A DNA stretch of 64,000 nt. Origin: Aureimonas pseudogalii (GTDB lineage Bacteria; Pseudomonadota; Alphaproteobacteria; Rhizobiales; Rhizobiaceae). The DNA is taken from NCBI RefSeq assembly GCF_014196835.1, contig NZ_JACIEK010000011.1:1-64000 (forward strand), in the 5' to 3' direction. The notes under the pieces were generated by a model. It was not told the origin of the DNA. It did not search any database and saw only the letters and a program-made list of their open reading frames with translations. Shown here one piece after another: positions 1 to 64,000 of this stretch (its first letter is position 1; every line of letters starts with the position of its first letter). Position numbers and translations under genes: made by a program.

Positions 1-305
1 ACACGGCAAAAACCCAAAAGCTCGCCGTTCGCCAAATCCCCCAAGGGAACCCAGCACAAAAGCATCTCGCGATACCCTCGTGAAATCTCGCCAACCAACT
101 CCAAAGGCGCAAAACCGAGCCGCAAACGCTCAAACCCCAGGTGAAACCCAGACCCTGAACCCGCAGCTCAATCAACCAGGGAACAAATCCCCGCAGCGCC
201 AACGCCGTCGTCGATGAAAGGGCTTATACGGCTGGAGGCGAATCACCGTCAACAAGAAAATGCGATGCCTGCGCGTTTTCTTCTGCCCGCCTCGTTTTCC
301 CTGCC
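1..305. other. Non-coding, A/C-skewed stretch
   Basis: No convincing gene is visible here. The first 180 bases are unusual: the plus strand is A- and C-rich and T-poor (17 T in 180), and GC content is lower than in the rest of the window. Open frames across it have poor codon usage. It could be the downstream or upstream region of a gene outside the window, or a decayed segment. Nothing functional can be assigned. Confidence 0.5.
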
Positions 306-557
306 GTGTTCCTGCTGGCATTCGGCGGTGCCGCCTCCTTCTTCCCAGCTGTCTTCGGCACCATCCTGGGGACCGAAGCGGTGGCACTCCTCCCCCGGTT
401 GACAGGCGTGGGCTCCATCCGCTCTATCGTGCATTCCCGCCGGGATGTGGCCGAATGGCGACACCCCCTGCCTGTTCGGGCACCGGGACCGGACGTCGTC
501 GCGATTTGGCCGCATGGCCGGCCGAGACCCGCCGGCAAACGGACGGGACGGGAATGA
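306..557 (+). CDS. Possible small hydrophobic protein overlapping the M23 peptidase start
   Basis: This is an 83-codon frame starting with GTG. Its N-terminal 40 residues are hydrophobic (FLLAFGGAASFF, then AVFGTILGTEAVALL), followed by a basic, proline-rich tail. Third codon positions are moderately GC-rich. The stop codon overlaps the ATG of the downstream peptidase gene as ATGA at 554-557, an arrangement typical of translational coupling. Against it, there is no good ribosome binding site before the GTG, no family is recognised, and a frame of this length is common by chance in GC-rich DNA. It may simply be leader sequence for the peptidase gene. Confidence 0.22.
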   Translation: MFLLAFGGAASFFPAVFGTILGTEAVALLPRLTGVGSIRSIVHSRRDVAEWRHPLPVRAPGPDVVAIWPHGRPRPAGKRTGRE

Positions 558-2482
558 ACCACGAGCGCCACGCCAAGCCCGACTTCGGAAACCAGCCCGC
601 TCTGGTGGCCGATCGTCGCCGCAAGCCGGACCGGCGCCAGGTCTCGGCGCGCTGGCTGGCGGGAACGCTGCTCACCGGCGTGACCTCGACCGCGATGATG
701 GGCATCGCGTTGTCGGCGGCCCATGACGGGCATCGAACGCTTTCGGCGCCGGCCATTGCCAACACCCTGCAGGCCGCCTCCGGCGACCTGACCGAGCGGG
801 GCGAGCGGGTCTTCGCGACCGCCATCCCCATCGAGCGCAACCGCTCCACGATCGAGGTGCCGACCATCCTGCGCGAGGGCGGGCGCGAGGTGGTGAAGAG
901 CCTGCCCTTCGCCTATGCCTCGATGCTGCTCGGGGCGCGCCATCCCGCGTCCGGCTCCTATCCCGCCTTCGACGCGATGAGCGTGTTCGGCGACGACGAC
1001 GACGCCGACGAGGCGCCCCCCGCGGAGAACGGCCAGATCTACGGCGCCAAGGTCGAGGGCGACGTGAAGCTCGCGGTGGAGGCGTTCGACCTCGCCGGCA
1101 CGACGCTCGACGATTTCGCGGACATCGGCACCAAGGAAGCCGAGCAGTTGGTGCGCGCGGCCTCGCCGCGCCTCGACCAGGCGCCGGTGCGCGTCGCCGC
1201 CATCCAGCCCTTCGACGCCACGCGCTTCGGCGGCCTCGGCGATCCGCAGGTCTATCTGCCCGGCGCCGCGTTCCGCGTGATCCAGGAGAACGTCTCGGTC
1301 TCGGCGGCCGAGGTCGCGGCCTCGCGGGCCACGCGCTACGGCGAGGAGATCGTGCCGTTTCGCGAGGATCGCCCGATCGGCGAGGCGCTGGAGGAGAGCG
1401 GCCACGCCGACGCCGCAGCGCCCGCGACGGCGCTCGCAAACCTTCTCGGCCGCGACGAAATGGGCGCCGGCGAGGTGCTGCGACTAGGGCTCGAACCGCT
1501 GGAGGACGGCGGCTCTCGCATCGTGCGCGTGTCCGCCTATCGCGGCGAGCGCCACCTCGCCACCGCCGCGCTCAGCGACGACGGGCGCTTCACGCGCGGG
1601 CCCGAGCCGGCGCTCAGCCGCTCCGTCGCCGAGGCCTTCGACGAGAACGCCACCGAGGCGCCGCTGCGCCCCTCGATGCCCACCGTCTACGACGGCGTCT
1701 GGCAGGCGGGCCTCGCCTACGGGCTCGACGACCGGCTGTGCCGACGCCTGGTGAAGATCCTCGCGCCCGACGTCGACTACCAGGCGCGCCTCGACCCCAC
1801 CGACCGCCTGACGCTGCTCTATTCGCTGGAGGACGGGCAGGACAAGGCGAGCGACCAGTCGCAGATCCTCTATGTCGAGGCGAGCTTCGGCGGCACCACG
1901 AAGCGCTACTACCGCTTCTTCACCGACGACGACGACCAGACCGACTATTACGACGAGGCCGGGCGTAGCGCCCGCCAGTTCCTGCTGCGCAATCCCGTGC
2001 CGAACGGACGCTTCACCTCGCCCTTCGGCTCACGGCGCCATCCGATCCTCGGCTATGCCCGCATGCACTGGGGGGTGGACTGGGCGGCGCCGCGTGGCAC
2101 GCCGATCCTGGCGTCGGGCGCGGGCGTCGTGGAGCGCGCCGGCTGGTCCACCGGCAACGGCCAGCAGACGCTGATCCGCCATGCCAACGGCTACGAGACC
2201 TCCTATTCGCACCAGAGCGTGATCGCCAAGGGCGTGACCGCCGGCGCGCGGGTGCGCCAGGGCCAGATCATCGGCTATGTCGGCTCCACCGGCCTCTCCA
2301 CCGGCAACCACCTGCACTACGAGGTCTCGGTGAACGGCACGCGCGTCGACCCGCTGCGCATCCGCTTGCCGACGGGGCGCCAGTTGCAGGGCGAGCAGCT
2401 CGAGGCCTTCGACCGCGAGCGCCAGCGCATCGACAACCTCCTGAAGGAGAGCGTCGAGGAGATGAAGGTGGCCGGGCGCTAG
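554..2482 (+). CDS. M23 family metallopeptidase (murein endopeptidase, membrane-anchored)
   Basis: Predicted zinc endopeptidase that cuts peptide cross-links of peptidoglycan, 642 residues. The ATG at 554 is chosen because it precedes a basic cytoplasmic stretch and a single hydrophobic segment (about residues 35-58). The middle is an acidic spacer and an OB/LysM-like region, and the C-terminal third is the peptidase_M23 (LytM) domain. The zinc and catalytic motifs are intact: HxxxD at H505-D509 (MHWGVDWAAP) and HxH at 586-588 (NHLHYEV). This organisation resembles MepM/YebA-like DD-endopeptidases of alphaproteobacteria, with the enzyme domain in the periplasm. The extensin-like and L,D-transpeptidase genes lie 1.3-3.7 kb downstream on the other strand, so this end of the window is rich in cell-wall genes. 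Confidence 0.9.
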   Translation: MNHERHAKPDFGNQPALVADRRRKPDRRQVSARWLAGTLLTGVTSTAMMGIALSAAHDGHRTLSAPAIANTLQAASGDLTERGERVFATAIPIERNRSTIEVPTILREGGREVVKSLPFAYASMLLGARHPASGSYPAFDAMSVFGDDDDADEAPPAENGQIYGAKVEGDVKLAVEAFDLAGTTLDDFADIGTKEAEQLVRAASPRLDQAPVRVAAIQPFDATRFGGLGDPQVYLPGAAFRVIQENVSVSAAEVAASRATRYGEEIVPFREDRPIGEALEESGHADAAAPATALANLLGRDEMGAGEVLRLGLEPLEDGGSRIVRVSAYRGERHLATAALSDDGRFTRGPEPALSRSVAEAFDENATEAPLRPSMPTVYDGVWQAGLAYGLDDRLCRRLVKILAPDVDYQARLDPTDRLTLLYSLEDGQDKASDQSQILYVEASFGGTTKRYYRFFTDDDDQTDYYDEAGRSARQFLLRNPVPNGRFTSPFGSRRHPILGYARMHWGVDWAAPRGTPILASGAGVVERAGWSTGNGQQTLIRHANGYETSYSHQSVIAKGVTAGARVRQGQIIGYVGSTGLSTGNHLHYEVSVNGTRVDPLRIRLPTGRQLQGEQLEAFDRERQRIDNLLKESVEEMKVAGR

Positions 2483-2589
2483 ACGCCTTTGCAGAACGCC
2501 GGCAGGTGTGGCCTCTTCGTCGCGCCCTTTCGGATGAAGCGAAGGCGCAACGCACGTCCGACGAACCGACATTCGCGGGACGTGCGCCT

Positions 2590-2608
2590 CGGGCGGCACC
2601 GCCGCCCG
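2590..2608. terminator. Hairpin between convergent genes
   Basis: CGGGCGGC and GCCGCCCG form an 8-bp perfect stem with a 3-nt loop between the ends of the M23 peptidase gene and the convergent aldo/keto reductase gene. There is no T-run, so it may be a weak terminator or an mRNA 3'-end stabiliser. Confidence 0.4.
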
Positions 2609-2617
2609 ACCGCCGCG

Positions 2618-3655
2618 TCAGGCCTTCGGGCGGATCGCCGACTGCGAGCGCCAGAGGTCGATGCCGCCCTCGCTCGCGTGCCCGTCGATCTCGGCGAGTT
2701 CCTCGGCCGTGAAATCGGTCCTCTTCAACGCGTCGAGCGAGGAATCCAGCTGCTCCACCGTGCGCGCGCCGATCAGCGCCGAGGTCACCCGGTCATTTCG
2801 CAGCACCCAGGCGATCGCCATCTGGGCGAGCGACTGGCCGCGCCGCTTCGCGATGGCGTCGAGCGCGCGGATGCGGGCGAGATTGTCCTCGCTGACGAGA
2901 TCGGCGGAGAAGGATTTGCCCTTCGAGGCGCGCGAACCCTCGGGCACGCCGCCGAGATACTTGTTCGACAGCAACCCCTGCGCCAGCGGCGAGAAGGCGA
3001 TGCAGCCGACGCCGAGTTCGGTGAGCGTGTCGAGGAGGCCGTCCTCCGTCCAGCGGTTGAGCATGGAATAGGAGGGCTGGTGGATAAGCATCGGCGTGCC
3101 CATCGCCTTCAAGATCCCGTGCGCCTGGCGCGTCAGCTCCGGCGAATAGGAGGAGACGCCGACATAGAGCGCTTTGCCCGAGCGCACGATGTGGTCGAGC
3201 GCGCCCATCGTCTCCTCGATCGGCGTGCGCGGGTCCGGGCGGTGGTGGTAGAAGATGTCGACATAGTCGAGCCCCATGCGCTTGAGGCTCTGATCGAGGC
3301 TGGCGACGAGATACTTGCGCGAGCCGAGATTGCCGTAGGGACCGGGCCACATGTCCCAGCCCGCCTTCGACGAGATCAGCAGCTCGTCGCGATAGGGCCG
3401 GAAGTCGAGATCCATCCAGCGGCCGAAATTCTCCTCCGCCGAGCCGTAGGGCGGCCCGTAATTGTTGGCGAGATCGAAATGGGTCACGCCCCGGTCGAAG
3501 GCGCGCCGGAGGATGGCGCGGCCGGTCTCGAACACGTCGGTGCCACCGAAATTCTGCCACAACCCGAGCGAGATCGCCGGCAGGTCGAGCCCCGAGCGCC
3601 CGCAGCGGCGGTAGGGCATCTCGCCGTAGCGGTTGTCGGCGGCGGTATAGGGCAT
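2618..3655 (-). CDS. mgrA: Aldo/keto reductase, YghZ/MgrA type (L-glyceraldehyde 3-phosphate reductase-like)
   Basis: NADPH-dependent aldo/keto reductase of 345 residues, the usual length for the YghZ (Gpr/MgrA) branch, which reduces L-glyceraldehyde 3-phosphate and methylglyoxal. The start gives MPYTAADNRYGEMPYRRCGR, matching the N-terminus of that branch. The catalytic tetrad is visible: Asp in HFDLANNYG, the Tyr of the same motif, Lys in LLISSKAGW and His in DIFYHHRPD. The C-terminal nucleotide-binding part (ALIGARTVEQLDSSL) is present. It is a single gene convergent with the peptidase gene. The family is certain; the substrate is inferred from branch similarity. A role in detoxifying reactive aldehydes in the cytoplasm is likely. 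Confidence 0.9.
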   Translation of the reverse strand: MPYTAADNRYGEMPYRRCGRSGLDLPAISLGLWQNFGGTDVFETGRAILRRAFDRGVTHFDLANNYGPPYGSAEENFGRWMDLDFRPYRDELLISSKAGWDMWPGPYGNLGSRKYLVASLDQSLKRMGLDYVDIFYHHRPDPRTPIEETMGALDHIVRSGKALYVGVSSYSPELTRQAHGILKAMGTPMLIHQPSYSMLNRWTEDGLLDTLTELGVGCIAFSPLAQGLLSNKYLGGVPEGSRASKGKSFSADLVSEDNLARIRALDAIAKRRGQSLAQMAIAWVLRNDRVTSALIGARTVEQLDSSLDALKRTDFTAEELAEIDGHASEGGIDLWRSQSAIRPKA

Positions 3656-3746
3656 GGGATTCCTCCACGAATCGTTCGGCTTGATGACGAACTCGCGGAA
3701 CTTAGACCGCGACGACGCGGAGGGAAGCGGCCTGCGCCGCGTCCCA

Positions 3747-4793
3747 TCACCGACAGTAGAGCGAACCGTTGGAGCGGGCGGCGATGTCGAGGTGGAAATG
3801 CGTGCCGTGGTCGCTGTCGGTGCCCGGCCCCAGCACCGTCTTGAAGGGCCCGCAGGCGCCGCGACGGATCGCGGCCGTGAAGCGGTCTTCCGCCGAGCCG
3901 GGCGCCTGCGCCTCCACCGTCAGCGAGCGACCGTCGGAGAGGTCGAGCGCGGCGATGTCGATGGCGCTGCCGCGCGAATGTTCGGAGATCTTGGACTCGC
4001 TCGCCCGCGCCCGGCAGACATAGGTCGAGGCCTGCGAGATCGCCTTCACGCTGACGCCGGGAAGCTCGGTCTTGGCCGCCGGCACCACGCTGTCGCTCGT
4101 CCAGATGTCGAGCGCCAGCGCCGTGCGGCAGAGGAATTGCGTGCCCGGCGCGATCGTGACGCCCGAAGAGAGCTTCGTCAGCGACACCGGGCGCAGCACG
4201 CCGCAATCGCCGTCGGCGACGGTCTCGCCGACCGTGAAGACGGCGCCGCGCGCCTTGAGTTCGCCCTCGCAGGCCATGGCGTCCTCGACCGCGGCGGCCG
4301 CTTCCACCGTCTCGGCCGGGGTCACCTCCATCGCCGGCGTCTCCGGCGCGCTCGGCTCGGGGCTGGTGCGGGCCTTTTCGGGCACGACATAGGCGGGCTG
4401 GGGGACGGCGGGCTGGAGCGCCGGGGTCGCCTCGGGCGCGTCTTCGGGCGCGGGGGTCGCCGCGTCGGCAGCGGGGGCCTCGGGCGGAGCCGGCGATGGC
4501 GTCGGCAGCGGCGCGGCCGGAGCCTCGGTGGGCGCCTCGGCCGGGGGCGGCGTCGCGTCGCCGGGTGCGGCCGGGCGGGCTTCGGGCAAGGGTCCGTCCG
4601 CCGGCAGGGCGGCGGGCCCGGTCGGCGCCGCGGTAGGATCCAGCGCCGGCTCGGGTGTCGGCGGCTCTGGCTGGGCAGCGGGCGCCTCCGGCGAGGCCGT
4701 GGGCACGGGAATGTTGGCCTGCGCGTAGGCGGCCGCGGGCAGCGCCGCGCCGAGAAGCAGGATCGCGAGCGGCAGGGCGCGGGAGGGTGTCAT
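3747..4793 (-). CDS. Extensin-like family protein (periplasmic, VanY/DacB-like fold)
   Basis: 348-residue exported protein. Residues 1-25 form a signal peptide (AILLLGAALPAAAYAQA). Residues 26-170 are a Pro/Ala/Glu-rich linker that would cross the periplasm or peptidoglycan. The C-terminal 180 residues are the 'extensin-like C-terminus' domain, which is related to D-Ala-D-Ala carboxypeptidases: SRGSAIDIA and HFHLDIA look like the zinc-binding HxxxxxxD and HxH pair. Cysteines at the domain edges (CGVLRP, CRT, CRARA, CGPFK, YCR-end) suggest disulfides. The stop lies upstream of a strand switch at 3.7 kb, and the L,D-transpeptidase gene ends 7 bp before this start, so the two probably form an operon. 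The enzymatic role is inferred. Confidence 0.85.
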   Translation of the reverse strand: MTPSRALPLAILLLGAALPAAAYAQANIPVPTASPEAPAAQPEPPTPEPALDPTAAPTGPAALPADGPLPEARPAAPGDATPPPAEAPTEAPAAPLPTPSPAPPEAPAADAATPAPEDAPEATPALQPAVPQPAYVVPEKARTSPEPSAPETPAMEVTPAETVEAAAAVEDAMACEGELKARGAVFTVGETVADGDCGVLRPVSLTKLSSGVTIAPGTQFLCRTALALDIWTSDSVVPAAKTELPGVSVKAISQASTYVCRARASESKISEHSRGSAIDIAALDLSDGRSLTVEAQAPGSAEDRFTAAIRRGACGPFKTVLGPGTDSDHGTHFHLDIAARSNGSLYCR

Positions 4794-4800
4794 GAGGATG

Positions 4801-6144
4801 CTATTCCGTGAACTCGACGACGACGCCCGGCTTCACCAGCTTGGCGAGTTCGTTCGCGTCCCAATTGGTGAGGCGCACGCAGCCGTGGCTGTTGGACTTG
4901 CCGATCTTCGAGGGCTCGGGCGTCCCGTGGATGCCGTAGGTCGGCTTCGAAAGCGCGATCCAGATCGTGCCCACCGGCCCGTTGGGGCCGGGCGGGATCG
5001 TCAGGATCTTGTCGTTGTCGCCCTGCTTGAAGTTGATCTTCGGATTGTAGGTGTAGTTCGGATCGAAGGCGATGCGCGCCACCTCCACCGTGCCGGAGGG
5101 CGAGGGCGTCGAGGTCGAGCCGATCGAGGACGGGTAGGCGGCGACGAGGCGGCCGGTGGCGTCGTAGGCCCGCACCTGCTCGCGCCCCTTGTCGGCGACG
5201 ATGCGCGCCACCTCGGCGCCGGTGACGTTCTCGCCCACCGCCATCACCTTGATGCGCGTGCCCGGCCGGTTGAAGTCGGCGCCGGGATTGATCTCCTTGA
5301 GATAGTCCTCGTCCATGTGGAAGCGCTCGGCCAGCATCTCGGTGACCCGCGTGTAGGACATCGCCGGCAGCATCGCCTTGTGCGCGTAGTCCTCGGGGAT
5401 CGAGGCGACGTAGGGCCCGCCGAGATCCTCGTTGGTGATCTCGTAGGTCGCGATCGCCGGGCCGCCGGTGACGTCTAGCTCCTCGACCAGCGACTGCGCG
5501 TTGGTAGCGTCGATCGTGCGCCCGGTCATCTCGGTGTAGGCGGCCACGGCCTTGTCGACATTGCCGCCGAGCCGCCCGTCGATGACGCCCGGCGAGATGC
5601 CGGCGCGGTCGAGCAGCACCTGCAGCGCGGCGATCTCGGTCTTGGCGTTCCGGCCCTTGGGGCCGGAGATGCGGGGCGCGGGATGGCTCTCGCGCAGCGT
5701 CGTGCCCTCGGGCGCGCCGCCGATCGAAGGCGTGTAGCCGTCGAGGCCGCCGAAATCGGGATTCGGCAGGCCGGACCCTTGCGAGGCCTGCTGCGAGCCG
5801 GGCAGAGGCAACGGCTCAGCTTCGACCGGCACGTCGGCGAAGCCGCCGGAGGCAGCATCGGGAAGGCCGTATTCGACGCCGGGCGGCACCTCGCCGGCAC
5901 GACCTTCGAGCACGCCGCCACGCGAGGCCCCGCGATCGCGCGGCGCCCGCGGCTGCGGGCGCTCCACGGCGATGACGCGGCCATAGGCATCGACCGTGAC
6001 GATGTTGCCGTTGTCGTCGACGAAGCTCTCGGTGCCCGGACCATAGTCCTCGTAATAGGGGTCGAACCCCTGCGCCGACGCCTCGAGAGGTCCGGCGCCC
6101 GCCACGCAGAGCGCCAGAAGGCTCATTGCCCAGACCGTCTTCAT
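4801..6144 (-). CDS. L,D-transpeptidase (YkuD domain) with peptidoglycan-binding domain
   Basis: 447-residue periplasmic enzyme forming 3-3 peptidoglycan cross-links or attaching proteins to peptidoglycan. The start at 6144 gives a clear signal peptide (MKTVWAMSLLALCVAGAG...ASAQ); the frame is open further upstream but without coding character. Residues about 30-150 are a low-complexity linker. A PG_binding_1-like repeat follows (AALQVLLDRAGISPGVIDGRLG), and then the YkuD catalytic domain. The active-site motif is complete: YGIHGTPEPSKIGKSNSHGC with catalytic Cys422 followed by VRL. Length and domain order match alphaproteobacterial L,D-transpeptidases (ErfK/YbiS/YcfS/YnhG family). It lies directly upstream of the extensin-like gene on the same strand, 7 bp apart. 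Confidence 0.93.
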   Translation of the reverse strand: MKTVWAMSLLALCVAGAGPLEASAQGFDPYYEDYGPGTESFVDDNGNIVTVDAYGRVIAVERPQPRAPRDRGASRGGVLEGRAGEVPPGVEYGLPDAASGGFADVPVEAEPLPLPGSQQASQGSGLPNPDFGGLDGYTPSIGGAPEGTTLRESHPAPRISGPKGRNAKTEIAALQVLLDRAGISPGVIDGRLGGNVDKAVAAYTEMTGRTIDATNAQSLVEELDVTGGPAIATYEITNEDLGGPYVASIPEDYAHKAMLPAMSYTRVTEMLAERFHMDEDYLKEINPGADFNRPGTRIKVMAVGENVTGAEVARIVADKGREQVRAYDATGRLVAAYPSSIGSTSTPSPSGTVEVARIAFDPNYTYNPKINFKQGDNDKILTIPPGPNGPVGTIWIALSKPTYGIHGTPEPSKIGKSNSHGCVRLTNWDANELAKLVKPGVVVEFTE

Positions 6145-6289
6145 CGCCTCGTTCCCTCGTCTCGCGGTTCGCCCGAGACCGTCATGCGCAGGCAAGCGCG
6201 CCGGTTTTGCGGCCATGCTGGCGTGCCAATGGTTAACGGATCGCAAATGAACCGGGTGTGAAGATGGAGCTTCGTCCTCTCCGCTCCGT

Positions 6290-7126
6290 TCAGAGCATCG
6301 AAAGCGGCCTCTTGCGCGCCGGCGGCGGGAAGGCGGCGTCGATCTCCGCGAGATCCTGCGGCGTCAGCACGAGATCGGCGGCGGCGGCATTCTCGATCAC
6401 ATGCGCCGTCGTGCCGGCCTTGGGGATGGCGAAGACGTTGGCCCGGCGGACGGCGAAGGCGAGCGCGACCTGCGCGGGACTGACGCCGTGCCTCCGGCCG
6501 ACCGCGGCCAGCGCGGGATCGCGCAAAAGCGTCCCGCCCTGCCCGACCGGCGAGTAGGCCATCGCCGCCACACCCTTGCCTTCGAGCCAGGGCAGGAGGT
6601 CGAACTCCACGCCGCGCTCGCCGGGATGGTAGAGGATCTGGTTCACCGCGCAGCGCTCGCCGCCCTCGATCGCGACAAGCTCCTCCATGTCGTCGACGTC
6701 GAAATTGGAGACGCCCCAGCGCGCGATCTTGCCCGCGGCCAGAAGATCGTCGAAGCCGCGCAGCGTCTCGGCCAGCGGATGGCGGCCCCGCCAATGCAGG
6801 AGATAGAGGTCGAGCCGCTCGACGCCGAGGCGGCGCAGGCTCGCCTCGCAGGCCGCTATCGTCCCTTGCCGCGAGGCGTTCGAGGGCGCGACCTTCGACA
6901 CGAGGAAGACCTCGTCACGCCGCCCGGCGACGGCCTCGCCTACCAGCGTCTCTGAGGCGCCGTCGCCGTAGATCTCGGCGGTGTCGAGAAGCGTCATGCC
7001 GCGCTCGATGCCCGCACGCAGCGCCGCGATCTCCTCGTCCCGGCGGCGTGGGGCGTCGCCCATCATCCAGGTGCCCTGGCCGAGAACCGGCAGCGACGTG
7101 CCGTCCGCGAGTCGAAGGTTGCGCAT
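6290..7126 (-). CDS. Aldo/keto reductase, 2,5-diketo-D-gluconate reductase type
   Basis: 278-residue NADPH-dependent oxidoreductase. The start at 7126 gives MRNLRLADGTSLPVLGQGTW, the standard AKR N-terminus; the long open frame upstream is not coding. Catalytic residues are visible: Asp and Tyr in TLLDTAEIYGDGASE, Lys in VFLVSKVAPSNAS, His in LYLLHWRGR. FAIPKAGTTAHVIEN is the cofactor-phosphate site. The sequence is closest to the compact AKR family annotated as 'oxidoreductase, aldo/keto reductase family' rather than to the YghZ type at 2.6 kb. It is transcribed divergently from the PRC-barrel gene, from a shared 123-bp region. The substrate cannot be told from sequence. Confidence 0.9.
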   Translation of the reverse strand: MRNLRLADGTSLPVLGQGTWMMGDAPRRRDEEIAALRAGIERGMTLLDTAEIYGDGASETLVGEAVAGRRDEVFLVSKVAPSNASRQGTIAACEASLRRLGVERLDLYLLHWRGRHPLAETLRGFDDLLAAGKIARWGVSNFDVDDMEELVAIEGGERCAVNQILYHPGERGVEFDLLPWLEGKGVAAMAYSPVGQGGTLLRDPALAAVGRRHGVSPAQVALAFAVRRANVFAIPKAGTTAHVIENAAAADLVLTPQDLAEIDAAFPPPARKRPLSML

Positions 7127-7249
7127 GGGAAAGCTCCTGTCGTTGCCACCAAGCGCCAGCGGGGTCCGGCGCGTCGCACACGATCGGGAACGCCCGCAGC
7201 GTCCATCCGTTTCCATCGGGAATGCAACGCGCAACAGGAGTTCAGCCCC

Positions 7250-7636
7250 ATGTCTTCCACCCTTGGAACCGGCGCCTCCACCGAAATGGAGCTCGGAGCC
7301 GACGTCATCGAGGCGAGCCGCGTCAACGGCACGCGCGTCTACAACACGGACGGCGACAATCTCGGCCACATCCACGACATCGTCATCGGCAAGCGCGATG
7401 GGCGCGTGCGCTACGCGATCATGTCGTTCGGCGGCTTCCTCGGCATCGGCGAGGACTACCATCCGCTGCCGTGGGAGGTGCTGAAATACGACGAGCGTCA
7501 GGGCGGCTACGTCGTCGGCATCACGATCGACCAGTTGAAGGAGGCGCCCCGCTACGGTGCCACTGCACAGCCCGACTGGCTCGACCCCGCCTATGGACGC
7601 CGCATCAACGACTATTACGGCGTCGCCTACTACTGA
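7250..7636 (+). CDS. PRC-barrel domain protein
   Basis: 128-residue soluble protein with one PRC-barrel domain (about residues 18-95: VNGTRVYNTDGDNLGHIHDI, then RVRYAIMSFGGFLGIGEDYHPLPW). The ending IDQLKEAPRYG...YGRRINDYYG is common to small stress-related PRC-barrel proteins of Rhizobiales. An AGGAG ribosome binding site stands at a good distance before the ATG. These proteins are often induced by osmotic or general stress, but the ligand is unknown. It is a monocistronic unit closed by a strong bidirectional terminator. Confidence 0.9.
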   Translation: MSSTLGTGASTEMELGADVIEASRVNGTRVYNTDGDNLGHIHDIVIGKRDGRVRYAIMSFGGFLGIGEDYHPLPWEVLKYDERQGGYVVGITIDQLKEAPRYGATAQPDWLDPAYGRRINDYYGVAYY

Positions 7637-7659
7637 CCGGCGAGAGGCCGGACGAAAAA

Positions 7660-7694
7660 GGGGGTGGCTCACGAGAGCCGCCCCCTTTCGTTTT
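7660..7694. terminator. Bidirectional intrinsic terminator (PRC-barrel gene / clpB)
   Basis: An 11-bp stem (GGGGGTGGCTC with GAGCCGCCCCC, one G-T pair, 4-nt loop) at 7660-7685 is followed by TTTCGTTTT on the plus strand and flanked by AAAAA on the left, which gives a T-run for leftward transcription. It lies between two convergent genes and can serve both. Confidence 0.85.
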
Positions 7695-7712
7695 ACGTCA
7701 AATTCGCCGCCG

Positions 7713-10328
<2,616 letters not shown>

Positions 10329-10618
10329 TGTCGTCGCGTCTCCTGGTCGGTGAATCACCCGGTGGCCGGCATGATCGCCTCGGTGGGGAGTCGGTCGCCG
10401 TTCCGGCCGACCGCTGACGAGAATATGGGAAGCGGCGGCGGGGCGTGAAAGACCGGGCCGGCACTCACCCGGCAAATTCTCTCGCGCAGCAAGCAAAGCA
10501 CTGGCGATGCTGTTGGCATCGCACTCGATCGCCAACTCCCGTGCAACTTAGCAAGCTCTTAAAAGATGCATGCTAGAAGAAGTGCGTCGATGCCCGTTCG
10601 GCTGGCGTGGGGGACCGC

Positions 10619-12319
10619 ATGAGACTGACCATTTTTCGCAAGCTGCTGGCCCTGATCGTCGTGACGTCTTGCATCGTCACCGCCGGCTTCGTCTTCGAGT
10701 TGAAGAAATCCGAGACGAACATGCTGGCGGAGCGTCGGCTGCTGATCCAGTCGCAGGTCGACAGCGCTCTGACGATGCTCGCCTATTTCGGCCAGCAGGC
10801 CGAGATCGGGCTGCTGACGCTCGACGATGCGCAGGACCGCGCCCGCACGACGCTGCGCGGCCTGCGCTACGGGCCGGCCGCCGACTATCTCTTCGCCCTC
10901 GACGAGGCCGGCACCTTCGCCGTCCATCCGCGCAAGGAGCTGGAGGGAACGAACGGGCTGGAGCGGACGGACGCGAACGGCGTCGCCTACGTGAAGGAAA
11001 TGCTCGCCGTCTCGGACGCCGGCGGCTTCGTCTCCTACGTCTTCCCCCGCCTCGGCAGCGACGTTCAATCGCAGAAGATCAGCTACGCCAAGTCCTTCGC
11101 CCCCTGGAAGTGGACGATCGGCACCGGCGTCTACATCGACGACCTCGAAGCGCAGATGTGGCGCGAGGCCGGGACGGTGGCGATGATGCTCGGCGCGATC
11201 CTCCTGGTTCTCGGCGGCGGCGGCTTCTGGCTCGGCCGGCACATCGGCCGGGGCATGACGCAGACCGTGGCGCTGGCCGAGGCCATCGGCAACGGCGACC
11301 TGTCGCATCGCCTGAGCGTGACCTCGCGTGACGAGATCGGCGACCTGCATCGCGCGATGTCGACGATGGCGGAGCGGCTGTCGGACATCGTCTCGTCGGT
11401 GCGCGCCTCCGCCGGACACGTCCTGTCCGGCTCGGCCCAGTCCGCCAACACCGCCGGCCAGCTCTCCTCGGGCTCGACGCAACAAGCCGCAGCCTCGGAA
11501 GAAGCCTCGGCCGCGGTGGAGGAGATGACCGCGAACGTGCGCCAGAACGCCGACAATGCCGGCACCACCGAGAAGATCGCGAACCAGGCGAGCCTGAACG
11601 CCGAGCGCACGGGCGTCGCCGTCGCGAAGTCGGTGGAGGCGATGCGCGTCATCGCCCAGAAGATCCAGGTGGTGCAGGAGATCGCCCGGCAGACCGATCT
11701 CCTGGCGCTGAACGCGGCGATCGAGGCGGCGCGCGCCGGCCCGCACGGCAAGGGCTTCGCGGTGGTGGCCTCGGAGGTGCGCAAGCTCGCGGAACGCTCG
11801 CAGCATGCGGCACAGGAAATCGGCGCGCTGTCGGGCGAGACGCTCAAAGCTTCGGAAGAGGCGGGGCGCATGCTGACCGCGCTGGTGCCCGACATCCAGC
11901 GAACCTCGGAGCTCGTGTCCGAGATCTCGGCGGCGTGCCGCGAGCAGTCGGTGGGCATCGACCAGATCAACCAGGCGATCCAGCAACTCGACCAGGTCAC
12001 GCAGTCGAACGCCGGCGCAGCCAACCAGATGTCGGCCACCGCCGAAGAGCTGTCGGCGGAGGCCGGACGTCTCGAGGAGCGGGCCGGATTCTTCCGCCTG
12101 ACGGACGGCGAGCGCGCCGTGGCGCTTGCCGCCGAGCAACAGGAGATCGCCCGCATGCAGGCCGGCGCCGCGCCGCAGCCCGCCGACGTGCGCGGCCTCC
12201 AGGCGACGGCGGCCCGCTTCGCCGCCGCTCACCGTCCCGCCCCCAAGGCCGCCGCACCGGGTGCCCGCTTCGATATGTCGCTCGGCGACGGCGGCGACTT
12301 CGAGCGTATGAGCCACTGA
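10619..12319 (+). CDS. Methyl-accepting chemotaxis protein with periplasmic sCache_2 domain
   Basis: 566-residue transmembrane chemoreceptor. ATG 10619 is chosen (GGGGG upstream); a GTG four codons earlier is possible. TM1 is about residues 8-26, the periplasmic single-Cache type 2 domain about 30-185 ([20 protein letters not shown] is typical), TM2 about 186-205, then HAMP and the cytoplasmic coiled coil. The kinase-control tip is well conserved around residues 358-395 ([20 protein letters not shown]...[13 protein letters not shown]). The C-terminus has no CheR-binding pentapeptide. sCache_2 receptors often sense small organic acids or amino acids, but the ligand is unknown here. The gene stands alone, far from the che operon at 59-64 kb, which it may feed. 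Confidence 0.95.
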
Positions 12320-12325
12320 AGGCCC

Positions 12326-12345
12326 GCGGCCGGCACGCCGGCCGC
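12326..12345. terminator. Hairpin between convergent receptor and kinase genes
   Basis: GCGGCCGG and CCGGCCGC form a perfect 8-bp stem with a 4-nt loop 6 bp after the receptor stop codon. There is no T-run. It is probably a 3' end stabiliser or weak terminator for both converging genes. Confidence 0.45.
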
Positions 12346-12361
12346 ATCGCCGATCCGCGCG

Positions 12362-13789
12362 TCAGGCGTCGCGAAGCGCCAGGCCCGGCAGCGCCACCTC
12401 GACGCGGGTGCCGCCGCCGGTGCGGGGCTCGATGCGCGGCGCGCCGCCGAACTGGCCGGCCAGCCGGGTGACGAGCTTCTGGCCGATGCCGCGCGTCGCA
12501 GGCGCCTGCGGCCCGGGCATGCCGCACCCGTCGTCCTCGACGCAGAGATGGGGCACGCGCTCGGCGCCGAGCACCAGCCGAACCACGATGCGCCCGCCCC
12601 CCTCCCCGCTCGCGACATCCCGCCCCGCAAAGGCATGCTTGGCGGCATTCGTGGCGATCTCGTTGGCGAGGATCGCGAGGTGAATGGCGTCGCGACTGTC
12701 GACCAGAAGCGGCTCGAGCCGGGTCTCGATCTCCACGCCGCGCTCGTCGCCGATCGTGGCGCGCAGGTCCGCCATCACGCTCTCGACGATCTCGTCGGCG
12801 CGCACCGTGGCGAGGTCGGCCTCCAGGCGAAGCCGGCGCTGGGCGTTGGCGATGGTGGCGACGCGCGCCTGCGCGGCGCGCAGATGGCTGCGAACCGCCT
12901 CGTCGCTCGTGCCAGAGACCTGCAGCCCGAGCATCGCCGACACCATCGCCAGATTGTTGCCGACGCGGTGGTTGACCTCCTGCAGCAGAAGCTCGACCCG
13001 CGCCCGCTCGCCTTCCGCCCGCTCCTTTTCGCTCACCGCCTCGGCCCGCGCCGCGTCCGCCTCGCGGGTGCGGCGCTCCACCGTGGCCTCGAGGTCGCCG
13101 TTGAGCCGGGCGAGCCGCCCGCGCAGCGTTTCCGACAGCGCGAACTGGCGCTTCGTCAGCTGCAGCGTCGCCGCCACGAGAACGAGCGTCGCGAAGGCGG
13201 CGAGCGCGATGGCGCCGGTGGAGAGCGAGTTCCAGCGTTCCAGCTCGGCCTCGCGTTCGAGAAGCTCGGCATCCTCGCCTTCCAGGATGCGCGTCACCAT
13301 GGTGCGCATGTCGTCCATCGCGGTCTTGCCCGCGGCGGCCGAGACGAGCGCCACCGCGTCGGCCCGCCGGTTCTCGCGCACGAGAGCGATGGTGCGCGCC
13401 AGTTCGTCCAGCTTGTCGCCGAGACGGCCGGCGATCCCCGCGACACGCTGCGCCTGCGCGCGATCGGCGCGCGTCGCGGCCTCGAGCTGCCGGAGATCCT
13501 CCGAGATGAGCGACACCGCGCGTTCGTAGGGCGCGAGAAACTTCGGATCGCCGGTGAGAAGATAGCCGCGCTGTCCGGTCTCGGCCTCCTGGATGCGGGT
13601 GAGGAAGGTCAGCGCCGCCGACTGCACCACCGAGGTCTCGCGCAGCCGCTCGACGCCGCCGCGCGCCTTGAGGTTCGACCACAGCGCCAGCCCCACCACC
13701 AGCACCAGAAGGATGCCGACGAGCGTCGCGAGCAGCCCCGTCACCGGGAGAAGCGGTCCGTCCTCCCTCGCCTTCGCGACCCGTTCCAT
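12362..13789 (-). CDS. Sensor histidine kinase, CHASE3 + HisKA_2/HATPase_c
   Basis: 475-residue membrane kinase. The start at 13789 gives a short basic N-terminus and TM1 (about residues 16-38). Then comes a periplasmic CHASE3 domain (ETGQRGYLLTGDPKFLAPYERA, typical), TM2 (about 185-210) and a coiled coil. The phosphoacceptor helix LLQEVNHRVGNNLAMVSAM is of the HisKA_2 type, with the phosphorylated His in EVNHR. The ATPase has N-box LAILANEIATNAAKHAF, G1 CVEDDGCGMPG and G2 TRGIGQKLV. HisKA_2 kinases in alphaproteobacteria often act in stress or light signalling, with PhyR-like or stand-alone partners. No response regulator is adjacent, so it is an orphan. The signal is unknown. Confidence 0.92.
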   Translation of the reverse strand: MERVAKAREDGPLLPVTGLLATLVGILLVLVVGLALWSNLKARGGVERLRETSVVQSAALTFLTRIQEAETGQRGYLLTGDPKFLAPYERAVSLISEDLRQLEAATRADRAQAQRVAGIAGRLGDKLDELARTIALVRENRRADAVALVSAAAGKTAMDDMRTMVTRILEGEDAELLEREAELERWNSLSTGAIALAAFATLVLVAATLQLTKRQFALSETLRGRLARLNGDLEATVERRTREADAARAEAVSEKERAEGERARVELLLQEVNHRVGNNLAMVSAMLGLQVSGTSDEAVRSHLRAAQARVATIANAQRRLRLEADLATVRADEIVESVMADLRATIGDERGVEIETRLEPLLVDSRDAIHLAILANEIATNAAKHAFAGRDVASGEGGGRIVVRLVLGAERVPHLCVEDDGCGMPGPQAPATRGIGQKLVTRLAGQFGGAPRIEPRTGGGTRVEVALPGLALRDA

Positions 13790-13931
13790 GCGCCGACCTT
13801 CCGATGCGTTCACGAGGGGCAATCTAGCGCCGCCGGGGCGGGGAGCGAGCGCCGCGCCGCAAACATGGCGTGAGCAGCAGAGGACGCTCCGGGTCACCGC
13901 GTGCCCGACGCAGGCGCCCGCCATGCGAAGA

Positions 13932-13958
13932 CCCCCGGCGGATCCTGTCCGCCGGGGG
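13932..13958 (-). terminator. Strong hairpin downstream of the proline-rich protein gene
   Basis: CCCCCGGCGGA and TCCGCCGGGGG form an 11-bp perfect stem with a 5-nt loop. Read leftwards it is followed by TCTTCG. It ends the leftward transcript coming from 14003 and insulates the kinase gene promoter. Confidence 0.65.
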
Positions 13959-14002
13959 CCATTGTCGAGGCGCGAAGGACGGGCCTTCGGCCGGCTCAGG
14001 CC

Positions 14003-14419
14003 TCAGTTGGCCGGAGGCGTCGGCAGTTCGCCCGGCGCCGGGGGCGCCAGGGGGGCCGGCGGGACGGACGGCATGGTCAGCTGCGGGATCTTGTCCGTCA
14101 GCGGCTTGGCCGCGGCGAGGCAGGCCTGCATCGGCTCGTCGCCGCACTCGATGCGGATGCCGGCATCGCGGCCCATGCGGATCTCGACGCCCTTGCCGAT
14201 CGGCGGCGGGGGCGGCGGGCCGCGATGGTCGCCCGGACGCGGTCCCATTCCGGGGCCGGGAGGCGGGGGCGGCACGTCGCCCGGCGCCGGCGGCCGGTCG
14301 GCGCCGGGAGCGGGGGCCGCAACGCCGGCGGGGGCGAGCGGCGCGGGGGCAGACTGCGCGGACGCGTACGAGGTCAGCCCGATGGCGAGGGCTGCCGCGA
14401 CGAGGGTTGGCTTCAACAT
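14003..14419 (-). CDS. Exported proline-rich protein of unknown function
   Basis: 138 residues. Start at 14419 with a clear signal peptide (MLKPTLVAAALAIGLTSYASAQ). Roughly half of the mature protein is Pro, Ala and Gly. A small non-repetitive core (residues about 80-115, EIRMGRDAGIRIECGDEPMQ) has two cysteines that could pair (IECGDE, QACLAA). I recognise no family. Its neighbour at 14.6-15.2 kb is also an exported, Pro/Gly/His-rich protein on the same strand 178 bp upstream, so they may belong to one envelope function. The frame continues upstream of the chosen start but loses coding character. Confidence 0.75.
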   Translation of the reverse strand: MLKPTLVAAALAIGLTSYASAQSAPAPLAPAGVAAPAPGADRPPAPGDVPPPPPGPGMGPRPGDHRGPPPPPPIGKGVEIRMGRDAGIRIECGDEPMQACLAAAKPLTDKIPQLTMPSVPPAPLAPPAPGELPTPPAN

Positions 14420-14597
14420 GGAAACGATCCTTGCGGGAGGGGCAGATCCGGAGCCTGTACGGACCTGATGAGACGCCGTGGTTCGCGCGCTTTCGCGGGA
14501 ACCCAGAGGGGCGTAAGCTGTCCGGCTCCTCTTCGCCGCAGAAGCGGCGTCGGGGAACCGAACCGGATGAGGAAAACCGGTGCTCGGCGAACCGAGG

Positions 14598-15161
14598 TCA
14601 GTTGATGGGGAGCGGACCGGCGGAACGCGGGTCCCCGTCTGGGCCACGATCGGGGCCGGGACCGAAGCCGGGGCCATGGCCGTGGTGCGGCGGCGGCGGG
14701 TCCAGTTCGTCGATGCGCTGGTCGGCATGGCGAAGAGCGGCGGCATGGAGGAAGCCGTCGTCGAAGCGGCCCTGCACCGTGACGGTCTCGCCCGCCGTGA
14801 CGAGCCCGCCGCCCTCGCCGGCGCGTCCGGTCTCGACCAGCGCGCGCGAGGTGCCGTCGCTCACCACGAACTTGTTGCCGTAGATCTGTTCGACCTGGCC
14901 GGTGATGCCGACCGAGGACGCTTCCGCAAGTTGCCCGATCGGCGTGGAAACCAGCGCGGTGTCGAAGCTTGCCGCCTCGTGGCGCGTGGCACTCCAGGCC
15001 GCGGCGCCGCCGGCGAAGCCGAGGGCGAGAAGTGCGAGGGCGCCGGCGCCCAGCACCGCGTTGCGCGGACGCGGACGGTGCGGCTTGGGATGGGGGCCGG
15101 GGCCGTGCCCGGGGGCGGCGTGCGCGGGGGTCGGGGTGATGGGGTCGGAATGCTCGGTCAT
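14598..15161 (-). CDS. Membrane-anchored protein with small OB-fold-like domain
   Basis: 187 residues. The N-terminal 35 residues are cytoplasmic and rich in Pro and His, followed by one hydrophobic segment (about 36-58, VLGAGALALLALGFAGGAAAW). Residues about 75-145 are a compact beta domain (GITGQVEQIYGNKFVVSDG, then GETVTVQGRFDDGFLHAAAL). It looks like the small OB folds of DUF5666/CcmE/BOF-like periplasmic proteins. The tail is His, Pro, Gly and Asp-rich (PPPPHHGHGPGFGPGPDRG) and could bind metal. The ATG at 15161 is preferred to a GTG nine bases upstream. Function is unknown; a role in handling cations or small ligands in the periplasm is a guess. Confidence 0.75.
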   Translation of the reverse strand: MTEHSDPITPTPAHAAPGHGPGPHPKPHRPRPRNAVLGAGALALLALGFAGGAAAWSATRHEAASFDTALVSTPIGQLAEASSVGITGQVEQIYGNKFVVSDGTSRALVETGRAGEGGGLVTAGETVTVQGRFDDGFLHAAALRHADQRIDELDPPPPHHGHGPGFGPGPDRGPDGDPRSAGPLPIN

Positions 15162-15298
15162 GATGGTCACCGTCGGGGTTTCGATGACGCGATCTCTAGC
15201 CCCCGGCGGCCCATGGCAGACTGAACGGGCACGTTCAGATTGGGTTCAGCCGCCGCGCGGCCGCCCGCCTCTGGACGGCCCCCTCCCCGAACGCGTCG

Positions 15299-16159
15299 TC
15301 AGACCCCGTGGCTCCGATCGTAGGCGTTGCGCGCCGGCGGCCGCCAGCCGTCCGGCCGGCGCTCGGGCCGGTAGATCTCGACCTCCAGCGGATGGCAACG
15401 CGCCGCGTCGGACGAATGCGTGGCCGAGCAGTCGCCGCCCGGGCAGGCCGAGAGGCAGCCGAGGAGATCGATCTCGGCGAAGAATTCGAGATGGTCGCCC
15501 GGCCGCACCGGGCTCGCCTTCATGAAGTACTGGCCGGTGTCGCGCGTGAAGCCGGTGCACATGAAGACGTTGAGGACGTCGTGGACGAGATGCTCCACCG
15601 CCTGCGGCGCGAGCCCGGCATGGCGCGCGAGGGCCCGCGTCAGGTTGGAATGGCAGCAGTGATGATAGAGGTCGCCGCCCGACAGGAGGGCATGGGTGTA
15701 GGGGTCGCAGCGCGTGCCGATGACGTCGTGCACCGAGCCGCCGAAGGCGTCGAACCCGTACCAGCCGAGCGTGTCGTCGGTGATCGTCGCCATCGGCCGA
15801 AGATAGGGAAACGACGAGAAGAGCTGGTCGCCGGCGCCCAGATGCGTGCCGTTGAGGGCCCGGGTCTTGCCGCTGTAGAAGCGTTCCTCGATATCGTGGG
15901 CGTTGAAGAGGTTGAGATCGCCGACCTGCGGCCCCTCCACCGAGACGATGCGGAAGACATGCCCCGCCGGCACCGTCCAGCTGCCGCCCTCGCGCGGCGC
16001 GATCCGCAGCCGCTCCACGAGTTCCATCCCGCCGCGCGCCGCGCGGTAGGCTGCGAGATCGGGCCGCGGCAGCGTCTCCACGGGATAGCAGACCACCGGC
16101 GCGACCTGCCGGCGGGCCTCGGCATCCGCCGGCGCGGCGGTCGCGGTCTGGGGTCTCAT
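15299..16159 (-). CDS. Urea carboxylase-associated family protein (DUF1989)
   Basis: 286-residue cytoplasmic protein of the DUF1989 family. Members accompany urea carboxylase/allophanate hydrolase or guanidine utilisation genes, where related proteins (CgdAB) act as carboxyguanidine deiminase subunits. Recognisable motifs: GGSWTVPAGHVFRIVSVEGP at the N-terminus, GDLNLFNAHDIEERFYSGKT, DAFGGSVHDVIGTRCDPYT, the paired cysteines YHHCCHSN and the C-terminal CPGGDCSA. The cysteines may bind zinc. No urea carboxylase, allophanate hydrolase or guanidine carrier lies nearby, so this is a stand-alone copy. The substrate is unknown. Confidence 0.85.
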   Translation of the reverse strand: MRPQTATAAPADAEARRQVAPVVCYPVETLPRPDLAAYRAARGGMELVERLRIAPREGGSWTVPAGHVFRIVSVEGPQVGDLNLFNAHDIEERFYSGKTRALNGTHLGAGDQLFSSFPYLRPMATITDDTLGWYGFDAFGGSVHDVIGTRCDPYTHALLSGGDLYHHCCHSNLTRALARHAGLAPQAVEHLVHDVLNVFMCTGFTRDTGQYFMKASPVRPGDHLEFFAEIDLLGCLSACPGGDCSATHSSDAARCHPLEVEIYRPERRPDGWRPPARNAYDRSHGV

Positions 16160-16256
16160 GGGTCGTCTCCCGGAACTGAAGGCCGCCCGCGGCGGCGTCG
16201 GTCAGCCCATAAAGCGGAACCGCCGACGGAGAAAGACCTGGGCCCCCTGGCCGGTC

Positions 16257-17426
16257 TCAGTCCGGCAACGCCGCCTCGATCGCCTCGATCAGCTGCCGGG
16301 TCGCCTCGGCGCGAACCTCGTTGGGAGTGTTGCGGTTGGCCAGGACGACGATGCCGAGCTTCTCGCCGGGCACGAGCGCCACATAGGAGCCGAAGCCGCC
16401 GGTGCCGCCGGTCTTGTTGAGGAACACGCCCTTCGAAGCGGGCGCCAGCGGCGGGTCCAGCCGCCGCACGGGCTGCACCGTCAGCGCCATCGCGCTCGAA
16501 TTGCCGGCCTTCAGCCGTTCGGCATCCACCGGCCAGGGATACTGCTCCCAGACGAGGTCCTGGACGAAGGGCTGCGTCTCGAAGACGCCGGTGCGCGTTC
16601 TCGCCAGCGCCGCCGAGATCTCGTCCGGCACTTCCACCGTGCCGAGATGGGCCGCGAGGAACCGCGTCATGTCCTCGACGCTCGACTTCACGCCGTAGGC
16701 TTCGGCGTCGAGTACGCCGGGATTGACCCGGACCGGGCGGTTCGCGTCCTTCGTATAGCCGAAGGCGTAGCGGTCGGCCGCCTCGGCCGGCACTTTGATG
16801 AAGGTGCTCGCGAGGCCGAGCGGCTCGAACAGCCTCTCCCGCGCGAGTTCTGGATAGGGCTGGCCGAAGCGTTCGGCGGTGATCTGCCCGAGGAGACCGA
16901 TGCTGACGTTGGAATAGGAGCGCGACGCGTTCGGATCGCCGGTCGGCTGGAACGTGCGTAGATAGGCCGTCAGCGGCGCGCCGGCGTCGCCGACCGAATC
17001 GGGCACCTGCAGCGGCAGGCCTCCCGTGGTGTGCGTGGCGAGATTGAGGAGCGTGATCGCGTCGAAGGCCGAACCGCTCAAGGCGGGACGGTGGTTCGAC
17101 ACGCTGTCACCCAGCGACAGGAGCCCGCGCTCCTCCGCCAGCGCCGCGAGCGCGACGTTGAACAGCTTGCTCACCGAGCCGAGCTCGAAGATCGTCCGAA
17201 CCGTGACGGGCGCGTGGGTGGCGCGCACCGCCTCGCCCGCCGTGTAGAAGAACGTCTCGCCGTCGATCGTGGCGCCGACCGCGAGACCGGGAATGTCGTG
17301 GGCCGCCACCACGGGACCGAAGACCTTCGCCGCGATCGCCCGGAACTGGTCGGGCGTGAGCGCGGCTGCGGGCGCGATGCCCGCGACGGCGGCGATCGCG
17401 GCGGATGCGATGAGGGAACGGATCAA
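16257..17426 (-). CDS. ampC: Class C beta-lactamase (AmpC family), TTG start
   Basis: 389-residue periplasmic serine beta-lactamase. The best start is a TTG at 17426, preceded by GAGG, giving the signal peptide LIRSLIASAAIAAVAGIAPAAA; no ATG fits. All class C motifs are present with canonical spacing: SVSK at 84-87 (nucleophile Ser84), YSN at 171-173 and KTG at 338-340 in NKTGGTGGFGSYV. LATHTTGGLPLQVPD is also characteristic of AmpC and separates it from general serine hydrolases or esterases of the same fold. It is divergent from the glycerate kinase gene, and no ampR-type regulator is adjacent, so expression is probably constitutive and low. It would hydrolyse cephalosporins and penicillins; the actual spectrum cannot be read from sequence. 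Confidence 0.92.
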   Translation of the reverse strand: MIRSLIASAAIAAVAGIAPAAALTPDQFRAIAAKVFGPVVAAHDIPGLAVGATIDGETFFYTAGEAVRATHAPVTVRTIFELGSVSKLFNVALAALAEERGLLSLGDSVSNHRPALSGSAFDAITLLNLATHTTGGLPLQVPDSVGDAGAPLTAYLRTFQPTGDPNASRSYSNVSIGLLGQITAERFGQPYPELARERLFEPLGLASTFIKVPAEAADRYAFGYTKDANRPVRVNPGVLDAEAYGVKSSVEDMTRFLAAHLGTVEVPDEISAALARTRTGVFETQPFVQDLVWEQYPWPVDAERLKAGNSSAMALTVQPVRRLDPPLAPASKGVFLNKTGGTGGFGSYVALVPGEKLGIVVLANRNTPNEVRAEATRQLIEAIEAALPD

Positions 17427-17619
17427 GGGAGCCTCGTGTGCTTCATGGTCGCGGGACTTAAGACGGGGCAATATGGCGATCGAGCGTCGAGCCCCGCCGC
17501 GCCGCACCGCGGCCGATGCGGGAAAGCCTCTTGGCAAGGCGGCGCGCCGATGATCTGCCAGAAGGCGCCGTTCGCCGCGCGAGGAGCGACGGGCCCAAGC
17601 GAACAGGGAATCGCCGACG

Positions 17620-18891
17620 ATGAACCAGCCGCCCTGCGACCAGACCGATTCCGCCCTCCTGCGAAGCCTCTTCGCGGCGGCGCTCGCGAGCGCCATGCCG
17701 GCCGGGCGCTTCGCGGGCCGGCTGCCGCCCCCGCCGCGCGGGCGCACGATCGTGCTCGGCGCCGGCAAGGCCGCGGCCTCGATGGCGGCGGCGTTCGAGG
17801 CCGCGCTCGATGAAGCCGGTTGGCCCGGCCGCTGCGAGGGGATCGTCGTCACCCGCTACGGGCACCGCGTGCCCACCCGCCACGTCGAGGTGGTGGAGGC
17901 CGCCCATCCCGTGCCCGACGGGGCGGGCCAGGACGCGGCGCGCCGCATCCTGGCGCTGGCGCACGGCGCGGGGCCGGACGATCTCGTGGTGGCGCTCGTC
18001 TCCGGCGGGGCCTCCTCGCTGCTCTCGCTGCCCGCCGCCGGCGTCACGCTCGCCGACAAGCAGGCGCTGAACCGGGCGCTGCTGCGCTCGGGCGCGCCGA
18101 TCCACGAGATGAACGCCGTGCGCAAGGCGCTCTCGGCGATCAAGGGCGGGCGCCTGCTCGAGGCGGCCCGGCCGGCCGAGGTCGTGACCTACGTCATCTC
18201 CGACGTGCCCGGCGACGACGTGGGCGTGATCGGCTCCGGCCCGACCGTTCCCGACCAGACCGATCCCGGCGCGGTCGAGGCGATCCTGCGGCGCTACGGC
18301 CTCTCGCCCGAGGACCGCGTCCGGCGGGCGATGGAGGCGAACCGTCTTCCGCCCGCCAGCGACGACGCCGCGCCGGCCCGAATCGAGATGCTGGCGACGC
18401 CGCGGATGGCGCTGGAGGCGGCGGCCGAGGCGGCGCGCGTCGCCGGCTGGGAACCGGTGATCCTCGGCGATGCGTTCGAGGGCGAGGCGGTGGAGGTCGG
18501 ACGGGCGCATGCGCGGCTGGCGCTGGATCTCGCGCCCGCGCGGCCCACGGTGCTGCTGTCGGGCGGCGAGACCACGGTGACGATGTCGGGCTCGGGCCGG
18601 GGCGGGCGCAACGGCGAGTATCTCCTGGCGCTGGCGCTGGCGCTCCGCGGGCGCGCCGGCATTTCGGGCATCGCCTGCGACACCGACGGCATCGACGGGT
18701 CGCAAAGCAATGCCGGCGCCTGGTTCGACGCAGATCTTCCGGCCGACGCCCGCGCCGCCGGCGTCGATCTCGCCGACCATCTGGCGCGCCACGACAGCTT
18801 CACCGCCTTCGAGCGCCTCGGCCGGCTGGTGACCACCGGCCCGACCTTCACCAACGTCAACGACTTCCGCGCGATCCTCGTGCGGCCCTGA
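17620..18891 (+). CDS. ttuD: Glycerate 2-kinase / MOFRL family (TtuD-like)
   Basis: 423-residue cytoplasmic enzyme of the GckA/TtuD family, which phosphorylates D-glycerate to 2-phosphoglycerate. Older annotation calls it hydroxypyruvate reductase. The N-terminal domain carries IVLGAGKAAASMAAAFE and LVSGGASSLLSLP; the C-terminal MOFRL domain carries VLLSGGETTVT and GGRNGEYLLALAL, and ends with the typical TGPTFTNVNDFRAILV. Full length. It feeds products of glyoxylate, tartrate or hydroxypyruvate metabolism into glycolysis. It has no operon partner here, since the next gene converges on it. Confidence 0.93.
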   Translation: MNQPPCDQTDSALLRSLFAAALASAMPAGRFAGRLPPPPRGRTIVLGAGKAAASMAAAFEAALDEAGWPGRCEGIVVTRYGHRVPTRHVEVVEAAHPVPDGAGQDAARRILALAHGAGPDDLVVALVSGGASSLLSLPAAGVTLADKQALNRALLRSGAPIHEMNAVRKALSAIKGGRLLEAARPAEVVTYVISDVPGDDVGVIGSGPTVPDQTDPGAVEAILRRYGLSPEDRVRRAMEANRLPPASDDAAPARIEMLATPRMALEAAAEAARVAGWEPVILGDAFEGEAVEVGRAHARLALDLAPARPTVLLSGGETTVTMSGSGRGGRNGEYLLALALALRGRAGISGIACDTDGIDGSQSNAGAWFDADLPADARAAGVDLADHLARHDSFTAFERLGRLVTTGPTFTNVNDFRAILVRP

Positions 18892-18926
18892 CGCCGGGGC
18901 CCTTCGACGCCGAAGGGGCGAGGGCG

Positions 18927-21236
18927 TCAGCGCAGGTGCGCGACCCGCAGCCCGAACCGTTTCTGCGGCCGCTCCGCATAGCGGACGGCCGTCTGCGACC
19001 AGTCCATTCCCGCGCCGTAATGCGGGTCGCCCTCGCGGATCATCGCCGCGTAGCGATCGAGGAAGCGCGCGGTGTCACCGGGGTGCTCGACGCCGCCGCT
19101 CGCCTTGCGCGTGAGCGATTCGTGGTGGAAGGCGACGACGCCTCCGACATAGGTCGAGGCGAGCCCTTGCTCCCCGATCCGCAGGCAGAGATCGGTGTCG
19201 TTGAAGCCGATCGCCAGCGTCTCGTCGAAGCCGCCGACCGCCTCGAAGGCCGGCAGCGAGACCGCCATCAGTGCCGCGGTCACCGCGCTGAAGTCCCGCG
19301 TGACGACGAGCGAGCTCATGGGCCCGGGCAAGCGCGGGCCGCCCTGCGGGCCAACCGACTCCTCGAAGCGGGAGACGTGGTCGGCCGGCCCCGTCAGCCC
19401 GACCACCACGCCGGCATGCTGGATGCGCCGATCCGGGTAGAGGAGACAGCATCCGGTGACGCCGACGTCGCCCCAGGAGAACGGCTCGATCATCCGGTCG
19501 AGCCAGTCCTCGGTGATCAGCTCGATGTCGTTGTTCATCAGGACGACGTGGCTGTAGCCCCGCCCCGACACGTGATCGCGGATCGCGGCGTTGTTGATCG
19601 CCGAATAGTTCCACGGGCCGACATGCGGCACCACCGAGATACGCCCCGCCGCCTGCGCCTCGCTGAGAAACCGCAGCGTCGCGGGGTCGTCGCTCTGGTG
19701 GTCGATGACGAAGATGTCGGCCGGGGTGCGGTTGGCGCTGGCGCGCGCTTCGATCGAGGCCAGGCACTGGCGCAGGATCTCGTGGCCGTTCTTCGTCGGG
19801 ATGACCAATGCGACACGCGCGCCCGGTGGCAGCGGCGGGCGGATCTCGAGTTCGTTGAAGTTGACGCCGGGGCCGACCTCGAAGGCGGGCCATGGCGTGC
19901 GGCGCGCGAGGAAGGCGCGCACGGCCTCGCTCGTGTTGCGGTAGACGTCGTCCCGGGCGGCATGGCCGAGGCTCGCCTCGTGCGTGCGCCAGAAATACAG
20001 CAGCAGCGGGATCTGCACCACCACGCGGGCCTCGCCGACGCAGCGCAGGAAGAATTCGACGTCGTGGGAGACCTTGAGCCGCTCGTCGAGACCGCCGACA
20101 CCCAGCGCCAGCGAGCGCCGGACGAAGATCGGATGCACGATGTAGGGGTGGCTGAGATAGTAGCGAAGGTCGAAGCGGCCGCGCGTCTCGATCTGCCGCA
20201 CCACCCGCATCTCGGCGTCGGTGATCGCCTCGTCGGCGAAGACGATGTCGGCGTCCTCCGCCGCGCTGGCCGCGTGGAACGCCTCGACGAGATGGCGCTC
20301 CAGCCGGTCGTCGTGATCCACGACGAGCACGAAATCGCCGGTCGCCGCCCGGATGCCCGCATTCGTGGCGGCGGCGGCGCCGACATTCTCGGGAAGGGCG
20401 AGGATGCGGGCCTGGGGCATCGCCTGCGTCGCCTCGCCGAGCGCCCACGCCTGCTCCTCCTGTGGGCCGTCGAGGACGAAGATCGCCTCGAAGCCGGCAT
20501 CCGTCTGGTTCGCGAGGCTCTCGACCAGCTGCGCGAGCCAGTCGAGCGGCGTGCGGAAGACCGGCACGACGATCGTCAGCGAGGCCGGCCGGCCCGTGGC
20601 CGCCGCGCAGAGGCGCGCGATGATCTCGCGATTGACGATCGAGGTCCGCCGAAGAACCCGGTCCACCCCCTCCTCCATCTCGCGGCGCTCCGACCAGACG
20701 GACGGGTTCATCGCCTCGACCGCGCGTCGGCGCAGTTCGGCCCATCCGCGGTGGCGGAGATCGGATCGAAGCGAGCGCAGGTCCTCGCCGAGCCTCATGG
20801 GCCGCCGCGTGCGCTGGCCGAGCCAGGACCGCAGGCGCCGGGCCCGCCAGAGCGTCGTCGAGGCGCGCTGCAGCATGGCGGGCCCGAGCGCGATCTGCGG
20901 CACGCCAGCGACGCTGAGCGTCAGCACGGGCCGGCGCTCGTCGCCAAGCAGGACGAAGAAGAAATCGATGCCCGACCGCCGGGGCTGGACCGTGACGCGG
21001 ATGCGACGCTGCTCGTCGCCGAACTCGGCGCGAAGGCGCGCCGAGACGGCCGCCTCGCTCAGTGGCATCTCGATCGACAGCCGATGCAGCCCGTAGGACG
21101 GCTCGTTCGGAAACCCCTCCAGCACGAAGTCGAGATCCTCGAACCGCGTGTCGTAGAGGGTGACATCGCCCTCGCGTCGACCTTCGTTGCGGTCGGCGAG
21201 CGGGCGCAGGGTGAGGGGAACCGGATACATCGTCAT
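18927..21236 (-). CDS. Glycosyltransferase with two GT2 domains
   Basis: 769-residue cytoplasmic or membrane-associated glycosyltransferase. The N-terminal 210 residues are unassigned. The first GT-A domain spans about 215-470 (LTIVVPVFRTPLDWL; acidic motif VVDHDD) and the second about 470-720 (VALVIPTKNGHEILRQCLAS; LMNNDIELI; GGFDETLAIGFNDTDLC). Such tandem GT2 proteins build rhamnan or other O-antigen/exopolysaccharide repeats. No other polysaccharide gene is adjacent, which is unusual for this family. ATG 21236 is chosen from a pair of close ATGs. Donor and acceptor sugars are not predictable. Confidence 0.88.
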   Translation of the reverse strand: MTMYPVPLTLRPLADRNEGRREGDVTLYDTRFEDLDFVLEGFPNEPSYGLHRLSIEMPLSEAAVSARLRAEFGDEQRRIRVTVQPRRSGIDFFFVLLGDERRPVLTLSVAGVPQIALGPAMLQRASTTLWRARRLRSWLGQRTRRPMRLGEDLRSLRSDLRHRGWAELRRRAVEAMNPSVWSERREMEEGVDRVLRRTSIVNREIIARLCAAATGRPASLTIVVPVFRTPLDWLAQLVESLANQTDAGFEAIFVLDGPQEEQAWALGEATQAMPQARILALPENVGAAAATNAGIRAATGDFVLVVDHDDRLERHLVEAFHAASAAEDADIVFADEAITDAEMRVVRQIETRGRFDLRYYLSHPYIVHPIFVRRSLALGVGGLDERLKVSHDVEFFLRCVGEARVVVQIPLLLYFWRTHEASLGHAARDDVYRNTSEAVRAFLARRTPWPAFEVGPGVNFNELEIRPPLPPGARVALVIPTKNGHEILRQCLASIEARASANRTPADIFVIDHQSDDPATLRFLSEAQAAGRISVVPHVGPWNYSAINNAAIRDHVSGRGYSHVVLMNNDIELITEDWLDRMIEPFSWGDVGVTGCCLLYPDRRIQHAGVVVGLTGPADHVSRFEESVGPQGGPRLPGPMSSLVVTRDFSAVTAALMAVSLPAFEAVGGFDETLAIGFNDTDLCLRIGEQGLASTYVGGVVAFHHESLTRKASGGVEHPGDTARFLDRYAAMIREGDPHYGAGMDWSQTAVRYAERPQKRFGLRVAHLR

Positions 21237-21359
21237 TCCATCGGGCCGCTCGGCACGGGGAGCGGCCGGTTCGTCGGTTCGCTTCCTAGCAGCCGAGCAT
21301 CGCGGGTCAAAGCGGGGGGCGGATGCCTTCCCGGCCGATCTGCCGGCGGGCACGGCCGC

Positions 21360-22577
21360 CTATTGCGCGGGGCCGGCGTCGATGCGCACCCGCAGGATCG
21401 CGTAGGGTGGGCGCTGGAGATCGCGGCCCTCGTTGTATTCGGGGCGCCGGTTCACCTGCGCACCGGAGACGTAGAGCCAGCCGTCAGCGGTGATGGCGAT
21501 CGTGTCGGCCCACACGAGGCGCGGGTCGGTGCGGACGATGGTGATCGTGCCGTCCTCGTCGCGCCGGCCGACCGCATTCAACTCCTGCATCGCCAGATAG
21601 ACGCGGCCCTCGGCATCGCAGCCGAGGCCGCCGGTGAAGCCCTTCTCGCCGAGATCCTCGACGCCGGCGGCAACGGCCGCGTCGCTCGCCGTCTCGTCCA
21701 GGAGATCGGCGGTGGCGACGGCGTAGAGATGGCGTCCCATCAGCGGCGCGTAATAGAGGCGTGCGCCGTCGGGGCTGAGCGCGATGCCGTTGGCGCCGCC
21801 CTGTACGCCTTGCGCCGGCGCGCCGGGCGCACGGCGCGTCATCACCGGCCGTCCCTCGACGATCTTGAGAACGCCGGGCTGCGACTGCGTGCTCGCATGG
21901 CCGTGGAGCCGGCGCGCGACGCGGCCCGTTTCGAGATCGACGGCGAGGATCGCGCCGCGGCCGTCCTGCCCTTGGTCGGTGACGAAGGCCTGCGCGCGCC
22001 CATCCTTCGTGTCGACGCGCAGGTCGTTGAGCGAGGAGGTCGGCACGATGCCGGAACTCAAGGGGATCGTGCGGTCGATGCGGTCGCTCGCCAGATCGAT
22101 CCGCACGAGCTTCGCCCCGCCCGGCGCGGGCGGACCGCTGCCGTTCGGCAGGCCGGCGTCGAGCAGCCAGAGACCGCCGTCCGTGTCGAAGACGCCGTTG
22201 GTCACGTGGAGGAGACGCCCTTGCGCCTCGGCCGCGTCGGCGGCGTTGGTCGCGAGATCGGGATAGGGCGCGACGCGTCCGTCCGCGAAGACCTCGCCCA
22301 CCGTGTAGGGCTCCGTCCCGGTGAAGCGCGGCATCATCACGAAGACGCGGCCGCCGGGCGAGATCGCGAGGCCGGTCGGGGTGGAGGGCGCGTCGGCCAA
22401 CAGCGCGAGTTCCATCGCCGGGCCGGCTGCGGCGGGCGAGGCACGGGCGGCCAGCGCGGCGTCACTAAGCGCCGGCGCGGGGCTCGGCGAGCCCGGCGTC
22501 TGCGCCCGCGCCCCGCGCGCTAGCGGCAGGGCGGCGAGACCGGCGAGGGCTCCGGCGAGAAGGCGGCGGCGGTGCAT
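21360..22577 (-). CDS. Exported beta-propeller, major royal jelly/yellow-like protein
   Basis: 405 residues. The N-terminus MHRRRLLAGALAGLAALPLARGARA fits a Tat or Sec signal with adjacent arginines. The mature part is a six-bladed propeller of the MRJP/yellow family (PF03022): motifs GRVFVMMPRF, LLHVTNGVFDTDGGLWLLDAG, SLNDLRVDTKDG, AFVTDQG, GANGIALSPDG and the C-terminal DTIAITADGWLYVSGAQ. Bacterial members are often annotated as L-dopachrome tautomerase-related or gluconolactonase-like; activity is unproven. It sits 49 bp downstream of another propeller gene of the SMP-30 family on the same strand, so both are probably co-transcribed periplasmic lactonase-like proteins. Confidence 0.85.
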   Translation of the reverse strand: MHRRRLLAGALAGLAALPLARGARAQTPGSPSPAPALSDAALAARASPAAAGPAMELALLADAPSTPTGLAISPGGRVFVMMPRFTGTEPYTVGEVFADGRVAPYPDLATNAADAAEAQGRLLHVTNGVFDTDGGLWLLDAGLPNGSGPPAPGGAKLVRIDLASDRIDRTIPLSSGIVPTSSLNDLRVDTKDGRAQAFVTDQGQDGRGAILAVDLETGRVARRLHGHASTQSQPGVLKIVEGRPVMTRRAPGAPAQGVQGGANGIALSPDGARLYYAPLMGRHLYAVATADLLDETASDAAVAAGVEDLGEKGFTGGLGCDAEGRVYLAMQELNAVGRRDEDGTITIVRTDPRLVWADTIAITADGWLYVSGAQVNRRPEYNEGRDLQRPPYAILRVRIDAGPAQ

Positions 22578-22626
22578 GGGCGATGTCCTTTTGCGAAATA
22601 GGCGGGAGGGGCGGCGTCGGAGCCTG

Positions 22627-23622
22627 CTAGCGGGTCTCGATCGCGAGGCCGGCGACGTCGAGGTCGAGGGCGAGGACCCGCTCGCCCTCCGCCACGAAGA
22701 GGCGGCGCCCGTCCGGCCCGCCGAAGGCGACGTTGCCGGTGGCGGTCGCCGTCGCGAGGCGCCCGAGGCGGCGCCCGTCGGCGGCGTGGATGCGGATGCC
22801 GTCTTGAGATGCGACGTAGACCCGCCCGTCGCGGTCGACCGCGAGCCCGTCGGGCACGCCGGCTTCGAGCGCGGCGAAGACGCGGCCCGGCCCGACCCGG
22901 CGGGCGTCCTCGATCTCGAAGGCCATGACGGCGCGCCCGCCCTCGGGATTGGGCCCGCCGCCGCTCTCCGAGACGTAGAGCGTGCGCCCGTCCGGCGAGA
23001 AGACGAGGCCATTCGGCTGGTCGATCGCCTCGATCATCGCCTCCAGCGCGCCGGTCGCGGGGTCGATGCGGTAGATCCGGCGCGCCGCCTGCTCGGGCTC
23101 GGCGACGATCCCCTCGTCGGGCTGGGTGATGCCGTAGACGGGATCGGTGAACCAGATCGCGCCGTCGGGCGCGAGCGCGGCGTCGTTCGGCGAGTTCAGC
23201 CGGAGCCCCTCGAAGCGCTCGGCGAGGACGGTGAGCGTGCCGTCGGTCTCCTGCCGCACGACCCGCCGGCCCCGGTGCTCGCAGGTGACCAGCCGACCTT
23301 CGGCGTCGAGCACGTTGCCGTTGGCGTTGTTCGAGGGATCGCGGAACGGGCGCACGGCCCCGTCCTCGCCCACCACGGCCATGCGGTTGCGCTTCACGTC
23401 GGAGAAGACGAGACCGCCGAGCGCCGGCGCCCAGCAGACGCCCTCGCACCAGAGCCCGCCCTCGTGGATCGTGCGCCAGGCTGCGTCCGGCCGCACGATC
23501 GCGGCCATCTCGGGATCGTCCACCCGGACGATCGACGCGGCGGACGAGACGCTCGGGCGCGCGAGCGCGCCGAGGGGCAGCGCGGCGAGCGTGGCGAGAA
23601 CGGCGCGGCGGGACATCGTCAT
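22627..23622 (-). CDS. Exported SMP-30/gluconolactonase family protein
   Basis: 331 residues with a signal peptide (MTMSRRAVLATLAALPLGALA, SRR suggests Tat). The six-bladed propeller has the SMP-30/gluconolactonase/LRE signatures CEGVCWAPALGGLVFSDVK, NNANGNVLDAEGRLVTCEH, LNSPNDAALAPDGAIWFTDPVYG and PNGLVFSPDGRTLYVSES. The Glu of CEGVCW and the Asn/Asp residues of the NSPND and FSPDG loops are the expected Ca/Zn ligands. It likely opens a sugar lactone in the periplasm. The gene is divergent from the D-apiose transporter operon, which handles a lactone intermediate, so a link to apiose use is possible but not shown. The paralogous propeller gene follows at 49 bp. Confidence 0.88.
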   Translation of the reverse strand: MTMSRRAVLATLAALPLGALARPSVSSAASIVRVDDPEMAAIVRPDAAWRTIHEGGLWCEGVCWAPALGGLVFSDVKRNRMAVVGEDGAVRPFRDPSNNANGNVLDAEGRLVTCEHRGRRVVRQETDGTLTVLAERFEGLRLNSPNDAALAPDGAIWFTDPVYGITQPDEGIVAEPEQAARRIYRIDPATGALEAMIEAIDQPNGLVFSPDGRTLYVSESGGGPNPEGGRAVMAFEIEDARRVGPGRVFAALEAGVPDGLAVDRDGRVYVASQDGIRIHAADGRRLGRLATATATGNVAFGGPDGRRLFVAEGERVLALDLDVAGLAIETR

Positions 23623-24920
<1,298 letters not shown>

Positions 24921-24926
24921 GGCCGT

Positions 24927-24957
24927 CTCGCTCCCCGGCAGACCGCGCGGGAGCGAG
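24927..24957 (+). terminator. 3' hairpin after the binding-protein gene
   Basis: CTCGCTCCC and GGGAGCGAG form a 9-bp perfect stem (13-nt loop) 7 bp after the stop codon, inside the operon and without a T-run. Such hairpins usually protect the binding-protein part of an ABC transcript from 3' decay or cause partial termination, so that this protein is made in excess over the membrane parts. Confidence 0.55.
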
Positions 24958-25125
24958 CCTGACTTTCGGGATGGTCGGCTCGCTCGTTCGCGCCGGCCGT
25001 CTCCGCCTCGCGAGCCGGAGGCGACGAAGCGCCAGGCGGGCGGGTCGCCCCCGCCGGCCTCGCACGATCCCCCTGCCGGCCCGCCCACCTGGCGCGACCC
25101 ATCCAACCCATCGAGCGACCCGGCC

Positions 25126-25772
25126 ATGCCCCAGCCTCTTCGATCCCCAGCCCTGGCGCTCGCGCTCCTTGCTCTCGCGCTGCCTGCCTGCAAGTTCGTC
25201 GACACGGCCGAGCTTGCCGCCCGGCGCCAAGCCGCCGCCGCGCCCACCGCCTCGGCCTCGGGCACCGCGCTCTACGGCGCCAAGGTCGTGCCCTACATTC
25301 TCGAGAAGGCTGCGCCCTACGGCGCCATCCGCGACGCCGTGAAGGCCGGTCTGCCGACGGCGGGCGAAGAGTTCGGCTACCGCGAGGTCAAGGAGGGCGA
25401 GCCCTTCAACTTCCTCGCCCGCGTCACCGGCACGATCGTCTCCGCCGACACCAAGTCGCGCGCCGCGACGGCGCTCGTCGACACCGACGGCGACGGCACC
25501 GGCGACGTCACGATCCAGCTCGGCCCCGTCATCAAGGGCACCTCGCTGCGCGACGCCCTGCCCTTCGTCACCTTCACCAGCTACGCCAACCAGATCGAGT
25601 TCGCCGACGTCGCCAAGGCCTTCAACAATCAAGCCTTCGACACCGCGCTGAAGGACCTGCCGCGCGACGCGCTGGCCGGCCAGAGCGTCGAGGCGGTCGG
25701 CGCGTTCACGCTGAAGAGCGCCGGCGACAAGGTGCTGCTGACGCCGGTCTCGGTGAAGCTCGGAGCCGGCGC

Positions 25773-25776
<4 letters not shown>
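25126..25776 (+). CDS. DUF2291 family lipoprotein of the sugar transporter operon
   Basis: 216 residues. The signal peptide ends in a lipobox (LALPACKFVDTAEL), so the mature protein should start with a lipidated Cys. The DUF2291 domain covers the rest (YGAKVVPYILEKAAPYGAIR, EGEPFNFLARVTGTIVSADT, GTSLRDALPFVTFTSYANQIEFADV). Family members are almost always found beside ribose-type ABC transporters in alphaproteobacteria, including polyol and apiose systems, but their function has not been defined. The stop overlaps the ATPase start (start at 25773), indicating translational coupling. Confidence 0.88.
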
Positions 25777-27343
<1,567 letters not shown>

Positions 27344-27347
<4 letters not shown>

Positions 27348-28411
27348 CCCTCGCTCCCGCCGCCGCGCCCGCCGCGCGCCAGGAGGTCTCGCCCGCCCTC
27401 GTCCTTTTGAAGGCGCGCACCTTCATCGCGCTCATCGCGGTGGTCGCCTTCTTCTCCTTCGCGGCGCCGAACTTCCTGTCGACGGCCAATCTCGTGATCA
27501 TGGCCGAACACGTCGCGCTCAACGCCTTTCTCGCCATCGGCATGACCTTCGTCATCGTCACCGGCGGCATCGACCTCTCGGTCGGCTCCATCGTCGGCCT
27601 CTGCGGCATGGTGGCGGGCTGGCTGGTGCTGAACGGCGTCGAGATCGGCTTTCTCGGCCAGACCGTGTTCTTCAACACTGCCGAGATCGTGGGCATCACG
27701 CTCCTCGTCGGCGTGCTGGTCGGGGTCGTCAACGGGCTCCTGATCACCCGGCTCAACGTCGCGCCCTTCATCGCCACGCTCGGCACGCTCTACGTCGCGC
27801 GGGGGCTCGCCCTCCTCTCTTCGGACGGCGCCACCTTCCCGAACCTTCGCGGCTCGGCGGAATGGGGCACGCAGACGTTTCCGCTGATCGGCGCCGGCAC
27901 CGTTCTCGGCGTGCCCGTGTCGATCGTGACGCTGGTCGTGGTGGGGCTCGGCGCCGCCTATCTCGCCGCGCGCACCCCGCTCGGGCGCCACATCTACGCG
28001 GTCGGCGGCAACGAGCGCGCCGCGGCGCTGTCCGGCATCCGGGTCAACCGGACGAAGATGTTCGTCTACATGTTCTCCGGCTTCTGCGCCGCGATCGTCG
28101 GCCTCATCGTCGCCTCGCAGCTCGTCGCCTCCCATCCCGCCACCGGCGAGACCTTCGAGCTCAACGCCATCGCCGCGGCGGTGCTCGGCGGCACCTCGAT
28201 GTCGGGCGGGCGCGGTCGGATCGGCGGCACGATCATCGGGGCCTTCGTCATCGGCATCCTGTCGGACGGGCTGGTGATGATGGGCGTCTCGTCCTTCTGG
28301 CAGACCGTGATCAAGGGTCTCGTGATCATCGCCGCCGTGGTGGTCGACCAGTTCCAGCAGCGCCTGCAGCAGCGCATCGCCCTCCAGCGCCAGGCGGCGC
28401 TGGGTCGTTGA
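27344..28411 (+). CDS. Sugar ABC transporter permease (RbsC type)
   Basis: 355-residue inner-membrane protein with about 8-10 hydrophobic segments, BPD_transp_2 family. Signature stretches: FLAIGMTFVIVTGGIDLSVGS near the N-terminus, GRHIYAVGGNERAAALSGI, and the C-terminal AAAVLGGTSMSGGRGRIGGT. It starts within the end of the ATPase gene (ATGA overlap). It would form the channel homodimer of the importer. After it comes a 130-bp gap with degenerate repeats before apnO. Confidence 0.95.
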
Positions 28412-28420
28412 ACCCGCCCA

Positions 28421-28501
28421 ATTCCGGTCGGAATTGTCGCCTGCGCAATTGCGACCGGAATGGTCGCCCGGGCGATCGCGACGGGGATCGTCGCGCTCCG
28501 T
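28421..28501 (+). repeat. Three degenerate 27-bp tandem units with a long hairpin
   Basis: Three head-to-tail units begin at 28421, 28447 and 28474 (about 27 bp each); the first two agree at 21 of 27 positions, the third is more diverged. Within them ATTCCGGTCGGAATTG (28421-28436) and CAATTGCGACCGGAAT (28446-28461) pair with one mismatch around a 9-nt loop. The element lies between the permease and apnO, i.e. at the boundary between transport and enzyme genes, and could tune their relative expression. Confidence 0.55.
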
Positions 28502-28541
28502 CCTCCACCCCAGCCTTCGCATTCCAGAGAAAGAAGCAGCC

Positions 28542-29369
28542 ATGACCAAGATCGCCCTGTTCGGGGCCGGCGGCAAGATGGGCTACCGGCTCTCCTCCAA
28601 CCTCAAGGGCTCGCGTTTCGAGGTCGCGCATGTCGAGCTCAGCCCCGCGGGGCGGGAGCGCCTGAAGACCGGCCTCGGCTTCGACTGCGTGCCGGCGAGC
28701 GACGCGCTCGACGGCGCCGAGGTGGTGGTGCTCGCGGTGCCCGACACGGCGATCGGCAAGGTCGCCGCCGGCATCGAGGCGGATCTGAAGCCCGGCACGA
28801 TCGTCGTGGTGCTCGACGCCGCCGCCCCGTTTGCCGGCCACCTGCCGGTGCGCCCCGACCTCACCTATTTCGTCACCCATCCCTGCCATCCGCCGATCTT
28901 CAACGACGAGACCGACCCGGCCGCCAAGCGCGACTTCTTCGGCGGCGTCGCCGCCAAGCAGCACATCGTCTCCTCGCTGATGCAGGGGCCGGAAGAGCAC
29001 TACGCGCTCGGCGAGGAGGTCGCCAAGGTGATCTGGGCGCCGGTCATGCGCTCGCACCGCATCACGGTGGAGCAGATGGCGCTTCTGGAACCCGGCCTGT
29101 CGGAGACGGTCTGCGCCTCGCTGCTCGACGTGATGCGCGAAGCGATGGACGAGGTGGTCCGACGCGGCGTACCGAAGGAAGCGGCCCGCGACTTCCTGCT
29201 CGGCCACATGAACGTCCTCGGCGCCGTGATCTTCGAGGAGACGCCCGGCGTCTTCTCCGACGCCTGCAACAAGGCGATCGAGTTCGGCAAGCCGGCGCTG
29301 ATGAAGGACGACTGGAAGCGCGTCTTCGAGCCGAAGGAGCTCGCCGATTCCATCCAGCGCATCACCTGA
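28542..29369 (+). CDS. apnO: D-apionate oxidoisomerase
   Basis: 275-residue NAD-dependent enzyme related to 6-phosphogluconate/3-hydroxyisobutyrate dehydrogenases. In the D-apiose pathway ApnO converts D-apionate to 3-oxo-isoapionate. The start gives MTKIALFGAGGKMGYRLSSN with the Rossmann glycine motif GAGGKMG. VTHPCHPPIFNDETDPAAKR and VMRSHRITVEQMALLEPG are characteristic of this subfamily, often annotated 'semialdehyde dehydrogenase' or 'phosphogluconate dehydrogenase-like'. The assignment rests on similarity plus its neighbours ApsD, ApnL, a RuBisCO-like protein and OiaK. It is preceded by AAAGAAGCAG and the repeat element. Confidence 0.82.
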   Translation: MTKIALFGAGGKMGYRLSSNLKGSRFEVAHVELSPAGRERLKTGLGFDCVPASDALDGAEVVVLAVPDTAIGKVAAGIEADLKPGTIVVVLDAAAPFAGHLPVRPDLTYFVTHPCHPPIFNDETDPAAKRDFFGGVAAKQHIVSSLMQGPEEHYALGEEVAKVIWAPVMRSHRITVEQMALLEPGLSETVCASLLDVMREAMDEVVRRGVPKEAARDFLLGHMNVLGAVIFEETPGVFSDACNKAIEFGKPALMKDDWKRVFEPKELADSIQRIT

Positions 29370-29443
29370 CGGCGCGCCCCCTTCCCGTCGCCCCGGCCGA
29401 TCCGGGGGCGGCGGGCGACATCGATGTTTCACGGAGTGACGGC

Positions 29444-30475
29444 ATGACGACCCTCGGCGGCGCCCTCATCGGCTGCGGCTTCTTCGCGGTGAACCAGATG
29501 CACGCCTGGGGGCAGGTGCCCGGCGCGGCGATTACCGCGATCTGCGACCGCGACCCCGCGCGGCTCCAGGCGGTGGGCGATGCGTTCGGCATCGCCGCGC
29601 GCTACGCCGACGCCGAGACCATGCTGCGCGAGGTCCGGCCGGACTTCGTGGACATCGCCACGACGGCGCAGAGCCACCGGGCGCTCGTGGAACTCGCCGC
29701 CTCGCTGAAGATCCCCGCCATCTGCCAGAAGCCCTTCGCGCCCACCATGGCCGACGCGCGCGCGATGGTGGAAGCCTGCGAGAGCGCGGGCGTGCCGCTG
29801 ATGGTGCACGAGAACTTCCGCTGGCAGAGCGCGATCCTCGCGGTGAAGCGCGTGCTGGACGAGGGCACGATCGGCACGCCCTTCTTCGGCCGCGTGTCGT
29901 TCCGCTCACGCTACGACGTGTTTTCCGGCCAACCCTATCTCGCCGAGGGCGAGCGCTTCATCGTCGAGGATCTCGGCATCCACGCGCTCGACGTCGCCCG
30001 CTTCCTGTTCGGCAATGCCTCCGCGATCACCGCGCGCACGGCCCGCGTCAATCCGGCGATCCGCGGCGAGGACGTCGCGACCATGCTGCTCGCGCATGCG
30101 GGCGCGATGACGAGCGTCGTCGACTGCTCCTATGCGACGCTGAACGAGGAAGAGCTGTTTCCCCAGACGCTGGTCGAGATCGACGGCGACGCCGGCTCGC
30201 TGCGGCTGGGAGCCGGCTATCGGCTGAGTGTCACCACGAGCGCCGGTGCGCGCCACGAGGACGTCTCGCCCGAGCTTCTCCCCTGGGCCTCGCGCCCCTG
30301 GCACAACATCCAGGAGAGCGTCCTCCTCATCCAGCGGCATTTCGTCGACTGCCTGCGCGAAGGGCGCACACCCGACACGTCCGGCGCCGACAACCTCAAG
30401 ACCCTGGCGCTGGTCGAGGCCGCCTATCGCTCCGCCGCAACCGGGCGCACCATCGATCCCGCCCGCGAGCTCTGA
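29444..30475 (+). CDS. apsD: D-apiose dehydrogenase (Gfo/Idh/MocA family)
   Basis: 343-residue NAD(P)-dependent oxidoreductase. The N-terminal Rossmann fold has LIGCGFFAVNQMHAW and ICDRDPARLQAVG; ICQKPFAPTMADAR carries the EKP-like Lys, here QKP; FIVEDLGIHALDVARFLFG carries the catalytic Asp/His pair. In D-apiose users ApsD oxidises apiose to D-apionolactone. Start at the ATG preceded by GGAGTGAC. It lies between apnO and apnL on the same strand. The sequence alone would only give 'Gfo/Idh/MocA oxidoreductase'; the substrate comes from the gene cluster. Confidence 0.82.
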   Translation: MTTLGGALIGCGFFAVNQMHAWGQVPGAAITAICDRDPARLQAVGDAFGIAARYADAETMLREVRPDFVDIATTAQSHRALVELAASLKIPAICQKPFAPTMADARAMVEACESAGVPLMVHENFRWQSAILAVKRVLDEGTIGTPFFGRVSFRSRYDVFSGQPYLAEGERFIVEDLGIHALDVARFLFGNASAITARTARVNPAIRGEDVATMLLAHAGAMTSVVDCSYATLNEEELFPQTLVEIDGDAGSLRLGAGYRLSVTTSAGARHEDVSPELLPWASRPWHNIQESVLLIQRHFVDCLREGRTPDTSGADNLKTLALVEAAYRSAATGRTIDPAREL

Positions 30476-30480
30476 CGAGA

Positions 30481-32403
30481 ATGGACGCCGCCACCCGCTT
30501 CAAGCTTACCGGCACGGCCGAGCTGCCGCCCGCCGTCCGGCGCCTCGCCGCGGGCGACCTCATGGTCGATCTCGTCGCCGGCGGCCTTCGTGCCCTGTGC
30601 TGGCGCGGCGTCGAGGTGCTGCGCTCGGTCGCCTATGTCGTGATCGACCGCGACTGGGGCACCTATGCGCCCGAGATCGAGGATCTCGCGGTGGAGGAAA
30701 GCGAAGCCGGCTTCGCGGTGCGCTACCGCGCGGCCTGCCATGCCGCGGACGGCGCGACGCTGCGCTTCACTGCCGAGATCGTCGCCGACGCGGCGGGTCG
30801 TCTCACGTTTGCGGTGGAGGCGGTGCCCGACGCCGCCTTCGAGACCAACCGCTGCGGCTTCTGCATCCTTCATCCCGTAGAGGCGCTCGCCGGCCGCCCG
30901 GCCGCCGTCACCCATGTCGACGGGAGCGTGGAACGCTCGCGCTTTCCCGATCTCATCGAGCCCTGGCAGCCCTTCCAGAACATGCGCGCCATCGCCCACG
31001 AGGTCGCGGCGGGCGTCGTCGCCACCTGCAAGATGGAGGGCGACACGTTCGAGATGGAGGACCAGCGCGCCTGGTCCGACGCCTCCTACAAGACCTATGT
31101 TCGCCCGCTCGCGCTCCCCTGGCCCTACAAGCTGCCGGCCGGAGAGACAAACCGGCAGCGCGTGGTGCTGGAGATCGCGGGCACGGCGTCGGCAACGCCG
31201 GCCGCACGCCGCACGACGGCCAACGATGATCCCGTCGCCGTCACGCTCGACGAGGCCGCCGGTCCGCCGATGCCGCGCTTCGGCGTCGCCGTCGCGCCGG
31301 ACGAGGTCGAGGCCGCGCTCAAAGCCCTGCCGCATCTTCGCGCCCTCGCGCCCCGGCACCTCCTGCTCCACTTCGATCCCGTGGCCGGCCACGGCGCCCG
31401 TGAACTCGCCGCCCTCGCCCGCCTCGCCGACGCGCTGCCCGAGGCCGCGATCCACCTCGAATGCGTGGTCCCCGGCGTCGATGATCCCGCCGACGAGCTG
31501 CCTATGCTCGCCGCGCTCGTTCGCGCGAGCGGCCTTCGCCTCGATGCCGTCGTCGTCGGCCCCTCCGTGGACCGGCAATCGACGCCGCCCGGCAGCGACT
31601 GGCCGCCCTGCCCGCCGCTGGAGGATGTCTATCGCGCCGCTCGCGCCGCCTTTCCCGGCGTGGCGCTCGGCGGCGGCATGTTCAGCTATTTCACCGAGCT
31701 CAACCGCAAGCACGTGCCGATCGAGGGTCTCGACTTCGTCACCCACGCCACCTGCCCGATCGTCCACGCCGCCGACGACCTTTCGGTGATGCAGACGCTG
31801 GAGGCCCTGCCCTTCGTCACCCGCTCGGCGCGCGCCATCATCGGGCCCAAGCCCTACCATCTCGGCCCCACCACGATCGGCATGCGGCAGAACCCCTACG
31901 GCTCGCGCACCATGGCGAACCTCGAGGGCCGCCGCATCGCCATGACCGGCGACGACCCGCGCCAGCGCGGCCTCTTCGCCGCAAGCTGGCTCGTCGGCAT
32001 GGCCGCCCGGCTGGCAGGGAGCGACGTCGCGGTGTGGACGGGCGCCGCCTTCGCCGGGCCGCGCGGCCTTCTCGCCGGCGACGGCGTGGTGCCGCAGTTT
32101 CACGTGGGCCGCGCGCTCGCTGCCCTGTCGGGCCGCCCGCGCCTCGCCGTCGTCTCCGGCGACCGAACCCGCATCGACGGCTTCGCGGCGCGGCGCGGCG
32201 ACGGCGCGGCCGAACTCTGGCTCGCCAACCTCACCGACGAGAAGCAGACGGCGCAACTCGGCGACGCTTGGGCGGGTGCCGCATTGTCCGTGCTCGACGC
32301 CGCCAGCTTCGAGGCCGCGGAAGCCGGCTCGATACCTTCGCCGCGGCCCGCCCCTGCCCGCCTTGCGCTCGGCCCCTACGCCGTCGCCCGGCTGGTGCAA
32401 TGA
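30481..32403 (+). CDS. apnL: D-apionate lactonase
   Basis: 640-residue cytoplasmic protein without a signal peptide. ApnL opens D-apionolactone to D-apionate. It is a family seen almost only in apiose-utilisation clusters and was formerly annotated as hypothetical. The N-terminal 220 residues look like a beta-sandwich (RFKLTGTAELPPAVRRLAAG, RSVAYVVIDRDWGTYAPEIE), the middle is a TIM-barrel-like part with GGGMFSYFTELNRKHVP and TFATH-like VTHATCPIVHAADD, and the C-terminus is a small beta domain. It starts 5 bp after apsD, so it is co-translated in the same operon. Assignment by family memory and context. Confidence 0.8.
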   Translation: MDAATRFKLTGTAELPPAVRRLAAGDLMVDLVAGGLRALCWRGVEVLRSVAYVVIDRDWGTYAPEIEDLAVEESEAGFAVRYRAACHAADGATLRFTAEIVADAAGRLTFAVEAVPDAAFETNRCGFCILHPVEALAGRPAAVTHVDGSVERSRFPDLIEPWQPFQNMRAIAHEVAAGVVATCKMEGDTFEMEDQRAWSDASYKTYVRPLALPWPYKLPAGETNRQRVVLEIAGTASATPAARRTTANDDPVAVTLDEAAGPPMPRFGVAVAPDEVEAALKALPHLRALAPRHLLLHFDPVAGHGARELAALARLADALPEAAIHLECVVPGVDDPADELPMLAALVRASGLRLDAVVVGPSVDRQSTPPGSDWPPCPPLEDVYRAARAAFPGVALGGGMFSYFTELNRKHVPIEGLDFVTHATCPIVHAADDLSVMQTLEALPFVTRSARAIIGPKPYHLGPTTIGMRQNPYGSRTMANLEGRRIAMTGDDPRQRGLFAASWLVGMAARLAGSDVAVWTGAAFAGPRGLLAGDGVVPQFHVGRALAALSGRPRLAVVSGDRTRIDGFAARRGDGAAELWLANLTDEKQTAQLGDAWAGAALSVLDAASFEAAEAGSIPSPRPAPARLALGPYAVARLVQ

Positions 32404-32432
32404 GAGCCCTCGAACGCCGTCATTCGCGCGCC

Positions 32433-33143
32433 TCAGCCGGCGTGCACGTAGAGCGCGCGCGAGCGTTCGAGATGGCGCACCATCGCCGCCTCCGCTCCTC
32501 CTGGGTCGCGGGCGCGGATCGCGGCCACGATCTCCTCGTGCTCGACCAGCGTCAGGTTCTCCTTGCCGGTCCAGATCAGCATCTCCGTGTGATACTGCTT
32601 CAGCCAGCCGAGCATGGATTCGGCCACCGCCTCGAAGATCGGGTTGCCGGGAATGGCGGCGATGCGCTGGTGGAAGCGCATGTCGGCGGCGATGAAGGTC
32701 TCGGCCTGGCCGAGCGCCGCGCGCTGCGCGAGGAGAAGCGCTTCCAGCGCCGCGACGTCCGCCTCGCTCGCCCGCGCCGCCGCCTGCACGACGAGGCCGC
32801 GCTCGAAGAAGATGCGGGCCTCCTTCAGGTGGTCGAGCGCGGCCGGCGAGGTCTGCAGCATGATCTCGGCGGCGGCGTCCACCTGCCCGAAGAGCGAGCG
32901 CGGCGTCATCGCCAGCACGCGGGCGCGCTCGCCATGCGAGATCGCGAGGAGCCCGATCTGGCTCAGCGCCTGCATGGCCTCGCGGATCGCGGGCCGCCCG
33001 ACGCCGAAGCGCTCCATCAACTCGCGCTCGGAGGGCATCGCGTCGCCCGGCTTCAAGTCGCCGGCGGTGATCATCGCCCTCAACCGCGCGAAGACCTCGG
33101 CCGAGAGCTTGCGGCGGACGATGGGTTCGGCGGGAGCGGACAT
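32433..33143 (-). CDS. GntR family regulator (FadR/FCD type), probable regulator of the apiose genes
   Basis: 236 residues. The winged helix at the N-terminus is clear (KLSAEVFARLRAMITAGDLK, PSERELMERFGVGRPAIREA); the C-terminal FCD ligand domain follows (ARIFFERGLVVQAAARASE, DMRFHQRIAAIPGNPIFEAV, LVEHEEIVAAIRARDPGGAE), whose His and Asp residues normally hold a metal and a carboxylate effector. It resembles the NanR-like branch. The gene faces away from the RuBisCO-like gene across a 130-bp region holding a TGGTAT-N7-ATACCA palindrome and converges on apnL. An acidic pathway intermediate is a plausible effector. Confidence 0.88.
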   Translation of the reverse strand: MSAPAEPIVRRKLSAEVFARLRAMITAGDLKPGDAMPSERELMERFGVGRPAIREAMQALSQIGLLAISHGERARVLAMTPRSLFGQVDAAAEIMLQTSPAALDHLKEARIFFERGLVVQAAARASEADVAALEALLLAQRAALGQAETFIAADMRFHQRIAAIPGNPIFEAVAESMLGWLKQYHTEMLIWTGKENLTLVEHEEIVAAIRARDPGGAEAAMVRHLERSRALYVHAG

Positions 33144-33202
33144 GAGGTCGGGGTCTCCGAAAGAGCCAGGAGACGGGAACCGCAGCCGTGCGTCCGTCCG
33201 CT

Positions 33203-33221
33203 TGGTATGCTGACAATACCA
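33203..33221. promoter_or_regulatory. Palindromic operator between the GntR gene and the RuBisCO-like gene
   Basis: TGGTAT-GCTGACA-ATACCA: perfect 6-bp arms, 7-bp spacer, 53 bp before the RuBisCO-like start and 60 bp before the GntR start. FadR-type GntR proteins typically bind TGG-N5-7-CCA palindromes, so this is a good candidate site for the adjacent regulator, serving autoregulation and control of the oia genes. Confidence 0.65.
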
Positions 33222-33273
33222 GAGAAGCCGGACCGTTCGATAGACCCGCGCACGCCGGGGAAGGACAGATAGG

Positions 33274-34581
33274 ATGCGGGACGAAATCGTCGTCACCTAC
33301 CGGATCGAGACGACCGGCAGCGTCGAGACACTGGCGGAGAAGATCGCCAGCGACCAGTCCACCGGCACGTTCACGCCGCTCCCCGGCGAGACGCCGGCGC
33401 TGAAGGCGCGCGTCGGGGCGCGCGTCCTGGGGGTGCGCGATCTCGGCACCACCGCGGAAGCCGGCTTCGGGCGCGAGGCCGCCGGCAGCGACGAGCCGTA
33501 CCGCGTCGGCGAGGCCGACATCGCCTATCCGATCGAAGCCGTCGGCGTCGATCTCGCGGCGTTGATGACGATCGCGATCAACGGCGTCTACGCCATCAAG
33601 GGCTTCACGGGCATCCGCGTCACCGGTCTCGCACTGCCGTCGGCCTTCGGAACCCGCTATCCCGGCCCGCAATTCGGCACCGAGGGCACCTTCGCGCTCA
33701 CCGGCGTGCCGCGCGACCGGCCGATCATCGGCACGATCGTCAAGCCGGCGCTGGGGCTTCGCCCCGACGAGTCGGCCGCGATGATCCGCGAACTCGCGGA
33801 GGCCGGCGTCGATTTCGTCAAGGACGACGAGAAGCTGATGAGCCCGGCCTATTCGAGCCTGGAGGCCCGCGTGAAGGCGGTGATGCCGGCGATCCTCGAC
33901 CACGAGCAGCGCACCGGCAAGAAGGTGATGATGGCCTTCGGCATCACCGCCGCCGATCCCGACGAGATGATGCGCAACCACGACATCGTGCTGGCGGCCG
34001 GCGGCAATGCGGCGGTGGTCAACATCAACTCGATCGGCATGGGCGCCATGCTGTTCCTGCGCAAGCGCTCGGGGCTGGCGCTGCACGCCCATCGCAACGG
34101 CTGGGACATCCTCACCCGGCATCCCGCGCTCGGGCTCGATTTTTCCGTCTACGAGACGATCTGGCGGCTGCTCGGCGTCGACCAGTTCCAGATCAACGGC
34201 ATATCAGCCAAATACTGGGAATCGGACGCTTCCTTCGCGCGCTCCTATGCCGCGCTGCAGCGCCCGCTGCCGCCGCTCGCCGAGCGCCCGCTGCCCGTGG
34301 TCTGCTCGGGCCAGTGGGGCGGGCAGGCGCCGGAAACCATCCGCGTCACCGGCGGCTCCACCGACCTCCTCTATCTTTGCGGCGGCGGCGTCGTCAGCCA
34401 TCCCGGCGGCCCCGGCGCGGGGGTACGCGCGGTGCGCCAAGCCTGGGAGGCGGCGCGCGCCGGCATCCCGCTCGAAACCTACGCCCGCGAGCATCCCGAA
34501 CTCGCCGCCTCGCTGGCGAAGTTCGGCCCCGCCCCCGCTCCCGCCGAAGGCCCTGCCCCGACCGAAAGCATCACCCGATGA
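33274..34581 (+). CDS. oiaX: RuBisCO-like protein, 3-oxo-isoapionate-4-phosphate decarboxylase type
   Basis: 435-residue member of the RuBisCO large-subunit superfamily, not a CO2-fixing enzyme. The two catalytic lysines are present with exact spacing: K157 in IVKPALG and K183 in VDFVKDDEKL, the latter the carbamylated Mg ligand with D185 and E186. HAHRNGWDI (about 271-279) and GGGVVSHPGG follow. In D-apiose clusters such proteins act on 3-oxo-isoapionate 4-phosphate, either as decarboxylase (OiaX, giving L-erythrulose 1-phosphate) or as transcarboxylase/hydrolase (OiaT, giving 3-phosphoglycerate and glycolate). I cannot separate the two from sequence; OiaX is preferred for a rhizobial setting. 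The stop overlaps oiaK (ATGA). Confidence 0.8.
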   Translation: MRDEIVVTYRIETTGSVETLAEKIASDQSTGTFTPLPGETPALKARVGARVLGVRDLGTTAEAGFGREAAGSDEPYRVGEADIAYPIEAVGVDLAALMTIAINGVYAIKGFTGIRVTGLALPSAFGTRYPGPQFGTEGTFALTGVPRDRPIIGTIVKPALGLRPDESAAMIRELAEAGVDFVKDDEKLMSPAYSSLEARVKAVMPAILDHEQRTGKKVMMAFGITAADPDEMMRNHDIVLAAGGNAAVVNINSIGMGAMLFLRKRSGLALHAHRNGWDILTRHPALGLDFSVYETIWRLLGVDQFQINGISAKYWESDASFARSYAALQRPLPPLAERPLPVVCSGQWGGQAPETIRVTGGSTDLLYLCGGGVVSHPGGPGAGVRAVRQAWEAARAGIPLETYAREHPELAASLAKFGPAPAPAEGPAPTESITR

Positions 34582-35906
34582 CGACGCCGCTCCTTCTCGC
34601 CTTCTACGGCGACGACCTCACCGGCTCCACCGACGTGATGGAATCGCTGGCGCTGAGCGGCGTCGAGACCGTGCTCTTTCTCGACCGGCCGAGCGAGGCG
34701 CAGCGCCGTCGCTTTGCCGGCGTGCAGGCGCTCGGCATCGCCGGCACCAGCCGCTCCGAGACGCCGGACTGGATGGACCGGCATCTCGCGCCCATGTTCG
34801 CATGGCTGGCGGAGCAGGGCGCCGAGCACGTCCACTACAAGGTGTGCTCGACCTTCGATTCCTCGCCCGAGATCGGCAATATCGGGCGCGCGATCGAGCT
34901 CGGGCGCGCCGCCTTCGGGGGCCGACCGGTGCCGATCGTCGTCGGCGCGCCGCAGCTGAAGCGCTACACCGCCTTCGGCGAGCTCTTCGCTGCCTTCCGC
35001 GGCGAGGTCTTCCGCATCGACCGGCATCCAGTGATGAGCCGGCATCCGGTGACGCCGATGCACGAGGCGGATCTGCGGCGCCATCTCGGCGCGCAGACCG
35101 CGCTCGCGATCGCGCTCGTCGATGGCCGGGCGATGGGCGAGGAGGCCGATGCCGCCGCCGACGCCGCGCTGGCGGGCGATCCCGGCGCGATCCTCCTCGA
35201 CGTTCTCGACGCGCGCACGCAAACCGCCGCCGGGCGCCAGCTCGCTCGTCTCGCCGATCGCGGCTGCCGCTTCGTGGTCGGCTCGTCCGGCGTCGAATAC
35301 GCGCTGACGCAAGGCTGGGCGGCGGCGGGCTGCATCGCCGGCACCGCGAGGTTCACGCCGCTGCCGCCGGTGGCGCGCCTCGCCGTCGTCTCGGGCAGCT
35401 GCTCACCCACCACCGAGCGCCAGATCCGCGAGGCCGAGGCGCAGGGGTTCGACGCGCTGGCCTTCGATCCCCGCGGCTTCGTCGCGGGCGACACGGCCGC
35501 GATCGCGGCCTTGCAGGCGGACGCGCTCGCACAGCTCGCCGAGGGCCGCTCGCTGATCGTCCACACCGCGCTCGGGCCGTCGAGCGATCTCGGCGAGGCC
35601 CTCTCCGGCCAGGACGGAGCGCGCCACGCCATCGCGCGCGGCCTCGGCCGCCTCCAGGCGCGCCTCGTCGCCGAGGCGGGCCTCGGGCGGGCGGTGATCG
35701 CGGGGGGCGACACGTCGAGCCACGCGCTGCGCGAACTCGCCGTGCACGCGCTGACGCCGCGCCTGCCGCTGGCGCAGACGCCGGGCTCGCCGGTCTGCCT
35801 CGCCCATAGCGACGACCCCGCCTTCGACGGGCTGGAGATCGCGCTGAAGGGCGGGCAGGTCGGGCACGACGACTATTTCGTGCGGCTTCGCGACGGCATC
35901 GCCTGA
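34578..35906 (+). CDS. oiaK: 3-oxo-isoapionate kinase (four-carbon acid sugar kinase family)
   Basis: 442-residue kinase of the DUF1537/OtnK family. N-terminal domain: LLLAFYGDDLTGSTDVMESL, with the Asp pair for substrate binding, and LGIAGTSRSETPDW. C-terminal nucleotide domain: RLAVVSGSCSPTTERQI, LIVHTALGPSSD, AVIAGGDTSSHALRELAV. It would phosphorylate 3-oxo-isoapionate at O4, the substrate of the RuBisCO-like protein. Start at 34578 overlaps the upstream stop, indicating tight coupling of the two steps. Other family members act on threonate or erythronate, but the gene neighbours favour the apiose route. Confidence 0.85.
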   Translation: MTTPLLLAFYGDDLTGSTDVMESLALSGVETVLFLDRPSEAQRRRFAGVQALGIAGTSRSETPDWMDRHLAPMFAWLAEQGAEHVHYKVCSTFDSSPEIGNIGRAIELGRAAFGGRPVPIVVGAPQLKRYTAFGELFAAFRGEVFRIDRHPVMSRHPVTPMHEADLRRHLGAQTALAIALVDGRAMGEEADAAADAALAGDPGAILLDVLDARTQTAAGRQLARLADRGCRFVVGSSGVEYALTQGWAAAGCIAGTARFTPLPPVARLAVVSGSCSPTTERQIREAEAQGFDALAFDPRGFVAGDTAAIAALQADALAQLAEGRSLIVHTALGPSSDLGEALSGQDGARHAIARGLGRLQARLVAEAGLGRAVIAGGDTSSHALRELAVHALTPRLPLAQTPGSPVCLAHSDDPAFDGLEIALKGGQVGHDDYFVRLRDGIA

Positions 35907-35982
35907 CGAGCGGTGCCTCTGGACGCGGGAGGCCGGGCGGCTAGTTGGCAGCGCAGAAATCCCCGAGAGGAAGCGCCCGCCG

Positions 35983-36648
35983 ATGACCGTCCAGCCCGAA
36001 TTCGAGCTCTATTCCTTCTGGCGCACCTCGGCGACCTACCGCGTGCGCGTCGCCCTGAACCTCAAGGGTCTGACGGCGCGCGAGCGCGACGTCGACCTGA
36101 TCAAGGGCGAGCAGCGCGACCCCGAGTTCCTGAAGCTCAGCCCGATGGGCGCGATCCCCGCGCTGGTGGAGCCCGGCCATCCCGCGATGACGCAGTCGAC
36201 GGCGATCCTCGAATATCTCGACGAGATCGCCCCCGAGCCGCCGCTCCTGCCGGCCGATCCGCGCGGGCGGGCGCGGGTGCGTTCGATCGCCGCGATGCTC
36301 GCCGCCGACACCCACCCCCTCATCACGCCGCGCGTGCGCGGCTATCTGACGAAGGAGGCTGGCTTCGACGACGCGGCCTGGAAACGCTGGCAGATCCAGT
36401 GGTTCACCACGGGCCTCCAGGCGGTGGAGGCCCGCCTCGCCGCCGAGGCAGAGACGGGCGACTTCTGCCACGGCGACCGGGTCACCCTCGCCGACATCTG
36501 CCTCGCCAGCATTCCCGCGGTCATGAAGATCTTCGCGATCGAGGTGGCGGACATTCCGACGATCGACCGGATCATGGCGCGCTGCGAGGCGATCGAGGCC
36601 TTCGCCGCCGCCGATCCCTACCGGCAGGCGGGTGCGCCAAGCCGTTGA
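35983..36648 (+). CDS. maiA: Maleylacetoacetate isomerase (zeta-class glutathione transferase)
   Basis: 221 residues, the normal length. N-terminal thioredoxin-like GST domain: ELYSFWRTSATYRVRVALNL carries the SSCS-like glutathione-contact motif in the altered form RTSATYRVR, and PMGAIPALVEPGHPAMTQST the QS motif. The C-terminal helical domain has FCHGDRVTLADICLA. MaiA isomerises maleylacetoacetate to fumarylacetoacetate in tyrosine/homogentisate breakdown, or maleylpyruvate in gentisate routes. No hmgA or fahA is adjacent, so the pathway partner is elsewhere. It lies 76 bp after oiaK and probably has its own promoter. Confidence 0.88.
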   Translation: MTVQPEFELYSFWRTSATYRVRVALNLKGLTARERDVDLIKGEQRDPEFLKLSPMGAIPALVEPGHPAMTQSTAILEYLDEIAPEPPLLPADPRGRARVRSIAAMLAADTHPLITPRVRGYLTKEAGFDDAAWKRWQIQWFTTGLQAVEARLAAEAETGDFCHGDRVTLADICLASIPAVMKIFAIEVADIPTIDRIMARCEAIEAFAAADPYRQAGAPSR

Positions 36649-36707
36649 TCGCGTTCGACTTCCGCATGTTCGGGGAGCGGACGGGCTAAAATAAATCGGC
36701 GGACGGC

Positions 36708-36881
36708 TTGCCACGGCGGCGGCGAAAGCGCATATCAGGGCAGTCGATAGACGGCCGGACAGTTTGGCCCTCCGCTGCATCATTGGCAGCGATAGCTCAT
36801 CTCGTTTCTTCCTGATGCTTCGATGACAACGGGACGCAAGTCTGCGGCCTGATAGAACTTTGATATGTAGAAAGGTATCCC
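36708..36881 (+). promoter_or_regulatory. Promoter and long 5' leader of the cold-shock gene
   Basis: TTGCCA (36708) and CATATC (36731) 17 bp apart are a plausible promoter. A start near 36743 would give a 5' untranslated region of about 140 nt that is relatively AT-rich and ends in an AAAGG ribosome binding site at 36870-36874. Long leaders of this kind act as RNA thermosensors in cspA-type genes. Confidence 0.4.
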
Positions 36882-37091
36882 ATGGCTACGGGAACCGTTA
36901 AGTGGTTTAATGCGGACAAGGGCTTTGGCTTCATTGCTCCGGACAATGGCGGCCAGGACGCCTTCGTTCATATCAGCGCCGTCGAACGGGCTGGCATGAG
37001 CAACCTGCAGGACGGACAGAAGATCTCGTACGAGCTCGTCTCCGACCGCAAGACCGGCAAGATGTCGGCCGACAACCTTAAGGCTCTCTGA
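36882..37091 (+). CDS. cspA: Cold-shock protein, CspA family
   Basis: 69-residue single cold-shock domain. RNP1 KGFGFIAP and RNP2 DAFVHIS are intact, and the start MATGTVKWFNADKGFGFI is canonical. It binds single-stranded RNA/DNA and prevents secondary structure, often after temperature downshift. Base composition of the first codons is lower in GC than in neighbouring genes, as is typical for csp genes. It is monocistronic with a long leader and a hairpin terminator. Confidence 0.97.
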   Translation: MATGTVKWFNADKGFGFIAPDNGGQDAFVHISAVERAGMSNLQDGQKISYELVSDRKTGKMSADNLKAL

Positions 37092-37098
37092 GCCCAAA

Positions 37099-37116
37099 GG
37101 GGATCCTCGGATCCCC
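37099..37116 (+). terminator. Hairpin after the cold-shock gene
   Basis: GGGGATCC and GGATCCCC are a nearly perfect inverted repeat 8 bp after the stop. A second weaker pair, CAAGCC/GGCTTG, follows at 37121-37144. There is no T-run. Confidence 0.5.
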
Positions 37117-37141
37117 CGGTCAAGCCTCCCGCAAGGCCGGC

Positions 37142-37280
37142 TTGATACACGAATTTGCTCCCGCGACGCTGACCACGGATGTACTGGCAGTTCAGCGACG
37201 GAGCGATGTGCGACGGGCCCGCTTGAAAAAGCGCCTGTCGCCCCGCGAACCCCGCGCTCTCACGAGTGGCGGGGTTTTTC
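37142..37280 (+). ncRNA. Possible small RNA ending in an intrinsic terminator
   Basis: This gene-free stretch holds an imperfect stem-loop at 37211-37240 (CGACGGGC...CCGCTT paired with AAGCG...CTGTCG around GAAA) directly followed by a classical terminator: AACCCCGC (37248-37255), 13-nt loop, GCGGGGTT (37269-37276) and TTTTTC. No coding gene ends here, as the cold-shock gene already has its own hairpin. That combination is how intergenic sRNAs look. The promoter is not identified, and it may instead be read-through termination. Confidence 0.3.
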
Positions 37281-37406
37281 GCGTTATGATCGAAGTGGTG
37301 GAGAACGGTTGTCTCCTGCAGGTCGAAGCAGATCGAACCGCTCGAAACCCAGTCTGACCCGATGAGCCCAATTGGCCCAGACGAACCCGATTGGAAGGAG
37401 CGTGAC

Positions 37407-37946
37407 ATGGCCGTCGTTCATCGTGTCGCCCGCGACGACACGCACCGCTTTTCCAAGACACCGGTGGCCGAGATCCGACTTCTCGCCGGCCTCGGCGTCG
37501 AGGGCGACGCGCATCTGGGCGAGCGGGTTCAGCATCGATCACGCGTCGCGGTGGACCCGGAGCAACCCAACCTGCGGCAGGTGCATCTCCTGTCGCTCGA
37601 ACGGCTGGAAGACCTCGCCGCCGCAGGGTTCGACGTGGCACCTGCCGCGCTCGGCGAGAACGTCCTGACCGCCGGCGTGGATCTTCTCGCGCTGCCGCTC
37701 GACACGCGCCTGCGGCTCGGCGACGAGGCGGTGGTCCGGGTCACCGGGTTGCGGAACCCCTGCGCGCAGATCGAGCGCTTTCGCCCCGGTCTCCTGGCGA
37801 GGCTCGTCGGGCGCGACGACGAGGGACGCGTGATCCTGCAGGCGGGCATCATGGCGGTGGTGGAAACGTCCGGCACCGTGAGACCGGGCGACCCGATCGT
37901 CGTCGATCGCCCCGCCCCGCCGCACCGGCGCCTCGAGCGGGTGTGA
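37407..37946 (+). CDS. MOSC domain protein
   Basis: 179-residue MOSC (MoCo sulfurase C-terminal) protein. The conserved cysteine of the family is C119 in LRNPCAQIERF. Other family features: GVEGDAHLG near the N-terminus and ENVLTAGVDLLALPLDTRLRLG. Stand-alone MOSC proteins are thought to carry or transfer sulfur or to bind molybdenum-cofactor-derived groups; bacterial YiiM-type members reduce N-hydroxylated bases. Start chosen at the ATG with GGAAGGAG upstream. It has no molybdenum genes nearby. It converges on the ggt gene. Confidence 0.88.
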   Translation: MAVVHRVARDDTHRFSKTPVAEIRLLAGLGVEGDAHLGERVQHRSRVAVDPEQPNLRQVHLLSLERLEDLAAAGFDVAPAALGENVLTAGVDLLALPLDTRLRLGDEAVVRVTGLRNPCAQIERFRPGLLARLVGRDDEGRVILQAGIMAVVETSGTVRPGDPIVVDRPAPPHRRLERV

Positions 37947-38086
37947 CGCGACACCGTTGCTCAAGCCGCAAGCTCGTCCTCGCCGTCGCCCTCCCGCGGG
38001 GACTGTGACGGCGCAGGCGAGACGGCCCGGGCGAGACGGTGGGCGAAGGGCTGGCGACGCCGCGGTCGAGCATCTCGCCGCCGTGC

Positions 38087-39670
38087 TCAGATGCCGAACG
38101 CCACCCCGTCCTTGCGATGGTCGGACGAACCGACGAGAACACCGCGCTCGCGGTCGATATAGATCGACTGGCAGCCGCCGAGCGGCTCGCCGGCCCATTG
38201 CGTCGCGTGGCCGCGCGCTTCGAGATCGGCGCGCACGTCGTCCCCGATCGTCGTCTCCAGCGTCAGCACGCCCCCGTGGTGGAAGGAGCGCGGCGCCTCG
38301 TTGGCCAGCTGCGGGTCGAGGCCGAGATCGAGCATCTGCGACAGGAGATGAGCGTGGCCCGTCGCCTGATACTGCCCGCCCATCACGCCGAAGGGCATCA
38401 CCGCCTGCCCCCCCTTCGTCAGGAGGCCGGGAATGATCGTGTGGAAGGGCAGCTTGCCGCCGGCCACCGCGTTCGGATGGCCTTGCGCGAGCGAGAAGCC
38501 GGCGCCCCGGTTCTGCAGGAGAACGCCGCTCCGTGCAGCGAAGATACCGCTGCCGAAGGGGAAGAAGATCGAGTTGATCAGCGACACCGCGTTGCGCTCG
38601 GTGTCGACGACGCTCACCGTCACGGTGTCGCGATGCGTCGGCCCGAGCCAGGGCGCCGCGGGGCCGGCGCGGTCCATCGCGAGCCCCTCGCGGATCTTCG
38701 CGACGAAGCGCTCGTCCAGAAGCGCGGCCACGTCGATCTCGTCGTGGCGGGGGTCGCAAATGAGGGCGTCGCGCATCGCGTAGCCGCGCTTCGTCGCCTC
38801 GGCGAGAACGTGGATCCGGTCGGCTTCGCCGAGCGCGGCGAAGTCGAACCCGTCGAGAATGCGGGTGATGAGAAGCGCCGCCAGCCCCTGGCCGTTCGGC
38901 GGGCATTCGAGGAGCTCGTGCCCCTTGTAGGCGGCGCCGATCGCATTGGTTTCGAACGCGTGGTAGCCCGCGAAATCGGCGAGGTCGTGGAGGCCGCCCT
39001 CCGCGCGCAGGGTCGCCACCATGTCCTCGGCCACCGCGCCCTCGTAGAAGGCGGCGCGGCCCTCGCGGGCGATGCGCCGCAGCGTCGCGGCGAGCGCCGG
39101 CTGCGCGAAGCGCTCGCCGACCTCCGGCGCGCGGCCTCGCGCCAGGAAATGCGCCTTCGCCGGCGCGTGGCGGGCGACGCGCCCCGCGAACAGGGCCCAG
39201 TCGAAGGCGACGCGCGGGGTGATGCAGAAGCCGGCCTCCGCCGCCTCGATGGCGGGGCGCAGCACGCGCTCCAGCCCGAGCCGCCCATGCGCCGCGACGA
39301 GGCGGCACCAAGCGTCCACAGCGCCGGGCACGGTGACGGCATGGGCGCTGTCGTCGGCGATGGCGGTGAGGCCGTGCTCGACGAAATAGGGGAGATGCGC
39401 GGCCTGCGGCGCCGGGCCGGAGCCGTTGGTGGCGACCGGCGTGCCGCCCTCGTTCGCGACGATCGCGAAACAGTCGCCGCCGATGCCGGTCATCAGCGGG
39501 TCGATCACCGACTGCAGCGCCACCGCCGCGATCGCCGCCTCCACGGCATGCCCGCCCTCGCGCAGTACGTCCACCGCGGCGAGCGTCGCGAGGGGATGCG
39601 AGGTCGCGGCCATCGCGCGGTCGGACAAAGCGACGGAACGGCCCGGCTTCTGAAAATCACGGCTGATCAT
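38087..39670 (-). CDS. ggt: Gamma-glutamyltransferase family protein, no signal peptide
   Basis: 527-residue Ntn-hydrolase precursor. The autoprocessing site is visible: the nucleophile Thr in GPTHRDTVTVSVVD starts the small subunit; NRGAGFSL and PFHTIIPGLL are also typical. Most GGTs are exported, but this N-terminus (MISRDFQKPGRSVALSDRAM) has no signal sequence. That is seen in a clade of bacterial GGT-like proteins encoded with ABC transporters. It would hydrolyse or transfer gamma-glutamyl groups inside the cell. It is the last gene of a leftward run (polyamine-type ABC, racemase, ggt). Confidence 0.88.
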   Translation of the reverse strand: MISRDFQKPGRSVALSDRAMAATSHPLATLAAVDVLREGGHAVEAAIAAVALQSVIDPLMTGIGGDCFAIVANEGGTPVATNGSGPAPQAAHLPYFVEHGLTAIADDSAHAVTVPGAVDAWCRLVAAHGRLGLERVLRPAIEAAEAGFCITPRVAFDWALFAGRVARHAPAKAHFLARGRAPEVGERFAQPALAATLRRIAREGRAAFYEGAVAEDMVATLRAEGGLHDLADFAGYHAFETNAIGAAYKGHELLECPPNGQGLAALLITRILDGFDFAALGEADRIHVLAEATKRGYAMRDALICDPRHDEIDVAALLDERFVAKIREGLAMDRAGPAAPWLGPTHRDTVTVSVVDTERNAVSLINSIFFPFGSGIFAARSGVLLQNRGAGFSLAQGHPNAVAGGKLPFHTIIPGLLTKGGQAVMPFGVMGGQYQATGHAHLLSQMLDLGLDPQLANEAPRSFHHGGVLTLETTIGDDVRADLEARGHATQWAGEPLGGCQSIYIDRERGVLVGSSDHRKDGVAFGI

Positions 39671-39745
39671 CGCTCAACTCCCTCGGCATGGCCCCCTTCG
39701 CATCGCCGGCTCCGACCGGACGGTCAAGCGCAAACCGCGGGGGCG

Positions 39746-40420
39746 TCAGCCCGCTCGCACATCCGGGAGGGCCGATCCCGCCGCCGCCTCCCGCTCTGCC
39801 CGGCGCACGGCGGCGACCACGCCGTCGATCACGGGCAGACCGAATCGCTCGGCGTAGATCCCGGCGAGATCGGCCATGCCGGCGCAGCCGAGCACGATCG
39901 CGTCGGGCCGGTCCTCGGCGAGCGCGCGGCCGATCTCGGCGGCGACCTTCTCGCGCGCCGCGCTGCCCTCCTCTTCGAGATCGAGCACGGCGACGTCGGA
40001 GGCTCGCACGCGGGCGCAGGTCTCGCCGAGGCCATAGGCCGCGACGTTGGCGGCGATCACGGGCACCGAGACCGCCAGCGTCGTGACCACCGAGAAGCGC
40101 CCATGCGCGGCGGCCGCGCGCATCGCGGCCTCGCCGATGCCGAGGACGGGCTTGGCGGTCAGCGCGCGGGCGCGGGCGAGCCCGGTGTCGTCGAAGCAGG
40201 CGATGACGAAGGCGTCCGCCTCGCCCTCGTGCGCCCCGATCAGCGCCAGCAGCCCCGGCACCGCCGCCTCGCCGTCGGCCTCGCCCTGGATGGAAGCCGG
40301 GCCGGCCGTGTTGGTGAGGGCGAGGATCCGCGTGCCCGCCCCGGCCGCGGCTTGCGCCGCGGCGGCAATCTTGTCGGTCATCGAGGCGGTGGCGTTGGGA
40401 TTGACGAAGAGAAGGCGCAT
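39746..40420 (-). CDS. Aspartate/glutamate (hydantoin-type) racemase family protein
   Basis: 224 residues, start MRLLFVNPNATASMTDKI. This N-terminus with NPN is characteristic of the hydantoin racemase/maleate isomerase-like branch of the Asp/Glu racemase superfamily. The two catalytic cysteines are visible as VIACFDD and VLGCAGMA. It is cofactor-independent. The gene lies between the permease genes and ggt on the same strand, so it may invert or isomerise the compound delivered by the transporter. The substrate is unknown. Confidence 0.87.
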   Translation of the reverse strand: MRLLFVNPNATASMTDKIAAAAQAAAGAGTRILALTNTAGPASIQGEADGEAAVPGLLALIGAHEGEADAFVIACFDDTGLARARALTAKPVLGIGEAAMRAAAAHGRFSVVTTLAVSVPVIAANVAAYGLGETCARVRASDVAVLDLEEEGSAAREKVAAEIGRALAEDRPDAIVLGCAGMADLAGIYAERFGLPVIDGVVAAVRRAEREAAAGSALPDVRAG

Positions 40421-40460
40421 GGGGTCCGAACGGGATCGAGGGTCGGGCAAGGCGGCTTCG

Positions 40461-41345
40461 TCAGAGCGTGCCCTTGCCGGCGTCCGAGGCGCCGCGAAGG
40501 CGGCGGCGGCGCAACAAAAGCCCGGTGCCGAGCGTCAGCCCGATGACGACGAAGGAGACGGCGGTGGTGAGCGTGCCCAGCGCATAGATCGCGGGCGTGG
40601 TGACGGTGGTGGTCAGGCCCTGCAGTTCCAGCGGCAGCGTGTTGGGCCCGCCCACCGCCTGGGAGGTGCGGGCGATCTCGTCCCACGAAAGCGTGAAGCC
40701 GAACAGGGCGACGCCGACGAGATAGGGCATGATGATCGGCAGCACGACATGGCGGAAGGTCTGCCAGGGCGAGGCGCCGAGATCGCGTGCCGCCTCCTCG
40801 TAGGCGGGGTCGAAGCGGTTGAACACGGCGAACATCACGAGGAGCCCGAAGGGCAGCGTCCATGTGAGATGGGCGCCGAGCGCCGAGGTGAAGAGCCCCA
40901 TGGACGACTGGAAGCCGGCAGGCCCCAGGCCATAGGCCTTCACGAAGTCGTCGAAGAGGCGGAACTCGAGCGCGATGCCGAGCGACACCACGATCGAGGG
41001 CAGGATGAGGGAGGCGATGGCCGTGTAGAAGACGAGCGTCGAGCCGACGAAGCGACGGCGGAAGGCGAGACCCGCCAGCACCGAGATGACGACGGTGAGC
41101 ACCGTCACCACCAGCCCCAGCCGGAACGAGCGCCCGAACGCCGCCCAGACGTCGACGACGCCGAGCCCGCCCCAGAGCACCCCGAACCAGTGCGTCGAGA
41201 CGCCGTTCATCGGGAAGGTCAACCCGCCCTCCGGCCCCTGGAACGAGAGGATGAGGACGGTGAGCGTCGGCCCGTAGAGGAACAGGACGAAGAGGGCGAA
41301 GAAGCCGGCCAACACGTAGAACGTGGGCGTACGCGCGTCGGACAT
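40461..41345 (-). CDS. ABC transporter permease, PotC/YdcV type
   Basis: 294 residues, six hydrophobic segments; the BPD_transp_1 domain covers about 85-280. The EAA loop is EEAARDLGASPWQTFRHVVLP. It belongs to the spermidine/putrescine (POT) class. It forms the channel with the PotB-like permease encoded directly upstream, one base apart (stop of one at 41347, start of this at 41345). The transported compound may be an amine or a gamma-glutamyl or small acidic molecule given its genetic partners. Confidence 0.9.
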   Translation of the reverse strand: MSDARTPTFYVLAGFFALFVLFLYGPTLTVLILSFQGPEGGLTFPMNGVSTHWFGVLWGGLGVVDVWAAFGRSFRLGLVVTVLTVVISVLAGLAFRRRFVGSTLVFYTAIASLILPSIVVSLGIALEFRLFDDFVKAYGLGPAGFQSSMGLFTSALGAHLTWTLPFGLLVMFAVFNRFDPAYEEAARDLGASPWQTFRHVVLPIIMPYLVGVALFGFTLSWDEIARTSQAVGGPNTLPLELQGLTTTVTTPAIYALGTLTTAVSFVVIGLTLGTGLLLRRRRLRGASDAGKGTL

Positions 41346-41346
41346 C

Positions 41347-42231
41347 TCAAAGCTCCTTGCGGATGTCGACGACGCGCGTCAGCGCGAAGATGATGAGCAG
41401 AACGGTGGCGAGCAGCACCACCGAATTGGCGGCGGCCACGGGAAACTGCAGGTAGCTGATCTCGGTCTGGATGGTCTTGCCGACCGAGGCGATCTGCTGG
41501 CCGCCCATCAGCCCGACCGTGATGAAGTCGCCCATCACGATGGTGATCACGAAGATCGAGCCGATGGCGATGCCGGTCTTCGACAGCGGCACGATGACGT
41601 TCCACAGGATCTGCCAGCCCGACGCGCCGCCGTCGCGCGCCGCCTCGATCAGCGAGCGGTCGATGCGCAGCATCGAATTGTAGATCGGCACCACCATGAA
41701 GAAGGTGAAGAGGTGCACGAAGGTCAGCGTCACCGAGAAGGACGAGTAGAGCAGCCACTCGATCGGCTGGTCGATCAGACCCGCGCCCATCAGCGTCTGG
41801 TTCACCAGCCCCGAGCGCCCGAGCAGCGGGATCCACGAGATCATGCGGATGACGTTGGAGGTCCAGAACGGGATGGTGCAGACGAGGAAGAGCGCCGACT
41901 GGATCTCCTTCGAGCGCACCTCGAAGGCCAGGAAATAGGCGATCGTGAAGCCGACGCCGAGCGTCAGCGCCCAGACCATGGCGCAGAAGCCGAGCGTCGA
42001 GAGATAGGTGCGGAAGGTCGTGCACAGGGTCGGCAGCCGCACGATGCAGCGGTCGAACACGTCGAGATAGTTCTGGATCTCGAAGGCCGGCTGGATCTGA
42101 TAATTCTCGTAGGTCCAGAAGCTCACCATCACGATGAAGACGAGCGGCACCACGAGAAAGACGAGGAACACCAGCATCATCGGCGCCACCTGAAGGTAGG
42201 GCGCGAGGCCGGGACGGTCGGAAGCGGCCAT
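41347..42231 (-). CDS. ABC transporter permease, PotB type
   Basis: 294 residues with six hydrophobic segments. The start at 42231 gives MAASDRPGLAPYLQVAPMML; the longer open frame upstream runs through the palindrome array and is not coding. EAA loop: EAARDGGASGWQILWNVIVP. FWTSNVIRMISWIPLLGR is a good POT-class signature. It is separated from the binding-protein gene by 223 bp of stacked palindromes, which should lower its expression relative to the binding protein. Confidence 0.9.
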   Translation of the reverse strand: MAASDRPGLAPYLQVAPMMLVFLVFLVVPLVFIVMVSFWTYENYQIQPAFEIQNYLDVFDRCIVRLPTLCTTFRTYLSTLGFCAMVWALTLGVGFTIAYFLAFEVRSKEIQSALFLVCTIPFWTSNVIRMISWIPLLGRSGLVNQTLMGAGLIDQPIEWLLYSSFSVTLTFVHLFTFFMVVPIYNSMLRIDRSLIEAARDGGASGWQILWNVIVPLSKTGIAIGSIFVITIVMGDFITVGLMGGQQIASVGKTIQTEISYLQFPVAAANSVVLLATVLLIIFALTRVVDIRKEL

Positions 42232-42268
42232 CGGGACTCCAGCAAGGCTTGGGGCGGGCGTGGCAAGG

Positions 42269-42438
42269 CGGGGCTGCCGCCCCGGTCCCCGCCCGGGAAT
42301 GAATTCCCGGACCCTTCTTTTCATGTGTCGATCATGGGTGAGGGCCAGCGGCCCTCCCCCATGATCGAAAGACGAGGAGTGGGTTCCAAGGGGCTTCAAG
42401 CCCCTTGGCAGGGGTGCAGGGGACGGCCGTCCCCTGCA
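42269..42438. repeat. Five consecutive palindromes inside the ABC operon
   Basis: Between the binding-protein gene and the PotB-like gene are five inverted repeats in a row: CGGGGC/GCCCCG (42269-42284); CCGGGAAT/ATTCCCGG (42293-42310); an 18-bp stem with one mismatch (42329-42346 with 42350-42367, loop AGC); CCAAGGGGCTT/AAGCCCCTTGG (42386-42408); and a perfect 24-bp palindrome TGCAGGGGACGG/CCGTCCCCTGCA (42415-42438). They would fold strongly in the mRNA on either strand. They resemble clustered REP-like elements or composite mosaic elements and probably act in mRNA stabilisation. Confidence 0.75.
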
Positions 42439-42454
42439 TGGCGTCACGTGCGCG

Positions 42455-43765
42455 TCAGGCCGCGACGAACTCGTTCCACTTGCGGATCATGTAGGCGTCC
42501 TCGTCCATCACCGCGTTCCAGCAGGCGACGGCGCCCATGCGCTGCGCGAAGGAGCCGCCGTCGCGGGTGGCGCCCTTGAGGGCGATGGTCTGGCCCTGTG
42601 GGGCCTTGATGTCCTGTTCGGCCGGCGCGCCCTCCATCCAGTAGGCCCACTCAAAGGGCTCCATGGACTTCTGCGCGGTGGAGAGGACGCCGGAATAATA
42701 GCCCTGGCGGTTGAGGAAGGCGCCGGCCCAGCCGGACTGGAACCAGTTGACGAACTCGTAGGCGGCGTCGAGCTTGGGGCCCTCCAGCGTGGCGGGCAGC
42801 GCGAAGCCGCTGGCCCAGGCGCGGTAGCCCTCCTTCAGGGGCTGGAACACGCAGTCGATGCCCTTGGCGCGCACGGCGGTAACGGCGGGCGACCACATGG
42901 ACTGGATCACGGTCTCGCCGGAGGCCATGAGATTGACGCTCTCGTTGAAGTCCGACCAGAGGGCGCGGAACTGACCGGCCTGCTTGGCCTCGATCAGCGC
43001 GTCGATCGTCATGTCGATCTCGTCGCGGGTCATGTTGCCCTTGTCGGGATACTTGTACTTGCCGGTGGCCTCGATCGCCATCGCGGCATCCATGATGCCG
43101 ATCGAGGGGATGTTGAGGATCGAGGCCTTGCCCTTGAACTCGGGGTTCAGGAGTTCGGCCCAGCTGTCGATCGGGCGCTTGATGAGGTCGGGGCGGATGC
43201 CCAGCGTGTCGGCGTTGTAGGTGGTGGGGATCAGCGAGATCCACTCGGTCGGGGTGGCCGAGAACTCCTTGGACTTGTTGCCGGCGAGGTAGAGCACCTT
43301 CCAGGGCGCGGTGCCCTGGCCGCCGATCGCCTTGCCGTCGATCTCGCCCTTGGTGAAGACGGTGGTGATCTCGTCGAATTCCTTGATGCGCTTGGCGTCC
43401 ATGCCCATCAGGTTGCCGGTCGGCACGAACTTCTTCAGCGCGAAATATTCGGTGTCGACGATGTCGAACGTGTTGGGCTGGGTGATGATGCGCTTGGTCA
43501 CCTCATCGGTGGTGACGGGGATGTACTCGATGGTGATGCCGAGATCCTCCTTCACCTTGTCGGCGATCTCCTTCGACTGGTTCACGGCGGTGCCAAGATA
43601 GCGAAGGGTCTTGGCCTCCTGGGCGCGGGCCGAGGAGATGGAGGGGAAGCCGGTGACGGCGGCGCCGCCGACGAAGGCGACGCCGGCCGCGGCGGTGCCG
43701 GTCTTCAGGAAGGCGCGGCGGCTGAGGCCGGCGGTCTCGGGAGCGGGCTGTTTGGTGTCGGTCAT
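42455..43765 (-). CDS. ABC transporter substrate-binding protein, PotD-like, Tat-exported
   Basis: 436 residues. The N-terminus has a twin-arginine signal LSRRAFLKTGTAAAGVAFVGG followed by a cleavage site near SSARA-QE. The mature protein belongs to the SBP_bac_8/PotD family (TLRYLGTAVNQSKEI, DIVDTEYFALKKFVPTGNLM, SVNLMASGETVIQSMW, KEGYRAWASGFALP). Export by Tat means folding in the cytoplasm before export. It is the second gene of the operon after the ATPase and is followed by the palindrome array. Confidence 0.9.
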   Translation of the reverse strand: MTDTKQPAPETAGLSRRAFLKTGTAAAGVAFVGGAAVTGFPSISSARAQEAKTLRYLGTAVNQSKEIADKVKEDLGITIEYIPVTTDEVTKRIITQPNTFDIVDTEYFALKKFVPTGNLMGMDAKRIKEFDEITTVFTKGEIDGKAIGGQGTAPWKVLYLAGNKSKEFSATPTEWISLIPTTYNADTLGIRPDLIKRPIDSWAELLNPEFKGKASILNIPSIGIMDAAMAIEATGKYKYPDKGNMTRDEIDMTIDALIEAKQAGQFRALWSDFNESVNLMASGETVIQSMWSPAVTAVRAKGIDCVFQPLKEGYRAWASGFALPATLEGPKLDAAYEFVNWFQSGWAGAFLNRQGYYSGVLSTAQKSMEPFEWAYWMEGAPAEQDIKAPQGQTIALKGATRDGGSFAQRMGAVACWNAVMDEDAYMIRKWNEFVAA

Positions 43766-43805
43766 GGAATGCGTCTCCTTGGCAAGGGCGGGAAGGCGGA
43801 AAGTC

Positions 43806-44795
43806 TCAGGCGGCGGCCAGGGCGTATTCGTCGGCGCGCGCCCAGTGGATGGGGCGGCTCTCGCCGAGCTCGGTGGGGGCGCGGGCGTAGTCCTCCTCGG
43901 GGATCACGGCGGTGATCTCGCCGGCTTCGCCGGCCGCCATCACGACGGTGACGGTGGCGCCGCCATATTCGACGCCGCGCACCTCGCCGCTCATCGTGCG
44001 CGCCGCCTCGCCCCCGGTGCCGAGGCGCACGCGGTCGGCGCGCACCGTGACGGGGCGTCCGTCCAGCGTCAGCACGTTGTGGCCGCCCATGAAGCGGGCG
44101 ACGAAGGCGGTGGCGGGGCGGTGGAATACGTCCTGCGGGGTGCCGGCCTGTTCGATGCGGCCATCCTTCATGATGACCACGAGGTCGGCGAGGGCCATCG
44201 CCTCGTCCTGCCCGTGGGTGACGTGGAGGAAGGAGATGCCGAGCTCGCGCTGCAGGCGCTTCAGCTCGGTGCGCACCTTGAGGCGCAGGAACGGATCGAG
44301 CGCCGAGAGCGGCTCGTCGAGGAGGAGGATGCCGGGATCGGTGACCAGCGCCCGCGCGAGCGCCACGCGCTGCTGCTGGCCGCCGGAGAGCTGCGCGGGC
44401 ATGCGCGTCTCGAACTTGCCGAGATCGACGAGCTCCATCACCTGCCGCGCCTTGGCGTAGCGCTCGGCCTTCGGCGCGCCCTTCATCTTCAAGGAGAAGG
44501 CGATGTTGTCGAGGACGGTGAGATGTGGGAACAGCGCGTAGGACTGGAACATCATCGCCGTGCCGCGCCGCGCCGGCACGAGGTTGGTGATGTTGGCGTT
44601 GCCGAGGAGGATGTCGCCGCCCGACGCCGTCTCGTGGCCGGCGACCATGCGCAGCGTCGAGGACTTGCCGCAGCCGGACGGGCCGAGGAAGCAGCAATAG
44701 GTGCCCTGGGGAATGCGCAGGTCGATGGCGTCCACGGCCGTGGTCGGGCCGTAGCGCTTGGTGAGCTTCACGAGTTCGAGCTGTCCGCCGGCCAC
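43806..44795 (-). CDS. ABC transporter ATP-binding protein, PotA type
   Basis: 329 residues. Walker A GPSGCGKSSTLR, signature LSGGQQQRVALARAL, Walker B ILLLDEPLSAL, switch His in HVTHGQDEA. The C-terminal 80 residues form the regulatory TOBE_2 domain (DRVRLGTGGEAARTMSGEVR). It is the first gene of the leftward ABC operon, starting 237 bp from the divergent GntR gene. It energises the PotB/PotC-like pair. Confidence 0.93.
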   Translation of the reverse strand: MAGGQLELVKLTKRYGPTTAVDAIDLRIPQGTYCCFLGPSGCGKSSTLRMVAGHETASGGDILLGNANITNLVPARRGTAMMFQSYALFPHLTVLDNIAFSLKMKGAPKAERYAKARQVMELVDLGKFETRMPAQLSGGQQQRVALARALVTDPGILLLDEPLSALDPFLRLKVRTELKRLQRELGISFLHVTHGQDEAMALADLVVIMKDGRIEQAGTPQDVFHRPATAFVARFMGGHNVLTLDGRPVTVRADRVRLGTGGEAARTMSGEVRGVEYGGATVTVVMAAGEAGEITAVIPEEDYARAPTELGESRPIHWARADEYALAAA

Positions 44796-44964
44796 GAGCG
44801 ATCCTTTGGGAAGGAGGTCTGTCCTCCCCCTCTATGCACGGCGCGTGCCAAGTCGGCGCGTCGTGCCGTAGAGCCGGCCGTGACTGACGTGCAGCCCCTC
44901 AACCATCTGGGCTTCCGAAGCCCTCAACCTGCCGTCGCCTCATTTTGAGGCAGGCAAGGGCCTC

Positions 44965-44978
44965 GATTGTGTACAATC
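44965..44978. promoter_or_regulatory. Palindromic operator GATTGT-GT-ACAATC upstream of the GntR gene
   Basis: Perfect 6-bp arms around GT, 54 bp before the GntR start and 170 bp from the divergent ATPase start. It closely matches ATTGTNNACAAT sites used by VanR-type FCD regulators, so the adjacent regulator is the likely binder. It could control itself and the divergent ABC/racemase/ggt operon. Confidence 0.6.
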
Positions 44979-45032
44979 CTTGCGCCCACACCGCTTGGTG
45001 CCCGCGTCCCGATCTGCGACACTGAACCCACG

Positions 45033-45761
45033 ATGTCCCAGCCCCCACCGCCGAACCTCGCCGCCTCCGCTCAGCCGTCGGCCAGAACGACGTGGGAGAC
45101 GATTCATGCGAGCCTGCACGAGGCGATCGTGCGGCACCGGATCGACCCCGGCGCCAAGCTCGTCGAGGACGAGATCGCCGGACATTTCGGCGTCAGCCGC
45201 ACCATCGTGCGCGCCGCGCTGCAGGCCCTGGCGCGCGAGGGCGTGGTGGAGATCCGGCGCAACCGCGGCGCCAGCGTCGCGCGGCCGAGCCCGGATGAGG
45301 CGCGCGGCATCTTCGAGGCACGCGCGCTGGTGGAGCCCCATCTCGTGCGCCTGGCCGCCGCGCGCATCACGGGGGCGGACGTGGCGGCGCTCGAAGCCTG
45401 CCTCCTGCGCGAGCACGCGGCGCTGCGCGACGACCGCCCGCAGGAAGCCGTCCATCGCTCCGCCGAGTTCCACCGGATCATCGCGGGCATTGCCGGGCAC
45501 GAGGTTCTCGAACGCATCCTCGCCGACCTCCTGTCGCGGTCCTCGCTCGTGGTGGCACTCTACTGGCGGCGACCGGAGACCTTGTGCGAAAGCGTCGCGC
45601 ATCACGATCTGGTGGCGGCACTGGAGCGCCGGGACGGAGCGCGGGCGGCGGCGTCCATGGAGGCGCATCTCGCGGCGCTGCTGGACGGCCTCGACTTCCG
45701 CGAGCCCGCCCCCCCGCGCTTCAGCCTTGCCGAGGCGCTATCCTCCACCGCGGCGCCCTGA
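45033..45761 (+). CDS. GntR family transcriptional regulator (FCD, VanR-like)
   Basis: 242 residues. Winged helix about residues 20-85 (ASLHEAIVRHRIDPGAKLVE, EIAGHFGVSRTIVRAALQAL), then the all-helical FCD effector domain (ARALVEPHLVRLAAARIT, AEFHRIIAGIAGHEVLERIL, HHDLVAALERRDGARA), whose Asp/His residues form the metal-effector site. It is divergent from the polyamine-type ABC operon and precedes the TctCBA operon by 225 bp, so either could be its target; the operator position favours the ABC operon. Start at the ATG in ACGATGTCC. Confidence 0.9.
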   Translation: MSQPPPPNLAASAQPSARTTWETIHASLHEAIVRHRIDPGAKLVEDEIAGHFGVSRTIVRAALQALAREGVVEIRRNRGASVARPSPDEARGIFEARALVEPHLVRLAAARITGADVAALEACLLREHAALRDDRPQEAVHRSAEFHRIIAGIAGHEVLERILADLLSRSSLVVALYWRRPETLCESVAHHDLVAALERRDGARAAASMEAHLAALLDGLDFREPAPPRFSLAEALSSTAAP

Positions 45762-45986
45762 CTGACGTCCCGCGAGGATACACACACGACTTCGTGATGA
45801 CCGGCAGTAGATCGGAGAAGAGTGGGCGCTTTCGTCCGGCCTCCGAAGCATGAACCACCTTGGAGGAAATGCGATCGAACCGATCGGCTGCCGTTTTATG
45901 GCGGGACGACTGGACAAGGCGCGCGGCATGCTGTGCAACAGCGCAACGCCCCGCATTCAAGGGCGCCGACATTTCTGGGAGGAACC

Positions 45987-46973
45987 ATGTCGCACATCCT
46001 GAAGGGGCTCGTCGCCTCGCTCGGCGCGCTCGCCGCCGTCGCCTTCGCCCCGGCCGCTCTCGCGCAGGACTATCCCACGCAGCCCATCACCGTCGTGGTG
46101 CCCTTCTCGGCGGGCGGCCCGACCGACACCGTGGCCCGCCTCGTGGCGCAGGTCATGTCGAAGGATCTCGGCCAGCAGGTGCTGGTGCAGAATGTCGGCG
46201 GCGCCGGCGGCACGCTCGGCGCGGGCCAGGTGGCGAACGCCAAGCCCGACGGCTACACGCTGCTTCTCCACCACATCGGCATGTCCACCGCGCCGACCCT
46301 CTACCGCAACCTCGCCTTCGATCCGCTGAAGGCCTTCGCGCCGATCGGCCTGATCACCGCCGTGCCGATGACCATCGTGGCGCGCAAGGACTTCGAGCCC
46401 GCCGACGCCAAGACCCTCCTCACCTATCTCAAGGAGAAGGGCGCGGACACGACCTACGCCCATGCCGGCATCGGCTCGGCCTCGCATCTCTGCGGCATGC
46501 TGCTGCAGGAGGCGGCGGGCGTGCAGATGATCACCGTGCCCTACCAGGGCGCCGCACCGGCGATGACCGACATCATCGGCGGCCAGGTCGATCTCCTCTG
46601 CGACCAGACCACCAACACCACCAACCAGATCAAGGCCGGCGAAGTGAAGGCCTACGCCGTGACGACGCCGACCCGCGTCGCCTCGCTGCCGGACCTGCCG
46701 ACGACGAAGGAGGTCGGACTCGACAAGCTGGACATCGGCGTCTGGCACGGGCTCTACGCGCCCGCCGGCACCGATCCCGCGATCGTCGCCAAGCTCGAGG
46801 CCTCGCTGCAGAAGGCGCTCGTCGACGAGACCGTGAAGTCCCGCTTCGCCGAGCTCGGCACCGCGCCGGTCACGGCCAGCGAGGCGACGCCGGCCGCGCT
46901 CACCGCGGAACTGACCTCGCAGATCGAGCTCTGGCGCCCGATCATCCAGGCCGCCGGCACCTACGCCGACTGA
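45987..46973 (+). CDS. Tripartite tricarboxylate transporter binding protein (TctC/Bug family)
   Basis: 328 residues. Signal peptide SHILKGLVASLGALAAVAFAPAALAQ and mature start DYPTQPITVVVPFSAGGPTD, the hallmark of Bug receptors. GGAGG precedes the ATG. VQNVGGAGGTLGAGQVANAK, TYAHAGIGSASHLCGMLL and VPYQGAAPAMTDIIGGQVDL are the family's ligand-contact stretches. Ligands of relatives are di- and tricarboxylates, nicotinate or terephthalate. It delivers to the TctAB pump encoded next. A stable hairpin follows the gene. Confidence 0.92.
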   Translation: MSHILKGLVASLGALAAVAFAPAALAQDYPTQPITVVVPFSAGGPTDTVARLVAQVMSKDLGQQVLVQNVGGAGGTLGAGQVANAKPDGYTLLLHHIGMSTAPTLYRNLAFDPLKAFAPIGLITAVPMTIVARKDFEPADAKTLLTYLKEKGADTTYAHAGIGSASHLCGMLLQEAAGVQMITVPYQGAAPAMTDIIGGQVDLLCDQTTNTTNQIKAGEVKAYAVTTPTRVASLPDLPTTKEVGLDKLDIGVWHGLYAPAGTDPAIVAKLEASLQKALVDETVKSRFAELGTAPVTASEATPAALTAELTSQIELWRPIIQAAGTYAD

Positions 46974-46988
46974 ACGGGCGACGCCGCA

Positions 46989-47025
46989 CCGGCAGGCGAG
47001 GCCGATCCACGGCTTCGCCTGCCGG
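46989..47025 (+). terminator. 3' hairpin after the TctC gene
   Basis: CCGGCAGGCGA (46989-46999) pairs perfectly with TCGCCTGCCGG (47015-47025): 11 bp, 15-nt loop, within the operon and without a T-run. It likely stabilises the tctC part of the message. Confidence 0.55.
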
Positions 47026-47085
47026 CAAGACCGCGGGCCGACGCCGCGGCGGTCGGTTCCAAGAGCCTTTGGGGGAAGGTGACGC

Positions 47086-47613
47086 ATGCAGGGATCAAGG
47101 GAAGCCATCGGGCCCGCCGGAATGGGAGCCGGGCCGGGCCCGGCGCCGAAGGCCGGCGACGTGCGCTCGCGGCGCGACGTGATCGCGGGGGCGATCTTCA
47201 TCGCCATCGCGCTCGCCTTCGGCCTGGAAGCGTCCACCTATCCGCTCGGCACGGCGCTGCGCATGGGGCCGGGCTTCATGCCGCTGTTCCTCGCGGTGCT
47301 GCTGGCCGTCTTCGGCGCGATCGTGCTCGGCACCAGCCTCAAGCGCCACGAGACGATCAGCCCCACCCCCATCCCGTGGAAGGCCATCGGCCTCGTCTGC
47401 GCCGCGCTCGCCGTCTTCGGCGAGTTCGGCCTCGCGCTCGGTCTCGTGCCCGTGGTCGTCGTCTGCACCTTCACCGTGGCGCTGGCCTCCGCCAAGAACT
47501 CGCCCCTCGCCGCGCTCGCGATCGCGCTCAGCCTGGCGGCGCTCTGCTGGCTGATCTTCAAGGTCGGGCTGAACGTCTCGCTGCCGACCTTCGGCACCCT
47601 CTTCTCCTCCTGA
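47086..47613 (+). CDS. tctB: Tripartite tricarboxylate transporter TctB family protein
   Basis: 175 residues with four hydrophobic segments (DVIAGAIFIAIALAFG, GPGFMPLFLAVLLAVFGAI, AIGLVCAALAVFGEFGLAL, ALAIALSLAALCWLIF), the small membrane subunit of the TTT system. The N-terminal 35 residues are Gly/Pro-rich and cytoplasmic. It is followed by tctA after 10 bp. Confidence 0.9.
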   Translation: MQGSREAIGPAGMGAGPGPAPKAGDVRSRRDVIAGAIFIAIALAFGLEASTYPLGTALRMGPGFMPLFLAVLLAVFGAIVLGTSLKRHETISPTPIPWKAIGLVCAALAVFGEFGLALGLVPVVVVCTFTVALASAKNSPLAALAIALSLAALCWLIFKVGLNVSLPTFGTLFSS

Positions 47614-47623
47614 CGGGCGCCCG

Positions 47624-49129
47624 ATGGACCTCCTCTCCAATCTCGCCCTCGGCTTCGAGACGGCGCTGACGCTGACCAACCTGTTCTGGTGCTTCGTGGG
47701 CGTGCTTCTCGGCACGCTCGTTGGCGTGCTGCCCGGCATCGGCCCGACGGCGACGATCGCCATGCTCCTGCCGATCACCTTCACCTTCGCGCCCGTCACC
47801 TCGCTCATCATGCTTTCGGGCATCTACTACGGCGCGCAATACGGCGGCTCCACCACCGCCATCCTGATCAACCTGCCCGGCGAATCCTCCTCGGCCGTCA
47901 CCGCGATCGACGGTTACCAGATGGCGCGCAAGGGCCGCGCCGGACCGGCGCTCGCAACGGCCGCGCTCGGCTCGTTCTTCGCGGGATCGGTGGCGACGAT
48001 GCTGCTCGCCGTCGCGGCGCCGCCGCTGGCGCGCGTCGCGCTGCAGTTCGGCGCGCCCGAATATTTCGCGCTCATCGTGCTCGGCCTCCTCGTCTCCATC
48101 TCGCTCGCCCACGGCTCGGTGGTGAAGGCGCTGGCGATGATCTGCCTCGGGCTGTTGCTCGGCACCGTGGGGCAGGACATCTACACCGGCACGCCGCGCT
48201 TCACCTTCGGCCAGCTTGAACTCTACCAGGGCATCAACTTCGTCTCGATCGCGGTGGGCGTCTTCGGCGTCGCCGAGATCTTCCGCAACCTGGAGAACGA
48301 GAACGACCGCGAGGTCATGGTGAAGAAGGTCACCAACCTCTGGCTGACGAAGGAAGATTTCAAGCGCATCGCCGCCCCCGTGGTGCGCGGCACGGTGCTC
48401 GGCTCGATCCTCGGCGTGCTGCCGGGCGGCGGCCACGTCCTCTCCTCCTTCGCCTCCTATTCGCTGGAAAAGAACCTCTCGAAGAACCCGCAGGAGTTCG
48501 GCCACGGCGCCATCGAGGGCGTCGCCGGGCCGGAATCGGCCAACAACGCGGCGGCGCAGACCTCCTTCATCCCGCTGCTGACGCTCGGCATCCCCGCCCA
48601 TCCCGTGATGGCGCTCATCGTCGGCGCCTTCATCCTCCAGGGCATCACGCCGGGCCCGAACGTCATCAACACGCAGCCCGCCCTCTTCTGGGGCATCATC
48701 GCCTCGATGTGGATCGGCAACGTCCTCCTCGTCATCCTCAACCTGCCGCTGATCGGGCTCTGGGTGAAGATGCTGACCATCCCCTACCGGGTGCTCTTCC
48801 CCGCCATCGTGCTGTTCGCCGCCATCGGCTGCTACTCGATCAACAACAACCCGTTCGACGTCTACGCCATCGGCGTCTTCGGGGTGCTCGGCTACGTGCT
48901 GATCCGCCTCGGCTGCGAGCCGGCGCCGCTGCTGCTCGGCTTCGTGCTCGGGCCGCTCCTGGAGGAGCATCTGCGCCGCGCCATGATCATCTCGCGCGGC
49001 GACCCGTCGATCTTCGTCACTCGGCCGATCTCGGCGACGCTCCTGGCGCTGGGTCTCGCCGCCGTGATCGCCGCCGCGCTGCCGAGCATCCGGCGCAAGC
49101 GCAAGGTCGTCTTCGTGGAGGACGATTGA
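47624..49129 (+). CDS. tctA: Tripartite tricarboxylate transporter permease TctA
   Basis: 501 residues, about 11-12 membrane segments, the transporting subunit of the TTT family driven by ion gradient. Conserved Gly/Pro-rich motifs are present: LVGVLPGIGPTATIAMLLPI, GIYYGAQYGGSTTAILINLP, GVLPGGGHVLSSFASYSLEK and ESANNAAAQTSFIPLLTLGIP. Full length. It closes the tctCBA operon and is followed by a terminator-like hairpin. Confidence 0.95.
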   Translation: MDLLSNLALGFETALTLTNLFWCFVGVLLGTLVGVLPGIGPTATIAMLLPITFTFAPVTSLIMLSGIYYGAQYGGSTTAILINLPGESSSAVTAIDGYQMARKGRAGPALATAALGSFFAGSVATMLLAVAAPPLARVALQFGAPEYFALIVLGLLVSISLAHGSVVKALAMICLGLLLGTVGQDIYTGTPRFTFGQLELYQGINFVSIAVGVFGVAEIFRNLENENDREVMVKKVTNLWLTKEDFKRIAAPVVRGTVLGSILGVLPGGGHVLSSFASYSLEKNLSKNPQEFGHGAIEGVAGPESANNAAAQTSFIPLLTLGIPAHPVMALIVGAFILQGITPGPNVINTQPALFWGIIASMWIGNVLLVILNLPLIGLWVKMLTIPYRVLFPAIVLFAAIGCYSINNNPFDVYAIGVFGVLGYVLIRLGCEPAPLLLGFVLGPLLEEHLRRAMIISRGDPSIFVTRPISATLLALGLAAVIAAALPSIRRKRKVVFVEDD

Positions 49130-49141
49130 TCCCGGAGGGGG

Positions 49142-49161
49142 GCCCGTCTCGCACGGGCTCT
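49142..49161 (+). terminator. Short terminator-like hairpin after tctA
   Basis: GCCCGT and ACGGGC pair around CTCGC, followed by TCTT, 12 bp after the tctA stop. It is a weak intrinsic terminator. Confidence 0.5.
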
Positions 49162-49195
49162 TGACGCCGCGCCGCGCTTGGTCGCCTCTTGGCGA

Positions 49196-49663
49196 ATGGC
49201 ACAGGAAATCGAGCGCAAGTTCCATGTGACGAGCGACGACTGGCGGGCGCTCGCCGACGCCGGCACGCGGATCCGCCAGTTCTACCTCGCCTCGCGCGAG
49301 GGGCTCACGGTGCGCGTGCGCCGGCGCGAGGGCCGGCCCGCGGTGCTGACGCTGAAGACCGGCAGCGGCCTCTCGCGCGGCGAGTTCGAATACGACATTC
49401 CCGATGCCGACGCCGACGCGCTCGAGGCCGCCCATCTCGGCACGGTGATCGAGAAGCGCCGCCATCTCGTGCCGTTGGGAAGCCTGACGATCGAGGTCGA
49501 CGTCTTCGCCGGCCCCTTCGCGCCGCTCGTCACCGCCGAGATCGAGCTGCCGGCGGCCGACCACGCAGTGACGCTGCCAAGCTGGATCGGCCGCGAGGTG
49601 ACCGACGATCCGCGCTACGGCAACGGCGCGATGGCGCTCGCCGGCGCCCCGCCGCCGGCCTGA
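49196..49663 (+). CDS. CYTH domain protein (inorganic triphosphatase/ThTPase-like)
   Basis: 155 residues, a single CYTH domain. The signature EIERKF is at residues 4-9. Basic residues inside the tunnel (RQFYLASREGLTVRVRRREG, LTLKTG) and acidic metal ligands (FEYDIP, TIEVDVF, TAEIELP) are all present. Such enzymes hydrolyse inorganic triphosphate. The E. coli homologue YgiF carries an additional CHAD domain, absent here. The start is the ATG that puts the signature at the N-terminus. It has its own transcription unit after tctA. Confidence 0.9.
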   Translation: MAQEIERKFHVTSDDWRALADAGTRIRQFYLASREGLTVRVRRREGRPAVLTLKTGSGLSRGEFEYDIPDADADALEAAHLGTVIEKRRHLVPLGSLTIEVDVFAGPFAPLVTAEIELPAADHAVTLPSWIGREVTDDPRYGNGAMALAGAPPPA

Positions 49664-50083
49664 TCGCGTTCACCGACGACGTTTGCCGACCGCCCTCGCG
49701 TCCTCGCGGTCCGGTCACTCCGCCATCGTGCCGGCCTGCGGCACCACCGACTCGCTTCGACCCCCGTTCCGATCCCGCACCGCGGCAGCCCGGAAACGGT
49801 CGTGCGGCCGGCGTACGGTCGATCGCGCCCGCGGTCGGAGAGCCGCCGCGCGGATCGTCGGGGGCGACGATCGCGTCCCGGTCGCGGCACCCCGCGGCAA
49901 CCCCCGCTTGCGCCGGCATCTCGCTCCGCGCGGCGCGCAGGGCTGCACTGCGCCGGTCCTGCCTTGGCAGCGCGGCGGGCCTCCGCTATAGCGCCGCCCT
50001 TCGTCCCGCCCGCTCCCCGATCCGCCCTCGTCGGCGCAAGCGGGCGTCTGCCTGCCTCTCATGCCCTGCAAGGTCGAGCCCCC
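49664..50083. other. 420-bp region without a recognisable gene
   Basis: Open frames exist on both strands but are Arg/Pro/Ala-rich with no family resemblance, typical of non-coding GC-rich DNA. No clear promoter, repeat or RNA is visible apart from the region just before the YegD-like gene. It presumably contains the promoter for the Hsp70-like gene. Confidence 0.5.
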
Positions 50084-51352
50084 ATGTCCCGCCTCTTTCC
50101 CGGCCTCGATTTCGGCACCACTAATTCCACGCTCGCACTCTGCGCCCCCGGCGGCGCGCCGGAGCTTCTGGCGGTGGAGGACGAGCACCGCACCATCCCC
50201 TCCGCGCTGTTCTTCAGCCTGGAGGACGGGCGCACCTATTTCGGACGTCAGGCCGTCTTCGAGTATGTCGATGGCGCCGAGGGGCGCTTCATGCGGGCCC
50301 TGAAAAGCATTCTCGGCACCTCGCTGATGAAGGAGACGACGCAGGTCGGGCGCGAGCGCATGACCTTCGAGGATCTCGTCGGGCGCTTCCTCTCCAACCT
50401 TCGGCGCCGCCTCGAACGCGAGGCGGAGAGCCATGGGGTGGACACCGATTCGATCGTGCTCGGCCGCCCCGTGCGCTTCGTCGACGAAAGCGACGAGGCC
50501 GATGCGGCCGCGCAGGGCCAGCTCGAATCGGCGGCGCGCGCGCAAGGCTTCCGCCACATCGAGTTCCAGTACGAGCCGGTGGCGGCGGCGCTCTACTACG
50601 AATCCACCGTCGATCGCGAACAGCTCGCCATGGTGGTGGACATCGGCGGCGGCACGTCGGACTTCTCGATCCTGCGCCTGTCGCCGGAGCGCGCCCGCGC
50701 GCCCGACCGGTCCGGCGACATTCTCGGCACCACGGGCGTCCATGTCGGCGGCACCGATTTCGACCGGCTGCTGAACATCGCCAAGATGCAGCCGCTGCTT
50801 GGCCTCGGCAGCGCCACCGCCGACGGCAAGCGGCGGATGCCCGTCTGGTACTTCAACGACATGGCGACCTGGCACCGCATCAACACGCTCTACACCGCGA
50901 AGATCCTCGCCGACATCCGCGCCCTGAAGAAGGAGGCGGGCGAGCCCGCCAAGCTCGGCGCGATGGAGCACATGCTCCTCCACCGCTCCGGCCACCGGCT
51001 CGCCGGCGCGGTGGAGCGCGCCAAGATCGCGCTCTCGAACGAGGCCGCCGTGCCGATCGCGCTGCACGAGCCGGGCTTGGCACTCGACGCGCTGGCGACC
51101 CGCGAGGAGTTCGAGGGCGCGACCACTGAGCTCGTCTCTCGCATCGAAGGCTCGATCGAGGCGGCGCTGCGCCTCGCCGGCGTCGCCTCGGGCGAGATCG
51201 AGACGGTGATCCTCACCGGCGGTGGCGCGCAGGTGCCGGCGGTGAAGAGCGCCGCGACGAAGCGCTTTCCGGACGCGCGGATCGCGCTCTCGGACGCGTT
51301 CGGCTCCGTCGGCCTCGGCCTCGGCCTCGACGCCGCCCGCCGCTTCGGCTGA
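50084..51352 (+). CDS. Hsp70-family protein, YegD type
   Basis: 422 residues: an actin-like ATPase domain without the substrate-binding C-terminus of DnaK. Phosphate 1 FPGLDFGTTNSTLAL, connect region VVDIGGGTSDFSI, and adenosine motif VILTGGGAQVPAVKS are intact. The family (E. coli YegD) is of unknown client specificity, and the missing lid makes a classical folding role doubtful. ATG at 50084 is chosen because it directly precedes the phosphate 1 motif; the frame is open further upstream without coding character. Confidence 0.9.
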   Translation: MSRLFPGLDFGTTNSTLALCAPGGAPELLAVEDEHRTIPSALFFSLEDGRTYFGRQAVFEYVDGAEGRFMRALKSILGTSLMKETTQVGRERMTFEDLVGRFLSNLRRRLEREAESHGVDTDSIVLGRPVRFVDESDEADAAAQGQLESAARAQGFRHIEFQYEPVAAALYYESTVDREQLAMVVDIGGGTSDFSILRLSPERARAPDRSGDILGTTGVHVGGTDFDRLLNIAKMQPLLGLGSATADGKRRMPVWYFNDMATWHRINTLYTAKILADIRALKKEAGEPAKLGAMEHMLLHRSGHRLAGAVERAKIALSNEAAVPIALHEPGLALDALATREEFEGATTELVSRIEGSIEAALRLAGVASGEIETVILTGGGAQVPAVKSAATKRFPDARIALSDAFGSVGLGLGLDAARRFG

Positions 51353-51443
51353 ACGGGCGCCCCCCCGATCCGCGATGCTTGGCGGCGAGCGCGATCCCGG
51401 CTATCCCCGAGGTCCCTCACCCGACCCTCCCGGAGCCCCCCAC

Positions 51444-51872
51444 ATGACCGCCCTCACCCTCGACACCGCCCGGCGCCTCGTCGCCGCCGCCTTCGCCAAG
51501 GGCGAAGCGCTGAAGCTGAAACCGCTGACGGTGGCCGTGCTCGACGCCGGCGGCGCGCTGATCGCGTTGGAGCGCCAGGACGGCGCGGCGCCGCTGCGGC
51601 CCGACATCGCCATCGGCAAGGCCAACGGCGCGGTGAAGATGGGCATGGGCTCGCGGGCGCTCGGTGCGCGCGCCGAGCAACAGGCCTATTTCATCCAGTC
51701 GATGAACGCGCTCTGCGGCGGCTCGCTCGTGCCGGTGCCCGGCGGCGTGCTCGTTCGCTCGAACGGCGCGATCGTCGGCGCGGTCGGCATCACCGGCGAC
51801 ACGTCGGACAACGACGAGGCGGCGGCGGTGGCCGCGATCGAGAGCGTCGGCCTCACCCCCGACGCCGGCTGA
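51444..51872 (+). CDS. GlcG/HbpS family heme-binding protein
   Basis: 142 residues, single GlcG/HbpS domain (TLDTARRLVAAAFAKGEALK, TVAVLDAGGALIALERQDGA, GKANGAVKMGMGSRAL, GGVLVRSNGAIVGAVGITGD). Related proteins bind heme or cobalamin or act as small accessory proteins beside glycolate or diol genes. No signal peptide. It lies 91 bp after the YegD-like gene and 165 bp before cysG, on the same strand. The link to cysG (tetrapyrrole synthesis) is suggestive only. Confidence 0.88.
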   Translation: MTALTLDTARRLVAAAFAKGEALKLKPLTVAVLDAGGALIALERQDGAAPLRPDIAIGKANGAVKMGMGSRALGARAEQQAYFIQSMNALCGGSLVPVPGGVLVRSNGAIVGAVGITGDTSDNDEAAAVAAIESVGLTPDAG

Positions 51873-52037
51873 GCGGCGCGCCGGTCCCACGCATGGAAAC
51901 GCCCCCGCCCTTGTTCCGGGCGGCGCGGGGAACGACATGCAGGAGAGGCCCACCACCGCAGGTCGCCTTGCCTTGCGCCCCTTGATGGCCGGCGCGAATC
52001 ATGGCCTCTGCGGGGGTGACACCTTTGGGATCGACCG

Positions 52038-53570
52038 ATGAGTTTCCTGTCCACGCCCGGCCTGCCGGACACCGAGACCGCCGCCGCCGCCCGCCCGCAA
52101 CGCGTGGGCGAGCTGAGCGTGCTGCCGGTGTTCTTCGACCTGAAGGGCCGGCGCGTCGCCATGGCGGGGGGCGGCGACGGCGCGGCGTGGAAGGCCGAGC
52201 TCCTCGCCGCCGCCGGCGCGCTCGTCGATCTCTACGAGCCCGCGGAGGGCCTCGGTGAGGAGATGCGCACCGTCCTCGCCATGAGCTTCGCGGGCGGGCG
52301 CATCACCCACCACGACCGCCCCTGGGCGCTCGACGTCTTCGCCGGCGCCGCGCTCGCCGTCGCGGACTGCGAGACGATGGCCGACGCGCAGGCCTTCTTC
52401 TGCGCCGCGCGCAGTGCGGGCGTTCCCGTCAACGTCATCGACAAGCCCACCTTCTGCCAATTCCGCTTCGGCACCATCGTCAACCGCTCGCCCGTCGTCG
52501 TCGGCATCTCCACCGACGGCGCCGCGCCGATCCTCGGCCAGGCCATTCGCCGGCGCATCGAGACGCTGCTGCCCGCGACGTTGACGGGCTGGGCGAAGCT
52601 CGCCGCGAAGGTCCGCGCCGAGGTGATGGAGCGCCTCGAGCCGGGCCCGCTGCGCCGCGCCTTCTGGGAGCGCTTCTCCGACGAGGCCTTCACCCGCAAG
52701 GCTCCCGACGAGGCCGCGGAAGCCGACGCCCGGCGCTTCGTCTCCGATCTCGTCGCCGCCCCACAGGCGGGCGGGCGCGTCACGCTGGTGGGCGCCGGCC
52801 CCGGCGAGGCCGAGCTTCTGACGCTGAAGGCGGTGCGCGCGCTGCAGGCCGCCGACGTCATCCTCTTCGACGACCTCGTCTCCGACGACATCCTCGAACT
52901 CGCCCGGCGCGAGGCCAAGCGCATGCTGGTGGGAAAGCGCGCCTCGCGCGACTCGTGCCGCCAGGAGGACATCAACCGCACGATGGTGCAGTTCGCGCGG
53001 GCCGGAAAGCACGTGGTGCGGCTCAAATCGGGCGACGTCTCGGTGTTCGGGCGCTCGGGCGAGGAGATCGCCGAGCTGAAACGCGCGGGCATTCCCGTGC
53101 GCATCGTGCCCGGCATCACCGCGGCCTCGGCGCTCGCGGCGGGCTTCGGCGTGTCGCTGACGCATCGCGACCGGGCGCAGCAGGTGCGCTTCGTCACCGG
53201 GCATTCGAAGAAGGGGGATCTGCCCGACGACATGAACTGGGCGACGCTCGCCGACGACCGGGCCACCACGATCTTCTACATGGGCGGGCGCATGGCGCCG
53301 CGCATCTCGGCCATGCTGATCGCGCACGGGCTGCCGGGCGAGACGCCCGTGGCGGTCGCCGCCAACATCTCGCGGGACGACGAGACGCGGGCCGTCGGCC
53401 GTCTCGCCGATCTCGGCGCGATCGTCGAGCGCATCGGCGTCGACCGGCCGATCCTCATCGGGGTGGGCCGCGTCTTCGCCGACTGCGAGGCGAGCGTCGT
53501 CGAAGGCTTCGAGCCCGCAGAGGGCACCCCGGCTGGCGAAACCTCGCGGCTTCGGGCAAAGGCCTCCTGA
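52038..53570 (+). CDS. cysG: Siroheme synthase CysG (dehydrogenase/chelatase + methyltransferase)
   Basis: 510-residue bifunctional enzyme making siroheme for sulfite and nitrite reductases. N-terminal half: precorrin-2 dehydrogenase/ferrochelatase with FFDLKGRRVAMAGGGDGAAW as the NAD motif. C-terminal half (from about 250): uroporphyrinogen III methyltransferase with VTLVGAGPGEAELLTLKAVR, VRLKSGDVSVFGRSGEE and GITAASALAAGFGVSLTHRD. The commoner form of the second motif is VRLKGGDPFIFGRGGEE, so this is the altered rhizobial-type version. Usually cysG in Rhizobiales heads a cysI/cysH operon, but here two small P-loop kinase genes follow instead. Confidence 0.93.
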   Translation: MSFLSTPGLPDTETAAAARPQRVGELSVLPVFFDLKGRRVAMAGGGDGAAWKAELLAAAGALVDLYEPAEGLGEEMRTVLAMSFAGGRITHHDRPWALDVFAGAALAVADCETMADAQAFFCAARSAGVPVNVIDKPTFCQFRFGTIVNRSPVVVGISTDGAAPILGQAIRRRIETLLPATLTGWAKLAAKVRAEVMERLEPGPLRRAFWERFSDEAFTRKAPDEAAEADARRFVSDLVAAPQAGGRVTLVGAGPGEAELLTLKAVRALQAADVILFDDLVSDDILELARREAKRMLVGKRASRDSCRQEDINRTMVQFARAGKHVVRLKSGDVSVFGRSGEEIAELKRAGIPVRIVPGITAASALAAGFGVSLTHRDRAQQVRFVTGHSKKGDLPDDMNWATLADDRATTIFYMGGRMAPRISAMLIAHGLPGETPVAVAANISRDDETRAVGRLADLGAIVERIGVDRPILIGVGRVFADCEASVVEGFEPAEGTPAGETSRLRAKAS

Positions 53571-53611
53571 CAGCGCGGCGCATACGCGCCGGCAGATGGG
53601 AGACACGCGCC

Positions 53612-54256
53612 ATGACCGAAAGCCTCACCCTGGCGGCGCTCGCCGACGCGCTCCTCACCGAGGAAGGCGCGACGCGCCGCATCGTCGCCATCGCGGGATC
53701 GCCGGGCTCGGGCAAGTCCACCGCCGCCGAATCCCTGAAGGCGCGGCTGAACGCGCGCCGCCCCGGCGTCGCCGACATTCTGCCGATGGACGGCTATCAC
53801 TTCGACGACGCCGTCCTGAACGCGCGCGGCGACCGCCCGCGCAAGGGCGCGCCCCACACGTTCGATCTCGACGGCTTCCGCGCCATGCTGGAGCGGCTGC
53901 GCCTGGACACCGGCCGCGACGTGGCGGTGCCCGTCTTCGACCGCTCGGTCGAGATCGCGCGGGCGGGCGGGCGCATCATCGAGGCCACCACGCGCATCAT
54001 CCTCGCGGAGGGCAACTACCTGCTCCTCGACGCGCCCGGCTGGCGCGACCTCGCCCCGCTCTTCGATCTCACGGTCATGGTCGAGGCGCGCGAGGAGCTG
54101 CTGATCGAGCGCCTGACCGAGCGCTGGCTCAGCTTCGGCTACGAGCCGGAGGCGCTGATCGAGAAGCTGGAGGGCAACGACCTGCCCAACATGCGGCTGG
54201 TGCTGAAGAACAGCCGCCCGGCCGACGTCGCGCTGCGCAGCGACGGCGGGCGCTGA
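53612..54256 (+). CDS. P-loop nucleoside/sugar kinase-like protein (PRK/FrcK family)
   Basis: 214 residues. Walker A AGSPGSGKSTAAE at about residues 27-39. MDGYHFDDAVLNARGDRPRK is the phosphoribulokinase/uridine-kinase/pantothenate-kinase-like substrate motif, followed by GAPHTFDLDGF. LILAEGNYLLLDAPGWRDLAPLFD is the Walker B region. The family is known as 'nucleoside triphosphate hydrolase' or FrcK, encoded in several alphaproteobacteria next to fructose ABC genes. No sugar transporter is adjacent here. The substrate is unknown. Start at the ATG with GGGAG upstream. Confidence 0.85.
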   Translation: MTESLTLAALADALLTEEGATRRIVAIAGSPGSGKSTAAESLKARLNARRPGVADILPMDGYHFDDAVLNARGDRPRKGAPHTFDLDGFRAMLERLRLDTGRDVAVPVFDRSVEIARAGGRIIEATTRIILAEGNYLLLDAPGWRDLAPLFDLTVMVEAREELLIERLTERWLSFGYEPEALIEKLEGNDLPNMRLVLKNSRPADVALRSDGGR

Positions 54257-54293
54257 CGCGACGGGACCGCAAGGCAGGCCGCGAAGGGATTTC

Positions 54294-54866
54294 ATGCCCC
54301 GAATCCATGTCACCGGCGCCGCCGGATCGGGCGTCACCACCCTCGGGAAGGCCTTGGCGAACACCCTCGACCTGCCGCATGTCGACACCGACGACGTCTT
54401 CTGGATGCCGACCGATCCGCCCTTCGGGGTGAAGCGTCCGGCGGGCGAACGGATCGACCTCCTCTCGGATTGGCTCAAGTCCCGGCCAGCTTGGGTCTGG
54501 TCGGGTTGCGCGCGGCCATGGGCCGAGGCGCTCGAACCGCTCCAGGATCTCGTCGTCTTCCTGACGCTCGACCCGGCGCTGCGCATGGCGAGGCTGCGCC
54601 GACGCGAAAGCCGGCGCTTCGGCCCACGCATCGCGCCGGGGGGCGACATGGCCGGCCCGAGCGCGGCGTTCCTCGCCTGGGCAGCGGCCTACGACACGGC
54701 CGGCGACGAGCAGCGAAGCCGTGCCGCTCACGAGGCCTGGCTGTCCACCCGGCCCGTTCCCGTGCTTCGCCTCTCGTCGGCGGAACCGGTGGCGAGGCTG
54801 GTGGCCGAGGTCCGGTCGGTGCTGCAGGCGCGGCGACCACCGTCCGCCGCCCCGGCCGCCGACTGA
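54294..54866 (+). CDS. Small P-loop kinase-like protein
   Basis: 190 residues. Walker A at the N-terminus is GAAGSGVTTLG, where the usual GKS/T is replaced by GVT: the invariant Lys is substituted by Val. Downstream, VDTDDVFWMPTDPPF is the shikimate/adenylate-kinase-like substrate loop. This variant P-loop (GxxGSGVTT) is common to a clade annotated as 'adenylate kinase family' or 'AAA family' and is probably still functional. It follows the previous kinase gene after 37 bp. The role is unknown. Confidence 0.78.
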   Translation: MPRIHVTGAAGSGVTTLGKALANTLDLPHVDTDDVFWMPTDPPFGVKRPAGERIDLLSDWLKSRPAWVWSGCARPWAEALEPLQDLVVFLTLDPALRMARLRRRESRRFGPRIAPGGDMAGPSAAFLAWAAAYDTAGDEQRSRAAHEAWLSTRPVPVLRLSSAEPVARLVAEVRSVLQARRPPSAAPAAD

Positions 54867-55057
54867 CGACGGCACGCTCTTTCGCCCGCAGTTGGTGTTG
54901 CCCCAATTCCTCCTGCGACCCGATCCCGGCCGCGAGAGCAAGTCGCAGTGACCGATGGCGAAGGCGTCCGATCGGCAGCTGGCCCAAGCTGTTCGGCGAT
55001 TGACGCCGCGGCTCCCCTCCCCCACACGGGGAAGGAGAACGATTCGAGGGAGGAACG

Positions 55058-56497
55058 ATGTCCACCGTGAGAGACGACAGGGGCGGCTCGGCCGCCGATC
55101 TATTTCCCGCCGGCAGGCTCGGCCGGCCGGAGGTTCGCGAACTGCCCGCCGCACCCGCCAAGACCGGCCGGCTGATCGGGCCGGGCATCGTGGCGGCCGG
55201 CGTCGGCCTCTCCTCGGGCGAGTTCATCCTCTACCCCTACATCGCCAGCCAGGTCGGCATGGCCTTCGTCTGGGCGGCGCTCCTCGGCGTCACCACGCAG
55301 TTCTTCCTCAACATGGAGATCGAGCGCTACACGCTCGCCACCGGCGAGACGGTGCTCACCGGCTTCAGCCGCTTCTGGCCGCACTGGGGCCTCGTCTTCG
55401 CGGTCATGACCTGCTTCGCCAATCTCTGGCCGGGCTGGGTCACCAGCTCGGCGACGATGCTCTCCTACATCGTGGGCGGCGAGCCGCGCTGGATCGCGGT
55501 CGGCATGCTCGTCGCCATCGGCCTCATCCTCACCCTCGCGCCCGTGGTCTACGTGATCCTCGAGCGCCTGCAGATGGTGAAGGTCGCGGCGGTCGGCCTC
55601 CTCATCGTGATCGCCGCCTTCTTCGTGATCACCGCCGAGGACTGGGCGGCGCTGCCGCAGATCGCCACCACCGCCACCGTGCCGACCGAGCTCGGCTTCG
55701 CGCTGCTCCTCGGGGCGCTGGCGTTCGCGGGCGCGGGCGGCGGGCAGAACCTCTGCCAGTCCAACTGGATCCGCGACAAGGGCTTCGGCATGGGGAAATA
55801 CGTGCCGCGCATCACCAGCCCCGTCACCGGCGCGCCGGAAGCGGCGCCCTCCACCGGCTTCGTGTTCGAACCGACGGCCGAGAACATGGCGCGGTGGCGC
55901 CGCTGGTGGCACTTCGCGAATTTCGAGCAGCTCGTCACCTTCGTGCTCATCACCTTCGTGACCATCACCTTCACCTCGCTCCTCGCCTACGCCACGGTCT
56001 ACGGCGAGGAGGGGCTCGCGAACTCGGTCGCCTTCGTGCAGCGCGAGGGGCAGGTCTTGAGCGAGCGGGTCGGCTCGTGGTTCGGCATCCTGTTCTGGTT
56101 CATCGGCGCCTTCTCGCTGTTCGGCGCGGCCACCGGCATCGTCGACTACACGGCGCGTCTCGTCGCCGACGTGCTGCGCACCTCCTACCTCAAGGGCCAG
56201 AACGAGAGCCGGCTCTACTTCGTCACGGTCTGGACCCTCGTGACGATCGGCATCGTGGTGCTCTTCGCCGGCCTCGCGCAGCCCCTGGTGCTGCTCGTCA
56301 TCTCGGCCTGCGTCGGCGGTCTCATGATGTTCCTGTACTCGTTCCTGCTGATCCGCCTGAACCGCACCTTCCTGGTGCCGCAACTGCGACCCGGCGCCTT
56401 GCGGGTGGGCACGCTCATTTGGGCCTTCCTCCTGTTCGGCATCCTGTCGGGCATCACGGTGGTGCAGCAGGCGCCCAAGCTCTGGGGCGCCGGCTGA
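55058..56497 (+). CDS. Nramp-family transporter lacking the canonical metal-binding motif
   Basis: 479 residues with 10-11 hydrophobic segments. The N-terminal 35 residues are hydrophilic. Overall fold and length match Nramp (LeuT fold), but the first-helix DPGN motif is replaced by LSSGEF (GPGIVAAGVGLSSGEFILYP) and the helix-6 MPH motif by FAGAGGGQN. Those are the residues that hold Mn/Fe in canonical Nramps, so metal specificity is doubtful. A soluble loop of about 60 residues (GFGMGKYVPRITSPVTG...ENMARWRRWWHF) lies in the middle. GGAGG precedes the ATG. It is monocistronic and closed by a strong terminator. Confidence 0.85.
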   Translation: MSTVRDDRGGSAADLFPAGRLGRPEVRELPAAPAKTGRLIGPGIVAAGVGLSSGEFILYPYIASQVGMAFVWAALLGVTTQFFLNMEIERYTLATGETVLTGFSRFWPHWGLVFAVMTCFANLWPGWVTSSATMLSYIVGGEPRWIAVGMLVAIGLILTLAPVVYVILERLQMVKVAAVGLLIVIAAFFVITAEDWAALPQIATTATVPTELGFALLLGALAFAGAGGGQNLCQSNWIRDKGFGMGKYVPRITSPVTGAPEAAPSTGFVFEPTAENMARWRRWWHFANFEQLVTFVLITFVTITFTSLLAYATVYGEEGLANSVAFVQREGQVLSERVGSWFGILFWFIGAFSLFGAATGIVDYTARLVADVLRTSYLKGQNESRLYFVTVWTLVTIGIVVLFAGLAQPLVLLVISACVGGLMMFLYSFLLIRLNRTFLVPQLRPGALRVGTLIWAFLLFGILSGITVVQQAPKLWGAG

Positions 56498-56532
56498 ACA
56501 GGGACGGCTGAACCCGGACCGCTGAAACGAAG

Positions 56533-56570
56533 AGGCCGGCCCGCTCGATGAGAGCGGGCCGGCCTTTCTC
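56533..56570. terminator. Strong intrinsic terminator (Nramp-like gene / mmsA)
   Basis: A 14-bp perfect stem (AGGCCGGCCCGCTC with GAGCGGGCCGGCCT), loop GATGA, followed by TTTCTC. It lies between convergent genes and serves at least the rightward one. Confidence 0.85.
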
Positions 56571-56591
56571 ATGAGGCAAGGCGCCTTGCGG

Positions 56592-58088
<1,497 letters not shown>

Positions 58089-58195
58089 GGCCGTTCCTCC
58101 CGTTCGTGTGGCCCCAGAGATGCGCCGGGGTGGGACTTGAAATCAAGCGGCATCCCCGCGCATCCATTGTGCGTGGAATGATGTGAGGAACGGCC

Positions 58196-59077
58196 ATGAA
58201 CTGGGACGACGTGCGCATCTTTCTCGCCGTGGCGCGGGCCGGGCAGATTCTGGCGGCCTCGCGGCGCCTCGGACTCAACCACGCGACGGTGGGGCGCCGG
58301 CTCGACGCGCTGGAGGCGGCGATGGGCGTCGCGCTCTTCACACGGCGCCCGAGCGGCTGCGAGCCGACGCGCGAGGGCGCGGCGTTCCTCGCCGGCGCCG
58401 AGCGGATGGAGGCGGAGATGGCCGACGCCCTGTCGCTGGCGGCGGGCGCCGACGCCGCGCTGACGGGCACCGTGCGGATCGGCGCGCCCGACGGGTTCGG
58501 CACGGCGTTCCTGGCGCCGCGGCTGAAGGGGCTCGCAGAGCGCCATCCCGGCCTGCGGCTGCAGCTCGTGCCGGTGCCGCGCGCCTTTTCGATCTCGCGG
58601 CGCGAGGCCGACATCGCCATCACCGTGGAGCGCCCGGCCGAAGGGCGGCTGGTGGCGCGCCGGCTCGTCGCCTACGCGCTCGGGCTCTATGCCTCACGGG
58701 ACTATCTCGCCGCGCACGGCACGCCGCGAAGCGTCGGCGATCTCGCCCGCCACCGGCTGGTCGGCGCGGTGGAGGATCTCCACTACAGCGCCTCGCTGCA
58801 ATACACCGCCGAGATCACCCCGGACTGGCAGAGCCGCTTCGAGATCGCCTCGGCGCTCGGGCAGACCGAGGCGGTGGCGGCGGGCGCCGGGATCGGCATC
58901 CTCCACGTCTTCATCGCGGCGCATCGGCCGGGGCTGGTGCGGGTGCTGCCGGGGGCCGAGATCCGGCGGGAATACTGGCTGGTGATCCACGAGAGCGCGC
59001 GGGCGCTGGCGCCGATCCGCGCGGCGGCCGACTTCATCGCCGAGACGGTGGAGCGCGAGCGCGCGCTCTTCGGCTGA
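58196..59077 (+). CDS. LysR family transcriptional regulator
   Basis: 293 residues. Winged helix-turn-helix at residues 1-60 (WDDVRIFLAVARAGQILAAS, RRLGLNHATVGRRLDALEAA) and the effector-binding domain from about 90 (GTVRIGAPDGFGTAFLAPRL, DIAITVERPAEGRLVARRLV). The second half is typical of the branch often paired with mmsA. GAGG precedes the ATG. It probably activates the divergent mmsA gene in response to a carbon-chain intermediate. Confidence 0.93.
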   Translation: MNWDDVRIFLAVARAGQILAASRRLGLNHATVGRRLDALEAAMGVALFTRRPSGCEPTREGAAFLAGAERMEAEMADALSLAAGADAALTGTVRIGAPDGFGTAFLAPRLKGLAERHPGLRLQLVPVPRAFSISRREADIAITVERPAEGRLVARRLVAYALGLYASRDYLAAHGTPRSVGDLARHRLVGAVEDLHYSASLQYTAEITPDWQSRFEIASALGQTEAVAAGAGIGILHVFIAAHRPGLVRVLPGAEIRREYWLVIHESARALAPIRAAADFIAETVERERALFG

Positions 59078-59111
59078 AAGCCGCGAGCTGTCGCTCCTGC
59101 CGAAACGCAGA

Positions 59112-59135
59112 AGAGGGCGGCCGGAGCCACCCTCT
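59112..59135. terminator. Hairpin between the LysR gene and the chemotaxis operon
   Basis: AGAGGGCGGC and GCCACCCTCT form a stem with one mismatch and a 4-nt loop, just before the leftward che operon ends. It is probably a bidirectional end for the two converging transcripts. Confidence 0.5.
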
Positions 59136-59161
59136 CATGGAATGTCGGGACGTCCGATCGC

Positions 59162-60961
59162 TCAGAACAGGAAGTCGTCGACGTCGTCGGCGGGCGGGGG
59201 CGGCGCGGCGTTCACCACGGCCGACGGCAGGACGGTGAGGCCCATGGCGCGGAACGAGGCCTCGAAGATCGCGCGCTCCTCGGCCATCGTGTACTGCGCG
59301 GCGAGCAGCCCGTAGAGGCGCAGGCCCTCCTCCGCCGACATCGCCTCGTCGGGCAGCCCGGCGAGGAGCTGGCGCAGGATCGCGATGGTCTGGCGCATCA
59401 GGCCGCAGCCCTCGACATGCGGCGTCATCAGCGCGGTGATCGCCTCGACCTTGGCGCCGAGGCCGCGGGCGTTCACCGAGGCCTCGCGCAGCGTGTCGAG
59501 GCATTCGGCGTCGATGCGCTGCAGGATGCCCGTCGCCTCGGCGAACTGCGAGGCGATCTCGCCCTCGGCCGAGCCGATCTTCGGCAGGATCGCGCCTTCG
59601 AGCTCGCGCGTCGCGCTGACCGCGACCTCGATGCCCTCGCGCACGAGGTCGGCCTGCGCCTTGGCGAGCGAGGCCTGCTCGCGGATCTCGCGGGCGATGT
59701 AGCCGATCGTCTCGTCGCCCGAGTCGACATGGGCGGCGCGCACCGCGGCGTTGAAGCCGGCGAGCCGCAGCGTGTGCTCGAGCGCGGCGAGCTCGTCGGT
59801 CATCTCGATGAGCGGGCCGGCCGCCTCGACGCATTCGCGCAGCGAATGGTCGAGATGCTGGCGATCGACCTCGTCGCGCGAGAAGCGCGCGCGCACCTTG
59901 CCCGCCTCGCGCTCCAGCACCGCGATGGCGCTTTGGCCGGCACCGTCGGAATCGTCGGAGAAGAGCTGGCCGAGCAACCGGTCGCTCGCCGCGATCTCGC
60001 CGGCGATGATCTCCAGATTGCCGTGGAGATCGCCCATCTTGGTCTCGTAGAGCGTCGTCAGGCTCTCGATCTGCGCGATCTCGAGCTCGACGATGCGGCG
60101 CAGCGCCAGGTTGCGCGCGGTGCCCTCGAGCGGGGCGCCGTCATGGGAGAGCTGGCCGGTCTCGGCGATGAGGAAGAGGCGTTCGAGATTGCCGAGCGTG
60201 TGTTCGAGGCGCTGGCGGGCGATGTCGTGGAACTGCAGGCCCATCACCAGCCCGCCGACGGCGTCGCGGATGGCGGAGAAGGAGCGGTGCGCCTCGGCGC
60301 GCGTGGTGGCGACGGCGTCGCGCTCCTGGGCGAGGCTGCGGCCGAGCGTGCGGAACTGGAAGGCGAGGCTCGGCTCGCCGAGCATCGCCTTGGCGCCGAC
60401 GCGCGCGTCGATGGCGCGGCTCTCGCCGATATGGCCGGCGAGCAGGCGCACCCGCTCGTCGAGCGCGCGGGCCACGCTCTGGCCGGAGCCGACGAGTTCG
60501 TGCACGTGCTGGGTGAAGGGCACGAGCACGTCGCGCGCCTGCGTCATGCCCTCGACATGGGTGCGCGCCACCAGCACCACGTAGTCGAGGAGGCGGAACA
60601 CCAACGCCACGGCGGTGGAGCCGGCGGCCGCCGTCGACACGCCGTCGGCGAGGGTGCGCAGCACGCTGGAGCGCTCGATCGCCAGTTCTTCCAGCGAGGC
60701 GGCGGAGGTCGCGGCGGTGCCGAGCAGGCTCTCGACGCGGTCCGCCTCGGGCGAGGTGACCACCTCGGTGGAGCGCCGGATGCAGTCGCGCACGGCGCCG
60801 ATGCGCCGGTGCAGCAGCTGCAGATCCTCGCCCGCCCCGAGATAGACCGCCTCGGAGGAGACGTTCCACTGGTGGATCTGCGCGAGCGTGCGGCGCAACG
60901 CCTCGAAGCCGTCGGGCAAGCCGGCCTGGGCGAACGTGCTGGAGGGAAGCAGGGTCGTCAT
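59162..60961 (-). CDS. Chemotaxis-operon coiled-coil protein with CheZ-like motif and degenerate receptor tip
   Basis: 599-residue soluble helical protein, last gene of the che operon. It has no membrane segment. The first 190 residues are a helical bundle. HDIARQ (245-250, in GLQFHDIARQRLEHTLGNLE) resembles the CheZ catalytic DxxxQ (QDFQDLTGQ; D143 and Q147 in E. coli). Further on, FNAAVRAAHVDSGDETIGYI (starting at residue 403) resembles the chemoreceptor tip LNAAIEAAR...FAVVA-EVR but is degenerate. The ATG at 60961 has GGTGA upstream; a GTG at 60970 overlaps the cheB stop (GTGA), so translational coupling is likely either way. Function in controlling phosphorylated CheY or the receptor array is inference. 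Confidence 0.75.
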   Translation of the reverse strand: MTTLLPSSTFAQAGLPDGFEALRRTLAQIHQWNVSSEAVYLGAGEDLQLLHRRIGAVRDCIRRSTEVVTSPEADRVESLLGTAATSAASLEELAIERSSVLRTLADGVSTAAAGSTAVALVFRLLDYVVLVARTHVEGMTQARDVLVPFTQHVHELVGSGQSVARALDERVRLLAGHIGESRAIDARVGAKAMLGEPSLAFQFRTLGRSLAQERDAVATTRAEAHRSFSAIRDAVGGLVMGLQFHDIARQRLEHTLGNLERLFLIAETGQLSHDGAPLEGTARNLALRRIVELEIAQIESLTTLYETKMGDLHGNLEIIAGEIAASDRLLGQLFSDDSDGAGQSAIAVLEREAGKVRARFSRDEVDRQHLDHSLRECVEAAGPLIEMTDELAALEHTLRLAGFNAAVRAAHVDSGDETIGYIAREIREQASLAKAQADLVREGIEVAVSATRELEGAILPKIGSAEGEIASQFAEATGILQRIDAECLDTLREASVNARGLGAKVEAITALMTPHVEGCGLMRQTIAILRQLLAGLPDEAMSAEEGLRLYGLLAAQYTMAEERAIFEASFRAMGLTVLPSAVVNAAPPPPADDVDDFLF

Positions 60962-60966
60962 GGGGA

Positions 60967-62076
60967 TCACCGGCCTTGCGCCGCGCGCTGCGCGGTCTTG
61001 GGGAACTGGTCGTGGGCGAAGCGGACGATCTCGGCGGGGATGCGGTCGAGGGCGATCTCCTGCGCCACGGCGCCGGCCTTCATCGCCTCCTTCGGCATGC
61101 CGTAGACGATGCAGGTCGCCTCGTCCTGGCCGATCGTGTGGGCGCCGGTCTGGCGCAGTTCCAGCATGCCCTTGGCGCCGTCGTCGCCCATGCCGGTCAT
61201 GATGATGCCGAGCGCGTTGGCGCCGGCCGAGCGCGCCGCCGAGCGGAACAGGACGTCCACCGAGGGGCGGTGGCGGGTGACGAGCGGACCGTCGCGCACC
61301 TCGACGTGATACTGCGCGCCCGAGCGCTGCAGCAGCAGGTGGTGGTTGCCCGGCGCGATGAGCGCCAGGCCCGGCATCAGCCGGTCGCCGGTCACCGCCT
61401 CGCGCACCTCGATGCGGCAGAGCCCGTCGAGGCGCTTGGCGAAGGCGGAGGTGAAGCCGGCGGGCATGTGCTGTACGATGGCGATGCCCGGGCAGTCCAC
61501 GGGCAGCGGCTCGAGGATGCGCCGCAGCGCCTCGGTGCCGCCGGTGGAGGCGCCGATCACCACGACCTTGTCGGTGGTGCGGTCGATCGGGCGCCCGCTG
61601 GACGGCGGCAGCACGGCGTCGGCGGTGAGCTTCTCCTGCGGCGCGCTGGAGGCGGAGGGCCGGCGCACCCGCACGGTGGCCTGCGCGGCGGCGCGCACGG
61701 CGTCGCAGATGCGGGTGCGCGCCTCCATCAGGAACTGCGGCGTGCCGACCTTGGGCTTGGCGATGATCTCGACGGCGCCCGCCTCCAGCGCCTGCAGCGC
61801 CATCTTCGAGCCGGCCTCGGCGAGCGAGGAGCAGATGATCACCGGGATCGGGCGCTGGCTCATCAGCTTCTGCACGAAGGTGATGCCGTCCATGCGGGGC
61901 ATCTCGATGTCGCAGATGATGACGTCCGGCACCTCCTCGCGCAGCCGTTCGGCGGCGAAGTAGGGATTGGAGGCGGTGGCGGCGACCTCCATGTCCGGCT
62001 CGGCGGAAATGATCTCGGACAGGACCTGACGCACGCTGGCGCTGTCGTCGACCAGCAGGACACGGATGGTCTTCAT
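60967..62076 (-). CDS. cheB: Chemotaxis response regulator protein-glutamate methylesterase CheB
   Basis: 369 residues. Receiver domain with Asp10, Asp11 and phosphorylated Asp56 ([10 protein letters not shown]); linker 115-165; methylesterase domain with catalytic Ser177 ([10 protein letters not shown]), His203 (IVQHMP) and Asp299 ([10 protein letters not shown]). It removes methyl groups from chemoreceptors and sets adaptation. Start 4 bp after the cheR stop; the next gene overlaps or closely follows its stop. Complete and canonical. Confidence 0.97.
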
Positions 62077-62080
62077 GGGG

Positions 62081-62980
62081 TCAGTCCTCCAGCCGTTCGT
62101 AGATGTTCCCGCGGATGAGGCGTAGCGGCAGCTTGCCCGAGCGCGTCGTGTCGGAATGCCCGAGGATGAGGAGACCGCCCGGCCGCAGATGCCGGCAGAG
62201 CTTGGCGACGACGTCGTGCTGCACCTGCGGCTCGAAGTAGATGAGGACGTTGCGCAGGAAGATGATGTCCATCTTCGTCTTCACGCGGTACTCGGCATGC
62301 ATCAGATTGATCTGGCCGAAGGTGACGCGGCCGCGCAGCTCCGGCGAGACGCGCACCGCGTCGGAGTCGGGATCGCGCGAGCGCAGGAGATAGCGCTCCT
62401 GCAGCGCCGCCGGCACCGGCGCCACGTCCTCGGTGCGGTAGATCGCCTCGCGCGCCGCCGTCAGGATCTTCACCGAGATGTCGGTGGCGAGGATCTGCCA
62501 GTCCCACTGGCGCGACTGGGAGGCGACAGCGTCGAGCACCATCGCCAGCGTGTAGACCTCCTGGCCCGACGAGCAGGCCGCGCTCCAGGCGCGCAGGGTG
62601 CGCCCGTCGCCGTTCTGAACGAGGCGCTTCAGCTCGGCCTCGTTCAGGTGGTCGAAATGGGCGCGCTCGCGAAAGAACGAGGTCTCGTTCGTCACCACCG
62701 TGTCGACGAAGGACTGCATTTCCTGCGCGGCGCCCGCGGGGGTTTGCAGCAGGCGCAGGTAGCTCTCGAAGTCGGGGAGCCCGGTGACCTGCAGCCGGCG
62801 ACGCAGCCGCGTCTCGAGCATGGTCTTCTTGATGCGCGAGAGCGAGACGCCGCAGCTCGTGTAGACGAGCCGCACGAGGACGTCGAACGTCTGGTCGGAG
62901 AGCTCCACCCGCGTCCACTGGGGAATAGCGTCGGAGGGGGCCGAGACCGGCGGCTTGAGGGCTGCGGAGACCTGGGCCAT
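62081..62980 (-). CDS. cheR: Chemotaxis protein methyltransferase CheR
   Basis: 299 residues. The start at 62980 is 5 bp from the CheW stop. The N-terminal helical domain ([20 protein letters not shown]) precedes the SAM-binding fold: [50 protein letters not shown] and [19 protein letters not shown], all family signatures. It methylates receptor glutamates. No TPR extension is present. It works against CheB encoded downstream. Confidence 0.97.
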
Positions 62981-62985
62981 GAGGC

Positions 62986-63498
62986 TTACGCCGCGCGCGC
63001 AGGCGCGGCGCCGTCGAGGCGCCCGAACAGCTGCTCGATGCGCAGCAGCGTCAGGAACGCCTCCTTGCGCCGGCCGAGCCCCTGCATGAAGTCGTTGTTC
63101 CAGGTCTCGCCGACATGCGGCGGGGCTTCGAGCGTCTGGTCGGAGAGGTCGGCCACCTCGTGCACGGCGTCGGCGATGACGGCCACCGTGTGGTGGCGGG
63201 CGTCGGCCTCGAACTCGAGCACCACGATGCGGGTGTCGGGGCCGATCTCGCGATGCTCGCTCGCGGCCATCGCCAGCTTGGCCTTGAGATCGACCACCGG
63301 CACGCCGACGCCGCGCACGTCGATCATGCCGAGAAGGCTCGCCGGCGCGTTGGCCATCGGCTGTATGGGCTTGTAGTCGAGGACCTCGCGCACCTGCCGC
63401 ACGTTCACCGCGAAGTCGCCCGAGCCGAGCTGGAAGGTGAGCATCTCGCTGCCCTCGTCCGGATCGGCCTCGGCGGAGGGTTGGAAGTGTTGGCTCAT
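62986..63498 (-). CDS. cheW: Chemotaxis scaffold protein CheW (first copy)
   Basis: 170 residues, CheW fold: LTFQLGSGDFAVNVRQVREVLDY, ASLLGMIDVRGVGVPVVDLKA, RIVVLEFEADARHHTVAVIADAVHEVADL. It links CheA to receptors. It has a Glu/Asp-rich N-terminus of about 20 residues and an ending EAFLTLLRIEQLFGR. It lies 87 bp downstream of a second, edge-truncated cheW. Two cheW genes in a row suggest different CheW pools for different receptors. Confidence 0.95.
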   Translation of the reverse strand: MSQHFQPSAEADPDEGSEMLTFQLGSGDFAVNVRQVREVLDYKPIQPMANAPASLLGMIDVRGVGVPVVDLKAKLAMAASEHREIGPDTRIVVLEFEADARHHTVAVIADAVHEVADLSDQTLEAPPHVGETWNNDFMQGLGRRKEAFLTLLRIEQLFGRLDGAAPARAA

Positions 63499-63585
63499 GA
63501 TCGGTCCCCGGAACGGCGAAGGGTTGGGAAGGCGTGGGACGAAGGGTGGACGGTCTGGGCGCCAAGAGGGCCCGAAGGCGCGCCG

Positions 63586-64000
63586 TCAGGCGTCGTCGAG
63601 CAGGCGCTCGACGTCGAGGAGCACCACGAAGCGGTCGCCCTGGCGCACCACGCCCTCGAGATAGCGGCTCGGCCAGCGCGAGCCGTATTCGGGCATCGCC
63701 GACACGTCGCTCTCGCGCACGTGGATCACCTCGTAGACCGCGTCGGTCTTGATCGCGACCTGGAAGGTCTCGCCGGCGGCGGTGGAGACCTCCGACACGA
63801 TCACCCGGCTCGTCGGGGTGTCGTCGGCCCGCGCCATGCCGAAGCGGGCGCGAAGATCGACGAGCGGCAGCACGTTGCCGCGCACGTTGATGAGGCCGGG
63901 CGCGAAGGGCGGCGCGTTGGGAATGCGCGTCATCGGCGGCGGATCGAGCACCTCGTGCACGAGCGCCACCTTCAGCCCGAAGAGGTCGTCGCCGAGCGCG
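63586..64000 (-). CDS. cheW: CheW-like protein (second copy), 5' end beyond the window
   Basis: Partial CheW: the visible part covers 138 codons up to the window edge and continues upstream (reading ALGDDLFGLKVALVHEVLDP at the edge). The fold continues with NAPPFAPGLINVRGNVLPLV, RVIVSEVSTAAGETFQVAIK and GDRFVVLLDVERLL, ending DDA. A GTG inside it could mimic a start, but the upstream residues fit the CheW beta-strand, so the gene extends past the window. Confidence 0.88.
   Translation of the reverse strand, partial: ALGDDLFGLKVALVHEVLDPPPMTRIPNAPPFAPGLINVRGNVLPLVDLRARFGMARADDTPTSRVIVSEVSTAAGETFQVAIKTDAVYEVIHVRESDVSAMPEYGSRWPSRYLEGVVRQGDRFVVLLDVERLLDDA

Follow-up and report, generated by a model that had tools for sequence, protein, structure and literature searches.

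Receptor-type hairpins and a CheZ-like DxxxQ helix in a conserved che-operon protein of Aureimonas pseudogalii, a candidate CheY-P phosphatase

Results

The last gene of the che operon falls outside the family libraries

The window analysed in this work is a 64,000-nt stretch of the Aureimonas pseudogalii contig NZ_JACIEK010000011.1. Its far end carries a che operon on the minus strand whose order, read over the window and the adjoining contig, is STAS-cheY-cheA-cheW-cheW-cheR-cheB-X, X being the gene studied here and the last of the operon (Table 1). Genes from cheW to cheB were called by Pfam and cheA by PF02895; STAS and cheY, which together with cheA sit just beyond the window end, were assigned by reading. 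In the operon CheY we read, likewise by eye, an Asp that can be phosphorylated along with the customary Thr and Lys. An earlier note, made from the DNA letters alone, had described X as the closing gene of a che operon, encoding 599 residues and no membrane segment. The coordinates given there proved right, with an open frame of 599 codons on the minus strand; cheB lies directly upstream, with STAS, cheY and cheA further along the adjoining contig; the highest 19-residue hydropathy mean of 1.75 is consistent with the lack of a membrane segment; and D246, Q250 and F403 stand at the residue numbers assigned to them. A GTG codon at 60970, 9 bases upstream of the ATG, overlaps the cheB stop by 4 bases and so may be the true start.

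Table 1. Genes at the operon end and features of the X product (window positions)
Feature	Position	Strand	Basis or remark
X (window gene)	59162..60961	minus	599 aa from ATG at 60961; 602 aa from GTG at 60970
cheB (REC + methylesterase)	60967..62076	minus	PF00072, PF01339
cheR	62081..62962	minus	PF01739
cheW	62986..63498	minus	PF01584
second cheW	63586..64000, past window end to C11:64053	minus	Pfam and adjoining contig
receptor-like hairpin 1, N-terminal (helices 71-137, 143-193)	60383..60751	minus	AlphaFold2; receptor PDB matches
helix 199-268 with DxxxQ motif	60158..60367	minus	AlphaFold2, full and unit models
LQFHDIARQRLEH, residues 242-254, CheZ-like D246/Q250	60200..60238	minus	44-row alignment; CheZ register
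receptor-like hairpin 2, C-terminal (helices 345-411, 417-498)	59468..59929	minus	AlphaFold2; family profile
degenerate receptor tip LAGFNAAVRAAH...GYIAREIREQA, residues 400-430	59672..59764	minus	comparison with receptors
YTMAEER, residues 557-563, nearly invariant	59273..59293	minus	Y, T, M, E, R at least 90% in 44 rows
acidic-aromatic tail DDVDDFLF, C-terminal	59165..59188	minus	tail rule; short helix 594-598, pLDDT <50

Searches with the protein returned no family at E 1 in Pfam or in PHROG, two irrelevant models far under cut-off in NCBIfam (E 0.034 and 0.053) and, when the single sequence was compared with PDB sequences, no match. A literature search that lay mostly outside subscription journals found no description of a protein of receptor fold that carries a CheZ motif. 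In the family libraries used and in that search, no described family with both elements turned up, in line with the note. Likewise, no cheZ was found in the operon, in line with the earlier note, nor in the whole genome, where CheZ (PF04344), CheC (PF04509) and CheX (PF13690) gave no match at E 0.001.

X homologues occur in many Hyphomicrobiales genomes and often follow cheB

A genome scan found eleven Aureimonas homologues with 40-86% identity, and a single-sequence search found the protein in 6 of 199 genomes of the order Hyphomicrobiales, its own genome aside. With a profile of the N-terminal half, nearly full-length matches down to E 1.9e-28 were obtained in at least 50 of 397 Hyphomicrobiales genomes, a lower bound given that five candidates were scored per genome; the 50 rows were chosen by hand, and weaker rows were receptors or single-unit proteins (see below). 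A class-wide count with a different profile (179/385 genomes) was left unused for prevalence because that profile also matches ordinary receptors via the hairpin. The alignment used throughout has 44 rows, namely the window protein, the 11 Aureimonas homologues, L022-L024 (L024 truncated) and 29 further loci; it leaves out L086, L117 and L118 and does not comprise all carriers.

cheB was found directly upstream on the same strand in 32 of the 44 loci; in 17 the two genes overlap by 4 bases if our choice of start codons is right. The 12 remaining loci include L081 and L083 (neighbours unread) and L090 (120 bases of upstream sequence). By reading, L064, L073, L078 and L085 adjoin divergent STAS or cheY frames, L068 adjoins a divergent cheB-like frame and L069 sits between response-regulator-like and STAS-like frames; no che gene was seen within the stretch read at L080, L082 and L084. 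A plasmid search with the window protein gave no match and one with relative L069 gave 14 records. On an Agrobacterium plasmid the member gene lies near cheB, cheR, cheW and cheA, and on a Shinella plasmid it is divergent from STAS-cheY-cheA. Plasmid-borne relatives are annotated 'chemotaxis protein' or 'type VII secretion target'. The latter label, carried for instance by the Shinella member L118 8950-10674, probably stems from PF10824, which the coiled coil matches with 25.0 bits (cut-off 23.5).

The earlier note had also suggested that X could be an alternative to CheZ. In the taxonomic family of the host this fits, as CheZ was found in 0 of 21 genomes and a window-type protein in 10 of 21, on the reading that both searches drew on one set of 397 genomes. 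In the order at large it does not: CheZ (PF04344, E 0.001) is present in 25 of 50 carriers vs 207 of 347 non-carriers (Fisher p 0.22). Replacement of CheZ as a general rule is ruled out by the 25 carriers that have both.

X is built of two chemoreceptor-type units

In the full AlphaFold2 model (pLDDT 86, pTM 0.70), D246 and Q250 fall within the helix that spans residues 199-268. A model of the unit formed by residues 62-278 (pLDDT 90, pTM 0.55) was compared with the PDB by Foldseek, and the 13 best matches were all chemoreceptor entries with a probability of 1.0, none of them at E ≤0.001. The CheZ structure 1kmi was absent among the matches listed, which were the best 50 of 895 for the full model and 50 of 438 for the unit model. 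The best-E Foldseek match of the full model (TM-score 0.13) was discarded as long-helix noise. At the sequence level, a profile of 15 family members reached the chemoreceptor PDB entry 2ch7 with E 1e-12 in the second half of the protein; the ten best of its 38 PDB matches were receptors, and CheZ was not among the 38. PF00015 gave no match with the window protein at E 1 and matched 7 of 7 relatives examined at E 0.16 or better, one of them over cut-off; relative L024, which reads MLAVNARIEAARLDGSAEDFTVF at hairpin 1, matches there with E 7.9e-4, under cut-off. X shares with chemoreceptors (PF00015; the soluble 3g67 of Thermotoga maritima) the hairpin fold and the tip sequence, and differs from them in its degenerate tip, the extra DxxxQ helix, the CheZ-like tail and the unmatched Pfam model.

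The tip of the window protein reads FNAAVRAAHVDSGDETIGYIAREIR, the Glu/Arg/Glu positions of receptors being replaced, and in the alignment both tips are degenerate. The residues lost are presumably the CheA/CheW and trimer (partner-dimer) contacts, and the proposal that X is an array component is not supported. The likeness of the C-terminal tip to the receptor hairpin, already noticed from the letters, is supported by the 2ch7 match and can be specified as receptor-derived and degenerate; the N-terminal hairpin 1 and the C-terminal tail had been overlooked. The structure prediction and HMM comparison proposed as a check returned a receptor-like fold in the hairpin regions and no match to PF04344.

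Each half of the protein aligns with a family of single-unit proteins (hhalign E 3e-12 and 7e-13), and the halves align with each other (E 3e-6 and 8e-7 in two alignments; shuffled controls E 0.06 or worse). Judged by these profile comparisons, the window protein contains two tandem copies of a unit made of a receptor hairpin and a DxxxQ helix, whereas the earlier note had seen a single receptor tip combined with a single CheZ motif. A single fusion of CheZ and a receptor was ruled out by the homology of the halves. No conserved DxxxQ exists in the second unit, where such a string occurs at residues 495-545 in 4 of the 44 rows. In five relatives (L064, L068, L073, L078, L084) the second unit reads LDF[QE]..LG, which resembles DFQDLTG of E. 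coli CheZ and is perhaps the remnant of a second active helix.

The DxxxQ motif is invariant and in register with the CheZ active helix

Residues Q243, D246, R249, Q250, R251, E253 and H254 are invariant in 44 of 44 rows, giving the pattern QxxDxxRQRxEH. The alignment has 11 invariant columns, and the concentration of 7 of them within residues 243-254 (hypergeometric 5e-11 per window of the alignment) is beyond chance. D246 and Q250 are kept in rows down to 16% identity with the window protein.

We compared the motif region with a profile of 11 CheZ proteins from Hyphomicrobiales. The hhalign match between the profile of residues 195-300 and CheZ spans 43 columns and brings both D and Q into register. 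This alignment scored 27.6 (E 6.6e-4, probability 27%), a value reached by none of 100 column shuffles (maximum 18.4) nor by the reversed CheZ (13.8), and residues 375-480, within hairpin 2, scored 28.0 against another part of CheZ (columns 83-149), so that the score alone cannot single out the motif. At the motif itself CheZ reads QDITGQRI and several relatives GDITRQRI, with D-I-T-[GR]-Q-R-[IL] in common. The resemblance between HDIARQ and the CheZ active helix, the starting point of the earlier note, is thus borne out by the register and by the invariance of D and Q. In a helical wheel, D246 lies 130-151 and Q250 169-177 degrees off the hydrophobic moment; these angles would fit exposure and are not decisive, the estimate being biased by those very residues.

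PF04344 left the window protein, 7 relatives, L025, L117, L118 and L094 unmatched at E 1, and its value for an Aeromonas single-unit protein was E 0.73 (10.1 bits, cut-off 30.7). Membership in the CheZ family was ruled out by this model. X resembles CheZ in the DxxxQ helix, in register and with local profile similarity over those columns, and in an acidic-hydrophobic C-terminal tail. It differs in its receptor-type tips, its tandem duplication, a length more than twice that of CheZ, the unmatched PF04344 and the invariant R249, R251, E253 and H254 around the motif; since these four residues are as invariant as D and Q and are not CheZ features, the site may have another role.

The C-terminal tail is common to several proteins of such clusters

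A fixed tail rule was satisfied by 40 of the 44 rows (exceptions L022, L024, L057 and L062) and by 15 of 174 background frames, which were 9 single-unit proteins, L092, L099, 3 receptors ending in GWEEF and L046. DDVDDFLF resembles, in sequence, the CheY-binding tail of CheZ, whose end in E. coli reads ...SQDQVDDL followed by six further residues. L046 is a receptor whose C-terminal part, by reading, is PilZ-like and whose tail is EEDDIDLF; it has no DxxxQ after the tip. The CheD proteins at L012 17289-17822, L114 1396-1950 and L115 1399-1989 end in GEVEFF, SIEFF and DIELF. That CheD proteins and a receptor without DxxxQ end alike means that the tail is not phosphatase-specific; the similar tails of CheD, DxxxQ and CheT-like proteins of such clusters suggest a common binding partner. 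Relative L015 1225-3222 (minus strand; the same gene as L058) has a C-terminal extension in which acidic-aromatic motifs are repeated (DDDIFF, DFDLF, EDVFF and a final DDLDDIFF).

Single-unit proteins join a receptor hairpin to a DxxxQ helix

In the single-unit layout a lone receptor hairpin comes first, the DxxxQ helix lies about 100 residues beyond its tip, and the tail closes the protein. L025, a profile hit, is a short receptor with a canonical tip followed by LQFQDRIKQRLEHV, YTMKEER (the counterpart of YTMAEER in X) and a DDNIDLF tail. A search with the C-terminal segment of L025 gave matches in 13 of 398 genomes of the phylum Proteobacteria. Nine of the 13 combine hairpin and DxxxQ (L087, L088, L089, L091, L093, L094, L095, L097 and L098), a frequency that is partly selection because the query contained the motif; two (L090 and L096) are members of the X family, and L099 keeps DIVSQ with no recognisable tip. 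L092 is an independent tandem duplicate of the unit; its first copy reads EEVVTQ and its second EDMVTQ. Of 52 frames whose receptor tip is canonical, 6 contain DxxxQ by pattern, always 99-104 residues past the tip; of the other 46, one (L087) has FQFQDRAQQ, a string that escaped the pattern. Elsewhere in Proteobacteria there are short receptors that combine a canonical tip and DxxxQ.

In the window protein the tip starts at about residue 129 and the motif at 242, in keeping with the layout of the single-unit family, with which both halves align. X and single-unit receptors such as WP_268015531.1 share hairpin, DxxxQ and a tail ending in F, whereas the latter have one unit, a mostly canonical tip and, in some cases, N-terminal hydrophobic segments. 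WP_268015531.1, from Aeromonas, is annotated as a methyl-accepting chemotaxis protein and adjoins cheY, STAS and cheA. Similarity of the single-unit family to CheZ is weak (E 0.0096, probability 4%).

X has no profile match to CheT-like proteins

Several alphaproteobacteria lack CheZ; termination of CheY-P signalling in them has been attributed to phosphate-sink CheYs and, of late, to CheT. A second, divergent che cluster adjoins the operon beyond the window (contig C11:67185-76307; L012 9185-18307). It comprises a receptor ending in GWEEF (CheR/CheB pentapeptide type), STAS, CheY, CheA, CheW, CheR, CheB, CheY, CheD and a CheT-like frame of 117 aa with DTASQ and the tail GDLDLF. This CheT-like gene could fill the role proposed for X.

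According to the review PMC12654446, CheT has a DXXXQ motif and a CheZ-like predicted structure, acts on one of two CheYs and binds CheR; it is known from S. meliloti and, as atu0522, from Agrobacterium (Agbekudzi et al. 2024, as given in PMC12654446). PMC8429497 describes S. meliloti, Agrobacterium fabacearum and R. leguminosarum as being without CheZ, and a cheZ-like gene of Azorhizobium is cited in PMC13390405. CheT and X are both alphaproteobacterial che-cluster proteins with DxxxQ, and three CheT-like proteins share the acidic-aromatic tail with X. Unlike X, these three have 117-129 aa and no receptor hairpin. Membership of X in CheT was ruled out, since profile comparison with these three proteins gave hhalign E 0.13, no better than shuffles, although in so small a set a remote kinship may have escaped.

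Discussion

The reading that we favour, with a probability of about 0.58, is that X is a cytoplasmic CheY-P phosphatase on a chemoreceptor scaffold, an activity that we infer. Its unit would pair an antiparallel hairpin of receptor type with a CheZ-type DxxxQ helix about 100 residues beyond the hairpin tip, duplicated in tandem so that the first copy retains D246/Q250 and the second is without a conserved motif. In CheZ, Q147 positions the attacking water and D143 contacts a CheY lysine. By analogy with the CheZ tail, the acidic-aromatic C-terminal peptide of X would bind CheY-P and deliver it to the DxxxQ helix, where Q250 would position the attacking water and D246 would contact the CheY lysine. 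The substrate is likely the CheY of the same operon.

The receptor-like fold of both halves also suits another explanation, unlikely in our view, by which X would be a soluble chemoreceptor, or part of an array, that has degenerated, its invariant polar helix serving for binding and not for catalysis. The strict motif takes in R, R, E and H as well, residues absent from CheZ, and this is in its favour. However, the tip of the window protein is devoid of the residues that in receptors contact CheA, CheW and the partner dimer, and a receptor would need no DxxxQ in register with CheZ.

The position of the gene raises a further explanation, to which we give a low probability. X might act on CheB: bound to its receiver domain, or else to CheR, it would control adaptation through dephosphorylation or sequestration. 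Such a role would account for the frequent placement directly after cheB (32/44 loci), with a 4-base overlap in 17/44, and it agrees with CheT, another DxxxQ protein, being reported to bind CheR in PMC12654446. Against it, no cheB was found directly upstream in 12/44 loci, several of which adjoin STAS-cheY or STAS-cheY-cheA. Finally, it is very unlikely that X is a non-catalytic CheY-P binder that titrates or localises its ligand: the CheZ-like tail in 40/44 rows and the acidic-aromatic repeats of L015/L058 would agree with binding, but a protein that only binds would not be expected to keep D and Q so strictly.

We tentatively consider, as a possible though doubtful extension, a Proteobacteria-wide superfamily whose members bear a catalytic helix of CheZ type on a chemoreceptor hairpin. 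Its single-unit members, with their canonical tip, would couple to CheA/CheW and also dephosphorylate CheY-P within the array; X would be a soluble, duplicated branch in which the phosphatase was retained and coupling was lost. Were this true, one molecule would serve both kinase control and signal termination, and if the single-unit receptors are phosphatases too, the usual division between receptor and phosphatase would fail in those systems. Genes now annotated as methyl-accepting, chemotaxis or type VII secretion target would then need renaming.

For Hyphomicrobiales, a conserved and unnamed family encoded near cheB in many members is a direct candidate for ending the CheY-P signal. As X consists of two chemoreceptor-shaped coiled coils, one with a CheZ-like motif, and a CheZ-like tail, receptors and signal terminators may share a scaffold.
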